A stretch of DNA of 64,000 nt, taken from positions 186,001 to 250,000 of the forward strand of contig JAUZSN010000002.1 of the NCBI GenBank assembly GCA_030949405.1, written 5' to 3'. This document shows positions 1-64,000 of the stretch, in pieces. Origin of the DNA: Methylococcales bacterium. Lineage in GTDB: Bacteria; Pseudomonadota; Gammaproteobacteria; Methylococcales; Methylomonadaceae. Numbering within the stretch: the stretch's first letter is position 1; the number at the start of each line of letters is the position of its first letter. A model generated the notes under the pieces. It had not been told where the DNA came from. It saw only the letters and a program-made list of their open reading frames with translations, and ran no database searches. Both the position numbers and the translations under genes were made by a program.

Positions 1-872
1 CTAAGGGTGATTTTATACAGATAGACGCGAATCATCACTTGGGTCAAAATGTTCGACTAGCTGGGGAAGATTTAACACAAGGAGCGTGTGTTTTAAAGGT
101 AGGAAAGCGATTAACGCCGCCTGATATAGGTTTATTGGCCTCATTAGGTCTCGCTGAGGTGAGCGTAAAACGTAAATTACGGATTGCTATTGCCTCAAGT
201 GGGGACGAGGTCTTTGCATTAGGGGAGCAACGTTCGTCAAGTGGACTTTACGATAGTAACCGTTACAGTTTATTAGCGGCTTTAACGCGACCTGACATAG
301 AGGTTATTGATTTAGGTATTATTGCCGATGATCCTTATGTGTTATTAGCGACGTTTCAAGAGGTTGCTAAACGTGTTGATTTAATTATCTCGACAGGCGG
401 GGTTTCGGTGGGGGATGCGGATTATACTAAATCGGCGTTACAAGCCACAGGGACGGTTGATTTTTGGAAGATTGCGATTAAACCTGGTAGGCCGCTGGCT
501 TTTGGACATATTAATCAAACGGCTTTTTTTGGGTTACCGGGTAATCCTGTTGCGGTGATGGTGACATTTTATCAATTTGTTATTCCTGCGATAGAAAAAA
601 TGATAGGGATGACGGATAAACCGATTGTGCCAATTTTTAAAGTAAGGGCCTTAGAAACGATACGTAAACGGGCTGGGCGCACAGAAGTACAACGGGGTAT
701 TTTAGAGCAAGATTCAACGGGGGAATGGACGGTTAAAACAGCAGGGAGGCAAGGATCGGGAATTTTATATTCGATGAGTTTGGCGAATGCTTTTATTTTG
801 CTTGAGCATGAGCAAGCTACAGTTAATAAAGGTGATTATGTTAATGTTCAAGCTTTTTCTGGGTTGTTTTAA
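1..872 (+). CDS. moeA: Molybdopterin molybdenumtransferase MoeA, 3' part
   Basis: MoeA inserts molybdate into adenylylated molybdopterin in the cytoplasm, the last step of molybdenum cofactor synthesis. The frame is open to the window edge (first full codon at base 3), so the N-terminus lies outside. Visible are the GQNVRLAGEDL segment, the MoCF-binding core with SSGDEV and STGGVSVGDADYT, the GLPGNPVAVMVTF motif, and the C-terminal beta-barrel domain. About 290 residues are present of the roughly 400 usual for the family. The TTG at 39 is internal, not a start. Nothing suggests disruption. Confidence 0.93.
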   Translation, partial: KGDFIQIDANHHLGQNVRLAGEDLTQGACVLKVGKRLTPPDIGLLASLGLAEVSVKRKLRIAIASSGDEVFALGEQRSSSGLYDSNRYSLLAALTRPDIEVIDLGIIADDPYVLLATFQEVAKRVDLIISTGGVSVGDADYTKSALQATGTVDFWKIAIKPGRPLAFGHINQTAFFGLPGNPVAVMVTFYQFVIPAIEKMIGMTDKPIVPIFKVRALETIRKRAGRTEVQRGILEQDSTGEWTVKTAGRQGSGILYSMSLANAFILLEHEQATVNKGDYVNVQAFSGLF

Positions 873-900
873 TAAGGCTGATTAATGGTGTGGATTTAGT

Positions 901-996
901 ATGAACACAGCAGAAAAAATTATCCGTAATGCTTACGGTTTACCTGAGCCTGTGGTATTAGAGGTTTTACATTTTTCAGAGTTTTTAAAAGTGTGA
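901..996 (+). CDS. Short DUF2281/antitoxin-like ORF, probably truncated
   Basis: This 31-residue ORF begins 28 bases after the moeA stop. Its sequence (EKIIRNAYGLPEPVVLEVLHF) resembles the N-terminus of DUF2281-type antitoxin proteins, which share a 'LPE...EVLDFIEFL' pattern. Family members are normally 60-80 residues, so this is probably a stump whose 3' end was lost when the downstream region was rearranged. No toxin gene follows. The function is inferred from weak similarity only. Confidence 0.35.
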   Translation: MNTAEKIIRNAYGLPEPVVLEVLHFSEFLKV

Positions 997-1167
997 ATTC
1001 AAAGGTAACCCCTCCTATTTTATTTTTAGTCATAAACCCAAGTACATTTAATAGCGTGCTATGTTTATTCGGAAGTTCTAGTACGGCAATGAGGGACTAA
1101 CTCCAACATTTAATCTAAGTCTAGTAGTCGTTCCACCTTATAGAGGGGAAGCCCTTTCATTTTTTTA

Positions 1168-1195
1168 TTGACATTTTTAAATTAGAGTTTAGAAT
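1168..1195 (+). promoter_or_regulatory. Candidate cassette promoter (Pc-like)
   Basis: TTGACA (1168-1173) and TAGAAT (1190-1195) are separated by 16 bases and face the cassette array, whose first boundary is at 1344/1345. The -35 box is a perfect consensus. Position and direction fit a cassette promoter. The 997-1344 stretch holds no ORF of note and no recognisable integrase; the bases just before 1345 would be where attI lies if one exists. Confidence 0.55.
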
Positions 1196-1344
1196 GATTC
1201 TTTAAGTAAAATATATTCGTCTGAATATCCAGCTAATAGCAGAATATGTGGGTGAATCTACCTGAAAAATTTAAAAATGGGCAAAATTACCTGAATTTCT
1301 GGCTATGTCGGGTTATTCGGGCGAAAGTGCCTACTAATAAATTG

Positions 1345-1645
1345 TTATCAGGTCGAGCGAGACAACGACCTGATAATGCGTCTGTGAGCGGATACCGTAC
1401 GCCAAACTTGCCATCAAGCACCTAAGCGGCGACCTGATAACAAGTCTGTCGAACGGACGAAACTCGCAAACTCTTTCGCCGCTCACAGACGCATTATCAG
1501 GTCGAGCGAGACAACGACCTGATAATGCGTCTGTGAGCGGATACCGTACGCCAAACTTGCCATCAAGCACCTAAGCGGCGACCTGATAACAAGTCTGTCG
1601 AACGGACGAAACTCGCAAACTCTTTCGCCGCTCACAGACGCATTA
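1345..1645 (+). repeat. Tandem duplication of an ORF-less 149-bp integron cassette
   Basis: Two essentially identical 149-base units lie head to tail (1345-1493 and 1494-1642), with identity running three bases further. Each unit begins TTATCAG. The preceding base is the last base of the previous unit, as expected if boundaries are integron recombination points (G/TTRRRY). Within a unit, a perfect 24-base inverted repeat runs from 1367-1390 to 1480-1503. No convincing ORF exists; the two antisense frames are by-products of the repeat. It is not a CRISPR array: only two long units and no spacers. Confidence 0.65.
1435..1499 (+). other. attC-like site of first 149-bp cassette
   Basis: An R''-like TGATAAC (1435-1441) and an R'-like ATTATCA (1493-1499) flank an imperfect stem. 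GTCTGT-C-GAACGG near the left pairs with CCGCTCACAGAC near the right, leaving an unpaired C, the hallmark of an attC L'' box. The R' triplet is ATT rather than the conserved GTT, which is unusual. Confidence 0.5.
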
Positions 1646-1648
1646 AGT
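1584..1648 (+). other. attC-like site of second 149-bp cassette
   Basis: Identical to the site 149 bases upstream until the crossover point, after which the sequence changes to TTAAGT (R' = ATTAAGT, 1642-1648). A change exactly at the expected strand-exchange position is strong support for a cassette junction. Confidence 0.5.
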
Positions 1649-1704
1649 GTTTTGTGCATCCCACCTAACAATTTTTTTATTTAATTGGATGCGGAGAATT
1701 AATA

Positions 1705-2818
1705 GACTTGTTCTTTAAGAAGAAGTTAATATATCATGTTAAAATTCCATAGGATAGCCGCTAAAAAAGAAAATAAATCTTTTACACCTTCTTTTTTATT
1801 TCTAAACTTGTCAACTAGGCATCTATATCTTTTCATTCCACCGATTACATGCTCAACAATGACTCTTTCACGACTCATCTCTTTGTTTTCTTTTTTTTGA
1901 TTTTCTGTTAATGTTGGGTTTGGATTATGCTTAGATTTATTTGGTTTTTTATGAGGAATATTTACCGAATTAGTTTTATATTCATTATTAAACCCCAAAT
2001 AACCTAAATCAATAAATATATTAAAATTACTAAACCAATTTAATTCTGGATTAAATTCTTTTTAAACATTCCATAATCATGATTTTTACCGGAAAACTAA
2101 CCCCAATATATAAAATTAAATGACCTAAAGAAGCTATAGTGGTATTTTTAATTGTATGCTGTTTTTTTACCACTGTAAAATTCATTTTGTTCTTCATAGT
2201 CACTAGGGCGTTGTACAGCACGCTCTGTAGCATCTATTATCAATGTTTGAACTCCGCCAAAAGCCTGCTGCATTTCTTCAGGGGTTGAAAAACTTGTTGC
2301 AGGTAAAACATTAAATATATCTAACGTCTTTATTAAAATTGGAAATAATTTGTATACATGAGTATGGGCGCATGATTTATTCATATTAAAAGAAAACCCT
2401 AAGTGATCGAAAGTAGAATAGCACTTCATATAATTTAATATAAATAATAATTTGTCTGCGGGTTTTTTTAATGTGCTATCTAAACCACTACCGTATTTTC
2501 TTTCTTTATTTTCATGTTTTTCTTTTTGATCTTCAATAAGGGTCTTTTCAAATAGAGATAATAGTAAAATAAAATGTTCTGTTTTTAATCCTGTTAAAGC
2601 TCTTAACTGTCTATCATCATAAATTCTTGGTAAAATTTCTTTTATTTTCATGTTATACTTTGATTTTTATTTTTTATAGAAATTTATTATAAAGCTTATT
2701 TATTATTTTTAATAATTTAATTTAAAGTTTATTTATTAGGCTGTATCAACTGATTGTGAATGTTATCAAGTATATATAAGCAATTGATTTTAATATATTT
2801 TATTTAGAAGAACAAGTC
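1705..2818 (-). mobile_element. IS5-like insertion sequence, copy 1
   Basis: The element is bounded by inverted repeats GACTTGTTCTT / AAGAACAAGTC and by TA on both sides (1703-1704, 2819-2820), consistent with a 2-base TA target duplication. It is 1114 bases, one shorter than the copy at 8356-9470. It sits in the third cassette, between a GGAG (1693-1696) and the start of the small peptide gene. Confidence 0.85.
1726..2651 (-). pseudogene. IS5-like transposase, frameshifted (copy 1)
   Basis: The N-terminal helix-turn-helix part (from 2651) and the DDE part are in different frames. The first break is at a run of seven A after the YSGKK motif; the second is shortly before the ELNWFSNFNIF segment. 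A third single-base loss unique to this copy follows GVSFP. The DDE features IDATERAVQRP and VIVEHVIGGMKRYR are recognisable. Because the sister copy shares the first two breaks, the element moved while already frameshifted, or depends on slippage or on transposase supplied in trans. Confidence 0.8.
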
Positions 2819-2825
2819 TAATGTT

Positions 2826-2927
2826 ATGAAAAACTTAAATGCTGGTACAGCACCTGTAAATGCTCCAAGTAAAACTGGTAATCCTTCTGGTGGCGGTAGA
2901 GGAAATAACCCACCAAAACCAAGTTAA
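2826..2927 (+). CDS. Small Gly/Pro/Asn-rich cassette peptide (33 aa)
   Basis: The ORF encodes a 33-residue peptide with the tail PSGGGRGNNPPKPS and no membrane segment. It is followed at once by a strong hairpin terminator and then an attC, which is the normal layout of a cassette gene. If the insertion sequence is removed, a GGAG lies upstream, 8 bases before a two-codon mini-ORF (ATG TTA TGA at 2821) that overlaps this start, hinting at reinitiation. I do not recognise the peptide. It could also be non-coding. Confidence 0.42.
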   Translation: MKNLNAGTAPVNAPSKTGNPSGGGRGNNPPKPS

Positions 2928-2936
2928 TTTTTCTAC

Positions 2937-2983
2937 ACCGCAAATCAAGAGAAAATCTACACTTCTTGGTTTGCGGGTTTTGA
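2937..2983 (+). terminator. Rho-independent terminator after the peptide gene
   Basis: CCGCAAATCAAGA pairs with TCTTGGTTTGCGG (one G-T pair) around a 13-base loop and is followed by GTTTTG. It starts about 10 bases after the peptide stop codon. Confidence 0.7.
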
Positions 2984-3053
2984 ATTATTTGCAATCTTAG
3001 AAATTGCAAATAGTTTAATGTAAACAACACTTAACAAAAAAATCAAGCGGACA

Positions 3054-3350
3054 TATATGGTTCGTCCCGTATTGCAAGTAAAGTTTTTTCGTGACATAAA
3101 AAAATAGTGCAGCCATATATCCGGCTTTTAAATGAGGCGCTGAAAGCCCTCTAGCCCTGATGGAATCCGCGCATTTTCTCCTCATCAGCTAAACGACCTC
3201 GAAGGTCTCCGTCCGCTACAGGTTGCTGGAAATGCAGGTGTTACCTTTTATGCCATCACTTAAACTTTATCTACGCAATTCGTTGTAAACTGATCGTTTG
3301 TTCTGTTGCTCGTCTTTAAAAAGTGGATTCGATTTTTCCTAACTAAAATC
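3054..3350 (-). ncRNA. Candidate seekRNA/bridge RNA region of IS1111 element, copy 1
   Basis: About 297 non-coding bases follow the transposase gene, where IS1111-group elements are known to encode their guide RNA. Four short segments match the relevant DNA: CCATATAT (3113-3120) is complementary to the element's left end, GCTTTTAA (3124-3131) to the right target half, ATGGAAT (3160-3166) to the element's right end, and GTCCGCT (3211-3217) to the left target half AGCGGAC. RNA limits and folding were not computed. Confidence 0.55.
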
Positions 3351-4391
3351 CTAAGTACTCTTGATGCAGTAATCTTCTTGCTTGCTCAATACCGCCCATG
3401 CGATACGCGCGTTTTTGTTGGCGATGGCAACTGTGAAAATATTTTCGCCGCGCCGTTCCTTTAAACTGACAATCCATTTATTACGCTTGTCTTCGTATTT
3501 ATGCGCTACCCGTAACATCGAGCGTCCACCGTGAATCAGCAAGGTGCGCAGATAAGTGTCGCCGCGTTTGCTAATCCCTAACAATGTCGGCTTGCCGCCT
3601 GTGGAATGTTGCCTCGGCACCAGCCCTAGCCATGCCGCAAGTTCGCGTCCATTTTTAAACACATTGATGTCGCCAATCGCAGCGATTAAAGCCGTGGCAG
3701 TTAACAGTCCGACACCGGGAATAGTGAGTAATCGTTGGCAGTTTTCATTCTGAGCGCAGACCTGTTTTAACTTGATTTCGATCGAATCAATCCGCTCATT
3801 GAGGTGCTTCATTTCATCGTAAAGCTCTTGCAATAATTCTCGAAATATCGGTGAAAGTTGGTTTTCTGCATCCTCTAGCAACTCAGGAATAATCTTACTG
3901 ACCGAGTGAATGCCTTGCGCAATGATGATGCCATATTCCATCAGCAAGCCGCGAATTTGATTCGCTTGCGCAGTGCGTCGCCCAATCAACTGGCTACGAA
4001 TGCGATGCATACATTGAATATCCTGCTGCTCAACACTTTTACTGGGGACAAAGCGCATCGACTTCCGTTGCACAGCTTCGCAAATTCCTTCCGCATCCAA
4101 GGCATCGCTTTTGTTTGATTTCACATACGGCTTCACAAATTGTGGAGCCATAATTTTGACCGTATGCCCAAATTGAGAGAAAATGCGCTTCCAATAATTC
4201 GCGCCGCCGCAGGCTTCAATGCCAATTAAACACGGCGGCAGATTAGCGATAAAGGCACTCAGCTTGTTGCGTGTGAGTTTCTTTTTCAGACACACGTTAT
4301 CGTCTTCATCCACGCCATGTAGCTGAAAACTATTCTTCGCCAAATCAATCCCTAAGACGGCGATATTTTTGTTTGAATTAACTTTGCTCAT
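3351..4391 (-). CDS. IS110-family transposase, copy 1
   Basis: This is a 346-residue transposase with an N-terminal RuvC-like DEDD domain (GIDLAKNSFQLHG; SDALDAEGIC) and a C-terminal Transposase_20 domain (LLTIPGVGLLTATALIAAIG; AAWLGLVPRQHSTGGK). The start MSKVNSNKN at 4391 is chosen because the DEDD domain begins there; the longer frame runs into the element's own end. It differs from the copy at 11607-12647 by very few residues (for example IFTV versus ISTV). It appears intact. Confidence 0.93.
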   Translation of the reverse strand: MSKVNSNKNIAVLGIDLAKNSFQLHGVDEDDNVCLKKKLTRNKLSAFIANLPPCLIGIEACGGANYWKRIFSQFGHTVKIMAPQFVKPYVKSNKSDALDAEGICEAVQRKSMRFVPSKSVEQQDIQCMHRIRSQLIGRRTAQANQIRGLLMEYGIIIAQGIHSVSKIIPELLEDAENQLSPIFRELLQELYDEMKHLNERIDSIEIKLKQVCAQNENCQRLLTIPGVGLLTATALIAAIGDINVFKNGRELAAWLGLVPRQHSTGGKPTLLGISKRGDTYLRTLLIHGGRSMLRVAHKYEDKRNKWIVSLKERRGENIFTVAIANKNARIAWAVLSKQEDYCIKST

Positions 4392-4495
4392 GACTATGAC
4401 CTCACACTTGTGCTGAAAATGAATAACGGTTATTATCATCCCTTTTAGGGCGGTTGTAAAAGTGGGACGAACCATTCCATTAGCTAAAAGCGTCA

Positions 4496-6369
4496 ATCGG
4501 GTCGGGGTAACGGGATTGCGCCCGTTACCTCTCCCACACCACCGTACATGCGGTTTTCCGCATACGGCGGTTGAATCCAGCAACCTAAGTTACTGCAAGA
4601 TCCGAGGGCGCAAATAACCCATAACGTCTTAAAGTGGAATTGCTTAATACTCTGTGCAAAGCATGACTTTTTGCTATCCGCCATGCACCGCGTGAACTGC
4701 CCGCGATTTTCTGCACTCTAGGCGTTGCACCTAGGCGGCGTAAAGCATTCAGTCTGCCTTTCTTTTTATGCCAGCGTAACCAGAAACATTTTCGCATGTG
4801 GCGGCGTGTCCAGCCTTGCAACCTTTTGATATTCCAAAGATTTTCAGCCAGTTTAAAATAATTCCACCAGCCAATGCTGTATTGTCTCCATTGCTTCACC
4901 AGTTGTTTACTGGTTCGACTTTGCTGTGCATCCCAAAGTTGGCGCACTTTTCCTTTGTATCTTTCGATACTCTTAGGTGAGATTTCTATTTCGGCGTTTT
5001 CGTTAATCCGAAAGCCTAAATATTGTCCGTTCCAAGGTCGTCCTGTTCCACTTTTATCTTGATTGACACTGAGTTTTAGGTGCTTTTCTATCCATTGAGT
5101 GAGACTTTCCAAGACGCGTTTCGCGCTTCTTTCGCTACCGACATAAATACTCACATCGTCCGCATAACGGCAAAAACTCAACCCGCGCGTTTCCAGTTCT
5201 TTGTCCAGTGGGTCTAAATAAATATTCGCTAACAGAGGACTAAGCGGACTGCCTTGCGGCACGCCCTTGCTTCGTCGCTCTACATTGCCATTCAGCATGA
5301 TGCCTGTTTTCAGGTATTTTCTAATAATAGCCAAAACTTCTGGCTCATCAACTTTCTGACTCATTTGATGCAGTAAAATATCGTGATTTACTTCATCGAA
5401 AAATTTGCTAATGTCTATATCGATCACCCAAGTTTTACCTTGTTTGACAAAGGCTTGCGCTTGTTTCACCGCATCATGCGTACTCCGAAACGGTCGATAA
5501 CCGTAACTTGAGTCACTAAAACCGCTATCAAAAATCGTGGTTAATTCTTGCTGTATCGCTTGCTGAATCACACGGTCTTGCACCGTAGGAATCCCCAACA
5601 GCCGTTCGCCCCCATTTGGTTTTGGAATCATCACGCCCAAAACAGGACTTGGAACATACGTTCCCTCGATTAACTTTTCTTCGATTTGCGTTCCATATTG
5701 CTCCCAATGCTGCACAGTCTCAAGAATGCTCTTCCTGTCAATTCCTGCCGCGCCTTTATTGCGTTTAACCGCCTCAAAAGCGATGCCAAAACTTAACCAA
5801 TTGAACATTCTCGCCATCAAACACTTGTTCGTCATTTTCTTTCTCCTTTTTCACCGATTATCTTCGCTTGCACCCCATGGAATTTATTTCTCAAAGAATC
5901 CACTTTGATACTGAATTTCCCACCAGTTAGGTAGTTTATTGCACGCAACAACGCCTGCCTGTTTCAAAGTACTGCTCGCTTCCGATTCGCCTCGTTTGGA
6001 TTAATGAACTAGATTCTTCAGCCCTTCGCTCCACCGCCATTACAGCGGCTTCGACACTACTATGGCATCTGCTGACTTCTTCGATATTCTCATATCAAAG
6101 ACCTCCCTAGGTAATTGCTAAAACTTTCCGCCCGCGCCGCCAAGCTTTACTTGATGTGTCTTTCGGTAACAGTTGGATTTTGTGTTTAACAGCACACTTA
6201 TCGCCCACACCCTGCCTCACTGCTTGTTCGTGTTCCTACGGTCGTGCATTTGCTACGCGCTGCTTTCAGGCTGACCTCACGGTTTCCCCCTTGCGTTTCG
6301 CTACGGTTGTCGTTACATTCCCCGACTACCTCTTTACAGGTAGCAAGTTTTAGCCCATGCTAGGCACAC
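4496..6369 (-). mobile_element. Group IIC (IIC-attC type) intron
   Basis: The 5' end reads GTGTGCCTAGCATGGG (from 6369 leftward) and the 3' end ACCCGAT at 4496. Domain V is visible just after the maturase stop: CCGTATGCGG-AAAA-CCGCATGTACGG. A domain VI hairpin follows (GGTAACGGG/CCCGTTACC). The 5' exon ends in a perfect stem-loop (CTTTTGC/GCAAAAG) of the attC, and the intron is antisense to the cassette genes, as IIC-attC introns are known to be. The 534 bases from 5836 to 6369 carry domains I-III. Confidence 0.85.
4585..5835 (-). CDS. ltrA: Group II intron reverse transcriptase/maturase
   Basis: The 416-residue protein copies intron RNA into DNA and aids splicing. Visible are GAAGIDRKS, the fingers motif GYRPFRSTHDA, GVPQGSPLSPLLANIYLD, the catalytic CRYADDVSIY (YADD) near residue 225, and a C-terminal maturase (X) domain with GWWNYFKLAENLW. 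No HNH endonuclease domain follows, as expected for class C. A GGAGAAAG precedes the ATG. It appears intact. Confidence 0.93.
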   Translation of the reverse strand: MTNKCLMARMFNWLSFGIAFEAVKRNKGAAGIDRKSILETVQHWEQYGTQIEEKLIEGTYVPSPVLGVMIPKPNGGERLLGIPTVQDRVIQQAIQQELTTIFDSGFSDSSYGYRPFRSTHDAVKQAQAFVKQGKTWVIDIDISKFFDEVNHDILLHQMSQKVDEPEVLAIIRKYLKTGIMLNGNVERRSKGVPQGSPLSPLLANIYLDPLDKELETRGLSFCRYADDVSIYVGSERSAKRVLESLTQWIEKHLKLSVNQDKSGTGRPWNGQYLGFRINENAEIEISPKSIERYKGKVRQLWDAQQSRTSKQLVKQWRQYSIGWWNYFKLAENLWNIKRLQGWTRRHMRKCFWLRWHKKKGRLNALRRLGATPRVQKIAGSSRGAWRIAKSHALHRVLSNSTLRRYGLFAPSDLAVT

Positions 6370-6454
6370 TGTCTTTTGCAAAAAGACGCAAAAGCCATGC
6401 CCCTTTTATCCGCCGCTTATTTTGGCGTTAGCCTAAAGAAAAAAAGTCATAGGT

Positions 6455-7396
6455 ATGAAAATGAACACATGGAAATTCACGATTAAACCAGCAAGTGAAA
6501 AAGGGTTTAATGCTTTTGATTTTTGTAAAGATAATTCATACATAGGGTTAGGTTGGTCAGGGGCGTATGAGAAAGAAACGCCTTCAGATGCTGAAAATGC
6601 AAAAAATCTTGTTAAAATCAGGTATGGGAAAGTTCCGTATCAAATAAAGCACCTGCTTAAATCCGTTAAAGAGAATGACCACCTGTGGGTACATAAAAAT
6701 GGAAAATATTACTTGTGTATTGCTGGTGAAGAAAGTAAATATGGAAAAGAAATATCAGATGATTTTTTAAAGTATGATTTAGGTCATGTGAGGAAAGTAA
6801 AGTGGATTGAAGTCCCCGAGTTATTTGTGTCTGGGGCAATTCAAAGAGGAACAATTGCTCAAAGAATGATTCAGAGAATTAAAATTTCTGAAAAAGAGAA
6901 AAAGTACTCTTTATTGTTAGAAAAAGAACTATCTAAAAATAAAGAGTGGAAGCCTAACATAAATGATAAAGAGTTACAGAAAAACATAGAAAAAATTGAT
7001 ATTTATGAGCTATTTTCCATGATGTCTCCCGATGATATGGAGGATATTGTGTCATTTTACTTACAGTCTCAAAAATGGTTTTTAACAAAGTCAACTTGTT
7101 TTAGAAGTAAGCCCGTTTTTGAATTTTCAATGCTTAATAGTAAAAATGAAGTTTGTTATGTACAAGTAAAATCAGGAAAAAAACCGAATAAATTATGTCC
7201 TAGTGATTATAAAAAACATGTAACCAATAACTCTTTTATTTATCTTTTTTCAACTAATAAAGAGGCTTATAGTGGGAAAAGTGTGGAAAAAGTGATACCT
7301 ATTAAGCATGAAGAATTAATTGGATGGTTATTAAAAAATATTTGGGCGCTTACGTTACCATTGAAAACTCGCCTTTGGTTGCTTACGAATAAATAA
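6455..7396 (+). CDS. Cassette-encoded restriction endonuclease-like protein (PD-(D/E)XK)
   Basis: The 313-residue protein starts with a small beta-rich region (WKFTIKPASEKGFNAFDFC; IGLGWSGAY) that resembles EVE/PUA-like modified-base readers. The C-terminal half (MEDIVSFYLQSQKW ... FEFSM ... CYVQVKSGK) fits a PD-(D/E)XK nuclease core. This order recalls type IV, modification-dependent restriction enzymes. It is the only gene of its cassette and ends three bases before its attC. The domain calls rest on reading motifs, so the exact specificity is unknown. Confidence 0.6.
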   Translation: MKMNTWKFTIKPASEKGFNAFDFCKDNSYIGLGWSGAYEKETPSDAENAKNLVKIRYGKVPYQIKHLLKSVKENDHLWVHKNGKYYLCIAGEESKYGKEISDDFLKYDLGHVRKVKWIEVPELFVSGAIQRGTIAQRMIQRIKISEKEKKYSLLLEKELSKNKEWKPNINDKELQKNIEKIDIYELFSMMSPDDMEDIVSFYLQSQKWFLTKSTCFRSKPVFEFSMLNSKNEVCYVQVKSGKKPNKLCPSDYKKHVTNNSFIYLFSTNKEAYSGKSVEKVIPIKHEELIGWLLKNIWALTLPLKTRLWLLTNK

Positions 7397-7398
7397 AA

Positions 7399-7513
7399 GG
7401 CTAACAATAAAATCCAGCGGACAGTCTAAAGCGTCGTTTTTTTGTGTAAGTCGCAAGCTCCATTTTACACAAAAAACCGCCACTTTAGCCTGTCGCTGAG
7501 CATGGCGTTATGT
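7399..7513 (+). other. attC site (intact)
   Basis: R'' GGCTAAC (7399-7405), L'' CAGCGGACAG, L' CTGTCGCTG and R' GTTATGT (7507-7513). L'' and L' pair except for one extra G, the extrahelical base typical of attC. The inner stem GTGTAA...TTACAC completes the folded site. This uninterrupted site is the reference for the split ones. Confidence 0.85.
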
Positions 7514-7539
7514 TTTAAAAGCAAAATAAGGAGATAAAA

Positions 7540-7758
7540 ATGCCCACCATGACTACATGCATCATGAATGGAAACACAATAGATATACGTGAAGCACTAA
7601 CATTAAGAGATCAAGCAGATAACAGGGGTGCAGATAGAGAAGATTATTTCTGCATTGAATGCAATCAACCAGTGCGTGCTCACAATGACGGTGGTTCTAC
7701 AGGTGCACATTTTGAGCATCTTGAACGAAATCCAGCTTGTACTCTAAGTCATAGATAG
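7540..7758 (+). CDS. Small Cys/His cassette protein, function unknown
   Basis: This 72-residue protein has FCIECNQPVRAHN followed by GAHFEHLERNPACTLSH, a Cys-x2-Cys ... His ... His ... Cys arrangement suggesting one bound zinc. The layout recalls the zinc-binding start of CoiA-like proteins, but no nuclease domain is present. An AAGGAG lies 8 bases before the ATG. It is alone in its cassette between attC sites at 7399 and 7785. Confidence 0.65.
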   Translation: MPTMTTCIMNGNTIDIREALTLRDQADNRGADREDYFCIECNQPVRAHNDGGSTGAHFEHLERNPACTLSHR

Positions 7759-7784
7759 AGTGCAAAGTAAAAATATAACAAGTC

Positions 7785-7866
7785 ATTTAACGTTGACCGG
7801 TTTTACACGCCGCGCCGCTATCGCTCTGCTCTGTGTAAAACCGTCAAGTTAATTCAAACGTTATGT
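7785..7866 (+). other. attC site (intact)
   Basis: R'' ATTTAAC (7785-7791), then TTGACCGGTTTTACAC pairing with GTGTAAAACCGTCAA with a single unpaired C, and R' GTTATGT (7860-7866). This 82-base site is a textbook attC fold. Confidence 0.88.
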
Positions 7867-8355
7867 GTTAAAGAAGTAACCAACGATAACCTTCTCCCTA
7901 AACCTTCTATCTCTTAGTTAAAATAGTGATTACTTTTTGAACTTCGTTAGCTTAAAATGGACAGTTATGCACGGAATTATAGGTAAAAATAGATATGCGA
8001 ATGGGAATTTATGAATTATAAAGAGCAGTTAATCGAACTCTATAATGAAGCAAATATAGGAAAGTCGTATCTTTCAAGTTTAAGTGATAGCACTCAAGCT
8101 AATATTAGAAAGATTTCTGAAAAATGCTTCACTCAAAAAGGTGTTTATACGGTATTAATAACTTTATCTATCTATAAAATATTACATCCAGAGCAAGATA
8201 TACGAAACCATCAAACTCAAATCAAAAATGGTTTTTCTGGTAGGACAATTGATACACAATTTATAACACCAACATTAAAAGAATTAAAACTACCATCAAT
8301 GGCTGAAAGTGGGTGGCTTACACGTTCTTTAGAACAACCATACCCATATACATTA

Positions 8356-9470
8356 GACTTGTTCTTCTAAATAAAATATATTAAAATCAATTGCTTATAT
8401 ATACTTGATAACATTCACAATCAGTTGATACAGCCTAATAAATAAACTTTAAATTAAATTATTAAAAATAATAAATAAGCTTTATAATAAATTTCTATAA
8501 AAAATAAAAATCAAAGTATAACATGAAAATAAAAGAAATTTTACCAAGAATTTATGATGATAGACAGTTAAGAGCTTTAACAGGATTAAAAACAGAACAT
8601 TTTATTTTACTATTATCTCTATTTGAAAAGACCCTTATTGAAGATCAAAAAGAAAAACATGAAAATAAAGAAAGAAAATACGGTAGTGGTTTAGATAGCA
8701 CATTAAAAAAACCCGCAGACAAATTATTATTTATATTAAATTATATGAAGTGCTATTCTACTTTCGATCACTTAGGGTTTTCTTTTAATATGAATAAATC
8801 ATGCGCCCATACTCATGTATACAAATTATTTCCAATTTTAATAAAGACGTTAGATATATTTAATGTTTTACCTGCAACAAGTTTTTCAACCCCTGAAGAA
8901 ATGCAGCAGGCTTTTGGCGGAGTTCAAACATTGATAATAGATGCTACAGAGCGTGCTGTACAACGCCCTAGTGACTATGAAGAACAAAATGAATTTTACA
9001 GTGGTAAAAAAACAGCATACAATTAAAAATACCACTATAGCTTCTTTAGGTCATTTAATTTTATATATTGGGGTTAGTTTTCCGTGTAAAAATCATGATT
9101 ATGGAATGTTTAAAAAGAATTTAATCCAGAATTAAATTGGTTTAGTAATTTTAATATATTTATTGATTTAGGTTATTTGGGGTTTAATAATGAATATAAA
9201 ACTAATTCGGTAAATATTCCTCATAAAAAACCAAATAAATCTAAGCATAATCCAAACCCAACATTAACAGAAAATCAAAAAAAAGAAAACAAAGAGATGA
9301 GTCGTGAAAGAGTCATTGTTGAGCATGTAATCGGTGGAATGAAAAGATATAGATGCCTAGTTGACAAGTTTAGAAATAAAAAAGAAGGTGTAAAAGATTT
9401 ATTTTCTTTTTTAGCGGCTATCCTATGGAATTTTAACATGATATATTAACTTCTTCTTAAAGAACAAGTC
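8356..9470 (+). mobile_element. IS5-like insertion sequence, copy 2
   Basis: It has the same inverted ends (GACTTGTTCTT / AAGAACAAGTC) as the copy at 1705-2818, flanked by TA at 8354-8355 and 9471-9472. It is 1115 bases and lies in opposite orientation to copy 1. It interrupts a restriction endonuclease gene; the host frame is exactly restored on removal, so no other damage has accumulated there. Confidence 0.88.
8523..9449 (+). pseudogene. IS5-like transposase, frameshifted (copy 2)
   Basis: The 167-residue first ORF ends just after YSGKKTAYN at a run of seven A; the next segment (HTIKNTTIASLGHLILYIG) is in another frame and ends at a stop where ELNWFSNFNIF should continue in a third frame, which then runs to 9449. 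Both breaks are shared with copy 1. Confidence 0.8.
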
Positions 9471-10229
9471 TATTAAATTACAATGGAAAAGTAAGTAATA
9501 AGGTAGTAAAAAAAGCTTTTTTAGAAATAATAAATGATATAGAAAATAATAATATAAACCCTAGATATATAATGGTAGAGCTATTACGACAGGTTATTAA
9601 AGCTCAAGAAAAAAATAAAATAATTATTACCCCTCTGAAAAATCCTGAAAGATTAACTATCTTAAAAATAATTGAATCTCTTGATACACAGTTTTCATAT
9701 CATTATGAAGACTTTGGAGGTTCTAAATTGCCAGTAATTGCATTTTATGCCATTTATCAAATAATTATAAATGAAGTTTCAAGATACAGTGACTGCGAAT
9801 TAAAAGACCTAGGTAGTCATACCGCATCAGACAGAACATCAAAAAGCTCAGGCGATATAGAGTTGTTTAAGAATTCAGTTTTATTCGAGTCCATTGAAAT
9901 AAAACTAGATAAAGAAATTGATGCAAATATATTGCGAATTGCAGAAGAGAAAATAATAAGATATAACCCTCAAAGATATTACATATTGTCATATTTCCCA
10001 GCTAAAAAAAGTGAAATTAACCAAATTAATGAAGTTATAGAGCGAGTAAAAGAAAAACATGGATGCCAAATCGTAATTAATGGGGTTTTACCTACTTTAA
10101 AATACTACTTAAGATTGGTATCTGATTTAAATCTATTTATTACGTTATACTCCTCTTTAATTCAGGATGACTCTGAATTGAAAGCTTGCCATAAAGAAAA
10201 ATGGAATGAATTAATGTTGAGGTTAGAAC

Positions 10230-11363
10230 ATGCCTTATAAATTTATAGATTTATTTTCAGGTATAGGTGGCTTTAGGCAAGGCTTTGAAAAACAAGGCTT
10301 TGAATGTGTGTTTTCTTCGGAAATGGATACTCATGCTCAAGATATGTATTGTAAAAATTTTGGTGAAAAACCATTTGGAGATATTACACAAATAAAAGAG
10401 TCTGAAATTCCTAAATTTGATATTTTATTGGCTGGTTTTCCTTGTCAGCCATTTAGTATTGCAGGTGATAAAAAGGGGTTTAATGACACACGGGGAACAT
10501 TATTTTTTGATATTTCTAGGGTTATTAAATACCATAGCCCTAAAGTAGTTGTTTTAGAAAATGTGAAGCATTTTAAAAATCATGATAAGGGTAGAACTTT
10601 AAAAACAGTTTTAAAAATATTAAAAGATATGGGCTACTCAACTAATTGGGAGCTTTTGAACGCTAAAGATTTTGGTGTCCCTCAAAATAGGGAAAGAACT
10701 ATTATTGTGGGAGCTAAAAATGGTATTGAATTTGATTTTTCTAAATTAAAAACATCACCATCACCTAAAATTTCTGATATTTTAGAATCAAGTCGAGATG
10801 ACTTTGAATACCTTGATGAATCTGAATATACATTAATAAAAACGCCTAAAAAACAATTGTCTGGTCTTATATTTTCTGGCTATAGAAACAAAAAAATAAG
10901 GAAAAATGGTGTTAGGGAAAACACGGAGCATTTATCAAGGGTCCATAAACAGCCGAATAGAATTTATTCTTCTGAAGGAACTCACCCAACACTCTCTTCA
11001 CAAGAGCCTACAGGGCGATATTTTATATATCATAATGGCAAAGTTAGAAAATTAACTTTACTTGAATGCTATCGCTTAATGGGGTTTCCAGATGATTTCA
11101 AAAAAATTGGAACTACATCGAAACAGTATAACAGGGTCGGTAATTCAATTGTTGTACCTATGGTTATTGAAATAGCAAAAGAAGTTAATAATCAATTATT
11201 TAACAAGTCATTCGAGTTAAATTATCAGCCTAACCCTGAACAAATGAGTTTGTTTGAGCCTGCAGGTGAATATGAAATTAAAACACATAACAAAAAAATC
11301 CAGCGGACATATATGGTTCGTCCCGTATTGCAAGTAAAGTTTTTTCGTGACATAAAAAAATAG
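10230..11363 (+). CDS. DNA (cytosine-5)-methyltransferase
   Basis: The protein methylates C5 of cytosine in a specific site and protects host DNA. Motifs in order: I FIDLFSGIGGF (residues 5-15), IV GFPCQPFS with the catalytic Cys, VI VLENVKHF, VIII PQNRERTIIVGA, the variable target-recognition region, IX/X CYRLMGFPDDF and RVGNSIVVPMV. Its start overlaps the broken restriction gene. The final ~20 residues (from about 11310) are read from the IS1111 element; upstream the frame runs into the attC, so the original C-terminus is altered. Activity is probably unaffected because motif X is complete. Confidence 0.92.
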   Translation: MPYKFIDLFSGIGGFRQGFEKQGFECVFSSEMDTHAQDMYCKNFGEKPFGDITQIKESEIPKFDILLAGFPCQPFSIAGDKKGFNDTRGTLFFDISRVIKYHSPKVVVLENVKHFKNHDKGRTLKTVLKILKDMGYSTNWELLNAKDFGVPQNRERTIIVGAKNGIEFDFSKLKTSPSPKISDILESSRDDFEYLDESEYTLIKTPKKQLSGLIFSGYRNKKIRKNGVRENTEHLSRVHKQPNRIYSSEGTHPTLSSQEPTGRYFIYHNGKVRKLTLLECYRLMGFPDDFKKIGTTSKQYNRVGNSIVVPMVIEIAKEVNNQLFNKSFELNYQPNPEQMSLFEPAGEYEIKTHNKKIQRTYMVRPVLQVKFFRDIKK

Positions 11364-11606
11364 TGCAGCCATATATCCGGCTTTTAAATGAGGCGCTGAA
11401 AGCCCTCTAGCCCTGATGGAATCCGCGCATTTTCTCCTCATCAGCTAAACGACCTCGAAGGTCTCCGTCCGCTACAGGTTGCTGGAAATGCAGGTGTTAC
11501 CTTTTATGCCATCACTTAAACTTTATCTACGCAATTCGTTGTAAACTGATCGTTTGTTCTGTTGCTCGTCTTTAAAAAGTGGATTCGATTTTTCCTAACT
11601 AAAATC
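11310..11606 (-). ncRNA. Candidate seekRNA/bridge RNA region of IS1111 element, copy 2
   Basis: The non-coding end of the element repeats that of copy 1. GCTTTTAA (11380-11387) and GTCCGCT (11467-11473) are complementary to the two halves of the target, here AGCGGACA / GTTAAAAGC. The guide role is inference from family knowledge plus these matches. Confidence 0.5.
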
Positions 11607-12647
11607 CTAAGTACTCTTGATGCAGTAATCTTCTTGCTTGCTCAATACCGCCCATGCGATACGCGCGTTTTTGTTGGCGATGGCAACTGTGGAAATATTT
11701 TCGCCGCGTCGTTCCTTTAAACTGACAATCCATTTATTACGCTTGTCTTCGTATTTATGCGCTACCCGTAACATCGAGCGTCCACCGTGAATCAGCAAGG
11801 TGCGCAGATAAGTGTCGCCGCGTTTGCTAATCCCTAATAATGTCGGCTTGCCGCCTGTGGAATGTTGCCTCGGCACCAGCCCTAGCCATGCCGCGAGTTC
11901 GCGTCCATTTTTAAACACATTGATGTCGCCAATCGCAGCGATTAAAGCCGTGGCAGTTAACAGTCCGACACCGGGAATAGTGAGTAATCGTTGGCAGTTT
12001 TCATTCTGAGCGCAGACCTGTTTTAACTTGATTTCGATCGAATCAATCCGCTCATTGAGGTGCTTCATTTCATCGTAAAGCTCTTGCAATAATTCTCGAA
12101 ATATCGGTGAAAGTTGGTTTTCTGCATCCTCTAGCAACTCAGGAATAATCTTACTGACCGAGTGAATGCCTTGCGCAATGATGATGCCATATTCCATCAG
12201 CAAGCCGCGAATTTGATTCGCTTGCGCAGTGCGTCGCCCAATCAACTGGCTACGAATGCGATGCATACATTGAATATCCTGCTGCTCAACACTTTTACTG
12301 GGGACAAAGCGCATCGACTTCCGTTGCACAGCTTCGCAAATTCCTTCCGCATCCAAGGCATCGCTTTTGTTTGATTTCACATACGGCTTCACAAATTGTG
12401 GAGCCATAATTTTGACCGTATGCCCAAATTGAGAGAAAATGCGCTTCCAATAATTCGCGCCGCCGCAGGCTTCAATGCCAATTAAACACGGCGGCAGATT
12501 AGCGATAAAGGCACTCAGCTTGTTGCGTGTGAGTTTCTTTTTCAGACACACGTTATCGTCTTCATCCACGCCATGTAGCTGAAAACTATTCTTCGCCAAA
12601 TCAATCCCTAAGACGGCGATATTTTTGTTTGAATTAACTTTGCTCAT
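11607..12647 (-). CDS. IS110-family transposase, copy 2
   Basis: A 346-residue DEDD transposase beginning MSKVNSNKNIAVLGIDLAK, with SDALDAEGIC and the C-terminal TIPGVGLLTATALIAAIG and GLVPRQHSTGGK motifs. It appears intact and is a near-duplicate of 3351-4391, implying very recent movement. Confidence 0.93.
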   Translation of the reverse strand: MSKVNSNKNIAVLGIDLAKNSFQLHGVDEDDNVCLKKKLTRNKLSAFIANLPPCLIGIEACGGANYWKRIFSQFGHTVKIMAPQFVKPYVKSNKSDALDAEGICEAVQRKSMRFVPSKSVEQQDIQCMHRIRSQLIGRRTAQANQIRGLLMEYGIIIAQGIHSVSKIIPELLEDAENQLSPIFRELLQELYDEMKHLNERIDSIEIKLKQVCAQNENCQRLLTIPGVGLLTATALIAAIGDINVFKNGRELAAWLGLVPRQHSTGGKPTLLGISKRGDTYLRTLLIHGGRSMLRVAHKYEDKRNKWIVSLKERRGENISTVAIANKNARIAWAVLSKQEDYCIKST

Positions 12648-12846
12648 GACTATGACCTCACACTTGTGCTGAAAATGAATAACGGTTATTATCATCCCTT
12701 TTAGGGCGGTTGTAAAAGTGGGACGAACCATTCCATTAGTTAAAAGCGGCGTTTCGCTTCGCTACACTCTGCTTTTAACTGCCGCTGATGCGGGTGTTAA
12801 GTTTCAAAATAACATTCAACAATTTCACTAATTAAGGAAAATCGTA

Positions 12847-13272
12847 ATGAATAAGTATCTCTGGCTTTCCATACCTGAAAGTGATTTAAAAAATAAATAC
12901 GATAGTTTAAAAGATGAAGTTATCAATGATACTGGCCTTAAAGGTTTATTAAACATAGAAACAAAAGATAATCTTTTGAAAGTAGTTAAGGCATTTCAAA
13001 AAATACTAAAATATCAGTCTGATGAGGAATTTTTTAAATCAGAGAAAGATAAGTTTGCTTTCCTAATATTAAAACATCAAGGAAATATTTTTGATGAAGA
13101 GTTAGGTATTAAAAAGAAACATTACGTAGATAAAAATGCTGCGAAGGAATGGAAAATAAAATTTCAAAGAATGTTTCACCCAGATAAAAATATTGGGGAT
13201 AGTTCGCTTGATTATGATGAGGTAATGCAGAAAATAAATAAAATTTATAACAGAATGGTTGGTAAAGCATGA
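12847..13272 (+). CDS. J-domain-like cassette protein
   Basis: The 141-residue protein ends in a probable J domain: KIKFQRMFHPDKNIGD carries the HPD tripeptide that contacts DnaK, followed by the helix DEVMQKINKIYNRMVG. The N-terminal 90 residues are helical and unrecognised. It would act as a co-chaperone or use the J domain as an adaptor. An AAGGAAAATCGTA lies just before the ATG. It overlaps the next start codon (ATGA), so it is the first of two genes in its cassette. Confidence 0.6.
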   Translation: MNKYLWLSIPESDLKNKYDSLKDEVINDTGLKGLLNIETKDNLLKVVKAFQKILKYQSDEEFFKSEKDKFAFLILKHQGNIFDEELGIKKKHYVDKNAAKEWKIKFQRMFHPDKNIGDSSLDYDEVMQKINKIYNRMVGKA

Positions 13273-13406
13273 CAGATAATTTACCATCGGTTATCTACCA
13301 TCAATTAGATGATTTAATTGATAGACCAGAGCTTGGTTATATCAATACTTCGGACAGTTTTAAAAGTAGAGGAAATCTTCAATTCATAGGAAAATGTAGT
13401 TTCTAA
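13269..13406 (+). pseudogene. Second gene of the J-domain cassette, truncated by IS4-like element
   Basis: The ORF starts within the stop codon of the J-domain gene and reads MTDNLPSVIYHQLDDLIDRP before entering the element at about 13343; the remaining residues to 13406 are element sequence. Only about 25 native residues remain, too few to recognise. The partner of the J-domain protein is therefore lost here. Confidence 0.6.
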
Positions 13407-14419
13407 AGCAACAATTTCCTGAAAAGAAGATTTCCATGCAACTAATAGAAACGATTTTAGAAAAAATGTCTAGTGGTTCTAAACCACAAAAAAATTTTAT
13501 CTAGCCTATTAAGTAATTTGATAAACTTTAGAGGTAAGGCTAACTATACAAATCTCAGCCGTTACAATGAGTTATCAGAAAAAACCTATCGTCGATGGTT
13601 TAATAAAAAGTTAGATTTTCTTAAATTTAATCAGGTAGGTAATAATGAAATTCTTTCAACGTCGGGACAAAAAATAGCGGCTTTAGAGTGTAGCTTTGTT
13701 AACAAAAGTGGTGAAAAAACTTACGGTTTAGCTAAGTTTTGGGATTCTAAACAAAAGTTTACCCATGGCGTGATTGCTAAAGGTTACCATCAAATTGGAA
13801 AATTACGTTGTGATGCTAATTTACGTTTACTCTACGAAGGTGTGCAAAAAGAAAAAGGTCGCCACAAATGTTATGACGGTAAGTGGATTGTGGGTGAGAC
13901 GAGAAAATTAGAATTAGCAGGTAAACAGGGTGGTGTTAAGGTTTATACAGCAATCGTTAATTCTGTCTCATTGAAATGTAATATTCGCATCGCTTATTTA
14001 GTTAAAACAACGTCACAAGGTACACGTTATGCCTTGTTGTTCTCAACAGATACAGAGATAGATGCAATGACACTTTATAATTATTACAAGGCACGGTTTC
14101 AGATTGAATTTCTATTTCGTGATGCTAAACAATTTACAGGACTTTGTGATTGCCAAGCACGCTCTGAACCTGCTTTACACAGCCATTTTAAGGCACGTTT
14201 TACTGCGCTAAATTTGATCAAATGGCATGACCGACTTTTAAGTCCTAAACGAAAACCAATTTCAATCGGTAGCTGGAAGACTAGATTTTTCAATGAGTTA
14301 TCGATTGAACGTATTTTATTAAACTCTGGGGTAGACCTGAGTTTAATAAAATGCTCTTCTCAATACGAGGAGCTTTGTAGCTTCGGGGTTATCTCGCATT
14401 AAAACTGTCCGAAGTGTTG
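13343..14419 (+). mobile_element. IS4-like insertion sequence, copy 1
   Basis: The ends share CTTCGGACAGTTTTAA as inverted repeats, extended by CAATA on the left and TGTTG on the right. It is 1077 bases, the same as the copy at 23938-25014. No clear target duplication is seen, and cassette sequence on the left meets the ybiB upstream region on the right, so a deletion may have accompanied insertion. Confidence 0.83.
13473..14402 (+). CDS. IS4-like transposase, copy 1
   Basis: A DDE transposase of about 309 residues. The Y-(2)-R-(3)-E-(6)-K signature of the IS4 superfamily is exact in YKARFQIEFLFRDAK. The GTG start at 13473 is preceded by another frame from ATG 13436 (QLIETILEKMSSGSKP) that joins the main frame only across a run of seven A. 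The true N-terminus may therefore need a frame change or slippage. The second copy has the same arrangement. Confidence 0.85.
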   Translation: MVLNHKKILSSLLSNLINFRGKANYTNLSRYNELSEKTYRRWFNKKLDFLKFNQVGNNEILSTSGQKIAALECSFVNKSGEKTYGLAKFWDSKQKFTHGVIAKGYHQIGKLRCDANLRLLYEGVQKEKGRHKCYDGKWIVGETRKLELAGKQGGVKVYTAIVNSVSLKCNIRIAYLVKTTSQGTRYALLFSTDTEIDAMTLYNYYKARFQIEFLFRDAKQFTGLCDCQARSEPALHSHFKARFTALNLIKWHDRLLSPKRKPISIGSWKTRFFNELSIERILLNSGVDLSLIKCSSQYEELCSFGVISH

Positions 14420-14470
14420 GACTATTGCACTTTACAAATAAAATAATCTCACTTTCTTCTTTAAAATAAT

Positions 14471-15469
14471 ATGACTTCAATTCCCCCTCATCCCTTTTCA
14501 GAATTTATTAAAATCCTTGGTAAAGGTAAACGTGGCTCACGTCCTTTAACACAAGATGAAGCCTATCGAGCGATGAAAATGATCGTGAATCGTGACCTTG
14601 AACCCGAACAACTCGGCGCATTTTTAATGTTAATGCGTGTTAAAGAAGAAACCCCCGAAGAACTCGCAGGTTTTGTACAGGCCGCACGGGAATCCTTGAC
14701 GCGTCCTAAACAGCAACAAACTATTGATTTAGATTGGTCCTCGTATGCAGGGAAACGCCGTCATTTACCGTGGTTTATTTTATCTATATTGCTTTTAGCT
14801 GAAAATAATATCACCATTTTTATGCATGGCGCAGGCGGACATACCGAAGGACGCGTTTATACGGAAGATGTTTTAAAGACATTAGGCCTCCCGATAGCGA
14901 CTTCATTTGAACAAGCCAATCAACAGCTATTGAGTCAAAATTTTAGTTACCTCCCTTTACGTCATTTTTGCCCTGCTTTATACGAAATTATTGAATTACG
15001 CTCATTAATGGGATTACGCTCACCTGTCCATACCTTAGTGCGATTACTTAACCCGCTTAATGCCCGTCATACTTTGCAAGGGATTTTTCATCCGAGCTAT
15101 CGAGATGTTCATCAACACGCGGCCTTGTTATTAGGTCAACAAAATATGGCGGTCTTAAAGGGCGAAGGCGGGGAAACTGAACGCAATCCTGATGTCGAAT
15201 GTTTAGTAAAAAGTGTCACAGAAGGTGTATTAACCGAAGAACAGTGGCCCCCCTTATTTTCTCGTCGTCATCCGAAAGCCGATACCTTAGATCCTGTCGA
15301 ATTAATTAATGTTTGGCAAGGTAATGAAGAAAATGAATTTGCTCAAGCAACGATTATTAGTACGGCGGCCATTGCTTTAAAAACTTTAGGGAAGGCAACG
15401 AATCAACAACACGCATCCGATTTAGCGTCGCAGTATTGGTTATCGCGCCATAAACAAAGATTTACTTAA
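14471..15469 (+). CDS. ybiB: YbiB-like (TrpD2) glycosyl transferase-fold protein
   Basis: The 332-residue protein has the anthranilate phosphoribosyltransferase fold: an N-terminal helical domain (LTQDEAYRAMKMIVNRDLEPEQLGAFLMLMR) and a nucleoside phosphorylase-like domain (MHGAGGHTEGRVYTEDVL; RSPVHTLVRLLNPL; GEGGETERNP). TrpD2 family members bind nucleic acids rather than serve tryptophan synthesis. There is no trp gene nearby. The IS4-like element sits 51 bases upstream and may have replaced its promoter. Confidence 0.8.
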   Translation: MTSIPPHPFSEFIKILGKGKRGSRPLTQDEAYRAMKMIVNRDLEPEQLGAFLMLMRVKEETPEELAGFVQAARESLTRPKQQQTIDLDWSSYAGKRRHLPWFILSILLLAENNITIFMHGAGGHTEGRVYTEDVLKTLGLPIATSFEQANQQLLSQNFSYLPLRHFCPALYEIIELRSLMGLRSPVHTLVRLLNPLNARHTLQGIFHPSYRDVHQHAALLLGQQNMAVLKGEGGETERNPDVECLVKSVTEGVLTEEQWPPLFSRRHPKADTLDPVELINVWQGNEENEFAQATIISTAAIALKTLGKATNQQHASDLASQYWLSRHKQRFT

Positions 15470-15511
15470 AAAAACATTTATAATGGGTTATTTTATTCTA
15501 GGGATCATTTT

Positions 15512-15997
15512 ATGAAATCGACCCAATTACTTGTATTTTCCCTTTCAATTTTATTTTTTATTATTATAGGATATATTGTGCTTAATAAACTTAACGCGTC
15601 TACCCCCGATGAAAACAAAACAGCCGGCATTGCTTTTTTAGCTGAAAATGCGAAAAAAGAGGGGATTATTACCACAGAGAGTGGTTTGCAATATGAGATT
15701 TTAACCGAAGGAACAGGCGGATCCCCTGCGGCATCGAATCAAGTCACCGTCCATTATTTAGGAACAACGCTGGATGGGAATGAATTTGATAGCTCTTACG
15801 GACGAGGATCCCCTGCAACCTTTCCTTTAAATCGTGTGATTGCAGGATGGACAGAGGGATTACAATTAATGAAAGAAGGGGCTAAATACCGTTTCTTTAT
15901 TCCCTCTGACTTAGCTTACGGTGAACGCGGTGCGGGGGCAAATATCCCTGCAAATGCGGCTTTAATTTTTGAAGTTGAATTAATTAAAGTTAATTAA
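15512..15997 (+). CDS. FKBP-type peptidyl-prolyl isomerase, membrane-anchored
   Basis: The 161-residue protein has an N-terminal membrane segment (residues 5-24, LLVFSLSILFFIIIGYIVL), so it is exported and anchored. A complete FKBP domain follows (TVHYLGTTLDGNEFDSS; VIAGWTEGLQLMKEGAKY; AYGERGAGANIPANAALIF). It catalyses cis-trans proline isomerisation during periplasmic folding. The conserved YGERG and IPANA loops indicate an active enzyme. Confidence 0.9.
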   Translation: MKSTQLLVFSLSILFFIIIGYIVLNKLNASTPDENKTAGIAFLAENAKKEGIITTESGLQYEILTEGTGGSPAASNQVTVHYLGTTLDGNEFDSSYGRGSPATFPLNRVIAGWTEGLQLMKEGAKYRFFIPSDLAYGERGAGANIPANAALIFEVELIKVN

Positions 15998-16020
15998 AGT
16001 TAATTGAAAACTAAGTTGAT

Positions 16021-16055
16021 GAGCTGTCTATTAACGATGGCTCTTTCTTTTTCTA
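16021..16055 (+). terminator. Terminator after FKBP gene
   Basis: GAGCTGTC pairs with GATGGCTC (two G-T pairs) around a 7-base loop, followed by TTTCTTTTTC. It begins about 25 bases after the stop codon. Confidence 0.6.
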
Positions 16056-16079
16056 AAAAATCATTAACTCTTTCTATTT

Positions 16080-16640
16080 ATGCGTTACCTATCCCCGTTT
16101 AGAGTACAACAAGCCTGTTATCAATTAGAAACAGGTAAGCTCCTTGCGTATCCAACCGAGGCGGTTTATGGATTAGGCTGTGATCCGTTGAATGAGCGGG
16201 CGGTTATGCATTTATTAGCCTTAAAACAACGTTCTGTTAATCAAGGTTTAATTCTAATCGCCGCTAATTTTGAGCAGTTGACCCCTTTTTTGGATTATGA
16301 CGAAAAAATAGTAGCTCGAATGCAAGCGCGTTCTTCCGATGTGGTTACATGGGTTATTCCTGCTCAATCGTGGGTTCCTCATTGGCTAACAGGAAATCAT
16401 CCTTCACTTGCCGTAAGAATAACCACACACCCGTTATCTAAGGCTTTATGTGAACATTTTTGTGGGCCGATTGTTTCAACCAGTGCGAATCATCACCATC
16501 AACGCCCCGCTTATACGGCCTTGCAAGTACGCGGTTATTTTTCAACCTCACCCAACCTGAAAATTTTAAGGGGGGAAACAGGGGGTCATAAAAAACCATC
16601 TAAAATTTATGATGCGGTCACGGGAAATCGTTTACGGTAA
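16080..16640 (+). CDS. tsaC: Threonylcarbamoyl-AMP synthase TsaC
   Basis: TsaC makes threonylcarbamoyl-AMP from threonine, bicarbonate and ATP for t6A at tRNA position 37. The 186-residue length matches the short TsaC form (no Sua5 C-terminal domain). Motifs: AYPTEAVYGLGCDP (residues 23-36), LKQRSVNQGLILIA, VTWVIPA, SLAVRITTHP and PIVSTSANHH, which line the ATP/threonine pocket. Confidence 0.93.
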   Translation: MRYLSPFRVQQACYQLETGKLLAYPTEAVYGLGCDPLNERAVMHLLALKQRSVNQGLILIAANFEQLTPFLDYDEKIVARMQARSSDVVTWVIPAQSWVPHWLTGNHPSLAVRITTHPLSKALCEHFCGPIVSTSANHHHQRPAYTALQVRGYFSTSPNLKILRGETGGHKKPSKIYDAVTGNRLR

Positions 16641-16658
16641 TCTAAAAACATCGCTTTA

Positions 16659-17630
16659 TTATTTATTAGCAATGACAATAATTCGTCTAGGCGCGGGTAA
16701 TCCTTCACAGGTTAAGTCTGTATTGTTAACATCCAAAAACTGCGCTAATGAATAAAAGGTCATCCACTCGGTACTCCGTTGTTCTTGAGTCGAGGTTTGA
16801 TTACTATCAACGACTCGAATATTTTTAAAGCCACAACGCTGCATCCAACTCACTAAGGTTTCACTGCTGGGTAAAAACCAGACATTACGCATTTTTGCAT
16901 AACGTCCTTCAGGAAGTAAGGTTTCCCCTAAAGCCCCTTCAATAATAAGCGTTTCTAAAATTAATTCACCGCCTTCACGTAACGTATCTTTTAGCTCCAG
17001 TAAATGGTTAATCGGTGAGCGTCGATGATAAAGTACGCCCATTGAAAATACGCTATCAAATAAGTTTATCCCCGCAGGAATCGCTTCTAAGGTAATCGGG
17101 AGTACATGAATAGGAGCCTCACCCCTTAATTTTTTTATTAACTGAAACTGCATAATATTAATCAGTGTGGGATCAATGCCAATTACCCTTTTTGCCCCCG
17201 CCCCCAGCATTCGCCAGCAATGGTAACCATTACCACACCCTACGTCTAAGACTAAACGATTTTTGAGTGGGCTTATATGAGGGATAAGACGCTGCCATTT
17301 CCAATCCGATCGCCATTCACTATCAATATGAATACCAAACAAATCATAAGGCCCTTTGCGCCACGGATGAAACGCCATTAAGTCTGCTTTTAACTGCTGT
17401 TGTCGCGTAGCACTTATTTCACTGGCCTCCCCCATTTTTACGACATCCCCTTGGAAATCATAATGAGACGGCGACGGTAAATCTAATGTTTCAATAATAG
17501 ATTGCCATTTAGCCGAGGTACCATGCGTACTAAAATCAAAAGCCTGTGCTATTTGATTAGGTAATATTTCCAGCCATTCTTTGTTATTACTCGCATCCAA
17601 CAGAGTGTAAACCGCTTGATAATCCGTCAT
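16659..17630 (-). CDS. cmoB: tRNA U34 carboxymethyltransferase CmoB
   Basis: CmoB transfers a carboxymethyl group from carboxy-SAM to 5-hydroxyuridine-34 of tRNA, giving cmo5U. The 323-residue protein has the methyltransferase motif LVLDVGCGNGYHCWRM near residue 125 and FHPWRKGPYDLFGIHIDSEWRSDWKW, typical of CmoB. Its start overlaps the cmoA stop by 4 bases, so the two steps are made from one message. Confidence 0.96.
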   Translation of the reverse strand: MTDYQAVYTLLDASNNKEWLEILPNQIAQAFDFSTHGTSAKWQSIIETLDLPSPSHYDFQGDVVKMGEASEISATRQQQLKADLMAFHPWRKGPYDLFGIHIDSEWRSDWKWQRLIPHISPLKNRLVLDVGCGNGYHCWRMLGAGAKRVIGIDPTLINIMQFQLIKKLRGEAPIHVLPITLEAIPAGINLFDSVFSMGVLYHRRSPINHLLELKDTLREGGELILETLIIEGALGETLLPEGRYAKMRNVWFLPSSETLVSWMQRCGFKNIRVVDSNQTSTQEQRSTEWMTFYSLAQFLDVNNTDLTCEGLPAPRRIIVIANK

Positions 17631-18355
17631 TTTAAGGCAATCATAGAAGCAAAATTAAAATATTGAAACCAGACTTCCACACTATTAAAGCCTGCTTGCA
17701 TTAAGCGTTGTTGATGTTGATTAAAGGTTTCAGGAATTAAAACCGTCTCTAACGCCATTCGTTTTTGACTGATTTCTAAGTCACTATACCCTTGCGATTT
17801 CTTGAAAACATGGTGCATATCGGTTTGTAATCGTTGTTGAGTTTCATCATCAAAAGTGAGCTTTTCAGATAAAATTAAAACCCCGTTGGGTAATAACCCT
17901 TCATAGAGTCGCTGTAAAAAAGCCAATCGGTCTTCAAGTGGAATAAATTGTAAGGTGAAATTTAACACAATGACGGAGGCATTATTTATTTCGACATCAC
18001 GAATATCCGCACAGACTATATTAATATTCGTTTCGGGTTTTAAATGCGATTGAAATTGATCGACCATCGCAGGTGAATTATCAATCGCAATAATATTACA
18101 GTTTTTAGCGGTAATTTGTTGGTGCATAGCAAGACTTGCCGCGCCTAAAGAACACCCCAAATCATAGCAATGGCTGTTATCTTGAGCAAAACGGGCGGCT
18201 AATAAACCAATGGCTGAAATAATGATCTGATAACCAGGAACTGAGCGTTGTATCATGTCAGGGAAGACATTAACGACCGCTTCGTCAAATTGGAAGTTAT
18301 CAATTGTTGTAAAGGGGGCAGCGTAAAGAGAATCTTTATGAGTGGACATTGACAC
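17627..18355 (-). CDS. cmoA: Carboxy-S-adenosyl-L-methionine synthase CmoA
   Basis: CmoA converts SAM and prephenate into carboxy-SAM, the donor used by CmoB. The 242-residue protein shows FDEAVVNVFPDMIQRSVPGY, the SAM-binding CYDLGCSLGAASLAM and LNFTLQFIPLEDR, all diagnostic. It is the first gene of the cmoA-cmoB operon. Confidence 0.96.
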   Translation of the reverse strand: MSMSTHKDSLYAAPFTTIDNFQFDEAVVNVFPDMIQRSVPGYQIIISAIGLLAARFAQDNSHCYDLGCSLGAASLAMHQQITAKNCNIIAIDNSPAMVDQFQSHLKPETNINIVCADIRDVEINNASVIVLNFTLQFIPLEDRLAFLQRLYEGLLPNGVLILSEKLTFDDETQQRLQTDMHHVFKKSQGYSDLEISQKRMALETVLIPETFNQHQQRLMQAGFNSVEVWFQYFNFASMIALK

Positions 18356-18476
18356 GAATTTTAAAACTATTAAAGGGGATGTGTTTAATTAGACTCTAAC
18401 TGGAGGAATGAAAAATGATTAAGAGAGGATTCAATGGACGTAAGTTAAAAAAACGAACGTTTTATGAGGAAGAATG

Positions 18477-18509
18477 CTGCGTAGAATGAGATTATTCCCC
18501 TCTACGCAG
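18477..18509. terminator. Hairpin downstream of the mlaC-like gene
   Basis: A perfect 9-base stem CTGCGTAGA / TCTACGCAG with a 15-base loop lies about 30 bases past the leftward mlaC-like stop. It lacks a clear U-tract, so termination is likely but not certain. Confidence 0.5.
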
Positions 18510-18540
18510 CTCAATTTTAAACGCTTTAAACGAACCTTAA

Positions 18541-19182
18541 TTACTTAGCTAAGGCAGTTTGATTTCGTTTTGCTAAAGCATCAATAACTTCAGTTAACGA
18601 ACCAAAACGGGTCATTTCATTTTTGAAACTGGTCCGATAGTTTGTAATTAAACTAACGCCTTCAATCATAATGTCATAGGCTTTCCATTGGCCTTTAGTC
18701 AAATGCATTCGATAATTAATCGCAATAGGCTGTATGCCAGGTTGAAGAATTTCTGTTTTTACAATGACCTTGTTAGCCCCTTCAACCATATTTAAGGGAA
18801 GGTAGCGTACAGACCAATCTTTAAATTCCACAAAGGCCCGTGAATACGTTCTAATTAAGAGTGTTTTAAACTCTTGCTCAAAAAGCTTCTTTTCATCCGT
18901 CGTGGCATTTTTCCAATGCTTTCCCAGTACTAACGCTGAAATGCTGTAAAAATCAATGTAGGGATAAATAGCCGATTCAACAAAATTAGTAATTTGTTTG
19001 AAATCCTTCGAAAACCCTTCCACAGCCATTTTTTCTTTTAACTGTGTTGAGACACTTTCAATCCCTAGTTGAGGGGTAGCCAGCTCGACCGCCAAAGTTT
19101 TAGTCAATGGAATACACGCTAATAGTATTCCAAATAGAGCTAAAGAAATAAATTTTGAGTGATAGTGATGCTTTGTTTTCAT
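18541..19182 (-). CDS. mlaC: MlaC/Ttg2D-family periplasmic phospholipid-binding protein
   Basis: MlaC ferries phospholipids across the periplasm between outer and inner membranes. The start at 19182 (MKTKHHYHSK) is preferred because AAAGGTG lies just before it. A signal peptide (FISLALFGILLACIPLTKTLA) is followed by the family core (YIDFYSISALVLGKHWKNAT; FKTLLIRTYSRAF; YDIMIEGVSLITNYR). About 213 residues, normal for MlaC. The other mla genes are not adjacent, which is unusual. A hopanoid-associated paralogue is possible. Confidence 0.85.
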   Translation of the reverse strand: MKTKHHYHSKFISLALFGILLACIPLTKTLAVELATPQLGIESVSTQLKEKMAVEGFSKDFKQITNFVESAIYPYIDFYSISALVLGKHWKNATTDEKKLFEQEFKTLLIRTYSRAFVEFKDWSVRYLPLNMVEGANKVIVKTEILQPGIQPIAINYRMHLTKGQWKAYDIMIEGVSLITNYRTSFKNEMTRFGSLTEVIDALAKRNQTALAK

Positions 19183-19316
19183 AAAATTTTCACCTTTTAG
19201 GATAACCTTATCCTTATTCAAATATCAGTAATACACGAGACCCTGATACAATAAAACCCTATAAGTTACGAAAGGGCAACTCATACGGTATCGGTAATTA
19301 GGGGTGTCCTGAGTAG

Positions 19317-20366
<1,050 letters not shown>

Positions 20367-20851
20367 TTATAAAAATGGCGCACACTTTTTAATTTATTCC
20401 CCTTTGTTTTGTGTAGTAGGACATTGAGGCTACCCATTTAAAGTGAGGTGCTTTTAGGAATAAAAATTTAAAATACCCCCGCTTTTTCGATAAAAGGCAA
20501 TAAAGGGCGATAGAAATCAATAAAAAAGGCCCTACTATTTTCATCAAATAATAAAGACCTATATTGAGGCAAGATATTGAAATATAATGATTTTAAAGTA
20601 TTTTTTTATCCTTTTATTTTGACTCTTTTATTCCTGACTCTAGTAGATAAAAATAGTCCTAACTATCTTCATTGTTATTTTTCTGATATTATTGATAATC
20701 AAGGGCTGCATTGTCCCAGAAGCATTGTACAAAAAGATCAGTCTTAGTGTACATTCTGGAGCGTTATGTGCTCAATTAGATTCAAGTTCTGATTTTGTAA
20801 TGGTGATAGCAAATTAGAATTATATTTTTCACTAAAGTTAAAGAGAGCGTT
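20367..20851. other. 485-base intergenic region before the cold-shock gene
   Basis: No ORF of note. The last 100-150 bases probably form the long 5' leader common in csp messages. An inverted pair GTACA (20728) / TGTAC (20748) lies there. I see no reliable promoter boxes and no terminator for hemB. Confidence 0.4.
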
Positions 20852-21058
20852 ATGAGTAAAGGCACAGTTAAGTGGTTTAGTGCAGATAAAGGTTTTGGTT
20901 TTATTACACCTGAAGACGGAAGCAAAGATTTGTTTGTTCATCATTCTGAAATTCAAGCAAATGGCGAGTATGCAACATTGAATGACGGTCAAACCGTTGA
21001 ATTCGAAGTTGGTCAAGGACAAAAAGGTCCCTGTGCAAATAAAGTTGTTGTTGTTTAA
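20852..21058 (+). CDS. cspA: Cold-shock protein (CspA family)
   Basis: A 68-residue single-domain OB-fold protein with both RNA-binding motifs, KGFGFI (RNP1) and LFVHHSEI (RNP2). It binds single-stranded RNA as an antiterminator or chaperone. An AGAGAGCG precedes the ATG. Length and motifs are standard; the choice of paralogue name is arbitrary. Confidence 0.92.
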
Positions 21059-21081
21059 ACAATAGCCAATAAGTCGAGTAG

Positions 21082-21103
21082 CCGCCCCACCTAACGGTGG
21101 GGA
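21082..21103. terminator. Hairpin after the cold-shock gene
   Basis: CCCCACC-TAAC-GGTGGGG is a strong 7-base stem 25 bases after the stop, without a U-tract. A degenerate relative (TTCCACC...GGGGAAGCCC) occurs near 1130, so it may also be a dispersed palindrome. Confidence 0.5.
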
Positions 21104-21155
21104 AGCCCTCTAAACAGAGTACATAGAATTTTCATCGCACCCACAGCTCAAGTTT

Positions 21156-22250
21156 TGTATCTACTTTAAATCTCAGGGTAAAGATAAAATTTCTAAAATA
21201 GATTTGACAACATATCATAAAAGAACGAACAGTTACATACTTTGAATATCCACGACCGACAGGCTGAAACTAACGTCATTTATCAAGCAATCGCTCAAAT
21301 GGAAAGTAGCGAAGCGCAGGATATTGTCAAAAAAATATTCAATCTTATTGAACGCTTAGCCAGTGATAAATTGTCTTTAGAAACTGAATTACAGCAACTT
21401 CGTGACGAGGTTAATCGCTTGAAAGGTGAGCAGGGAAAGCCTGATATCAAACCCAATAAAAATAATAAGGGTGATGATATTTCATCCGAAGACGAACGTA
21501 AAAAAGCACAAGTTGACGCGCAAAAAGAAACTAATAACGACACTGAAAATACGGACTCGGATAAGAAAAAACGCCGCCGTAAACCCAAGATCCCACGAGT
21601 TAAAATCGACCAAACGCTAAAATGCCTACTCGACAAAACTGGCTTGCCTAGCGACTTAGTATCTAAAGGCTTTTTCGTAGCTTAATTCCCATGCTTAAGT
21701 CTCAGGAAAAAAGCGAGCTTTATCGCAGCGGTATTCTCAACAGTGATACGGTCATATTGATGATACCAGTGCGCGAGTCAACGGTGACAACCACTATTGT
21801 CAGGTGGTCTGCAATGACTTGTTTACCGCTTATTTCACCCCTAAAAACAAAGACCGTTTATCGGTTCTGGACGTGCTGACCGATTATGCGCCACGCCATT
21901 ATATCTACAATCAACAAGCTCAATCCTTGCTTGACGAGTTCAAGTTAGCTGATAAAGCGCGGGTAAAAGTTGATGCTCAAATACCTGTTAATACAGTGAT
22001 GAATCAAGAAGACAAGCGCGTGCGCGAGACATAAGCTTCCAGACTCGAAATGAGAAAGGCACGAAAATCAAAGACAGTTTTATGAGTCTTGCTGAAACGG
22101 CTAAAAAACTAGCCGTGAGTTTTTATGATTATGTTTATGACCGAGTTAGTGGTGAATTCAAAATGCCGTCTATGGCGAATCTTATCGCTCAAAAAGCGCA
22201 AAGTTTGCAGGTCTGATATTTGTTTTACCCTGAGATTTAAAGTAGATACA
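21156..22250 (+). mobile_element. Deletion derivative of an IS66-like element
   Basis: A perfect 27-base terminal inverted repeat runs from 21156-21182 (TGTATCTACTTTAAATCTCA...) to 22224-22250. The body carries only N-terminal and C-terminal pieces of a transposase. The element is 1095 bases, too short for a full copy, so it is non-autonomous. Confidence 0.75.
21242..22216 (+). pseudogene. IS66-like transposase remnant
   Basis: The first ORF (21242-21685) has a coiled-coil segment (LETELQQLRDEVNRLKGEQG), a Lys/Arg-rich stretch (DKKKRRRKPKIPRVKIDQ) and then breaks off. A second frame resumes with YCQVVCNDLFTAYF and RHYIYNQQAQSLL (21804-22034), and a third ends with SLAETAKKLAVSFYDYVYDR (to 22216). 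The central catalytic part is missing. Confidence 0.75.
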
Positions 22251-22266
22251 TTATTTTTGTTTATTA

Positions 22267-22316
22267 GGGCGGACTCATTTTTTATTTTCTAGCGTTAAAA
22301 ATAAAAACAACCGCCC
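22267..22316. terminator. Large hairpin left of the small exported protein gene
   Basis: AGGGCGG pairs with CCGCCCT, enclosing a second stem TTTTTATTTT / AAAATAAAAA. It may terminate the leftward gene at 22379-22651. Confidence 0.45.
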
Positions 22317-22378
22317 TTTAATTTAAACGTAAGACAACCTAAAATCAGAGCGACTATGAGATCAACAAGCCCTCTAAA

Positions 22379-22651
22379 TTACATAACAGAAGACAGCTTT
22401 ACACTTGTACCACAATGTGATGACGTTACTTTAAAAAGAAAACTTCCTTTCGTCCCCTTATTTGCAGTATAAATCTTTTTACCAGGTTTACAGGTAACAG
22501 AAGTTGATCCACCCTTGTTTAAATTTGCAATACCACTGCCCGTATGCACACTCATTTTACTGCCTGTATCATTGATAATTTTCAAACTTGATGCAAAACT
22601 GGTCAAAGGCATCAAGAGTAAAACTGATAAAACTATAATCTTATTTTTCAT
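22379..22651 (-). CDS. Small exported protein, function unknown
   Basis: The 90-residue protein has a signal peptide (IIVLSVLLLMPLTSFA, cleavage after ASFAS or nearby). The mature part is about 70 residues, basic, with two cysteines (VTCKPGKK; SSHCGTS) that could form a disulphide. It lies between an IS66-like remnant and an IS481 element. I recognise no family. Confidence 0.6.
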   Translation of the reverse strand: MKNKIIVLSVLLLMPLTSFASSLKIINDTGSKMSVHTGSGIANLNKGGSTSVTCKPGKKIYTANKGTKGSFLFKVTSSHCGTSVKLSSVM

Positions 22652-22702
22652 GTTAATCCGTAATTATCTAAATCTTAAAAGTATAACGTAATCAAACTAT
22701 AT

Positions 22703-23782
22703 TGTCAATTCTCACCACGTTGTTCCAATTTTTCAAAAGCATTAGCTCTAAACTCATCAGGCGAAATCTTGAATAATTCAGGTTTAGTTTTAAACCAACT
22801 TTCCATAGCTTCGTAGGGAGTTCTGACTTTCAACTCTCTTCTTAGGCTTCCGTGTCTTCGTGTAAAAAGATAATATAGCAAAAACTTATTTAAACTTTCT
22901 TTGAGTTCTCCTATATTTTGATACTCTTCTACTTTAATTGTAGCATTTTTGATAGTACCATTCACTCTCTCTACCATTCCGTTGGTTGCAGGAGTATGTG
23001 GAGCTGTTAGTCTATGGTCTATATTGTCCTCACTGCACTCCTTATCAAATTTATGATTACCACTGACTACTCCTTTTCCTCTTGCCCATTTATCTGTGAA
23101 CTCTAGTCCATTGTCTGTGAGTATATGAGAGAGATAAAAAGGAAAGAACTCTTTACACTCTGCTAGAAATGATACTGCATTATCAGCTGTCTTATTTTTA
23201 TATACCTTGTAGTACATAAGCCGTGTAGCCCTATCTATGGCGACAAAGAGGTAATATTTGATTCCTTCTAGCTTTGGCATATAGGTGACATCTATATGGA
23301 GATACCCAGGTTCATATTCTTTAAACTTCTTTGCTTTCGCTTTTTTCTCTTCTGGAACTTGACTGATACTTTGTGCTTTTAATGTTCTGCTAACATTACT
23401 TCTATTTGCTTTTGGTATCACTGGAACTACAGTATCCACTACATCATCTAAGCTCATCCATGTTGTTGTTCTAACAAGCTCTATAAGCCTTTTTTCCAGT
23501 GGGTTAAGGGCATAGTGTATCGTATGAGGTATTGAGCTATCATCATCTGTAAAGTCTCTACCTCTCCACTTTGTAATTGTCTTCTGGCTTACTGAGAATT
23601 TTTCTGCTAACTCACTACTCTTTAATGCTGAGTTTTGTATAATAGCTCTTGAATGCTTGTTCAACCTCGCATTCGAGTGATAGACTTGTGACATATAAAT
23701 CCTTTTTTCTGAAAGATTTCGTATGGTATCAAGCTATTGCTTTATTTTCTACTAAATTTGGATAATGTGGTGAGACCAGACA
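22703..23782 (-). mobile_element. IS481-family element 1
   Basis: The ends start TGTC and share CTCACCAC within imperfect inverted repeats (left TGTCAATTCTCACCAC, right complement TGTCTGGTCTCACCAC). It is 1080 bases and encodes one transposase. Confidence 0.78.
22705..23694 (-). CDS. IS481-family transposase 1
   Basis: A 329-residue protein with an N-terminal helix-turn-helix (SSELAEKFSVSQKTITKWRGR) and an integrase-type DDE core (GYLHIDVTYMP; HILTDNGLEFTDKW; TPATNGMVERVNGTIK). It appears intact. It is only distantly related to the IS481 transposase at 27174. Confidence 0.92.
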   Translation of the reverse strand: MSQVYHSNARLNKHSRAIIQNSALKSSELAEKFSVSQKTITKWRGRDFTDDDSSIPHTIHYALNPLEKRLIELVRTTTWMSLDDVVDTVVPVIPKANRSNVSRTLKAQSISQVPEEKKAKAKKFKEYEPGYLHIDVTYMPKLEGIKYYLFVAIDRATRLMYYKVYKNKTADNAVSFLAECKEFFPFYLSHILTDNGLEFTDKWARGKGVVSGNHKFDKECSEDNIDHRLTAPHTPATNGMVERVNGTIKNATIKVEEYQNIGELKESLNKFLLYYLFTRRHGSLRRELKVRTPYEAMESWFKTKPELFKISPDEFRANAFEKLEQRGEN

Positions 23783-23937
23783 CTAAATAAATCTAATATC
23801 AGCAACTCCCGCCCCAGGTATTATTTTTTTATTTTAAAATGAGTACAAAATTTTATGAATAAGTTACCCTTCGGCAAGATAAACCGACTAAATTTACTAG
23901 GTAGACTATTTTATATTAATACGCAAGAAGAAATTAT

Positions 23938-25014
23938 CAACACTTCGGACAGTTTTAATGCGAGATAACCCCGAAGCTACAAAGCTCCTCGTATTGAGAA
24001 GAGCATTTTATTAAACTCAGGTCTACCCCAGAGTTTAATAAAATACGTTCAATCGATAACTCATTGAAAAATCTAGTCTTCCAGCTACCGATTGAAATTG
24101 GTTTTCGTTTAGGACTTAAAAGTCGGTCATGCCATTTAATCAAATTTAGCGCAGTAAAACTTGCCTTAAAATGACTGTGTAAAGCAGGTTCAGAACGTGC
24201 TTGGCAATCACAAAGTCCTGTAAATTGTTTAGCATCACGAAATAGAAATTCAATCTGAAACCGTGCCTTGTAATAATTATAAAGTGTCATTGCATCTATC
24301 TCTGTATCTGTTGAAAACAACAAGGCATAACGTGTACCTTGTGACGTTGTTTTAACTAAATAAGCGATGCGAATATTACATTTCAATGAGACAGAATTAA
24401 CGATTGCTGTATAAATCTTAACACCACCCTGTTTACCTGCTAATTCTAATTTTCTCGTCTCACCCACAATCCACTTACTGTCATAACATTTATGGCGACC
24501 TTTTTCTTTTTGCTCACCTTCGTAGAGTAAACGTAAATTAGCATCACAACGTAATTTTCCAATTTGATGGTAACCTTTAGCGATCACGCCATGGGTAAAC
24601 TTTTGTTTAGAATCCCAAAACTTAGCTAAACCATAAGTCTTTTCACCACTTTTGTTAACAAAGCTACACTCTAAAGCCGCTATTTTTTGTCCCGACGTTG
24701 AAAGAATTTCATTATTACCTACCTGATTAAATTTAAGAAAATCTAACTTTTTATTAAACCATCGACGATAGGTTTTTTCTGATAACTCATTGTAACGGCT
24801 GAGATTTGTATAGTTAGCCTTACCTCTAAAGCTTATCAAATTACTTAATAGGCTAGATAAAATTTTTTTGTGGTTTAGAACCACTAGACATTTTTTCTAA
24901 AATCGTTTCTATTAGTTGCATGGAAATCTTCTTTTCAGGAAATTGTTGCTTTAGAAACTACATTTTCCTATGAATTGAAGATTTCCTCTACTTTTAAAAC
25001 TGTCCGAAGTATTG
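23938..25014 (-). mobile_element. IS4-like insertion sequence, copy 2
   Basis: Same length (1077) and ends (CTTCGGACAGTTTTAA with CAACA on the left and TATTG on the right) as the copy at 13343, in the opposite orientation. No clear target duplication. Confidence 0.83.
23955..24884 (-). CDS. IS4-like transposase, copy 2
   Basis: Almost identical to 13473-14402 (a handful of substitutions, for example LISF for LINF near the start). The YREK signature YKARFQIEFLFRDAK is intact. As in copy 1, extra N-terminal codons from ATG 24921 lie in another frame separated by seven A. Confidence 0.85.
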   Translation of the reverse strand: MVLNHKKILSSLLSNLISFRGKANYTNLSRYNELSEKTYRRWFNKKLDFLKFNQVGNNEILSTSGQKIAALECSFVNKSGEKTYGLAKFWDSKQKFTHGVIAKGYHQIGKLRCDANLRLLYEGEQKEKGRHKCYDSKWIVGETRKLELAGKQGGVKIYTAIVNSVSLKCNIRIAYLVKTTSQGTRYALLFSTDTEIDAMTLYNYYKARFQIEFLFRDAKQFTGLCDCQARSEPALHSHFKASFTALNLIKWHDRLLSPKRKPISIGSWKTRFFNELSIERILLNSGVDLSLIKCSSQYEELCSFGVISH

Positions 25015-25022
25015 ATTTAAGT

Positions 25023-25430
25023 ATGTTAGTAGATAAACGTACAAATGAAGCAATAAGGCATGGTGTCTATATTATATTTAATGACGAAAATAAGTGTGTA
25101 TATGTTGGTAAATGTGAATCTTCTCACTTTGTAGATAGGCTTGGTTTCCATTTTGGTATGTCACCAAATTATAAATATACTTTTCTCAGTAAATTAGTTG
25201 AAAATCTTGGCTTTTCTAAAGATTTTGATGGTTATGTTGAAGCCGTATCCGTAATTGATAACTACAAATATATGATTATTAATGCTAATAACAAAGGGAA
25301 CGAATTTATACGCAAGCTTGAAAAAGTATTTATAGTTATGTATCAACCAACTTTAAATAACTTACCAAAAAAAATAGTAAACAAATCTTTTTCAGGTACA
25401 GAGCTATTTCAAACAACACTGTATCGGTGA
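25023..25430 (+). CDS. GIY-YIG nuclease-like protein
   Basis: The sequence HGVYIIFNDENKCVYVGKC followed by RLGFHFG matches the GIY-YIG fold (GVY...YVG and the helix Arg). A later Glu (EFIRKLEKVFI) could be the metal ligand. About 135 residues from ATG 25023; a longer frame from 24975 reads through the end of the IS4-like element and is not native. The true 5' end may have been lost by that insertion. The role is unknown. Confidence 0.6.
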   Translation: MLVDKRTNEAIRHGVYIIFNDENKCVYVGKCESSHFVDRLGFHFGMSPNYKYTFLSKLVENLGFSKDFDGYVEAVSVIDNYKYMIINANNKGNEFIRKLEKVFIVMYQPTLNNLPKKIVNKSFSGTELFQTTLYR

Positions 25431-25616
25431 GTACAATTTATAATCGGGGTAGCCAAGGGTATTTCACCCTCAGCCCCCACAACACCCTGCGTGCGGATCC
25501 GCACAGGGCATTTCACTAACCGTAATGACACTTAGGAATGCGGATTTAATAAAACCCAAAAATTAATAAATTATATTAGTTGGTAACAAGCTTTGAATCA
25601 AGTATGCTCTATTGTT

Positions 25617-26580
25617 ATGAAAATACAAAATTATCCAGTAAACATTGAAGCGCAAATGCGCAATTTTTATAATAGCTTATCGGAAAAAGACCGTCGCCGT
25701 TACTCGCGGTCAACAGGAATTAAAAACCGACCTATCTAATGAAAAGCAACGCATTCGCAAATCAGGAGGAGGACGTAACTTTTTACTGCCAACCCTTGAT
25801 GGAATAGATGAGGTATTTTTAGACGTATTGAAAAATAACACGGCGGGATCTCCCATGGATGAAACGATAAAATGGACAAATTTATCGCGCCCTGCTATCG
25901 CGAAAAAGCTTGGGGAACAAGGCTTTCCAATGAGTGTAACGGTTGTTGATAGACTGTTGAAAAAACATAATTTTCGTCCACGGCAAGCTTTTAAAGCCGA
26001 GGCAGGAAAGTCTAATATCCCTTATCGAGACGAACAATTTAAGAATATTGAACGCCTCAAGCAGGAATATACAACACAGGGAGATCCTGTTTTGAGTATG
26101 GATGTTAAAAAAAAGAATTAATCGGTAATTTCTTTCGTGCAGGTACGCTTTACACACAAGAAATTATCCGTGTAAATGACCATGATTTTCCATCCTATGC
26201 CAAAGGTAAAGTTGTACCTCATGGGATTGTATGATATTAATCGTAACGTAGGTTATATCACTCTGGGAGTCAGTCATGATACCTCTGAGTTTGCCTGCAA
26301 ATGTATTCGTCAATGGTGGTTAGAGCATGGACAGGCATTGTATGAGGGATCGACAAATTTATTGCTACTATGTGACTGCGGTGGTAGTAATAATGCACGC
26401 TATTATATTTTCAAAGAAGATTTGGAAAAATTGTCAGAGGAATTAAAGATTAATATTCGTATCGCCCATTATCCACCGTATACATCGAAATATAACCCAA
26501 TAGAACATCGCTTATTTCCGCAATGGAATTATGTTGCCGTCCCTGTTGACCTTGTATCTTCGGGTTTTATTAAATCCTGA
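25617..26580 (+). pseudogene. ISAzo13-family transposase remnant
   Basis: Pieces in three frames: MRNFYNSLSEKDRRRYS (from 25617), then RKSGGGRNFLLPTLDGIDE to SMDVKKKN (ending 26121), then IGNFFRAGTLYTQEI, GVSHDTSEFACKCIR, LLLCDCGGSN and IAHYPPYTSKYNPIEHRLFPQ. The order matches ISAzo13 transposases. An N-terminal internal deletion, a frameshift at AAAAAAAA near 26110, and loss of the C-terminus make it inactive. Confidence 0.82.
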
Positions 26581-26662
26581 GTCCTTAATCCAGCCATCTC
26601 GTAATGAGAATAGCCCTTGTTGCTAGCTTACTTAAATCATAAATAAGCCAACAAATGATAAG

Positions 26663-27118
26663 TTAATAAGAATTAATAATATTATGTTTTCGTTCAACCG
26701 CTTTAGTTAAACTATAGCCTCTTTCATCAAGTATATTACCCACAAAAAATAAACGCATATCAATAATCCAAGCAACTTTTTTTACCCCATTATTTTTTAT
26801 AACAATGGACGAAAGTTTACGATTGCTGTTACTAATTCTTTCGACAATAGTTTGTGGGTCAATAGGATTTTCTTTTAATGCGCTTGAGATAATACGTTGT
26901 GCGTATTCTTTTGTCATCATTCTTTGCACAAAAGGAGTCGAATTTCGTTTCGCTCTTTTTTCATCATCAAGTGCTTTGGCATTAAAATAACCGATATTAT
27001 AAACAGTCTTAAAGCTTATACTCAATATAATAACCACCGCATAAACGGAGAGTGCTATCTTTAATCGCCTCCTAACACGAGGATGTTTTAACCTTTTAAT
27101 AAAAATAGAGAGTTTCAT
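26663..27118 (-). CDS. Inner-membrane-anchored protein of unknown function
   Basis: The 151-residue protein has a basic N-terminus (KRLKHPRVRRRLK) and one membrane segment (IALSVYAVVIILSISF, residues 21-36). The rest would be periplasmic. No family is recognised. It sits between an ISAzo13 remnant and an IS481 element and could be IS-borne cargo or native. Confidence 0.55.
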   Translation of the reverse strand: MKLSIFIKRLKHPRVRRRLKIALSVYAVVIILSISFKTVYNIGYFNAKALDDEKRAKRNSTPFVQRMMTKEYAQRIISSALKENPIDPQTIVERISNSNRKLSSIVIKNNGVKKVAWIIDMRLFFVGNILDERGYSLTKAVERKHNIINSY

Positions 27119-27173
27119 ACTTCCTTAATTTGTATAATAATTGCATAAATGCCTAAGACTATGAACCAATAGC

Positions 27174-28157
27174 TTAATTGTCAAGACCCGTATGATTATG
27201 TACGGTTTTAGTAAAAATATCGGGGGTTGTTTTTTGCCATTCCATTAATGCCTGTATTGGTGTTTGATGGTTTAAGGCACGTTGCGGAATTTGGTGGTTG
27301 TAAACTTTCAAATAGGCATATAAAGTAGCTTCAAGTTCAGCCGCACTGGTGAAGTGGGTTTGTTTATTTAGTTCGCTGATGCGTCCATTAAATCGTTCCA
27401 CCATGCCGTTAGTTTGTGGGTGGCGTGGCGGAATGAGTCGATGTTCAATTGCGTGTTCGGTACAAGCCTTATCAAACGCATGATTGCCTGTAGCTTGCTT
27501 TTCCTTGCTGGTAAAGCGATCAGTAAATTGAGTACCATTATCCGTCAATATTTTATTAATGTGAACGGGGCAAGCTTCAGTTACCCGCCGTAGGAAATCA
27601 ACGCTACTGACTTGGGTTTGGTCAGCATAAATACGAAAGTAAACCCAACGTGTGGCTCTATCAATGGCGACAAATAAATAACGATGATGGGCTTCGTCAG
27701 GCATTTTGGGTAAATATTTGATGTCGATATGAATAAAGCCAGGCGCGTAATTTTTAAACGCTTTTTTGGAGACTGTTTTCTCTTCACTTGGGTTCTGTTC
27801 GGCTCTTAAAGCCCTGATATTACCCACGCCATGACGGGTTAAGCAGCGTCCTAATCCAGAGCGAGAAACATCGAGGTTAATAAACTCGCGGGTAACAACT
27901 AACAAATCATCAATCGGTAACAGTAAAAAGCGGCGCAGCTCAACGACAATATCTTCCTGAGCCTCGTTCAAGGTGGTATTAAGTTTGTGTGGACGATGCG
28001 AACGATCTTCAACCTCATCGCGTCCACGCCATTTTAAAGCGGTTGCTTTGGTGATATTGTATTTTTTAGCTAACTTTGTCAGACCAAGTGTTGAGGCCTG
28101 AATTTCAGCTCGAATCTTGGGTGTTGTGCGTGCTTCAGAATGTAGTTGATAAGCCAT
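27174..28157 (-). CDS. IS481-family transposase 2
   Basis: A 327-residue transposase with a helix-turn-helix (LTKLAKKYNITKATALKWRGR) and a DDE core (GFIHIDIKYLPKM; KILTDNGTQFTDRF; RHPQTNGMVERFNGR). The stop codon (27174-27176) falls just outside the apparent end of the element, so the target site supplies it. Confidence 0.92.
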   Translation of the reverse strand: MAYQLHSEARTTPKIRAEIQASTLGLTKLAKKYNITKATALKWRGRDEVEDRSHRPHKLNTTLNEAQEDIVVELRRFLLLPIDDLLVVTREFINLDVSRSGLGRCLTRHGVGNIRALRAEQNPSEEKTVSKKAFKNYAPGFIHIDIKYLPKMPDEAHHRYLFVAIDRATRWVYFRIYADQTQVSSVDFLRRVTEACPVHINKILTDNGTQFTDRFTSKEKQATGNHAFDKACTEHAIEHRLIPPRHPQTNGMVERFNGRISELNKQTHFTSAAELEATLYAYLKVYNHQIPQRALNHQTPIQALMEWQKTTPDIFTKTVHNHTGLDN

Positions 28158-28198
28158 AGGATTTGGTTAATTTTTAATAGCGTTGAGAACTTCCGACA
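27179..28198 (-). mobile_element. IS481-family element 2
   Basis: Bounded by TGTC (27179) and GACA (to 28198), the TG...CA type ends of the family; internal inverted repeats are imperfect. The body is almost entirely the transposase gene. Confidence 0.65.
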
Positions 28199-28340
28199 TT
28201 ATGCTTTTTGCTTGGAATAAAGACCCGCTTCTTGTCGGTATATAATCACACGGTTCCTGACACTTAATGCCTAAAATGACGCATTCCTGTAAAGACCATT
28301 GCAAGATTATGTTCATTAACCGCTTGGCATCACTTCATCA

Positions 28341-28538
28341 TCACGAATTACCCCTCCTGGCTGAATAAACACGGCTCATTTCCCAAGCAAATAATAAATC
28401 AGATAATTCATTTTCTGAAGGCCTGAGTTTACTCACAACCGTTAAATCATCTGCATTTATTTCGCCTAAACCTTTATCCTGAACTAATAATCCGCCTGAG
28501 CTAGCGGTTGTTTCGTTGTTTAGCCGCCCAAACGCCTG
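28341..28538 (-). pseudogene. Unrecognised gene fragment
   Basis: An open frame without a start encodes about 65 residues, including DDLTVVSKLRPSENELSDLL. The composition looks protein-like and ends at TGA 28341. It is probably the 3' end of a gene cut by the neighbouring IS481 and REP-transposase debris. No family is recognised. Confidence 0.35.
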
Positions 28539-28557
28539 TCATTAGAACACGAGAGTA

Positions 28558-28625
28558 TAGGGGGCTGTGTAAAATGTAAAGTTAAAAATCCTTTAGTCTT
28601 TAATTTAACTTTGCCCTGCCCCCTA
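28558..28625. repeat. Palindromic repeat next to REP-transposase fragment
   Basis: TAGGGGGC / GCCCCCTA and, inside, AAAGTTAAA / TTTAACTTT form a long hairpin of about 68 bases. It abuts the REP-type transposase fragment, whose relatives act on such palindromes. Confidence 0.55.
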
Positions 28626-28784
28626 TTGCCCCTTTATTCTGGTATTTTCTTGTAACCATGTAAAGCTATCGAAAAGTATTTGGACACTTTCTTTTCGAGT
28701 GAAAATAGGTTGCCAGCCTGCAACCGTCACCGTATGAAAATAAGGATATTCTTCGTTTAAGATTTTATAGCGGCTTCGTCCCAT
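28623..28784 (-). pseudogene. REP-associated tyrosine transposase fragment
   Basis: This 53-residue ORF starts MGRSRYKILNEEYPYFHTVT and continues VAGWQPIFTRKESV, matching the start of TnpA_REP (RAYT) proteins, which are about 150-200 residues. The catalytic HUH and Tyr motifs are absent, so this is only an N-terminal stump. Confidence 0.7.
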
Positions 28785-28961
28785 AACGTTTAATTTAAGA
28801 GAGTGAGTGGGTACTCATCAAGCAGAGCTTGAGGGTAGGCATTCCCAAGTTGGATCTGAGGAGCGAGCAAAAACGACGTTTAATAATTACTATTTTTTAT
28901 TACATAAAACAGCGACTCAGAATACAAAGCATGTTTTCTACTCCGCCCTTTAAACTAAACA

Positions 28962-30305
28962 TTACAACAAACCTTTTTGTCTTTTTAAATCAACAGAGGT
29001 TAAAGCCAGCGCATCCACAAAATAATGCCAATCACGCTCTACCTGATCGGCATAATCAAAAGCAACTTCACGCACCGTTTCCAAGAATTCTTTATTACGA
29101 CCTTTTGTCAACGCATACACGTTTTTAGCTAAAGGATGATATAAACATCGACTAGCATGTTCATGCCCTGTTGCCAATACTATTGCCCACTGCTTAGCCA
29201 TTTCTATGAACTCTTTTTCAGTTTTAAGACGATCTGAGGGAAGTGTTTCTTTAAAAGGCGAGCGTTCACGCACGGAATAATACCCATCGGAAAGTTTCAT
29301 CCATCCCAAAAAATCATCCGCATCATGCGATAACGCTTTATAGGCTTCTGCATGTCGTTGTGCATCATTCTCAATATTTCGATCATAATTTATTTTTTCT
29401 GCCTCATTAAAATAATAATAAGGGGTCGGTTTACCTTGATGTTTTATATCTAAAATACGGTCATCATCAACCGATTTAGTTTTATCTTCAATTAAAATAT
29501 AATAACGTGAAGTTCCTAAAGAACCTGTCCCTGCGTCTAAACGTCGAGCCGCATCTTTTAAAGAAAAGAAATCATTATTGTATTTAATGCCGCCCGTTAA
29601 CGTTCTTCCATAAGACACCATAGCCGCTTTTATATCACTGTATTCATCTTGAGAAACATAATCTAACTTTGATAAATTTAAATTAAATGTGTTTGCTTTT
29701 TTAGAACTCGAAAGCCATTTTTTAAGCATTTTATCGTAACTATTATTTTTTCGAGTTTCTTTTAAGAATTTTTTTAATATCCCTTTGGTATTATGCTCCG
29801 TAAAATAAATTTTATTTAAGTCTTTATCTTTAAGATCACGATAAGAGCAAAGCGTTTTTAAATACGCTTTAGTAAATGTATTAATCACATTTTCACGCTC
29901 TATTTTCGAGAGGTTTTTATTTTGTTTAAGCACCAAGACAATACTCACCGCCATGCGCCATAAGTCGTGCTGATAATCAGCAACGACCGATTCATCAAAA
30001 TCATTTAAACCATAAACAAGTTCTTTTTTAGCATTAAGAAATGCTCCAAAATTTTCAACATGATTATCCCCTTGTACCCATGTTCTAGTATCTGCGTCAC
30101 CAAACTTATTTAATCGCCAATCCCCTGAAAAACCTGACCAAAATAAATGAGCGGTTCCCCGAAAAAATATAAAAGGCGAATACGCCATTTTAAGATATTT
30201 ATCTTTTTTATTTCTAATAAATATCTTATGATTCCAGTTATTTATTTCTTTTAAAACAACCGCTTCACGACCATATTCGCTAGAACTTGATAATATATTT
30301 TTCAT
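28962..30305 (-). CDS. DUF2252 family protein
   Basis: The 447-residue protein has the family hallmarks FFRGTAHLFW, WVQGDNHVENFGAF, NDFDESVVADYQHDLWRMAVS and LDAGTGSLGTSRYYILIE. The fold resembles aminoglycoside phosphotransferase-like kinases (GDxHxxN and DFD), but the substrate is unknown. It appears complete with an ATG at 30305. It stands alone. Confidence 0.88.
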   Translation of the reverse strand: MKNILSSSSEYGREAVVLKEINNWNHKIFIRNKKDKYLKMAYSPFIFFRGTAHLFWSGFSGDWRLNKFGDADTRTWVQGDNHVENFGAFLNAKKELVYGLNDFDESVVADYQHDLWRMAVSIVLVLKQNKNLSKIERENVINTFTKAYLKTLCSYRDLKDKDLNKIYFTEHNTKGILKKFLKETRKNNSYDKMLKKWLSSSKKANTFNLNLSKLDYVSQDEYSDIKAAMVSYGRTLTGGIKYNNDFFSLKDAARRLDAGTGSLGTSRYYILIEDKTKSVDDDRILDIKHQGKPTPYYYFNEAEKINYDRNIENDAQRHAEAYKALSHDADDFLGWMKLSDGYYSVRERSPFKETLPSDRLKTEKEFIEMAKQWAIVLATGHEHASRCLYHPLAKNVYALTKGRNKEFLETVREVAFDYADQVERDWHYFVDALALTSVDLKRQKGLL

Positions 30306-30737
30306 AATAATAATGCCTAAAATAAGATTTGCAACTCAAAATAAAATGGAAATTCGTTTACAGGTACTATAACAAATAAAGGCATTGGGATCAGGTCTTG
30401 TATTTTGCACGCTTAAAGTTCTTAAGATGGTTAAACCCTTCATACGTCGATAAGCTCAGTACGAACGGCTTACCCTCAACTTGTCCCGTCTTAAGTTGGT
30501 AGCCAAAAATGGGTCTAATTATAAAATAGTAAACTAGGACATTAAGGCATTAGGGTCAGGTCTTGAGTTTTTTACTCTTACAGTTTTACTTTATACGGTG
30601 AGCTTGACGGTAGGCATTCCCAAGCTGGAGCGAAAGACTCAGACTTGATACAGCAAGCGTAACTTATCATTCTTACAGGGTAAAAACTCTTGTCACAAAC
30701 TTGGTTTTTCTAATCTTGCAATGGATAGGTAAGTAAG
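30306..30737. repeat. Intergenic region with dispersed repeats
   Basis: Two direct copies of AAGGCATT(G/A)GG(A/G)TCAGGTCTTG lie at 30382 and 30541, a sequence type often associated with REP transposases. A half-MITE end, GTCCCGTCTTAAGTTGGTAG (30482-30501), matches the 93-bp MITE at 37080. GGTAGGCATTCCCAAG near 30611 recurs near 28834. No gene is seen. Confidence 0.55.
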
Positions 30738-31907
30738 TTAATTGATTATTGCGTGCGCTTGTTGAGCAATTTCTAACTCTTCATTCGTTTGAATGACTAA
30801 AATAGAAATATTCATTTCTGGTGCTTGAATACAATCATCATGCGCTTGGTTCTTATCAATATCAATTTTCAAACCTAACCCCGCTAAATTTTCACAACAT
30901 TTAGCCCGTAATTCTGCATCATTTTCACCCATGCCGCCTGTAAAAATTAAGGCATCCAAATGACCCAACACAGCATAATACGCCCCAATATATTTTTTAA
31001 TTCGATAACACAGCATTGCAAACGCAAGTTTAGCCTTTGAATCCTTAGCCGCTATCAATTTATGCACCTCGCGTAAATCATTAGTGCTTGCAATCGCCTT
31101 TAAACCACTGGCATTATTTAATAGCCCATCTATTTCTGTGATGGATAAATCGGTTTGAGCCTGTAAATACGGGTAAATTGCGGTATCTATATCCCCACTC
31201 CGCGTTCCCATCATCAAACCTTCATTGGGGGTAAATCCCATCGAGGTATCAATACTTATTCCATTTTGAATAGCACAGGCACTCGCGCCATTACCCAAAT
31301 GTAAACTAATAATATTTAAATGATTCAAGGGTTTATTAAGCATTAAAGCCGCTTGCTTGGCGACATAAGCATGTGAACTGCCATGAAATCCGTAACGGCG
31401 AATTTTATGTTGCTGATACCAGTCATTTGGGACGGGGTAACGATAAGCGTAATCAGGTAAGGTCGCGTGAAAAGCAGTATCAAACACGGCAATGTGTTTA
31501 ATCGCGGGTAACTGCTGCAATAAAATTTTAATCCCTAAACTATTGGCGGGATTATGTAGCGGAGCGAGTGGACTTAATTGTTCTAATTCTGCCAAGTTAG
31601 TGGCATTCATGAGGCTGGGCTGTTTAAATTTTTCGCCACCATGCACGACTCGATGAGCGACTAAATTAATTGTTTTGAAGGAATGCTGTTGTTTAATCGT
31701 TTGTAAAAGACATAATAAGGCTTGTTTATGATCGGCTAAGGGTAACGGTTGTTTGATTTTTTTTTGAGTTCCCCATTGTAAATGATGTATCGTTGCATCC
31801 GTCCCTATATTTTCAAATAGGCCATTAAGTAAACTAATCTGCTCTGGAAATTTAAATAAGGTGTATTTAAGGGATGAACTCCCCGAATTAATAACTAGAA
31901 TCTTCAT
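30738..31907 (-). CDS. ackA: Acetate kinase
   Basis: AckA interconverts acetyl phosphate + ADP and acetate + ATP. The 389-residue protein has KILVINSGSSSLKYTLF at the start, VAHRVVHGGEKF, VFDTAFHATLPDYAYRYPVP, HLGNGASACAI and SGDIDTAIYPYL. It lies 103 bases downstream of the phosphoketolase gene on the same strand, so the acetyl phosphate made there gives ATP here. No pta gene is present. Confidence 0.96.
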   Translation of the reverse strand: MKILVINSGSSSLKYTLFKFPEQISLLNGLFENIGTDATIHHLQWGTQKKIKQPLPLADHKQALLCLLQTIKQQHSFKTINLVAHRVVHGGEKFKQPSLMNATNLAELEQLSPLAPLHNPANSLGIKILLQQLPAIKHIAVFDTAFHATLPDYAYRYPVPNDWYQQHKIRRYGFHGSSHAYVAKQAALMLNKPLNHLNIISLHLGNGASACAIQNGISIDTSMGFTPNEGLMMGTRSGDIDTAIYPYLQAQTDLSITEIDGLLNNASGLKAIASTNDLREVHKLIAAKDSKAKLAFAMLCYRIKKYIGAYYAVLGHLDALIFTGGMGENDAELRAKCCENLAGLGLKIDIDKNQAHDDCIQAPEMNISILVIQTNEELEIAQQAHAIIN

Positions 31908-32010
31908 GATTTATTGAGCGGTGATTTGAAAGTCATGAAACTGGAAAGCCAATAATTTGACGTACTGACTTTCCAAGCTCATTGATCGTTAATTTAACTA
32001 AATTTTGATT

Positions 32011-34389
32011 TTAATCCTGCCATTTCCAATTTTTAATTTCAGGCATGTCTTCGCCATATTCACGCACATAAATACGATGATCGACTAATTTATTTTGCAT
32101 TAACTGTTTAACATAAGCCGCCCGTTGACGTAATTTAGGTACTCGATCAATCACATCAATCACTAAATGAAAGCGATCCAGTTCATTCATAACCACCATA
32201 TCAAAAGGCGTGGAGGTTGTGCCTTCTTCTTTATAACCCCGTGCATGTAAATTGTTGTGATTGTCACGTCTATAGGTTAAGCGATGAATTAACCAAGGGT
32301 AGCCATGATAGGCAAAAATTATCGGTTTATCCGTAGTGAAAATATCATTAAAGCTGCGATTGTCTAAACCGTGTGGATGCTCTTCTTTAGGCATTAAGGT
32401 CATTAAATCAACGACGTTAACCACTCTCACTTTTAAATCGGGTAAAAATTCGCGTAATAATTTAACGGCAGCTAAGGTTTCTAAGGTTGGTACATCACCC
32501 GCACAGGCCATCACTACATCAGGCTCCCCCGTATCGACATCATTACTTGCCCAATCCCAAATTCCTAATCCTTGTGTACAATGCTTAATCGCTGCATCCA
32601 TATCCAACCATTGTTCCGCAGGTTGTTTGCCCGCGACAATGACATTGATATAGTTTCGACTACGCAAACAATGATCTGTAACCGATAATAAAGTGTTGGC
32701 ATCGGCAGGTAAATAGACTCGAATTATTTCAGATTTTTTATTAACAACATGGTCAATAAACCCTGGATCTTGATGTGAAAAACCATTGTGATCTTGTCGC
32801 CAAACATGTGAGGATAATAAATAATTTAAGGAGGCAATCGGTCTACGCCATTCAATATCTTGACTCGTGGTTTTTAACCATTTTGCATGTTGATTAAACA
32901 TGGAGTTAATAATATGAATAAAGGCTTCATAACAATTGAAAAAACCATGCCGACCTGTGAGTAAATAACCTTCTAACCAACCTTGGCAGGTATGCTCAGA
33001 TAAAATTTCCATCACTCGCCCATCGGTTCCCAAATGGTCATCTTCTGGAATAGTGCTGTCCATCCAGCGTCTATCCGTTGCTTCAAAAGCAGCATTCCAA
33101 CGATTAGAGGCGGTTTCATCTGGACCAAATAAGCGAAAATTTTGTTGATCGGCGTTTAATTTTAAAACATCTCGTAAAAATTCGCCTTGAACACGCGTGG
33201 CTTCAGCAATTGTTCCGCCAGGAGTTGAAACCTTAACGGCATAATGAGAAAAATCAGGTAAGCGTAACTTGGTTAATAATAAGCCCCCATTCGTATGTGG
33301 ATTTGCACTCATTCGTTGATTACCTGTGGGGGCGAGTGCCGCTAATTCAGGTAATAAAGTACCATTTTCGTCGAATAATTCTTCAGGCACATAACTTTGT
33401 AACCATTTTTCCAATAATTTTAAATGTTCTGGATTTTCACGAACGCCTGCAAAAGGAACTTGATGTGATCGCCAAAAATCTTCCGCTTTTAAACCATTAA
33501 CTGTTTTAGGCCCCGTCCATCCTTTAGGGGAACGCAAAATAATCATTGGCCATTGTGGACGTTTGGCTTCACCCGATTGACGTGCTTGGTCTTGAATCGC
33601 TTTGATTTCTTCAATCACCGTATCTAAAACGGTTGCCATTCGCTCGTGCATGAGCTCAGGATCACTGCCTTCAACAAAATAAGGTTTATAGCCGTAACCA
33701 ATAAATAAGGCTTCTAATTCTTCGTGAGGAATGCGTGCTAATAACGTCGGATTCGCAATTTTATAGCCATTTAAATGCAGAACAGGCAACACAGCCCCAT
33801 CTGAAATAGGGTTAATAAATTTATTTGAATGCCAAGACGTGGCTAACGGCCCTGTTTCGGCTTCACCATCACCCACAACGCAACAAGTGATTAAGTTAGG
33901 ATTATCAAAGACTGAACCGTAAGCATGAGATAAAGCATAGCCTAATTCGCCGCCTTCATGAATGGACCCAGGGGTTTCAGGCGCAACATGACTAGGAATG
34001 CCTCCAGGGAAACTAAACTGTTTAAATAAACGCTGCATCCCTTCTGCATTTTCGGAAATATTGGGGTAGTATTCGCTATAAGTGCCTTCTAGCCATGTAT
34101 TAGCAACAATCCCAGGGCCACCATGTCCAGGGCCTGCGATATAAATAGAATTTAAGTCATACTTATTGATGACTCGATTCATGTGTGCATAAATAAAATT
34201 TAACCCGGGCGTTGTTCCCCAATGCCCTAATAAACGAGGTTTAACATGCTCTAACGTTAAAGGTTCGCGTAATAATGGGTTGTTAAGTAAATAAATTTGC
34301 CCAACGGATAAATAATTAGCTGCTCGCCAATACGCATTTATTTTTGATGCTTCATCGGTTGTTAGGGTTTGCACTTCATTTGTACTCAT
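32011..34389 (-). CDS. xfp: Xylulose-5-phosphate/fructose-6-phosphate phosphoketolase
   Basis: Phosphoketolase splits xylulose 5-phosphate (and fructose 6-phosphate) with phosphate into acetyl phosphate and glyceraldehyde 3-phosphate (or erythrose 4-phosphate) using thiamine diphosphate. The 792-residue length is typical. Visible: [20 protein letters not shown], the ThDP motif [33 protein letters not shown] and the C-terminal domain ([20 protein letters not shown]). A MITE lies about 70 bases upstream. Confidence 0.97.
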
Positions 34390-34457
34390 TCACAGTTCCT
34401 ATAAAATTAATAATTGAGGTTAAAATAACTAATAATTAGAGTTAGAGTTAGAGTATA

Positions 34458-34594
34458 CAATAGTTCGGACAGTTTTTGTAACCCATTGATTTAAAAAATA
34501 ATTTACCAACATATCTCGTAAATATAAAACCCTTTAAAATCAATTCCTTATAGAATTAAGACCGCTATCTTTTTTAAAACTGTCCGAAGTATTG
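34458..34594 (+). mobile_element. MITE related to the IS4-like element, copy 1
   Basis: A 137-base non-coding element with ends CAATAGTTCGGACAGTTTT and AAAACTGTCCGAAGTATTG, the same as the IS4-like elements at 13343 and 23938. Its interior matches the MITE at 36102 in opposite orientation. No clear target duplication. The rest of 34390-34881 holds no gene, only a GGAGTG/CACTCC hairpin at 34823-34850 that may end the leftward beta-propeller gene. Confidence 0.8.
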
Positions 34595-34881
34595 TCTAAT
34601 GAAGGATGAATTACTCCATTAACGTATGACGGAGATAGAAAATATAACGATAATAAATAAAATCAACAATACTCCCCTTTATTTACAAAATATGTTTTGG
34701 AGTCCAGCCTAAAAACAAAGTCTGAATGTATTAACTGTAACTTGAGTGGCTTAGTTATATGACTGATTGTTATGCAAAAACTGTAAATAGCCAAATCAGA
34801 GGTAGGAAATATTTTTAGTGTTTGGAGTGAAAAAACTTATTTTCCACTCCTCTGCGTAACCCCCGCTATATGATTATAAAA

Positions 34882-36054
34882 TCAATGCGCATTATCATGA
34901 TACCATTTCGGCATCATAACAATAGCATTTGGATTAAGACCTTGATCTTTAAAGGTATTAATTGACATTTTGACTTTTCCTTTTTGCAAATCAATCACAG
35001 AAATAGAACCATCATTCATTCCCGGTAAATCTAAAAAGTTATTTTGGACAAAAGCATACCGTTCATCGGGTGAAAAAACCACATGATGTGAACCTTCCGC
35101 CGTTGGAATGGCTTTTTCAAGTATCGGTTTAGCTGGATTCTTAATATTGAAAATATTTAAGTACCCAGGACTTGCAGTGGTAACATACATTTTATCCAGC
35201 TTATGACTAAAATAAATTTCCAGAGGCACGCCTTGCTTCAACAAATTAAAATCAAAAATTTGTGAAAAACTAAAATTTTGACTCATGGTATTCCAGACAC
35301 CTGTCCACAATGTATTGCCAAATGCGGTATTAATATAAAGTCGCTCAGGCTTTGCTTTCGGTAAAAAGACGGCTTCAACAGGGGCAACACCAGAAGGTGA
35401 TGGCTTGTCTGACATTTTATGGGTGGAAAGCACTTTACCACTACGCGCTTTAATAACCGTTACCGTCTCTTCTGCAATACTAAAATCCGTAGGATGCAGC
35501 GTATTCGCAATCACAATGCGATTAATCTTATCATTTATACCAATGCCATGCGGGTGACTAATAAACTTTTTACTGGTCTCTGTTTTCGGAGCTGAAATGA
35601 CTTTAATTTGTTTATCGGTTTGAGCATCGCCCATGATGACATTGCTAGATCCCATACAGGTGACATACCACCGCTTTTTATCGGCTGAAAAAACCAAGTC
35701 TTCTGCAACCTGACATTCAGGAACATCAATGGTTTTAAGTTTATAAGGTTGCTTGGTCATGTCAATCACTTGCAAAGGGTTGCTACCTAAGGAAGCGACA
35801 TAGGCTTTAGTGACATCTTTATTATAAAAAACATGATGCGCCTCTAAATCAGTCGGCAAGGGAATATCGGTGATAATTTTTGCAAAATTTTCAGAATCAA
35901 AATCAAGGTCAATAATTGCTAATCCTTCTCGTTTGGGTGTTTGATCGGGTTTACTTTGATAATTAACCAAGGCTAACATTTCAGCTTGTGCCATCATTGG
36001 GCAAAGTAAGGTTAAAGCAAACAATGATTTTTTAAATGTGGGTATTATTTTCAT
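34882..36054 (-). CDS. Exported beta-propeller (YncE-like) protein
   Basis: The 390-residue protein starts at 36054 (MKIIPTFKKSLFALTLL) with a signal peptide ending PMMAQA; the longer frame reads MITE sequence. The mature part shows repeated blades (AHHVFYNKDVTKAYVASLG; DLVFSADKKRWYVTCMGSS; SHHVVFSPDERYAFVQNN; SISVIDLQKGKVKMSI), as in seven-bladed propellers of the YncE/cytochrome d1-like type. It lacks obvious haem motifs. It is probably periplasmic; ligand unknown. Two inverted MITEs flank it. Confidence 0.78.
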   Translation of the reverse strand: MKIIPTFKKSLFALTLLCPMMAQAEMLALVNYQSKPDQTPKREGLAIIDLDFDSENFAKIITDIPLPTDLEAHHVFYNKDVTKAYVASLGSNPLQVIDMTKQPYKLKTIDVPECQVAEDLVFSADKKRWYVTCMGSSNVIMGDAQTDKQIKVISAPKTETSKKFISHPHGIGINDKINRIVIANTLHPTDFSIAEETVTVIKARSGKVLSTHKMSDKPSPSGVAPVEAVFLPKAKPERLYINTAFGNTLWTGVWNTMSQNFSFSQIFDFNLLKQGVPLEIYFSHKLDKMYVTTASPGYLNIFNIKNPAKPILEKAIPTAEGSHHVVFSPDERYAFVQNNFLDLPGMNDGSISVIDLQKGKVKMSINTFKDQGLNPNAIVMMPKWYHDNAH

Positions 36055-36101
36055 AATATCTCTCAAAATTGTAAACATCGCTATAGAGATGTTTAAGTTA
36101 T

Positions 36102-36238
36102 CAATACTTCGGATAGTTTTAAAAAAGATAGCGGTCTTAATTCTATAAGGCATTGATTTTAAAGGGTTTTATATTTACGAGATGTGTTGGTAAATTCTTT
36201 TTTAAATCAATGGGTTACAAAAACTGTCCGAACTATTG
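36102..36238 (-). mobile_element. MITE related to the IS4-like element, copy 2
   Basis: 137 bases, inverted relative to 34458-34594, with ends CAATACTTCGGATAGTTTT and AAAACTGTCCGAACTATTG. A perfect 6-base duplication AGTTAT flanks it (36096-36101 and 36239-36244). Confidence 0.85.
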
Positions 36239-36254
36239 AGTTATAAAGGAAATT

Positions 36255-36530
36255 TTAATTTTCTGCGGTGCAAGGGTCGATAATGATTTTTATTTGTGAA
36301 ATTTTAGTCACAGGAAACTCACCCTTACTTGCATGTTCATAAATAGCCGCCTCATCTGGTGCAATATAAATACAGTACACCGTGTCATCGCAGACATAAC
36401 TTTGTAGCCATTGGATTTTGCTTCCCATCTCTGACAGTACGCAGCAAGATTTTTGTGAAATACCTTGTAATTGTTCAGTCGTTAAAGCCCCTGCGTCGGG
36501 AATTTCTCGTTCAATAATATATTTTGGCAT
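36255..36530 (-). CDS. DUF4242 protein
   Basis: A 91-residue ferredoxin-like-fold protein with the family sequence MPKYIIEREIPDAGALTTEQL, LQSYVCDDTVYCIYIAPDE and HASKGEFPVTKIS. DUF4242 (SCO4226-like) proteins bind metal such as nickel in one studied case, but the role is unclear. A GGAGATATC precedes the ATG. A TetR-type operator lies 29 bases upstream, so it is the likely target of the adjacent regulator. Confidence 0.85.
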   Translation of the reverse strand: MPKYIIEREIPDAGALTTEQLQGISQKSCCVLSEMGSKIQWLQSYVCDDTVYCIYIAPDEAAIYEHASKGEFPVTKISQIKIIIDPCTAEN

Positions 36531-36558
36531 GATATCTCCTGTATTATAATTTATAAAT

Positions 36559-36570
36559 ACGACTGGTCGT
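36559..36570. promoter_or_regulatory. Probable TetR operator upstream of the DUF4242 gene
   Basis: The perfect 12-base palindrome ACGACTGGTCGT... differs in its centre from ACGACCAGTCGT at 37343 only as the reverse complement reading does, i.e. the two sites are the same operator in opposite orientation, each with TCTTA on one side. Confidence 0.7.
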
Positions 36571-36623
36571 CTTATAAAAAGTATAAAAAAATAGCCGCAA
36601 TGATGACTACGGCTTGATAAAAA

Positions 36624-37331
36624 TTAAGGTTTAAAATAATCGTTTAATAAGTTATCACAACAGCGTTTTAAAGGGGTTATGGATTGTTCTATTTTCATCC
36701 GTAACAAGGCCCCCTGCCAACTATCAACCAGCAAATCTGCCATTTGCTGTGCCGATTTATCTTTTCTAATCCGACCTTGTTGCTGGGCTTTTTCTAAACC
36801 TTGCTGTAATAAATCTCGATAATCATAAACCGCTTTTTTTAAAGCACAACGACAAACTTCGCTAGTGTCACCCAACTCGCCCATCAAATTGCCTAATAAA
36901 CAGCCGCCTTTAAAACTGCCTTGCTCGCTTAAATGGATTAATTCATCAAAATAAACTGTGAGCGCCGTGAGCGCATCATAGTTTGGGTTTTGTAAATGCT
37001 GGCTGAGTTGATAAATAAAGGGCTGAATATAATGCTGAATAACTTCTGCACCGTAGGCTTCTTTATTCTGGCTACCAACTTAAAGCGGGACACTTTTAAC
37101 TTCAAGGTTGAATGAAAGTTAATAACCATGCAGTAGTTGAATTTACTGCTGTCCCGCCTTAAGTTGGTAGCCTTTATTCTCAAAATAATTATAAAAAGAA
37201 CCTTTAGGAATTTGCACCGAATTCAAAATTTCTTTTAATCCTGTTCCATGATAGCCTTGTGCCATCAATAGGCTAACCCCTTGCTTTAGTAATTTTTCGC
37301 GTTTATTTTCTTTATTCTGAGTAGCGTTCAT
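36624..37331 (-). pseudogene. TetR-family regulator disrupted by a MITE
   Basis: The N-terminus (from 37331) has the DNA-binding helix-turn-helix: LLMAQGYHGTGLKEILNSV and PKGSFYNYFENK. The 93-bp MITE interrupts at that point. After it the same frame resumes with EAYGAEVIQHYIQPF and ends with LLVDSWQGALLRMKIEQS and a stop at 36624. Removing the MITE and one 8-base repeat gives an intact regulator of about 200 residues. The truncated N-terminal product would end in MITE sequence (YQLKAGQQ). Confidence 0.85.
37080..37172. mobile_element. 93-bp MITE inside tetR
   Basis: Inverted ends GGCTACCAACTTAAAGCGGG and CCCGCCTTAAGTTGGTAGCC, flanked by a perfect 8-base duplication TTTATTCT (37072-37079, 37173-37180). 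It is distinct from the CTTCGGACAG MITEs. A related end occurs near 30482. Confidence 0.9.
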
Positions 37332-37342
37332 GGATTAATAAT

Positions 37343-37354
37343 ACGACCAGTCGT
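37343..37354. promoter_or_regulatory. Probable TetR operator between tetR and the hydroxylase gene
   Basis: ACGACCAGTCGT is a 12-base palindrome except at the centre pair, 11 bases before the tetR start. It is the second copy of the site at 36559. Autoregulation, and perhaps control of the divergent hydroxylase gene at 37504, is inferred. Confidence 0.7.
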
Positions 37355-37503
37355 CTTAAAAAACAAGTGTTAATTTTAAAACAAGATAAATACTCAAGCC
37401 AAAATTTCAGTATGCCGTTAAAATATATAATATAAAAAAATCCCTTTGCGTGATTTTCAACAAGCGTTTCGTATATTAACCCCTCATAAGGAGTAAAACT
37501 AAA

Positions 37504-38148
37504 TTGTTACCTTTTCAGTCCGTTTTTTTATCAATTATTTTCTGGGTTATCTTCAGCTACTTACTGATCTCAGTCTTTGAAAACCTCATTCATAAATATT
37601 TTATGCATCACAAGAAATTTCCAGAGCGCGTATATGATCGTATGCCTTATCTTTTGGAAGTTTTTGAATCCCACGCCGTTCGCCATCATTCAATATGGTA
37701 TCGTAAATTTGATTATGAACCTGACCCTATTGGTCGGGAGGAAAACTTAGAAATTTTACTGGTCGATATTTTTGCCATGCTTCTTTTGACTCTACCAGCC
37801 TGGGCAACCTTGATGTGGTTTAACCCATTAGCAGGGATTATTTTTATTAGCATGTTTTTTATACATCGTTTTTTATGGAACACCATCCATAGACAAATGC
37901 ACATTCCAAAAGATGTTATTTTTCGTAATTGGAAAATCTATCGTTTTTTGGCAAGACATCATTTTATTCATCACCAAGACATGGGGAAAAATTTTAACGT
38001 CGTGTTTCCGCTTACCGATACCCTGTTCGGCACTGTAGGCAAGGCAAATAAAAGTGATATTCGAGAAATGCTTAGGCTAGGCTACTTGCTACCGCGTTCC
38101 ACACGGATACAAAATAAATTTCAAGCACAGGTGAATCAAGAGGCTTAA
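37504..38148 (+). CDS. Fatty acid hydroxylase/sterol desaturase-type membrane protein
   Basis: A 214-residue membrane di-iron enzyme with an N-terminal membrane helix, two central hydrophobic segments and the His clusters HKYFMHH, HAVRHH, HRFLWNTIHRQMH and HHFIHHQ that bind the metals. It would hydroxylate or desaturate a lipid. The start is TTG at 37504, set by an AAGGAG 10 bases upstream. It is divergent from tetR. Confidence 0.82.
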   Translation: MLPFQSVFLSIIFWVIFSYLLISVFENLIHKYFMHHKKFPERVYDRMPYLLEVFESHAVRHHSIWYRKFDYEPDPIGREENLEILLVDIFAMLLLTLPAWATLMWFNPLAGIIFISMFFIHRFLWNTIHRQMHIPKDVIFRNWKIYRFLARHHFIHHQDMGKNFNVVFPLTDTLFGTVGKANKSDIREMLRLGYLLPRSTRIQNKFQAQVNQEA

Positions 38149-38150
38149 AT

Positions 38151-38221
38151 CAAGGGAGCGGCGTTGTTGAAAAACCAAAAAACAAGAAGCCATAAATAAA
38201 ATCAACAACGCCAAGCCCTTG
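38151..38221. repeat. Large inverted repeat after the hydroxylase gene
   Basis: CAAGGG and GGCGTTGTTGA pair with TCAACAACGCC and CCCTTG across a loop of about 30 bases. It could terminate transcription (no U-tract) or be a small MITE-like relic. Confidence 0.55.
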
Positions 38222-38269
38222 AACCCCTTGGTTACTTAATTTATATCAACAGAAAAAATGATTACTTAA

Positions 38270-38465
38270 TAGTCGAATCGGTGTTGAATATCAAAGAGAC
38301 TACCAACATTACCGATGATGGGAGAAAAGAGTTTTTCGATTTCTACTTTATCAATTTCAATGTTTAGCCTCAGAATATCGTTGACAAATGCCGTAAATAT
38401 AGCGGGATTAAAAAAATATTATTTGAAAACAATGCCATAGCGTAAAGAGGTAACTTCGATTATTA
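38270..38465 (-). pseudogene. N-terminal fragment of an Rpn-type nuclease gene
   Basis: The sequence repeats, with many changes, the first 65 codons of the adjacent gene (compare its FTAFVKDILGLDIEIDKVET region), with stops and indels. It is a decayed partial duplicate lying directly downstream of the intact gene. Confidence 0.65.
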
Positions 38466-38484
38466 TTTTAAGATGCCTATTATT

Positions 38485-39483
38485 TTATAATGTTTTTAAT
38501 TCGTGCTCAGAAATTCCTGTGATTTTAGAAACTAATAAAACATCAAGACCTTCTTTTATCATTGCTTTAGAATTTTCTATTTTTTCTTTTTCTACCCCTT
38601 TTTCCATTCCTTTTTCCATTCCTTTTTCCATTCCTTTTTCCATTCCTTTTTCCATTCCTTTTTCCATTCCTTTTTCCATTCCTTTTTCCATTCCTTTTTC
38701 CATTCCTTTTTCCATTCCTTTTTCCATTCCTTTCTCTATTCCTTTCTCTATTCCTTTCTCTATTCCTTTCTCCATCCCCTCTTCCATTCCTTTCTTCAAG
38801 CCTTCTTTTACCCCCTTACTTCTTTCATCTCGTAAATACTCCTCATCAGAATACTCATCTTTCATTCTAAAGGCTTCTTGAGGGCTGATTTTATCTTCTT
38901 TGATTAGTGAAAAGACTTCTTGAATGGTTTCATTATGATAATCACTTTCTTCAACCTGTGTATCTAAACTGTCATTGATGGCTCTTAACCATTCTCGATA
39001 CGGTTCTGGGGTTTTATCCGTGACATATTTAGGGCAAAGATAAATTATTTTATGTTGTGTTTCGGGGATGTAGCTCTTATCTAATTTTTGAGGGCGAAAA
39101 TCATTGATTAATATATCAGTTTTATGTTTATCACCTGATGTTAAAACCACGATCGTATAGACATCCATTTTGGGTTTATAGTTACCCGAGCTGGTGATTT
39201 GTTCTAATAAAGCGACACTGTGATAATGTAAAAAACGATCATAATGATCTGGGTAGCGGCGGTGTTGAATATCAATAATGAAGCGATTTTTTTTATCTTC
39301 GGCAAATAAATCAAAGCGGCTATCAACATTGCCGATGATGGGTGAAAAGGATTTTTCAGTTTCTACTTTATCAATTTCAATGTCCAGTCCTAGAATATCT
39401 TTGACAAATGCCGTAAATATATGCGGTTTAGAAAAGGCTTTTTTGAAAACAACGCCATAACGTAAAGAAGCAACTTCGATCAT
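38485..39483 (-). CDS. Rpn-family (PD-(D/E)XK) recombination-promoting nuclease/putative transposase
   Basis: The 332-residue protein starts at 39483 (MIEVASLRYGVVFKKAF). It carries the Rpn/PDDEXK nuclease core (SRFDLFAEDKKNRFIIDIQHR, with D...D-x-Q as catalytic ladder). A long low-complexity linker of 4-residue EKGM/EKGI repeats occupies about residues 230-295, followed by a short C-terminal helix-turn (LLVSKITGISEHELKTL). Such repeats vary in number and form a charged helix. Two broken relatives lie next to it. Confidence 0.82.
   Translation of the reverse strand: MIEVASLRYGVVFKKAFSKPHIFTAFVKDILGLDIEIDKVETEKSFSPIIGNVDSRFDLFAEDKKNRFIIDIQHRRYPDHYDRFLHYHSVALLEQITSSGNYKPKMDVYTIVVLTSGDKHKTDILINDFRPQKLDKSYIPETQHKIIYLCPKYVTDKTPEPYREWLRAINDSLDTQVEESDYHNETIQEVFSLIKEDKISPQEAFRMKDEYSDEEYLRDERSKGVKEGLKKGMEEGMEKGIEKGIEKGIEKGMEKGMEKGMEKGMEKGMEKGMEKGMEKGMEKGMEKGMEKGMEKGVEKEKIENSKAMIKEGLDVLLVSKITGISEHELKTL
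38603..38790. repeat. 12-bp tandem repeat coding for EKGM/EKGI
   Basis: About fifteen units of a 12-base repeat (CCATTCCTTTTT and variants on the plus strand). Eleven encode EKGM and three or four EKGI/variants. The 12-base unit keeps frame, so copy-number change alters only linker length. Confidence 0.9.
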
Positions 39484-39710
39484 TATTTTAACTCTCAATG
39501 GATGATATGATAATTTGGTATTGTACTCTATCTAGTTGAATTATTGGCTAAAGCCATAAAACTATAAATATTATATTATTATTCCAGCAAGTAGCCCGTA
39601 TTATGCTTGACGATGTTAAAGTAAGAGTGTCTCATTTGGACGTTCCTAACGAAAACATTGAGAGTAGCTTTCAACAATGCTAGCCCTTCATGTTATATCT
39701 AAAATAAAAA

Positions 39711-40109
39711 ATGAATTTATTATTAGCAGATGATCACAGCTTATTTAGACAAGGATTGTCTTTAATCATTGAAAATATTTTTCCATTGAGTCAATTACAA
39801 TACTGCGATTGTTGGATAGATGTTTATGAAATAACATCGCGACACCCTTTTGATTTAATTTTATCGGATCTATTCATGCCTAGACAACACTGATGGGAGC
39901 AAGAACTTAAACGTTTATTAATCAACAATCCTGATCTAATTATTTTTATTATTTCGGCATCTACTGAAATTGAAGATATACAAATGGCATTTAAGCTAGG
40001 TGTTAAAGGTTATATTTGTAAAACGGCAGAAGCTCATGAATTACAATTAGCTTTATTACAAATTTATGCAGGGAAGAATTATTTTCCCGTAGAAACTCCC
40101 ACGCCCTGA
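39711..40109 (+). pseudogene. NarL/FixJ-type response regulator receiver domain, broken
   Basis: The receiver domain starts MNLLLADDHSLFRQGLSLII and continues FDLILSDLFMP (phospho-acceptor Asp). A TGA at 39891 interrupts it, after which the frame continues LIIFIISAST and FKLGVKGYICKTAEAHELQLALL, then stops at 40107. The DNA-binding HTH_LuxR domain is absent. No sensor kinase is near. Confidence 0.8.
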
Positions 40110-40311
40110 GACGGTAAAAGTATTCAATAAAATCACTAAAAATAGTAAAAAATGTGCTGTAAATTATTAATTATTCGTTACCGAACTGCGATTTTTTACT
40201 TGAATTAGGAATATTTTCACAGCCTCTAAGCGGGGGAACGCCCGTATTCCAAAAGCTACATACGGGCTACTCGCTTTTTTAAAAATAACGCCGTAGCGTA
40301 GGTAGGCAACT

Positions 40312-41071
40312 TCAATCATTATTTAATAATCCCAATGTCTGTAATTTTTTCTTAGAAAATCCTGTGATTTCAGAGACTAAAGATAGCTCAAGTCCTTTAT
40401 TTATCATAGCTTTAGCATTTTCTTTTTTCTTTTTTCCTTTTTCTATTCCCTCTTCCAAGCCTTTTTCCATTCCTTCTTCAAGCCCTTTTTCTATACCTTC
40501 TTTTATGCCCTCTTTTCGTTCATCACGTAAATATTCTTCATCCAAATATTCGTCTTTCATCCGAAAGGCTTCTTGTGGGCTAACCTTATCATCTTTGATT
40601 AAGGAAAATATTTATTTAATAGTTTCATTATGATAATCATTTTCTTCAACCTGTTGATCTAGGCTATCATTGATGGTGGTTAACCATTCTCGATAAGGTT
40701 CGGGTGTTTTATCGGTGACATATTTCGGACAAAGGTAAATAATTTTATGCTAGGTTTCAGCAATATAGCTGTCATCTAGTTTTCGAGGGCGAAAATCATT
40801 AATTAAGATGTCAGTTTTATGTCGGTCACCTGTGGTTAAAATTACAATGGTATACACATCCATTTTAGGTTTATAGCTTCCCAAACTGGTGATTTGTTCA
40901 AGTAAAGCGAGCGACATTACCGATCACAGGTGAAAATGATTTTTCGGTTTCGACTTTATCAATTTCAATTTCCAATCCTAAAATATCTTTGACGAAGGCG
41001 GTAAAAATATGGGGTTTGGAAAAAACCTTTTTAAAAATAACGCCGTAGCGTAGTGAGGCAACTTGAATCAT
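40312..41071 (-). pseudogene. Rpn-type nuclease pseudogene
   Basis: It starts like the intact gene (MIQVASLRYGVIFKKVFSKPH at 41071). A deletion near 40915 removes part of the nuclease core, and stops occur near 40752 and 40616. The C-terminal part survives as an open frame (40312-40560) with a shorter KEGIEKGLEEGMEKG repeat. A further 50-base start fragment (MIEVAYLRYGVIFKK, 40270-40319) overlaps its end, evidence of repeated partial duplication. Confidence 0.75.
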
Positions 41072-41277
41072 TACGTGATAATTCTATTGTTTGATAGCTA
41101 AAATTTTACAGTAGCTCTCATTCGAGGTCAGAAATTTTTATTTTCTTAAAAAAGTTTGATTAATCTTGGTAATTACTTGAGTTCAAGGTTTAAATTTGAG
41201 CTGTAAGATAAACTTGAAAAATCTGCTACTCTAATCCTTTTAGGGACTAACCTGCCTCGCATCACTCTCCACAGCTT

Positions 41278-41928
41278 TCAGAGACAGCAAAACTTCAGCA
41301 TAGAATAAAATGGCGGTAATTTTTCAGCATTATCATCTGATAAAATATCTTCAAAAACTTCAAGATCGTTTTCACTCATATTTAAAAAAATGTCATATTG
41401 TATTTTTCTCATTTCTTTCAATGTTGAATGACTTAAATTTAGGGCTTTGTTAATCATATAATCAGCACACTCATCTTACTGATGTGCAAAAATATTACCC
41501 TCGGTGTCATATTCAAAATACGTTTCAATATCAACTAACTCATGAGGGTTTAAAAATTTATCTTCATCATATTCCTCATCCTTTCTATCTTCACAAAAAT
41601 CAATAAGTTCTTTTTTATCTTTTTTTTGTTTATGTTTTTTACAAGCAACTGATAAGTTACAAAAAATATGAGTTAGTTCAGGGTATTTTGTTCTAGGTCG
41701 AAGGTGTTCTATGATGGATTCAGGTAAATATTGAGCATTTTCTTTTTCAGGAAGCTCTTGCTGACAATAAATACAAAGCCCTTGTTGTTGCTTTAAAATA
41801 TCGTTATGTAGCTTTGTTTTTATATCGGTTGGCAAGTTCCATTTTCCTGTTGAAGATAAAAGCTGAACATTATCCTTTATATATGTATCAAATTCATCAC
41901 AACGTTTTGATTTACCTATAAATCGCAT
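41278..41928 (-). pseudogene. ptuB: Septu PtuB-like HNH endonuclease with in-frame stop
   Basis: The ORF 41476-41928 (150 residues) has CIYCQQELP and IEHLRPRTKYPELTHIFCNL, CKKHKQKK, the zinc-bound HNH core of the TIGR02646/PtuB family. A TAA at 41476 is followed in the same frame by about 65 sensible residues (DECADYMINKALNLSHSTL ... LPPFYSMLKF) to TGA 41278. So the full protein would be about 216 residues. The HNH core lies before the stop and could still be made. It begins 4 bases after ptuA. Confidence 0.75.
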
Positions 41929-41932
41929 GATA

Positions 41933-43213
41933 TTATCTTTTTCTATTTAATAAAAATAGTTGATGCTGAATCCGCATAATTGAGGGGTCTTGAGGGCCTA
42001 AATCAGCCGTTAATTGACGCAGTTTTTCTTCATTTTCAGGGGTATTTCTATTTTCGGGCTGTTGACGAAGTAGGGTGACATAGTCATCAATTCGCTCTTG
42101 TGTCTCATCATCTCTTAATTCCATCCCCATAATTTCTTGCAAAATTCTATTAGGTTCAACGCCTTTGGTGTATTTTTGTTCCTTTTCCATGTTAGTGATG
42201 GTTACTTTATTATCGGTACTATCACAATTAAGTACAAAAAGGTTTTTAGGGTCTATTGTTGAAATAATATGAGGTGAATGGGTGGCTATAATAAGTTGAT
42301 TATTTTCTCCTGCATTTTGATAAAGTTTAATAATTTCTTTTTGCCATCCAGGGTGTAGGGATGTTTCAGGTTCATCAATTAACACCAGACTATTGTTTAT
42401 ATTAAGCTGACTTAAAAGAACTGCTCGATAATAAAGTTGTTTTTCACCACTGGATAAATCATCCATTGATATTTCTTTATGATTAAAACTTTCAAAAATT
42501 GCTTTTTCAGCGGTAATATTAATTAATTTTGTGTTTAGTTTTACATCTTTTAAAAGGTAATTTATTTCTTTAATACGAGAGTCAACCGCCTCTTTAACAC
42601 TCATCTCTCTATTTTTCAAGACACTATTTATAATTGAATCAACAAGATATCTTTCAATTTCTTTTTTATGTGAAAAAATATCAACTAACCTAATAAGGCT
42701 ATTTTTTTCAACTGCTATAAGGTTTAAATCAAAAGAACTACAAACAAAATATAAGATATTAAAATATTTTGATAAAGGAGATGAAAAACAAGTAAATAGA
42801 ATAAAATCATGTACGATAGGATTATTATTAGCATCTACTTTATAGTTCAACGTGAATACTTTTATAGCCCTTTCATTTTCAATGGCTTTTAATAATTTAG
42901 AATTAATTTTTTTAAAAGAAAGAGGTTTTCCACCAAAATTCATTTGTGTCCCTTCCGACATAAAAATAGACATCAATTCGATGAGATTATTAATAATTAT
43001 TTCTGTGCTTTCAAATTCAATGAATATTTCACCTTGAACAGGTATTGCTTCTGAAAATATTTTTGCTAATAATTGAAGTATAGACGTTTTTCCACTGCCA
43101 TTAATCCCTGCTAAGACAATAGTATCCAATGCTCCATCATTAGAATCCGTAAAATCTAATTCTAAATCATCAAACATTTTATAGTTTTTGATTCTAATTT
43201 TTCTAATCTTCAT
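41933..43213 (-). CDS. ptuA: Septu PtuA-like AAA/ABC-type ATPase
   Basis: The 426-residue SMC/OLD-like ATPase has Walker A AGINGSGKTSIL, the signature DDLSSGEKQLYYRAVLL, Walker B SLVLIDEPETSLHPGW and the switch His IATHSPHII. The C-terminal tail (EIMGMELRDDETQERIDDYVTLLRQQPENRN) is typical of PtuA. PtuA-PtuB pairs form phage-defence nucleases that act on DNA under ATP control. Its ATG overlaps the transketolase stop by one base, so it is translated from the sugar operon. Confidence 0.85.
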   Translation of the reverse strand: MKIRKIRIKNYKMFDDLELDFTDSNDGALDTIVLAGINGSGKTSILQLLAKIFSEAIPVQGEIFIEFESTEIIINNLIELMSIFMSEGTQMNFGGKPLSFKKINSKLLKAIENERAIKVFTLNYKVDANNNPIVHDFILFTCFSSPLSKYFNILYFVCSSFDLNLIAVEKNSLIRLVDIFSHKKEIERYLVDSIINSVLKNREMSVKEAVDSRIKEINYLLKDVKLNTKLINITAEKAIFESFNHKEISMDDLSSGEKQLYYRAVLLSQLNINNSLVLIDEPETSLHPGWQKEIIKLYQNAGENNQLIIATHSPHIISTIDPKNLFVLNCDSTDNKVTITNMEKEQKYTKGVEPNRILQEIMGMELRDDETQERIDDYVTLLRQQPENRNTPENEEKLRQLTADLGPQDPSIMRIQHQLFLLNRKR

Positions 43214-44124
43214 TAGATTATCTGTAATAACCGCACTAAATCCTGCTCACCCAAGCCATTCTCTTCATGAACAAATTCCCGCGAACCGACTTCAAAGGTA
43301 TATTTTTGTTCAAAGCCTAAATTAGTCACTTGTTTATTTTTCAATTTAGAATTAATTTCACTATCCAAACCCCCAACGCCTTTAAAGCCTTCTTCCAAGG
43401 TAATCACAGTTTCAATGCTCTCTAAACAGACTTGTAATTTTTCTAAGTCATAAGCATTTAAAAGATAAAGATCAATGACCATCACATCAAAATCAGCGGC
43501 TATTTTTTTCGCTTTTTGACTCATATAACCTGTCGCTATAATCGCCGCTTTCGAGCCTGTTTTTAAAACTCTAAAGCCATCCTCAAAATTTTCAACCAAG
43601 TCTAAAATGGGTAACATCGGCATGGCATCAAAGCGTAAATATTTAGGAGTTTTATTAGCGATGGTGCGTTCAACATACGCTTCGGTTAGTAAGTAATCAC
43701 TGGGTGAAAAAACTTCCACATTAGGCAAGGTACGCATAATCGACAAATCTTCAAGGCAATGATGGGTGGGTCCGCTTAAGCTATAACTGACTCCCGCACC
43801 CACGCCAATTAGATTAATATTCATCGGTCTTAATTGCGATAAAATGGCGATATTGACTCGAATCTGTTCATAACAACGCATAGTAATGAACGGGGCAATG
43901 GCATACGCATAAACCGTAAAGCCTTCTAGGGCTAAACCTACGGAAACATTAATTAAATTCTGTTCTGCAATCCCGACATTAATAAACCGATCAGGAAAAT
44001 CAGCCCGAATTTTATCTAAAATGGGCGCACCAAAATCAGCCGATACAAAAAATAGGCTCTCATCTTCGTGCATTTTTTGATGTAATGCCGCTAAAAAAAC
44101 ATCCCGCATCGCTTTAATCTGCAT
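43213..44124 (-). CDS. Transketolase-like protein, C-terminal subunit
   Basis: About 303 residues covering the pyrimidine-binding and C-terminal domains of transketolase/DXS-type enzymes (VSADFGAPILDKIR; RFINVGIAEQNLINVSVGLA with the catalytic Glu; SGPTHHCLEDLSIMR; VITLEEGFKGVGGLDSEI). The start at 44124 (MQIKAMRDVF) overlaps the N-terminal subunit by 11 bases. Split transketolases in sugar clusters often make unusual sugars; the exact substrate is unknown. Confidence 0.85.
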   Translation of the reverse strand: MQIKAMRDVFLAALHQKMHEDESLFFVSADFGAPILDKIRADFPDRFINVGIAEQNLINVSVGLALEGFTVYAYAIAPFITMRCYEQIRVNIAILSQLRPMNINLIGVGAGVSYSLSGPTHHCLEDLSIMRTLPNVEVFSPSDYLLTEAYVERTIANKTPKYLRFDAMPMLPILDLVENFEDGFRVLKTGSKAAIIATGYMSQKAKKIAADFDVMVIDLYLLNAYDLEKLQVCLESIETVITLEEGFKGVGGLDSEINSKLKNKQVTNLGFEQKYTFEVGSREFVHEENGLGEQDLVRLLQII

Positions 44125-44941
44125 TATTAATCTCCTCAATTAAACCATCAATATCACCTTCTTTCACCGATAATATATGACTTAACGGGTGTGTTTCTAA
44201 AAAGGGAATTCCTTTGCCTTTTACGGTGTGCGCGATCACAACTTTCGGTTTTTGGTGTTGATCTAAAAAAGCGGTTTTTAAGGTGTTATAAACCTGTTCG
44301 ATATTATGACCGTCTTCCACTTCATAGACATCCCAATTAAAGGCCTTGAATTTTTCGGATAATGAATTCAAATCAATAATATTTTTGCTAAAATCCAGCA
44401 TTGACACTTTATTGTAATCAACAATCAGGGTTAAATTATCCAGCTTGTGTTGAGCAGCACACATAATGGCTTCCCAATTAGCGCCTTCATTTAACTCACC
44501 ATCGCCCGTTAATACGACGGCTTTCTTAGCGGATCTTTTGGTTTTTAAGGCTAATGCTATCCCACAGGCAACCCCTAATCCATGCCCTAATGAACCATTG
44601 ACGGTTTCATAACCAGGGATGATTGGATCAGGAATTCCGCCTAGAAAACTGCCACTTTTACAAACACGGTTTAATTCGTCTTTATCAAAAAAACCTAAAT
44701 CCGCTAACAAGGGATACATGCAAATTGAGCCATGCCCTTTGGAGATAATTAGGCGATCTCGATTTTCATCACGTGGATTTTTTGGGTTGTAATTGAGCAA
44801 CTTGCCATAAAATAACGAAGCAAATATTTCTATTGGCGAAAGGGATGACGCGACACGCACTTCGGGTGCCGCTTTGTGAATTTTTAAGGTTTCTACTCTT
44901 AAAAATTTTGCCTGTTGTTTTAAATAAGCGGTATCAATCAT
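44114..44941 (-). CDS. Transketolase-like protein, N-terminal (ThDP) subunit
   Basis: The 275-residue subunit binds thiamine diphosphate: RDRLIISKGHGSICMYPLLA, TVNGSLGHGLGVACGIALA and the ThDP motif LTGDGELNEGANWEA followed by LTLIVDYN. It pairs with the following gene to make one active site. Both overlap neighbours, implying translational coupling. Confidence 0.88.
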   Translation of the reverse strand: MIDTAYLKQQAKFLRVETLKIHKAAPEVRVASSLSPIEIFASLFYGKLLNYNPKNPRDENRDRLIISKGHGSICMYPLLADLGFFDKDELNRVCKSGSFLGGIPDPIIPGYETVNGSLGHGLGVACGIALALKTKRSAKKAVVLTGDGELNEGANWEAIMCAAQHKLDNLTLIVDYNKVSMLDFSKNIIDLNSLSEKFKAFNWDVYEVEDGHNIEQVYNTLKTAFLDQHQKPKVVIAHTVKGKGIPFLETHPLSHILSVKEGDIDGLIEEINNAD

Positions 44942-45875
44942 AATGTTTTTTAAACCAGTGATAAGTTGCGTTTAAACCCTCATCAAACTTCATCTGAGGT
45001 TGCCAGCCTAGGGCTAATAACTGGGAGCTATCTAATAATTTTCGCGGTGTGCCATCGGGTTTGGAGGTATCCCAATTAATCGTTCCTTCAAAACCTGTTA
45101 CATGAGCAATTTTTTCGGCTAATTCTTTAATCGAATAATCCGTGCCTGAACCTAAGTTGTAATGTTGATTTTCTAACGTGTCAGCATTTTTCATCAGAAA
45201 AAGTGAAGCATCAGCAACATCTTCGCTAAAAATAAATTCACGCCGTGGGCTGCCTGTTCCCCATAAGGTGATTTCAGAATTACCTGCTTTTTGGGCTTCA
45301 TGAAAACGTCTAATTAAAGCTGAAAACACATGCGAATTTTCTAAATCAAAATTATCATTTTCACCATAGATCGAATTGGGAATGACACAGATAAAACGCT
45401 TGGTTTCATATTGAGTATTGTAGGAACGACAGCCGATAATACCTGCAATTTTAGCCGCTGCATAACCCATACTGGTTTCTTCAATGGCCCCTGTTAGCCA
45501 ATGTTTTTCTTGCATCGGTTGTTCGCACAATTTAGGGTAGGTACATGATGAGCCATAGAACATTAAATTTTTAACGGCGTATTTATTGGCCATTTCAAAT
45601 ACGTTGGTTTGTATGGCTAAATTTTGATGTAAAAAATCCGCAGGACGAGTTTTATTACCTATGATGCCCCCGACTTTTCCTGCACATAAAAAGACATATT
45701 CAGGACGTTCGGTTTTAAAAAAATCTTCGGTTTGTTGTCTATCGGTTAACTCTAATTCCTCATGCGTTCGAGTTATTATAGTTTGATAATTTTTAGCCTT
45801 TAAAACACGTAATAAAGCCGATCCTAACAGGCCCGTATGACCTGCTAGGTAGATTTTAGAATCGGGGTTAAACAT
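44934..45875 (-). CDS. GDP-L-fucose synthase-like NAD(P)-dependent epimerase/reductase
   Basis: The 313-residue SDR has the nucleotide-binding YLAGHTGLLGSALLRVL, the catalytic FYGSSCTYPK and YAAAK, and RPADFLHQNLAIQTNVFE, IPNSIYGENDNFD typical of GDP-fucose synthases (Fcl/WcaG). No gmd is present, so the true substrate may be another GDP-sugar. It overlaps both neighbours by 8 bases. Confidence 0.8.
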   Translation of the reverse strand: MFNPDSKIYLAGHTGLLGSALLRVLKAKNYQTIITRTHEELELTDRQQTEDFFKTERPEYVFLCAGKVGGIIGNKTRPADFLHQNLAIQTNVFEMANKYAVKNLMFYGSSCTYPKLCEQPMQEKHWLTGAIEETSMGYAAAKIAGIIGCRSYNTQYETKRFICVIPNSIYGENDNFDLENSHVFSALIRRFHEAQKAGNSEITLWGTGSPRREFIFSEDVADASLFLMKNADTLENQHYNLGSGTDYSIKELAEKIAHVTGFEGTINWDTSKPDGTPRKLLDSSQLLALGWQPQMKFDEGLNATYHWFKKHYD

Positions 45876-46806
45876 TACTAAATTTACTATTATTAATAAT
45901 AGTGTAGGCTTTTATTAATTCTTTAATCCCCATTTCTAACGAATGCTGAGGTTTAAAACCGTGTTTTTCAATTTTATCATTGGAAACAATATAATTGCGT
46001 TGATCGGGGTCTTTACCGATTTCAGCTTCCATAATCGTAAAATTAGGGACTTGTTCTTTTATTTTTGCACACAATTCTAATTTAGAAATATTAGCATCCG
46101 ATAAACCGACGTTATAAGGTTCATTTTTCATGGTCTCAAAATTATTTAATCCCATGATAAACGCATTGGCAACATCACGAATATGGATGTAATTACGTTT
46201 GAAATGACCTTCAAAAATGACGATAAAGCGATCTGTTACCGCACGATAAACGAAATCATTGACTAATAAATCAAGACGCATTCGTGGACTCATTCCAAAG
46301 ACGGTCGCTAATCTAAAACTAATTGCATTGCCACGATCTAAAACGATTTTTTCAGCATCAACTTTGGTTTGTCCATAGGTTGAAATTGGATTTAGCGGGG
46401 TTTCTTCGGTGCAATAAATCCCATCTTGTCCAACACCATAACCGCTGTTGGTAATCGGCATTAAAATACGTTGTTCAGGCGATAAAATATCCGCTAAGGT
46501 TTTAATCGCATCACGATTGGTGGTTAATGTGCCAATTTCATCACGATTACATAAAGGCGCACCCACTAAAGCGGCTAATGGAATGACCACATCTTTATCT
46601 TTAACTAATTTTTTTAATAAGGCTTTGTTTCGTGCATCGCCTCGAACGACTTCAAAGTTATCTTGATAGCAGCAGTCCGCTAACGAGGTCGGGGAAAACA
46701 TAAAGTTATCTAAAACAGTGACTTTATGACCTAATTTTAATAATTCAGGAACGATGACTGATCCTAAGTAGCCTGCGCCACCCGTGACTAATATGTTAAA
46801 ACTCAT
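45868..46806 (-). CDS. NAD-dependent nucleotide-sugar epimerase/dehydratase
   Basis: The 312-residue extended SDR shows LVTGGAGYLGSVIVPELL, VIPLAALVGAPLCNRD, TNSGYGVGQDGIYCTEETP and YGQTKVDAEK (catalytic Tyr and Lys). It is the first gene of a five- to six-gene leftward operon. The product is probably a surface polysaccharide sugar. No glycosyltransferase lies in view. Confidence 0.82.
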   Translation of the reverse strand: MSFNILVTGGAGYLGSVIVPELLKLGHKVTVLDNFMFSPTSLADCCYQDNFEVVRGDARNKALLKKLVKDKDVVIPLAALVGAPLCNRDEIGTLTTNRDAIKTLADILSPEQRILMPITNSGYGVGQDGIYCTEETPLNPISTYGQTKVDAEKIVLDRGNAISFRLATVFGMSPRMRLDLLVNDFVYRAVTDRFIVIFEGHFKRNYIHIRDVANAFIMGLNNFETMKNEPYNVGLSDANISKLELCAKIKEQVPNFTIMEAEIGKDPDQRNYIVSNDKIEKHGFKPQHSLEMGIKELIKAYTIINNSKFSNV

Positions 46807-46881
46807 TTTTTACCTTTAAATATAATTAAATAAACGAATGATACTCGCTTATTGTAGATCGTTATTAACTTTTATCAACCC

Positions 46882-46914
46882 AAAAAAAAAGACAACCCGA
46901 AAGTTGTCTTTTTT
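46882..46914. terminator. Terminator after rplS
   Basis: AAAAAAGACAAC pairs with GTTGTCTTTTTT around CCGAAA, with a T-run on the leftward strand. It ends the rpsP-rimM-trmD-rplS operon and isolates it from the sugar operon. Confidence 0.88.
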
Positions 46915-46935
46915 GCTTTTAACAACGTTAAGAGC

Positions 46936-47280
46936 TTAAAGTTTTTCTCTAATTCTTGCAGCACGACCTGTTAAGTTACGCAAATAATATAATTTTGCAC
47001 GACGAACCGCTCCACGACGCTTAACATCAACACTGCTGATAATGAGGCTATGTGTTTGGAAAACACGTTCAACACCCACACCATAAGAAATTTTTCTAAC
47101 CGTAAAAGCCGAGTTTAAACCCCGATTACGTTTTGCAATGACAACCCCTTCAAAGGCTTGTAATCTTTCACGTTCGCCTTCTTTTACTTTGACTTGAACC
47201 ACAACCGTATCACCTGGGTTAAACGCAGGAAGATCTGTTCTCAATTGTGCTTTATTTAATTCATCAATAATATTACTCAT
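46936..47280 (-). CDS. rplS: 50S ribosomal protein L19
   Basis: A 114-residue protein with [32 protein letters not shown]-type L19 sequence and the C-terminal [18 protein letters not shown]. It sits at the 30S-50S interface. Last gene of the operon. Confidence 0.98.
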
Positions 47281-47288
47281 ACCAAACC

Positions 47289-48035
47289 CTATTTCACTTC
47301 AAATTTAAATTCGTCTAACAATGCTTCCTGCATTGCGGTTAATTTTTTATGTTCTAATAAATCAGACCGTCTACACCACGTCCGTCCTAAAGCTTGTTTC
47401 ATACGCCAACGTTCTATTTTTGCATGATCGCCACTTAATAAAACTGCGGGAACGGCTTCGCCCTGCTCTAGTTTTTCAGGTCTTGTATAATGAGGGCAAT
47501 CTAAAATCCCATCGCTATAAGAGTCCTGTTTAGCGGAGTTCTCATCCCCTAATACTTTTGGAATTAATCGAGTGATTCCATCAATAATAGTTAATGCGCC
47601 GAGTTCACCGCCACTGATGATATAGTCGCCTAACGACCATTCTTCATCACAAATGGTTTCAATAAAACGTTCATCAATGCCTTCATAACGACCCGCAACT
47701 AAAATAAGTTGATCAACGTCGGTGCTTGTTGTCGAAAGTAAAGCGTGATTAATAGGTTTCCCTTGAGGTGATAAACAAATCACTTTGCAGTTTTTTGCGT
47801 TCATGCTGCGTTTTGCATCATTTACCGCATCGGCAAGTGGTTGATATTTCATCACCATGCCAGGGCCACCGCCATAAGGGCGGTCATCAACGGTACGGTG
47901 TTTATCGTGGGTATACTCTCTAGGATTCCAAACAGATAGGCTTACTAAGGCTTTTTCGAGGGCTCTACCTGTTACACCATAACGTGCTGTTTCGCTGACC
48001 ATTTCAGGAAACAAGGTAATGACATCAAATTGCAT
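47289..48035 (-). CDS. trmD: tRNA (guanine-37-N1)-methyltransferase TrmD
   Basis: TrmD methylates G37 of tRNAs to prevent frameshifting. The 248-residue SPOUT enzyme has [16 protein letters not shown], the knot loops [14 protein letters not shown] and [13 protein letters not shown], and the catalytic Asp/Arg region [20 protein letters not shown]. Standard position between rimM and rplS. Confidence 0.98.
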
Positions 48036-48036
48036 C

Positions 48037-48540
48037 TTAAAAGTCTATATCCCAGTCAACACGCATAATTCCTGTTTCAAGATTGATGTTAACGATGGTT
48101 TCAGGTTGTAGGAAGGGGATGAGCCGTTCTTTTTCACCTTTAACAATCAATACGTCATTCGCGCCTGTTTCTAAAATAGAGTCAACATCACCTAGCTGAA
48201 CGCCTTCCAGCGTTTCAACTTTTAAGCCGATTAAATCATGCCAGTAATATTCATCGCCTGCTGTTGCCGGTAATAAATCTTTTGGAATAAGGATTTCACT
48301 CCCGATCAACTGTGCGGCAGCGTCTCTATCACCTATTCCTTTTAATCGGGCAATGACTGTTTTTCCTTGGCGTTTGCCGCCAGCTACTTTAATTTCAGTC
48401 AGTTCATTATTTTTTTTTAACAACCACGGTGAATACGTTAAGATATTTTCACGGGGTTCGGTAAAAGAAAAAATTTTTAACGCGCCATGAACACCAAAAA
48501 TACCCGATATTTCACCTAGTGTAATCAGTTTTGTAGACAA
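48037..48540 (-). CDS. rimM: 16S rRNA maturation factor RimM
   Basis: A 167-residue two-domain factor for 30S head assembly: N-terminal [20 protein letters not shown] and a PRC-barrel with [18 protein letters not shown] and [15 protein letters not shown]. Only one base separates it from trmD. Confidence 0.97.
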
Positions 48541-48545
48541 TGCGC

Positions 48546-48812
48546 TTAGGCTGCAACTGCAACAGCTTCAGACTTTTTATGGTCTTTAATGAGTTTAGAA
48601 ACACGATCAGAAGGTTGCGCCCCTTTTATTTTCCAATGTTCAATTCGAGTTGTATCTAAACGTAATCTTTCTTCTTGACCTGTTGCAAATGGGTTAAAAA
48701 AACCAAGACGTTCAATATAACGTCCATCACGGCTGTTGCGACCATCAGTAACAACAATATGATAAAATGGACGATTTTTCGCGCCACCGCGAGAAAGACG
48801 AATGCGTACCAT
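48546..48812 (-). CDS. rpsP: 30S ribosomal protein S16
   Basis: An 88-residue protein: [30 protein letters not shown] and [17 protein letters not shown]. First gene of the operon; its promoter should lie in 48813-48990. Confidence 0.98.
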
Positions 48813-48990
48813 TGATAAATTCCTTAAACAATAATCAAATTAATCTATCTATGTTACGCGATTTTTTTAAGATGTGAAATATAAATTAATAATTTTTATC
48901 ATTTTTATTAGAGACGCTCGTGTTATTTTGTGCCATTAAAAACGATTATTAAGGGAGAAACGTTAGGCGGAAATGGCTCTCTATCAATGA

Positions 48991-49680
48991 TTATTCTAAA
49001 ATTTGCTTAAGAAATGGAATGGTTAATTTACGCTGGGCTGACAGAGTGGCTTTATCAAGTTGTTCTAATAAAACCCACATGGATGGCATATCACTGGCAT
49101 AATGTGTCACTAAAAAATGCCCTACCTTATGCGAAACGATAATTCCCATGTGACTTGCTTTATGAATTAAGGCGGCAATAATTTCATCTTGCTCTAACGG
49201 ATTTAATTTTAACGCTAATCCTGCATTAAGACTGTTTTTAAGATCCACTAATTTAGTTTTACTTGCTTCGGGGTGTTCACGAGCGGTTAAAATTAGACGA
49301 TTATTATTTTCTAAATGCTGATTGAGAAAATTTAATAAGGCTTGCTCCCAATCTAAGTTACCGACAATTTCATTCACATCATCGAAACAGATGAGTTTGA
49401 CCTCTTCGAGTCCTTCAAGCATGGAAAGGGGGGGTAGTCGCTTTTTTTCAAAAGGATAGTAAAAAGGGTTCATCCCCTCGGTATGCCCTAATTGACAACA
49501 GGCTTGTAAGAGGTGGCTTTTCCCTAACGCAGCATCGCCATAAAGAAAAATCTGTCGTTCACCTGTTCCTAAAATCAAATCTTGTAATTGGGTAACAATA
49601 GTTTGATTGGATGCGGGAAAATAGGTGTTAAAACCTTGATTTGATTGAAATTCAAACGCGAGTGGAAATTGAATGCTCAT
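48991..49680 (-). CDS. hda: DnaA regulatory inactivator Hda
   Basis: Hda works with the DNA-bound sliding clamp to stimulate ATP hydrolysis by DnaA and so limit initiation. The 229-residue AAA+ protein has an N-terminal clamp-binding QFPLAF, Walker A YGDAALGKSHLLQA, Walker B LICFDDVNEI and LTAREHPEA (sensor 1 region). It lacks DnaA's DNA-binding domain. Confidence 0.92.
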   Translation of the reverse strand: MSIQFPLAFEFQSNQGFNTYFPASNQTIVTQLQDLILGTGERQIFLYGDAALGKSHLLQACCQLGHTEGMNPFYYPFEKKRLPPLSMLEGLEEVKLICFDDVNEIVGNLDWEQALLNFLNQHLENNNRLILTAREHPEASKTKLVDLKNSLNAGLALKLNPLEQDEIIAALIHKASHMGIIVSHKVGHFLVTHYASDMPSMWVLLEQLDKATLSAQRKLTIPFLKQILE

Positions 49681-49684
49681 GATT

Positions 49685-50031
49685 TTAGGGTGTTTTTTTT
49701 CTTAAGCGTACGTAAAAGCTCGCCCCAAAAAAAAGTAATAAACTAAAAATAACTTCAAGTATAGCAAGTAATCGCTGGTCTGCTGTAACAAACGCTTCTA
49801 TTGAGCCATGAATAAAATACAATAAGCTCACATAAGCAGCCCATGCACAGCTTTTAGGTTTTGCCTCAAGTAAGCCGCGTAAAGGGAGTAACAAGGGGGT
49901 GACCATGACAATAAGGACGATACTCACGGGAAAATACCGCGAGGGAGCTAATAGGGTATTCCATAACATCATTAAAAAAAAGAGTCCGAAATAACCTGTT
50001 AAAGCAATGTAATAAAGGTAGCGTGGGTTCA

Positions 50032-50032
<1 letters not shown>
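49685..50032 (-). CDS. DUF2069 membrane protein
   Basis: A 115-residue protein with four predicted membrane helices (YYIALTGYFGLFFLMMLW; VSIVLIVMVTPLLLPL; AAYVSLLYFIHGSIEAF; AILEVIFSLLLFFGASFYV). DUF2069 genes usually lie next to wrbA and hda, as here. Function unknown. Its start overlaps the wrbA stop by one base. Confidence 0.85.
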
Positions 50033-50981
<949 letters not shown>

Positions 50982-51041
50982 TCTTGGATAACATAAAAAA
51001 CGTTATAATAACATTTTGTATTACTAACGGCTCGTAAAGCT

Positions 51042-52466
51042 ATGAAATTACCTGATTATTCTTCTGCACGAGTCCTTGTCGTTGGCGATGTAATGTTAGA
51101 CCGCTATTGGCATGGGACGACATCACGTATCTCATCCGAAGCCCCTGTGCCTATTGTTCACGTTAAAGATGATGAACAACGTGCAGGAGGCGCGGGTAAT
51201 GTGGCTTTAAATATGGCTAAACTAGGAGCAACCGTTTCATTAATGGGTTTTGTCGGCAAAGATGAAGCGGCTAAAAAGTTAACAAGACTATTAAACAAAG
51301 CAGGTGTTGTCTGTTCGTTTGAGGCTTTAGACGATTTGCCTACGATTACTAAACTCCGCATTATGAGTCGCCATCAACAACTCATTCGGATGGATTTTGA
51401 AGATGGTTTTCATCATGTTGATAGTACGACCTTGTTGTCTCATTACCAAACTAAACTAGAACACGCACAAATAGTGGTTTTATCGGATTACAATAAAGGG
51501 ACACTTAACGATACTCCCGGGTTTGTAACCCTCGCTAGAAAAATGAATATTCCTGTGTTAATTGACCCGAAAGGAACCGATTTCACCCGCTATCGTAGTG
51601 CCTCTTTAATTACCCCTAATTTAAGTGAATTTGAAGCAGTTGTTGGTCATTGTGCTGATGAAGATGACATTGTGACTAAAGGGGGGCGACTCTTGGTTGA
51701 ATTAAACTTAGGTTCCTTACTCATTACGCGAGGTGAGCATGGAATGACCTTATTAGCGAATGGTGAACCGCCGTTACATTTACCCACACATGCACAAGAA
51801 GTTTTTGATGTAACAGGGGCAGGAGATACGGTTATTTCAACCTTAGCCGCGAGTCTTGCCGCTAATAGCTCGTTAGTTGAAGCCATCACATTAGCGAATA
51901 TAGCCGCAGGTATTGTCGTAGGTAAATTGGGAACCGCGACTGTAACCATAAAAGAATTTAATGAAGCCTTAAATGGAGAAAGCGTTGATCATCAAGGCGT
52001 AGGGACGCTTCCTGAAATTATCAATGCGGTCAATCATGCTAAAAAGAATGGTGAAAAAATTGTATTAACCAATGGTTGTTTTGATATTTTACATTTAGGC
52101 CATATTACCTATTTAAAACAAGCCAAAGCGTTGGGCGATCGACTGGTCGTCTTGGTTAATAGTGATGACTCTGTTAAACGTTTAAAAGGTGAAAATCGAC
52201 CGATTAACCATTTGAATGAACGGATGGAAATGTTAGCGGCATTAGAATGCGTCGATTGGGTCGTGTTTTTTACCGATGATACGCCGCAAAACGTTATCGC
52301 ACAATTATTGCCTGATATTTTGGTGAAAGGCGGCGATTATGCGGATATTACAACCATTGCAGGCCATAAAGAAGTGCTTGATAATGGCGGTGAAGTTAAA
52401 GTTTTAACCTTTGTTGACGGGCATTCAACCAGTCAGATTATTGAAACGATTAAAGGGAATCCTTAA
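51042..52466 (+). CDS. hldE: Bifunctional heptose 7-phosphate kinase/heptose 1-phosphate adenylyltransferase
   Basis: HldE makes ADP-D-glycero-heptose for the lipopolysaccharide inner core. The 474-residue protein has an N-terminal PfkB kinase (VVGDVMLDRYW; RAGGAGNVALNMAKLG; DVTGAGDTVISTLAA) to about residue 320 and a C-terminal nucleotidyltransferase (NGCFDILHLGHITYL; VNSDDSVKRLKG). It overlaps ubiA by one base. Confidence 0.97.
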   Translation: MKLPDYSSARVLVVGDVMLDRYWHGTTSRISSEAPVPIVHVKDDEQRAGGAGNVALNMAKLGATVSLMGFVGKDEAAKKLTRLLNKAGVVCSFEALDDLPTITKLRIMSRHQQLIRMDFEDGFHHVDSTTLLSHYQTKLEHAQIVVLSDYNKGTLNDTPGFVTLARKMNIPVLIDPKGTDFTRYRSASLITPNLSEFEAVVGHCADEDDIVTKGGRLLVELNLGSLLITRGEHGMTLLANGEPPLHLPTHAQEVFDVTGAGDTVISTLAASLAANSSLVEAITLANIAAGIVVGKLGTATVTIKEFNEALNGESVDHQGVGTLPEIINAVNHAKKNGEKIVLTNGCFDILHLGHITYLKQAKALGDRLVVLVNSDDSVKRLKGENRPINHLNERMEMLAALECVDWVVFFTDDTPQNVIAQLLPDILVKGGDYADITTIAGHKEVLDNGGEVKVLTFVDGHSTSQIIETIKGNP

Positions 52467-53332
52467 TGACTAAAGATAGACTATTAGATCGGGCTCATCA
52501 GTATTGGTTATTAGCACGTTTTGATAAACCGATTGGAATTTTAATTTTATTATGGCCTGCCCTGTGGGCATTGTGGGTTGCGAGTGACGGCAAGCCTAAT
52601 TTACTGGTTTTAACGGTCATTTGTTTAGGCGTTATTTTAACGCGAGCGGCAGGTTGTGTGATTAATGATTATGCAGATCGTGATTTTGACTGCCATGTCG
52701 AACGCACCCAACAACGACCGATTGCATCAGGAAAAGTAAGCCCTTCAGAAGCCTTAAAACTATTTGCTATTTTGATTGGGAGTGCTTTTTTATTAGTGTT
52801 ATTATTAAATGTCATGACCATTTTATTATCGCTCATTGGTGCATTTTTAATTGCCAGTTATCCCTTTATGAAACGCTATACGCATTTGCCCCAAGCCTAT
52901 TTAGGCATTGCTTTTGGTTGGGCTATTCCCATGTCATTTGCAGCACAGACTAACCATATTCCAACGGTTGCTTGGATTATGTATTTAGCCGTTGCTTTAT
53001 GGGCGATTGTTTATGACACCATGTATGCCATGGTCGATAAAGAAGATGATCTAAAAATTGGGGTTAAATCAACCGCTATTTTATTTGGTGATAGAGAACG
53101 TGAAATTATTGCCTTATTACAGTTGGTTATTTTAAGTCTTTTAGCGATTGTTGGACAACTGCAAGCCCTTGGATTTTTCTATTATTTTAGTCTTCTTATT
53201 GCGGCTGGATTATCGGTTTACCAGCAAACTTTAATTTTTCAGCGTGATAAAGACTTATGTTTTAAAGCCTTTTTAAATAGTAATTATTTTGGAATGGCGA
53301 TATTTATAGGGTTGATGATTGATTATGGGTAA
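52466..53332 (+). CDS. ubiA: 4-hydroxybenzoate octaprenyltransferase UbiA
   Basis: UbiA attaches the polyprenyl tail to 4-hydroxybenzoate in the inner membrane. The 288-residue protein has about eight or nine membrane helices and both Asp-rich motifs, VINDYADRDFDCHV and YDTMYAMVDKEDD, which bind Mg-diphosphate. Coupled to hldE; the other ubi genes follow. Confidence 0.95.
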   Translation: MTKDRLLDRAHQYWLLARFDKPIGILILLWPALWALWVASDGKPNLLVLTVICLGVILTRAAGCVINDYADRDFDCHVERTQQRPIASGKVSPSEALKLFAILIGSAFLLVLLLNVMTILLSLIGAFLIASYPFMKRYTHLPQAYLGIAFGWAIPMSFAAQTNHIPTVAWIMYLAVALWAIVYDTMYAMVDKEDDLKIGVKSTAILFGDREREIIALLQLVILSLLAIVGQLQALGFFYYFSLLIAAGLSVYQQTLIFQRDKDLCFKAFLNSNYFGMAIFIGLMIDYG

Positions 53333-53379
53333 AATCCATAAGGACTAATAATGTAATAACATCCCAAACTTTATTGTAG

Positions 53380-53401
53380 GCTGGGCTTTAAGCCCCCTAT
53401 G
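53380..53401. terminator. Small hairpin between ubiA and the DUF971 gene
   Basis: GGGCTTTAAGCCC with flanking C/T bases forms a compact stem 50 bases after ubiA; no strong U-tract. Its role as terminator is tentative. Confidence 0.35.
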
Positions 53402-53430
53402 TTTTATATTAACTAATCAAACTTCAAACT

Positions 53431-53808
53431 ATGCGTTTAAAAGCCGATCCTATTCATTGCCATTTAACTGAAATTAAACTTCATAAACTCTCTAAAGTTT
53501 TAGAAATCAGTTTTGATAATGGTAAAGTTTTCAAATTACCCTGTGAATATTTACGGGTATTTACCCCCTCCGCAGAAGCATTAGGTCATGCGCCTGGACA
53601 AGAAATTTTGCAAACAGGCAAACAAGACATAGGCATTAATGAAATTAAAGCCATCGGAAATTACGGTATTAGCCCTGTGTTTACGGATGGACATCAAACG
53701 GGGATTTATACATGGGAATTGCTTTATAAACTGGGTTCTGACTATGAAACTTTATGGGGAAGTTATTTGAAACAGCTTGAAGACGCAGGGAAAAGTCGTA
53801 CCGCCTAG
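53431..53808 (+). CDS. DUF971 family protein
   Basis: A 125-residue protein with the DUF971 fold found at the N-terminus of gamma-butyrobetaine hydroxylases (LEISFDNGKVFKLPCEYLRVFTPSAE; IKAIGNYGISPVFTDGHQTG; YTWELLYKLG). Free-standing forms are common beside ubiE in gammaproteobacteria. Function unknown. Confidence 0.85.
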   Translation: MRLKADPIHCHLTEIKLHKLSKVLEISFDNGKVFKLPCEYLRVFTPSAEALGHAPGQEILQTGKQDIGINEIKAIGNYGISPVFTDGHQTGIYTWELLYKLGSDYETLWGSYLKQLEDAGKSRTA

Positions 53809-53859
53809 TTATTTCTTTCCGTTTATTTTTACACAAAATTCAATACTATTATTACTATT

Positions 53860-54609
53860 ATGAGCAATCAAGACACCACCCATTTCGGTTTTAAAGAAGT
53901 CGATACTGAAGAAAAAGTTAAATTAGTCCGAGGAGTCTTTGATTCTGTCGCGGCGCAATATGATGTGATGAATGATTTAATGTCACTGGGGATTCATCGA
54001 ATTTGGAAGCGCGTCGCGATACAGCTTGCCAATGTTCGTAATGGCGATAAAATCCTAGATTTAGCGGGCGGCACGGGGGATTTAACGATTCAATTTGAAA
54101 AGCGTGTCGGTAAAACAGGGGAAGTTGTTTTAGCCGATATTAATTCAGAAATGTTACGCACGGGGCGTGATCGTTTAATTAATAAAGGACTTATCGGGAA
54201 TATTCGATATGCCCAAGTCAATGCCGAGTGTTTACCCTTTGAAGATAACACCTTTGACTGCGTGAGTATTGCCTTTGGTTTAAGAAATGTTACCGATAAA
54301 GACGCGGCATTACGTTCTATTTTACGCGTTTTAAAACCCGGTGGACGGCTGATTGTTTTAGAATTTTCTCATCCTACTGATAAATTAACTGAAAAGGTTT
54401 ATGATTTTTATTCCTTTAATTTGTTACCCAAAATTGGTGGAATTGTCGCAAAAGATGAAGAAAGCTATCGTTATTTAGCGGAGTCTATTCGGATGCACCC
54501 TAAGCAAGATGAATTAAAAGAAATGATGGAAACGGCAGGCTTTGAACGCTGTGAGTATTTTAATATGACGCAAGGGATTGTTGCCGTACATCGGGGTTAT
54601 AAATTTTAA
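53860..54609 (+). CDS. ubiE: Ubiquinone/menaquinone C-methyltransferase UbiE
   Basis: A 249-residue SAM-dependent enzyme acting on demethoxy-ubiquinol precursors. Motifs: [50 protein letters not shown] and [12 protein letters not shown]. Normally followed by ubiJ and ubiB; here 2.7 kb of accessory genes intervene. Confidence 0.97.
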
Positions 54610-54619
54610 GAGGTGCAAT

Positions 54620-55210
54620 ATGGTTGCCAATTTAGCGACGAAATATCATTTGAGCGAAGCTGAGTATTTGGAAGGCGAAAAAACCAGCGAAATTAAGCAT
54701 GAATATAGTGAGGGTGACGTTTATGCGATGGCGGGGGCGAGTCGAAATCACAATATTATCAGCAGTAATATTGCCAGGCAATTGGGTAATCATTTAGAAA
54801 ATACGCCTTGTACAACATTTGTTGCCGATATGAAAGTAAAGGCTAATGATGCTTTTTATTACCCTGATGTATTGGTGGTTTGTGATGATGATAAAGGGGA
54901 TGATTATTATACTGAATTCCCCGTTATTATTATTGAGGTTTTATCGAATTCAACCCGTGGTCGTGACAAAGTGACAAAAATGAATGCTTATCGAACTATT
55001 CCAACATTACAAGAATATGTTCTTATTGAGCAAAATTTTGTTGATATTGAAATTTGTCGTAGGTCTTCGCATTGGCAATCCAAACATTATTTTTTAGGGG
55101 ATAAAGTGACATTTGAATCATTAGAAATAACGTTATCGGTTGAGTCTATTTATCAGCGAGTGGTTAATGAAGAAATGTTGGAATTACAACGTAAAGTAGT
55201 CAAAACATGA
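54620..55210 (+). CDS. Uma2-family (DUF820) endonuclease-like protein
   Basis: The 196-residue protein starts at 54620, 10 bases after ubiE with AAGAGGTG upstream; the longer frame runs into ubiE. Typical Uma2 sequence: YLEGEKTSEIKHEYSEGDVY, TFVADMKVKANDAFYYPDVL and VIIIEVLSNSTRGRDKVTKM, where D...E-x-L is the PD-(D/E)XK ladder. Uma2 proteins are abundant, often duplicated, and of unclear role. Confidence 0.88.
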   Translation: MVANLATKYHLSEAEYLEGEKTSEIKHEYSEGDVYAMAGASRNHNIISSNIARQLGNHLENTPCTTFVADMKVKANDAFYYPDVLVVCDDDKGDDYYTEFPVIIIEVLSNSTRGRDKVTKMNAYRTIPTLQEYVLIEQNFVDIEICRRSSHWQSKHYFLGDKVTFESLEITLSVESIYQRVVNEEMLELQRKVVKT

Positions 55211-55247
55211 GGGTGTGTTGTCTTTATCCTACTAAGGTGATGCCCCC

Positions 55248-55505
55248 AATTTTTTGCATGATGTCAATAAATTAGTCCAGATGCCTATGTTAGTCATTGG
55301 CGTTATTTCTTCGAGCCAACTTATTCAAGTGTCGTTAGAAGCAAAACGTTTAATTGAAGCGGGTATTAACGTCGTATAGGCAATTGAGCTTTTTACACAC
55401 ACTATTTTTGTGATGACAAAAGAAAAGCAGAGTTAGGTTTATACGGTGGTTGAATCGGAATTGATTAAAGTCGGTTTTGAAAGTATATTTGGTCTTAAGA
55501 GATAA
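55248..55505 (+). pseudogene. Uma2-family gene remnant
   Basis: One frame with two TAG stops reads MPMLVIGVISSSQLIQVSLE, AKRLIEAGINVV, ELFTHTIFVMTKEKQ and YTVVESELIKVGFESI, the C-terminal part of another Uma2 protein. The N-terminal part is gone. It lies between the intact Uma2 gene and the ATPase gene. Confidence 0.72.
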
Positions 55506-55509
55506 TTTA

Positions 55510-56703
55510 ATGGAACGTTTAAGTATTAAAAACTTTTTATGTATTAAAGAAGCTGATTTTGAAGTCGGTAGGTTTAATATTATTATTGGCTCTCAAGCCA
55601 GTGGTAAAAGTGTTATCAGTAAAGTATTGTACTTTTTTAAAGAAATTTTTTATAAGGCTAAATTATTAAGTGTTTCAGAATATAATGTAGAAACAACGCT
55701 TTATAAAAATTTTAAGAAGTATTTTCCTGAATATACGTGGAAAGATCAAAACTTTCAAATTGATTATGAAATTAATAATATAGGTATTTCTTTAATAAAT
55801 ACCCATGAGGGGACGATAGAGGTCGTTTTATCGGATGAATTTGTAAGAATGACTGAAGCGTTAGAAAAATTAAATAACGTAGAAGATTCTTTGGATTCTA
55901 TATTAGAGCTTACGAAATTAAAAAAAGAATTTTCTTGTCTTTACCCTGTGTTATTTATTCCTGCAACACGTTCTTTTTTTGCCATTATGCAAAAAAATAT
56001 TTTTTATCTTCTGGATAATGATATAAAAATAGACCCTTTTTTGAAAAAATTTGGCTCATTATATGAAAATGCAAAAAGGTCATTTATTGAACATGATGGT
56101 ATTGTTAGCAAAAGTGAACTACAACAAAAAACAAAGTCTATAATACACTCTATTTTAAAAGGAAATTATTTTCGTAAAGACGAACAAGACTGGATAGAAA
56201 TGCAGACAGGAGAGATCGTTAATCTTTTTCATTCGTCATCAGGGCAACAAGAGTCTTTACCCATGCTGATTATTTTATCTGTATGGGTTTCTTTTATAGA
56301 TATAATAGATGAGAGAAGCAACGCTAAAATTTTTATTGAAGAACCCGAAGCGCATTTATTTCCTGTTTCTCAAAAGCATATTATTTCTTTACTAGGGGTA
56401 ATTTATAACCATTCTTATGATTTTGTATTAACAACCCATAGTCCTTATATTTTAACGGCGATTAATAATGCAATTTTAGCACAAGATGTTATCGAAGAAA
56501 AAGGCAAGGAGGCGGTTAAAGCTATTTTTGATCCTGATTTTTCGATTAAATATGAGGATGTAAATGCTTATACTATTGAAGACGGACGTTTAATAAGTAT
56601 TATGGATGATGAGGCGCGATTCATTGGTGCCACTATTATTGATTCTGTGTCAGATGATTTTGAAACAGATTTTGATAATTTACTTGATTTGCAAGCAGAA
56701 TAA
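55510..56703 (+). CDS. AAA family ATPase, putative defence protein
   Basis: The 397-residue protein starts at 55510 (MERLSIKNFL); the longer frame overlaps the Uma2 remnant. It is SMC/OLD-like: Walker A IGSQASGKSVISK, a signature-like SSGQQESLPMLIIL, Walker B KIFIEEPEAHLFP and LTTHSPYIL. Its stop overlaps the next start (TAATG). The partner gene looks like a nuclease, so the pair resembles two-gene phage defence modules, but I cannot assign a named system. Confidence 0.82.
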   Translation: MERLSIKNFLCIKEADFEVGRFNIIIGSQASGKSVISKVLYFFKEIFYKAKLLSVSEYNVETTLYKNFKKYFPEYTWKDQNFQIDYEINNIGISLINTHEGTIEVVLSDEFVRMTEALEKLNNVEDSLDSILELTKLKKEFSCLYPVLFIPATRSFFAIMQKNIFYLLDNDIKIDPFLKKFGSLYENAKRSFIEHDGIVSKSELQQKTKSIIHSILKGNYFRKDEQDWIEMQTGEIVNLFHSSSGQQESLPMLIILSVWVSFIDIIDERSNAKIFIEEPEAHLFPVSQKHIISLLGVIYNHSYDFVLTTHSPYILTAINNAILAQDVIEEKGKEAVKAIFDPDFSIKYEDVNAYTIEDGRLISIMDDEARFIGATIIDSVSDDFETDFDNLLDLQAE

Positions 56704-57120
56704 TGGATTTTCAAGCCTGTGGTCGAAAGAGAACAGATAAAATTATCACAATTTCTGAAAATACTCGGAAATTTACCCTGAATAATCCTCATCAAAAACT
56801 AGTTTTTCAGGTTGTCGTTGATAATTGTTTGATTAAAACAGGAAAACGTTGTGATTATTTGTTTGAAATAGGTGATCCAATACGACAAATATATTATGTT
56901 GAATTAAAAAGGGAAGGCTATTGAGAAAGCGTGTGACCAGTTAAAAACAACGATTATAGCCTGTAAAAATCGTCATCAAAATTTACTAAAAGAGTGTCAT
57001 GTTGTTGCCTCAATAATTCCTAAGTTAGGAACGGGAACACAAGTATTAAAAAAGAAGTTTAGACAACAAACTGGGATCAATTTAAATTTACATACTCGGC
57101 ACGCTCAAAAAATCATATAA
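56703..57120 (+). pseudogene. Partner nuclease-like gene, frameshifted
   Basis: The first frame (56703-56924) includes KTGKRCDYLFEIGDPIRQ and YYVELK, a D...E-x-K ladder of PD-(D/E)XK enzymes. At AAAAAGGGAAGG the frame shifts by one base; the continuation AIEKACDQLKTTIIACK ... KFRQQTGINLNLHTRH runs to 57120. The whole would be about 138 residues. The nuclease motif lies before the break. Confidence 0.72.
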
Positions 57121-57153
57121 ATTACTTTAACTCATAAATTTAGATACATTGGT

Positions 57154-57297
57154 ATGCAAACACAGGTAACTTTAGAAAGAAGTCGATTAAAGGGTTTAAT
57201 TCAACATCCGCATTTCAAGGATGATTCGGAAGCTATTTTAAACATTAAACCTCAAACTAAAAAAAGTTATTCTTTTTGTGGGTATAGGGCGTTGTAA
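57154..57297 (+). CDS. Small hypothetical ORF (47 aa)
   Basis: ORF beginning MQTQVTLERSRLKGLIQHPH and ending SYSFCGYRAL. It has no close ribosome binding site. It may be a decayed remnant of the inserted module rather than a gene. No family recognised. Confidence 0.25.
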   Translation: MQTQVTLERSRLKGLIQHPHFKDDSEAILNIKPQTKKSYSFCGYRAL

Positions 57298-57347
57298 AAA
57301 TAAATAATGTTATCTTTTAAACTCTTTTTCCACCCCTTTATCTATCT

Positions 57348-57971
57348 ATGCTAATCAAACCCCTCTTAAGCAGTGCCTTAGAAACCGTACTTAATCAATA
57401 CCTCACCTTAGATGATAAGGCTCATTTATTTTTAACTCCCTTAGCCGATAAGGTTATTGCGATTACGATTGAACCTTTCAATGAAACCTTATACCTCTGC
57501 CCGACTAAAACCCATATTCAATGTTTAGAAAATTTTGTAGGCGACGTTGATACCACACTTTCAGGTTCAATCGCCGCTTTCGGAGTCATGGGACTTTCAA
57601 AAACCCCGATGCGTTCTTTATTTTCAGGGGATGTGAAAATTACTGGGGACACTCGCCTTGGACAAAGATTCCAGCAACTTTTTGAGCAATTAGAGATTGA
57701 CTGGGAAGAACACCTTTCTCATCTCACAGGTGAAGTTGTCGCGCATACGTTAAGTAACTTATTTCGTTCAAGCCATCACTGGACACAAGAAACCATTGAA
57801 ACCTTTAAACTCAATGCGACCGAGTTTTTACAAGAAGAAACCCGTGACTTACCCGCAAATGCCGAAGCGGATATTTTTTATCAACAGGTTGATAGTTTAC
57901 GCATGGATTTTGACCGCCTTTGCGCCCATGTTAATCGGTTACAAACACTTAACACTAACAAGGACTCTTAA
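57348..57971 (+). CDS. ubiJ: Ubiquinone biosynthesis accessory factor UbiJ
   Basis: The 207-residue protein has an SCP2-like lipid-binding domain (PLLSSALETVLNQYL; TTLSGSIAAFGVMGLS; FSGDVKITGDTRLGQRFQQL) and a C-terminal coiled coil (FYQQVDSLRMDFDRLCAHV). It scaffolds the soluble ubiquinone-synthesis complex. Its stop abuts ubiB. Confidence 0.92.
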   Translation: MLIKPLLSSALETVLNQYLTLDDKAHLFLTPLADKVIAITIEPFNETLYLCPTKTHIQCLENFVGDVDTTLSGSIAAFGVMGLSKTPMRSLFSGDVKITGDTRLGQRFQQLFEQLEIDWEEHLSHLTGEVVAHTLSNLFRSSHHWTQETIETFKLNATEFLQEETRDLPANAEADIFYQQVDSLRMDFDRLCAHVNRLQTLNTNKDS

Positions 57972-59522
57972 GTGATACACCCTAAAGTTTTAATACGCCT
58001 TATCCATATTAATTGGGTGATGATGTTCCACGGTTTAGATGAACTTGTTTTAAAAACGCATTTATTTCGACCTATTCGTTATTTGGTTTATCTATCCCCT
58101 CATTATTGGTTTAAAAAGGAAAAAGAAAATAGAGGGGTAAGAATACGTCGCACCTTAGAAGATTTAGGGCCTATTTATGTCAAGTTTGGTCAAGCTCTTT
58201 CAACGCGTAAAGATTTGTTGCCTGAAGATATCGCCAATGAATTGGTTAAACTTCAAGATAAAGTTCCCCCTTTTGAAAGCCATGTTGCGATTGAAATTAT
58301 TGAACAATCATTAACTATGTCGGTGAGTGAAGCCTTTGCTGAATTTGAGTCTAAACCCTTAGCCTCAGCATCGGTTGCTCAAGTTCATAGCGCGGTATTA
58401 CATAGCGGTGAACACGTCGTTGTTAAAGTTTTACGGCCTGATATAGAAACACGCATTCATGCGGATGTCCGTTTGATGTATGAAGTCGCCAAATTTGCTG
58501 AACGCTTTTGGGATGATGCTAGACGCTTACGTGCGGTTGAAGTGGTCGCGGAATTTGAAAAAACCACCTTAGATGAATTAGATTTAGTGCATGAGGCTTC
58601 AAATGCCGCTAAATTACGCCGTAACTTTAAAGATTCAGACTCCTTATATGTTCCTGATATTTATTGGGATTATACGCGTAAAAAAGTCATGGTGATGGAG
58701 CGTATTCATGGTATTCCTATTGGCGATATTCCAAAATTAGCAGAACAAGGGGCTGATTTTAAAACCCTTGCTGAACGCGGTGTGCAAATATTTTTTACCC
58801 AAGTCTTTAGAGATAACTTTTTTCATGCTGATATGCACCCAGGTAATATTTTTGTCGATATTCCTGATAAATATATCGCAGTGGACTTTGGTATTATGGG
58901 ATCACTTTCCTTAACCGATCAACGCTATTTAGCTGAAAATTTTCTCGCTTTTTTTAATCGTGATTATAATCGAGTGGCCCAAATGCACATTGAATCAGGC
59001 TGGGTTCCGCATACAACACGGATAGAAGATTTTGAAATGGCGATTAGAAGTGTTTGTGAGCCTATATTTGAAAAACCATTAAAAGATATTTCCTTTGGTT
59101 TATTGCTACTCAGACTTTTTCAAACCGCACGCCGTTTTGATATGGTCGTCCAACCGCAGTTGGTTTTATTACAAAAAACGTTATTAAATATTGAAGGATT
59201 AGGGCGTGATTTATACCCTGAATTGGATTTATGGCAAACCGCAAAACCTTTTTTAGAAAATTGGTTTCATGAGCGTTTAGGCCCTAAAGCAAAAATTAAG
59301 GAAGCGTTAAAAAAATTCCCCGAAGTAGCGGAACATTTTCCAGAAATGCCTAATTTATTATTTCAAGCTTTAGATGGGGCGGCCAATGCAAATCGTCAAT
59401 TATCCGCGCATAATCAGGAAATGGAACGTATTAGGAAACAGCTCGAAAGTAATTATAACGGGACGATTATGGCCATTATTGCAAGCGCGACCTTGCTTGG
59501 TTTAGCAATACTTGTTCAGTAG
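57972..59522 (+). CDS. ubiB: UbiB, ABC1/ADCK-type ATPase for ubiquinone synthesis
   Basis: The 516-residue protein-kinase-like membrane protein has the KxGQ motif YVKFGQALSTRKDLLPED, the Ala-rich loop ASASVAQVHSA, FFHADMHPGNIFV and the metal-binding VDFGIMG, and two C-terminal membrane helices (IMAIIASATLLGLAILVQ). The start is GTG, immediately after ubiJ. Confidence 0.96.
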   Translation: MIHPKVLIRLIHINWVMMFHGLDELVLKTHLFRPIRYLVYLSPHYWFKKEKENRGVRIRRTLEDLGPIYVKFGQALSTRKDLLPEDIANELVKLQDKVPPFESHVAIEIIEQSLTMSVSEAFAEFESKPLASASVAQVHSAVLHSGEHVVVKVLRPDIETRIHADVRLMYEVAKFAERFWDDARRLRAVEVVAEFEKTTLDELDLVHEASNAAKLRRNFKDSDSLYVPDIYWDYTRKKVMVMERIHGIPIGDIPKLAEQGADFKTLAERGVQIFFTQVFRDNFFHADMHPGNIFVDIPDKYIAVDFGIMGSLSLTDQRYLAENFLAFFNRDYNRVAQMHIESGWVPHTTRIEDFEMAIRSVCEPIFEKPLKDISFGLLLLRLFQTARRFDMVVQPQLVLLQKTLLNIEGLGRDLYPELDLWQTAKPFLENWFHERLGPKAKIKEALKKFPEVAEHFPEMPNLLFQALDGAANANRQLSAHNQEMERIRKQLESNYNGTIMAIIASATLLGLAILVQ

Positions 59523-59530
59523 CAAATATT

Positions 59531-60637
59531 ATGCAAATAAATATAAACCGATTGGAACATTCTATATTTTCGGGTAGTTATTTAACCGACGATGTTTCTT
59601 TTTTATTAAAGCCTATTTCAATCCCTTATACCGACGTTGAAGAACGCGAACGAATTATGCAAATTGAAGGGCGGCATTATAGTGAGTTATTGCCTAAAGA
59701 ATATTTACCTTCAAAACAGTATCAAGCTATTTTTTATCAGGTGTTTGATTTCAATAAACACCGCTTGGCCCAGCATATTTTTGCACTGGCGAATCGTTTG
59801 AATCAAAAGAAAAGCTTGGTACTGGTGTCATTAGCACGGGCAGGCACACCGATTGGGGTTATTTTAAAACGCTGTTTACGAGATTTATTTCATCGTGAAG
59901 TGGCTCATTATTCCATTTCAATTATTTTAGATAAAGGGATTGATGAAAATGCCCTGCGTTATATTTTGTCTCACCATGATAAACAAGGCGCGGATATTGT
60001 TTTTATTGATGGTTGGACGGGTAAGGGGGGAATTGCGCGTGAAGTGAAAAAATGGGTTGACCGTTTTAACCAACAACATGAAACAAATATTTCCACAGAC
60101 TTATATACGGTGGCCGATATTGCAGGTTATGCGACCGTTGCGGCGACGACAAAGGATTATGTTATCCCATCAGCGTTATTAAATTCGACCATTAATGGAC
60201 TGGTCAGTCGGACGATATTAAATAAAAATTATCTTAATGAGGATGATTTTCATGGTTGTAAACTTTACCCTGAATTTGAACCTTATGATTTATCATTATG
60301 GTTTGTTGAGCAAATGATGATAGAAATAAAAACGTTGGATGAACCTCGCGCATGTATTAATGTTAATCAACACCCATTACAGCAACAAAATAATCAATTT
60401 ATTCAACAGGTCATGGTGACGTATAAAATCGGAAATCGTCGCTTAATTCGACCGGGGATAGGCGAGGCTATTCGTATTTTACTCCGACGTGTTCCCGATA
60501 GAATTTTAGTTCAAGATCGACATTCTACCGATATTAGCCCTTTTTTAGTGTTGGCTGAGGAAAAGAATGTGCCGGTTGAAGAAGTTAAAACGATGCCCTA
60601 TCAAGCGGTAGGAATTGTTTCGCAATTAACGTTATAA
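59531..60637 (+). CDS. StiP-type phosphoribosyltransferase-like protein
   Basis: The 368-residue protein has LVLVSLARAGTPIGVILKR, VAHYSISIILDKGID and DIVFIDGWTGKGGIAREV, the PRTase-like core with a PRPP-loop-like sequence, as in proteins annotated 'cysteine protease StiP' or PELOTA-PRTases of tellurite/stress clusters. No ter genes are near. Nine bases separate it from ubiB. The biochemical role is uncertain. Confidence 0.7.
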   Translation: MQININRLEHSIFSGSYLTDDVSFLLKPISIPYTDVEERERIMQIEGRHYSELLPKEYLPSKQYQAIFYQVFDFNKHRLAQHIFALANRLNQKKSLVLVSLARAGTPIGVILKRCLRDLFHREVAHYSISIILDKGIDENALRYILSHHDKQGADIVFIDGWTGKGGIAREVKKWVDRFNQQHETNISTDLYTVADIAGYATVAATTKDYVIPSALLNSTINGLVSRTILNKNYLNEDDFHGCKLYPEFEPYDLSLWFVEQMMIEIKTLDEPRACINVNQHPLQQQNNQFIQQVMVTYKIGNRRLIRPGIGEAIRILLRRVPDRILVQDRHSTDISPFLVLAEEKNVPVEEVKTMPYQAVGIVSQLTL

Positions 60638-60732
60638 GAGCGATGAGTCAACCTTAATAAGGCACAAATTCAAGCGATGATGGTGTGTATCATCATCGTA
60701 TTTTAAAAAATAGGATTAAGGATAGGTTAACG

Positions 60733-61878
60733 ATGTTTCGATTAAGCCAGTATATGCGTGAAGTTTTACAACCCACCGCTTTAAAATCGGTGCGTAAACC
60801 CGTTGCGCCCGTCGTTATTTGGAACTTAATTCGTCGTTGTAATTTAACCTGTAAGCATTGTTACACCACGTCGGCTAATATTCATTTTCCAGGTGAATTA
60901 ACGACCGCTGAAATCTATCAAACAATGGACGATTTAAAGGATTTCAACGTCCCCGTACTTATTTTATCAGGCGGTGAACCGTTATTACATCCTAATATAT
61001 TTGCCATTTCAAAACGGGCTAAAGCGTTAGGTTTTTATGTCGCATTATCCAGTAATGGAACTTTAATTACCCCCGATAACATTGAACAAATTGCGGCAAT
61101 GAATTATCAATATGTGGGGGTTAGTTTAGATGGTATTGGCAAAACGCACGATGATTTTCGTCAACAAAAAGGCTCGTTTGCAAAGTCTTTAGCAGGGATA
61201 CGTTTATGTCACGATAAGGGAATTAAAGTGGGCATTCGGTTTACCTTAACGCAAGATAATGTGGAGGATTTTCCTCAAATATTAAAACTCATGGATGATG
61301 AGGGTATTGATAAATTTTATTTATCGCATTTGAATTATGGCGGACGTGGGAATAAAAATCGTCAGGATGATGCCAATTTTAAAATGACGCGGGAGGTCAT
61401 GAATCAATTATTCACCCAGTGTTTACAATGGGAGCAACAAGGCGGGAAGCGGGAAATTGTAACAGGCAATAATGATGCAGATGCGGTTTATTTTCTACAT
61501 TGGGTTAATCAACATTTCCCACAACGTGTCCATGATTTACAGTTAAAATTAGAACAATGGGGCGGCAATGCGTCAGGGGTTAATGTTGCAAATATTGATA
61601 ACTTAGGCCATGTTCATCCTGATACCTTTTGGTGGAATCACTCGTTAGGTAGCGTTAAAGAAAGAACGTTTGCGGATATATGGCAAGATACGTCAGATCC
61701 ACTGATGGCCGGTTTAAAGCAAACTCCACGGCCTTTAGAAGGACGTTGTGGGTCGTGTCATTATCAAAAAATATGCAATGGTAATACACGGGTTAGAGCG
61801 CAACAAGTATTTAATAACCCGTGGGCTGAAGATCCAGGTTGCTACCTTACTGAGGATGAAATTAGTCCTAGGGTGTAG
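60733..61878 (+). CDS. nirJ: Radical SAM protein, NirJ-like (haem d1 synthesis)
   Basis: The 381-residue protein starts at 60733 (MFRLSQYMREVL) with AGGATAGG upstream. It has the radical SAM cluster motif CNLTCKHCYTTSA, LILSGGEPLLHP, YVGVSLDGIG, and a C-terminal SPASM-like region (GRCGSCHYQKICNGNTRVRA ... DPGCYLTEDE). NirJ removes propionate side chains to make haem d1 for nitrite reductase. No other nir gene is in view, so an unlinked pathway or a related peptide-modifying role is possible. Confidence 0.8.
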   Translation: MFRLSQYMREVLQPTALKSVRKPVAPVVIWNLIRRCNLTCKHCYTTSANIHFPGELTTAEIYQTMDDLKDFNVPVLILSGGEPLLHPNIFAISKRAKALGFYVALSSNGTLITPDNIEQIAAMNYQYVGVSLDGIGKTHDDFRQQKGSFAKSLAGIRLCHDKGIKVGIRFTLTQDNVEDFPQILKLMDDEGIDKFYLSHLNYGGRGNKNRQDDANFKMTREVMNQLFTQCLQWEQQGGKREIVTGNNDADAVYFLHWVNQHFPQRVHDLQLKLEQWGGNASGVNVANIDNLGHVHPDTFWWNHSLGSVKERTFADIWQDTSDPLMAGLKQTPRPLEGRCGSCHYQKICNGNTRVRAQQVFNNPWAEDPGCYLTEDEISPRV

Positions 61879-61911
61879 AGGGTTACTCGCCTTGATACCC
61901 GTAAACTTTCC

Positions 61912-62703
61912 TTATTTTTCAACTTTAACTAAAATGCGTAAATTTTTCGTTTGATGGCTTTGTTGATGCGATAACAGCCCCTCTTTTTCAGAGTGCTGCT
62001 GTTGATTGACCGCACCAATTTCGATCCATTCCCCTAACCGTGTTTTCAACGTTGTTTTAGCTTGATGTGTTTTTATATCCGTATTCGTGTGTAAACGTTC
62101 AGACCACGGAGAGATTTCCAAGAGAACCTGTTCACCGTTCAATCGGGGTAATACGGCAAAGCCCGTACTGACTTCAATTTGTTGTTGCTGTTGCCTAACA
62201 ACCCGTTGACCATAACGGTTTATATAGCGGTGTGTCTGATGAATAGGAAGATAACGACCCACATTTATATGAGCCGCTGTTCCTTCTAAGGTGGTTAATA
62301 TTTGTTGATGATTCGCATTGTCTTGTTGCTGTTGATAATTCGCGGTCACTTGTCCTTGTAGGTTTGAATTCTGACCCACTAAAATGTTAAGGTTAATCCC
62401 TGCATTTAACTGTTCGGCACTCAAGTCTTCACTCTGAATAACCGTGATCGTCAAATTTGTTAGGACGCTATCCAGTTGTTTGATAACCGCTTTAATTTCA
62501 CGCAGTTTTTCAGGACGGGTTTGAATGATTAAATTAAAACCATCAGGGATTAAACTATCAGATTCATCTAAAAAGGGGGCGATGATCGGTTCTATTTCTG
62601 AGGCAAGTCGGTTAGAAAGTGGAATAATTTCCATGACCGTTTCAGCGGCAAAAGTCGCTAAATGGGGTAAAAATAAACTTAAAAATAATAGGATTCGCCC
62701 CAT
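61912..62703 (-). CDS. Exported secretin-N-like protein of unknown function
   Basis: The 263-residue protein has a signal peptide (ILLFLSLFLPHLATFAA). The sequence METIIPLSNRLASEIEPII-like then LIIQTRPEKLREIKAVIKQLD matches the NolW/secretin N1 domain that assembles rings in type II/IV systems. The C-terminal half (VSTGFAVLPRLNGEQVLLEI; RLGEWIEIGAVNQ) resembles a partial secretin domain. Too short for a full secretin; may be a pilus or secretion accessory. Confidence 0.65.
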   Translation of the reverse strand: MGRILLFLSLFLPHLATFAAETVMEIIPLSNRLASEIEPIIAPFLDESDSLIPDGFNLIIQTRPEKLREIKAVIKQLDSVLTNLTITVIQSEDLSAEQLNAGINLNILVGQNSNLQGQVTANYQQQQDNANHQQILTTLEGTAAHINVGRYLPIHQTHRYINRYGQRVVRQQQQQIEVSTGFAVLPRLNGEQVLLEISPWSERLHTNTDIKTHQAKTTLKTRLGEWIEIGAVNQQQHSEKEGLLSHQQSHQTKNLRILVKVEK

Positions 62704-62721
62704 CTAGCCCTCCAAAAATCG

Positions 62722-64000
62722 TTATAATTTTTTGTAAAGTGATAAGTACTGTTTAGCACTATTTTGCCATGAAAAATCTTTTTTCATACAGTTACGTTGC
62801 AATTTTTTCCAAACGGGTTTGTCATAAAATAAAATCAATGCCCGCTTAACGGCTTCGATTAAAGAATCTGCACTGGCATCATGAAAAGCAATGCCTGTCG
62901 CGGTATTATTAGCGATACTTTCAGGCAAGGTATCTTTAATTGTATCGGCCAACCCTCCTGTTTTTCTTACAATGGGAATCGTCCCATAACGCTGACTATA
63001 GAGCTGATTTAAACCACAGGGTTCAAAACGCGAAGGCATCATGAAAATATCAATGCCTGCTTCAATCAAATGCGCAAGGGATTCATCATAGCCTAACGTC
63101 ACTGAAATTTTATCAGGATGGAGCAAGGTTAGGTTATGTAATCGATGTTCAAAGTCAGGCTCACCACTGCCTAATAAAACAAACTGAATGGGTAAGAGTA
63201 ACATTTCAGCTAAACAGTCTAAAATAAGATCAATTCCTTTTTGCTCAACTAATCGACTAATCATCCCAAAAATAGGAATGTCCTTGTCAATGGGTAAGAA
63301 AAGTCGTTTTTGTAAGGCGATTTTATTGGATTGTTTGTAGTCTAAATTATCGACATTGTAATGTTGAGTAATATGTTCATCGGTCTCTGGATCCCATACT
63401 TGGGTATCAATGCCATTAATAATTCCTGACAAACTGTCTTGCTTGTAATGCAGTAAGCCTTCAAGTCCATAGCCCAGTTCTGAGGTTTGTATTTCTAAAG
63501 CATAACGAGGGCTGACAGTGGTGATATGGTCAGCATAAACCAACCCCCCTTTAATTAACGACAGCATTCCGTAAAATTCCAAGCCATCAGGATGCCAAAG
63601 CTGATTCGGTAAATTTAACGTTAAATATTTATCCGCAGGATATAAGCCTTGGTACGCTAAATTATGAATAGTAAATACGGTCGCAGGACGCTGTAACTCA
63701 AGACTTAGAAGGGCGGGAACCAACCCTGTTTGCCAGTCATTACAATGGACAACATCAGGTTTCCATTCCAAATACGTTCTATTCATGGCAATTTCGGTTG
63801 CAACTTTACAAAATAGCGTAAAACGTTCTAAATTGTTTTCCCAAGGATTACCTTTCGGGTCACTATAAGGATTTCCAGGTAAATTAAAAAAAGGCGGGTA
63901 ATCAACGAGCCAAATAGTTACCTGACTATTGGGAAGCTTGGTTTCTAAAATATGGACTTCAGAATTATCAATACAAATCGTACAACGATGATGAACGGGT
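62722..64000 (-). CDS. glgA: Glycogen synthase GlgA, 3' part
   Basis: GlgA adds glucose from ADP-glucose to glycogen. The frame is open to the window edge; the ATG at 63786 is internal. Visible: WLVDYPPFFNLPGNPYSDPKG, PDVVHCNDWQTGLVPALL, TIHNLAYQG, GMLSLIKGGLVYADHITTVS, FGMISRLVEQKGIDLI, MPSRFEPCGLNQLYSQRYGT and IVRKTGGLADTI. About 425 of some 480-500 residues are present. The N-terminal KTGGL-type ADP-glucose motif lies beyond the window. Confidence 0.95.
   Translation of the reverse strand, partial: PVHHRCTICIDNSEVHILETKLPNSQVTIWLVDYPPFFNLPGNPYSDPKGNPWENNLERFTLFCKVATEIAMNRTYLEWKPDVVHCNDWQTGLVPALLSLELQRPATVFTIHNLAYQGLYPADKYLTLNLPNQLWHPDGLEFYGMLSLIKGGLVYADHITTVSPRYALEIQTSELGYGLEGLLHYKQDSLSGIINGIDTQVWDPETDEHITQHYNVDNLDYKQSNKIALQKRLFLPIDKDIPIFGMISRLVEQKGIDLILDCLAEMLLLPIQFVLLGSGEPDFEHRLHNLTLLHPDKISVTLGYDESLAHLIEAGIDIFMMPSRFEPCGLNQLYSQRYGTIPIVRKTGGLADTIKDTLPESIANNTATGIAFHDASADSLIEAVKRALILFYDKPVWKKLQRNCMKKDFSWQNSAKQYLSLYKKL

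What the first reader, a model, noticed from the sequence alone, without database searches (positions are those of the whole stretch)
3029..6433. One attC hit twice: IS1111-type element and group IIC intron nested in the same recombination site
The left arm of an attC is interrupted by an IS110-family element. Thirteen bases further the same attC is interrupted by a group IIC intron lying antisense to the cassettes. Both element classes are known to target attC, but finding both in one site is striking. The site is now over 3.4 kb and should be dead for recombination, freezing the cassettes on either side.
Basis: partly seen in the sequence, partly recalled or inferred. Interest (0 to 1): 0.8.

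Follow-up and report, generated by a model that had tools for sequence, protein, structure and literature searches.

The report
One attC interrupted by two elements
In a relative of methane-eating bacteria, one gene-cassette recombination site has been broken twice, 13 bases apart, by two unrelated RNA-guided jumping elements; the intron is the more unusual one, because it comes from a lineage that normally lands beside other DNA hairpins and it enters the site at a place where the usual site-hunting introns do not.

Summary
An IS1111-type element (3054-4482) and a group IIC intron (4496-6369, antisense) interrupt one attC, 13 bp apart. The rejoined 100 nt folds as an attC (-28.2 kcal/mol, z -6.5), and an uninterrupted counterpart, 94 of 96 bases identical across both junctions, exists in a related genome. 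The same genome holds IS-only, intron-only and exact intron-empty attC sites. The IS carries a predicted seekRNA whose two variable segments match the two target halves; relatives with other guides sit at other targets. The intron is not a member of the known IIC-attC lineage (R'', TTGT/T), which is also present in this genome at other attCs. It groups with introns that insert 3 nt after palindromic hairpins at CCTA. It uses the attC's own terminal hairpin at RRCA/T, and its EBS1 loop has changed from UAGG to UGUU. Given about 20 attCs and two attC-directed elements, a double hit is not improbable (about 0.4). The 'frozen cassettes' reading is plausible, but no full integrase gene was found, so the array is probably immobile anyway. 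Neither the order of insertion nor loss of recombination was shown.

The parts
3029..3053 (+). attC left arm: R'' (ACTTAAC, 3029-3035) and L'' (AAGCGGACA)
   Evidence: sequence; pairs with the right arm in the rejoined fold; 98% match to the intact attC in G174
3054..4482 (-). IS1111-type insertion sequence; subterminal inverted repeats 3057-3068 and 4464-4475
   Evidence: 6 copies in own genome, flanks compared, transposase families
3351..4391 (-). transposase gene tnp (346 aa, DEDD)
   Evidence: PF01548, PF02371, NF033542
3054..3350 (-). non-coding region downstream of tnp holding the predicted seekRNA
   Evidence: position as described for the IS1111 family (PMC11187229); alignment with relatives
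3211..3217 (-). predicted guide segment 1, AGCGGAC (left half of the target)
   Evidence: sits in the variable segment after conserved AACCTG
3186..3193 (-). predicted guide segment 2, TTTAGCTG (reverse complement of target right half CAGCTAAA)
4483..4495 (+). 13 bp of attC left between IS and intron (GCTAAAAGCGTCA)
   Evidence: sequence; continuous with both arms in G174
4496..6369 (-). group IIC intron, full length
   Evidence: Rfam hits; identical second copy; exact empty allele L164
4585..5835 (-). intron-encoded reverse transcriptase/maturase, 416 aa
   Evidence: PF00078, PF08388, TIGR04416
6188..6191 (-). EBS1 loop TGTT (GTGTGC-TGTT-AAACAC); relatives have TAGG
   Evidence: alignment
6370..6433 (+). 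attC right part: terminal hairpin next to the intron, then L' and R' (GTTAGCC 6427-6433)
   Evidence: folds; IS-only homologues in the same genome

Best explanation
A normal integron attC was hit at two separate places by two RNA-guided elements. The IS1111-type element used a seekRNA whose two short segments match the two halves of the L'' arm (AGCGGACA|GCTAAA) and inserted there. A group IIC intron used its usual rule (a DNA hairpin, then 3 nt, then a short IBS1-EBS1 pairing), with the attC's terminal hairpin as the hairpin and EBS1 UGUU pairing to RRCA/T, and entered 13 bp away. Neither insertion destroys the other's target, so both can occupy one site; the order is not known, but IS first then intron is feasible. 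Shown: anatomy, exact ends, intact and singly hit counterparts. Inferred: RNA guidance, the EBS1 change as the cause of re-aiming, loss of recombination. The intron is a palindrome-hairpin-type IIC intron re-aimed at attC, not a member of the IIC-attC lineage.
For: Intact counterpart 94/96 across both junctions. Fold z -6.5. Same-type attC right halves with the IS but no intron in own genome, L005 and L009. Intron without this IS at L001, and its exact empty allele L164 with 99.2-99.3% identical flanks; both were already broken in the left arm by an IS66-like element, so the intron did not need an intact attC there. Predicted guide segments lie in the variable part of a conserved scaffold; relatives carry other guides matching their own targets, best in L121 (9 bases) and L140 (7); order-aware chance for the window 0.00085 in simple Markov shuffles. 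All seven intron relatives inserted at CCTA carry EBS1 TAGG; the window intron carries TGTT and sits at GACA/T and GGCA/T, 3 nt after a hairpin in both. IEP tree: window with Methylococcaceae hairpin-type introns 100/99, TTGT-type introns apart at 100/100.
Against: Only two insertion sites of this intron are known, both in one genome. IBS1-EBS1 pairing is 4 nt with one or two G-U wobbles. One relative (L024) does not fit the EBS1-IBS1 rule. Two of the six IS copies lie outside attC (L006, L008), so the IS guide is tolerant or partly matched, and several relatives' guide matches (L124, L125, L126) are no better than cross-matches. No RNA was observed.
Confidence: 0.85

Rival explanations
1. The site is a chimera: homologous recombination between IS copies joined the left half of one attC to the intron-bearing right half of another, so no single attC was hit twice.
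For: IS-mediated exchange has happened in this genome: L005 joins the left arm of the methylase cassette (as in the window at 11310) to a right half like that of the window site. The inner arms of the window site are imperfectly complementary.
Against: One intact attC in G174 has the same left arm, 13-bp segment and right arm (94/96), with the same imperfect inner arms; the L boxes pair natively (AAGCGG/CCGCTT).
Confidence: 0.08
2. The intron is an ordinary group IIC-attC intron that happened to land at a secondary position.
For: Group IIC, antisense to the cassettes, in an attC bottom strand; the literature says 'the majority' of such introns use TTGT/T (PMC7923331).
Against: IEP phylogeny excludes it from the TTGT clade; nearest relatives (about 70% identity) insert after palindromes at CCTA; both copies use the same non-R'' position; true TTGT-type introns with a different 5' end sit at R'' of three other attCs in this genome.
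Confidence: 0.05
3. Intron first, IS second (the double hit itself stands).
For: The 13 bp that remain hold the right half of the predicted IS target.
Against: Weak: intron copies are identical over 1874 nt while IS copies differ at 0-5 positions of 1429, and the intron is known to enter an attC already broken by another IS (L164 to L001).
Confidence: 0.3

Closest known systems
IS1111-attC insertion sequences (ISPst6, ISKpn4, ISPa25, ISPa21)
   Same: IS1111-type DEDD transposase, subterminal inverted repeats, non-coding region downstream of tnp with two target-matching segments in the same order, insertion in attC
   Different: Lies in the L'' arm of a methanotroph-type attC, whereas ISKpn4/ISPst6 are described as targeting 'one end' of attC; two of six copies are outside attC; nearest relatives found (about 70% aa) sit at non-attC targets. 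Identity to the named elements was not measured.
Group IIC-attC introns (S.ma.I2 type)
   Same: Group IIC, attC bottom strand, antisense to cassettes, hairpin upstream of a short IBS1
   Different: Position (base of the terminal hairpin, not R''), IBS1/IBS3 (RRCA/T, not TTGT/T), 5' end sequence, phylogeny, about 43% IEP identity to one of them
Hairpin-targeting group IIC introns of Methylobacter and Thiocystis (this work)
   Same: IEP 57-71% identical, insertion 3 nt after an inverted repeat
   Different: EBS1 TAGG with CCTA target, versus TGTT with RRCA in attC
Non-IIC-attC group IIC intron in an attC of Enterobacter cloacae (cited in PMC7923331)
   Same: A IIC intron outside the attC lineage found in an attC
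   Different: There in the top strand and same orientation as the cassettes; here bottom strand, antisense

Membership tests
IS1111 family | DEDD transposase of IS110/IS1111 type | tested here: met
IS1111 family | subterminal inverted repeats and non-coding region downstream of tnp | tested here: met
IS1111 family | seekRNA segments matching both halves of the target, in the IS1111 order | tested here: met
   prediction only, no RNA observed
IS1111-attC group | insertion in attC sites | tested here: inconclusive
   4 of 6 copies in attC, 2 not; phylogeny against ISPst6/ISKpn4 not run
group IIC introns | group II RNA and class C IEP, insertion after a DNA hairpin with short IBS1-EBS1 | tested here: met
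   Rfam and Pfam hits plus hairpin 3 nt upstream in both copies
group IIC-attC lineage | IEP inside the IIC-attC clade | tested here: not met
   TTGT-type clade 100/100, window elsewhere
group IIC-attC lineage | insertion at R'' TTGT/T | tested here: not met
   GACA/T and GGCA/T at the terminal hairpin
attC site | R''/R' boxes, foldable bottom strand with extrahelical bases | tested here: met
attC site | recombination by IntI | not testable with these tools
   no full integrase gene found in the genome

The most novel reading that the evidence does not exclude
A lineage of palindrome-hairpin group IIC introns has independently acquired attC targeting by a change of EBS1 from UAGG to UGUU, using the attC terminal hairpin instead of the whole stem, and needs only that hairpin. 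In the same genome an IS1111 element carries an attC-matching seekRNA. attC sites would then act as a shared sink that draws unrelated RNA-guided elements by separate guide changes.
Probability: 0.55. Interest if true: 0.62.

Novelty: new variant of a known kind. Interest (0 to 1): 0.5.

Why it matters
IS1111 elements and group IIC introns in attC were each known. The new points are one site holding both, with the uninterrupted counterpart in hand, and a IIC intron from the hairpin lineage that reached attC at a new position with a changed EBS1. The exact empty and filled pair (L164/L001) and the TAGG/TGTT contrast make re-aiming of group IIC introns directly testable in a retrohoming assay. 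It also shows that in a genome without a complete integron integrase gene roughly half of the attCs found carry an element.

Tried and rejected
Chance fold: rejected by z -6.5 and by the natural intact site. Canonical IIC-attC intron: rejected by tree and position. Active integrase in the genome: only two N-terminal relics (39-47 model positions) and one weak C-terminal tyrosine-recombinase match were found. Double hits in other genomes: none of the loci fetched around intron relatives carries an IS of this type near the intron, but the scan was not exhaustive. Insertion order from divergence: intron copies 0/1874 differences, IS copies 0-5/1429; not decisive. A first translation of tnp was out of frame and was redone. 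Papers on both elements in one attC: none found in the held open-access library; Tetu and Holmes 2008 is not held, so prior reports there cannot be excluded. The estimate of overlap (about 0.4) is my own arithmetic on the counts.

Full report
Observation. The left arm of an attC (3029-3053) is followed by an IS1111-type element (3054-4482), 13 bp of attC (4483-4495), a group IIC intron on the - strand (4496-6369) and the rest of the attC (6370-6433). The element has a DEDD/Transposase_20 transposase and 12-bp subterminal repeats; six copies exist in the genome. The intron has Rfam D1-D4 and domain V matches, an intact RT/maturase and an identical second copy.

Is it one attC? With the two elements left out in silico, the joined bottom strand folds at -28.2 kcal/mol, z -6.5, none of 200 shuffles as good; the attC at 7400 gives z -7.2 in the same test. 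Seven attCs of this genome, three of them joined in this way, show compensating changes between the arms (seven sequences only, and the structure was drawn from them). The decisive test is natural: a search of 201 genomes of the family found an uninterrupted attC in G174 that matches 94 of 96 bases across both junctions, and close relatives in G075, G138 and G030. The arms therefore belong to one site type. A residual doubt is that IS copies do recombine here: L005 joins the left arm of the methylase cassette to a right half like this one.

Single hits. L005 and L009 hold the IS in attCs with a very similar right half and no intron; L001 holds the intron in an attC without this IS. L164 is the exact empty form of L001: GGCA|TGACGC with 99.2-99.3% identical flanks, which proves the intron ends. 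Both L001 and L164 were already cut in the left arm by an IS66-like element (family assigned by eye from the ORFs), so this intron does not need a whole attC.

The IS. In IS1111 elements a seekRNA from the region downstream of tnp carries two short segments matching the two target strands (PMC11187229). The region 3054-3350 contains AGCGGAC and, 24 nt further, TTTAGCTG, matching AGCGGACA| and |GCTAAA in that order; simple first-order Markov shuffles give this in 0.085% of trials. In an alignment with relatives these are the variable segments in a conserved scaffold, and relatives carry segments that match their own, different targets, clearly for L121 and L140 and weakly or not for L124, L125 and L126. 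No RNA was seen.

The intron. Its nearest relatives (Methylobacter, a Methylococcaceae MAG, Thiocystis, and others) sit 3 nt after palindromic hairpins at CCTA and have EBS1 loop TAGG. The window intron has TGTT and sits 3 nt after the attC terminal hairpin at GACA/T here and GGCA/T at L001. L024 does not fit the rule. The known IIC-attC lineage inserts at R'' TTGT/T (PMC7923331); introns of that kind, with a different 5' end, occupy three other attCs of this same genome. An IEP tree separates the two groups with full support and places the window intron with the hairpin type. The difference in EBS1 is shown; that it caused the re-aiming is inferred.

How it works and in which order. The IS target lies in the outer arm and the intron target at the base of the terminal hairpin, so neither insertion removes the other's target. 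After the IS alone the hairpin still folds at -21.5 kcal/mol. Either order is possible; the L164/L001 pair shows that the intron can enter an attC already cut by an IS.

How surprising? The attC model found about 12 attCs at E below 0.01, three of which carry a TTGT-type intron at R''; adding the interrupted ones gives about 20. With four IS and two intron insertions among them, at least one overlap is expected in about 40% of random draws (my arithmetic). The double hit is therefore a natural result of shared targeting rather than a special event.

Freezing of cassettes. Splitting the arms by 3.3 kb should prevent normal folding, and others have suggested that IS1111-group insertions disrupt attC, noting little experimental evidence (PMC11616780). 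Here no full-length integron integrase was found, only two N-terminal remnants, one of them next to the main array at 2.705-2.723 Mb. The array is probably immobile with or without these insertions.

Host.

Noticed in passing
window 1699-2824 and 8350-9476: Near-identical copies (100% and 99% over the two stretches) of an IS with an HTH_Tnp_4 transposase lie in inverted orientation about 5.5 kb apart, flanking the double-hit attC; the segment between them could invert.
   Followed up: no
window 11310-12738: Second IS1111 copy of the window, in the attC of a C5-methylase cassette; the methylase ORF runs through the attC arm into the IS. The ORF before it (9572-10240) has no family hit and may be its restriction partner.
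   Followed up: partly
L005 (C2:2706850-2708278): Chimeric attC: left arm and about 110 bp of the methylase cassette joined through the IS to another right half, a sign of recombination between IS copies.
   Followed up: partly
L006, L008: Two IS copies sit outside attC, at GAGACA|GCTAATG and GGACACA|GCGTAAG, showing tolerance of the guide.
   Followed up: partly
own genome C2:94812, 1226830, 2712213: 5' ends of TTGT-type IIC introns at R'' of three other attCs; the one at 1226830 is cut short within about 100 bases by other sequence.
   Followed up: partly
own genome C2:2724071 and 167461: Two integron integrase relics, N-terminal only.
   Followed up: partly
window 25443-25513: Domain V match of a further group II intron without a nearby complete intron.
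   Followed up: no
window 1345-1642: Two identical 149-bp tandem copies.
   Followed up: no
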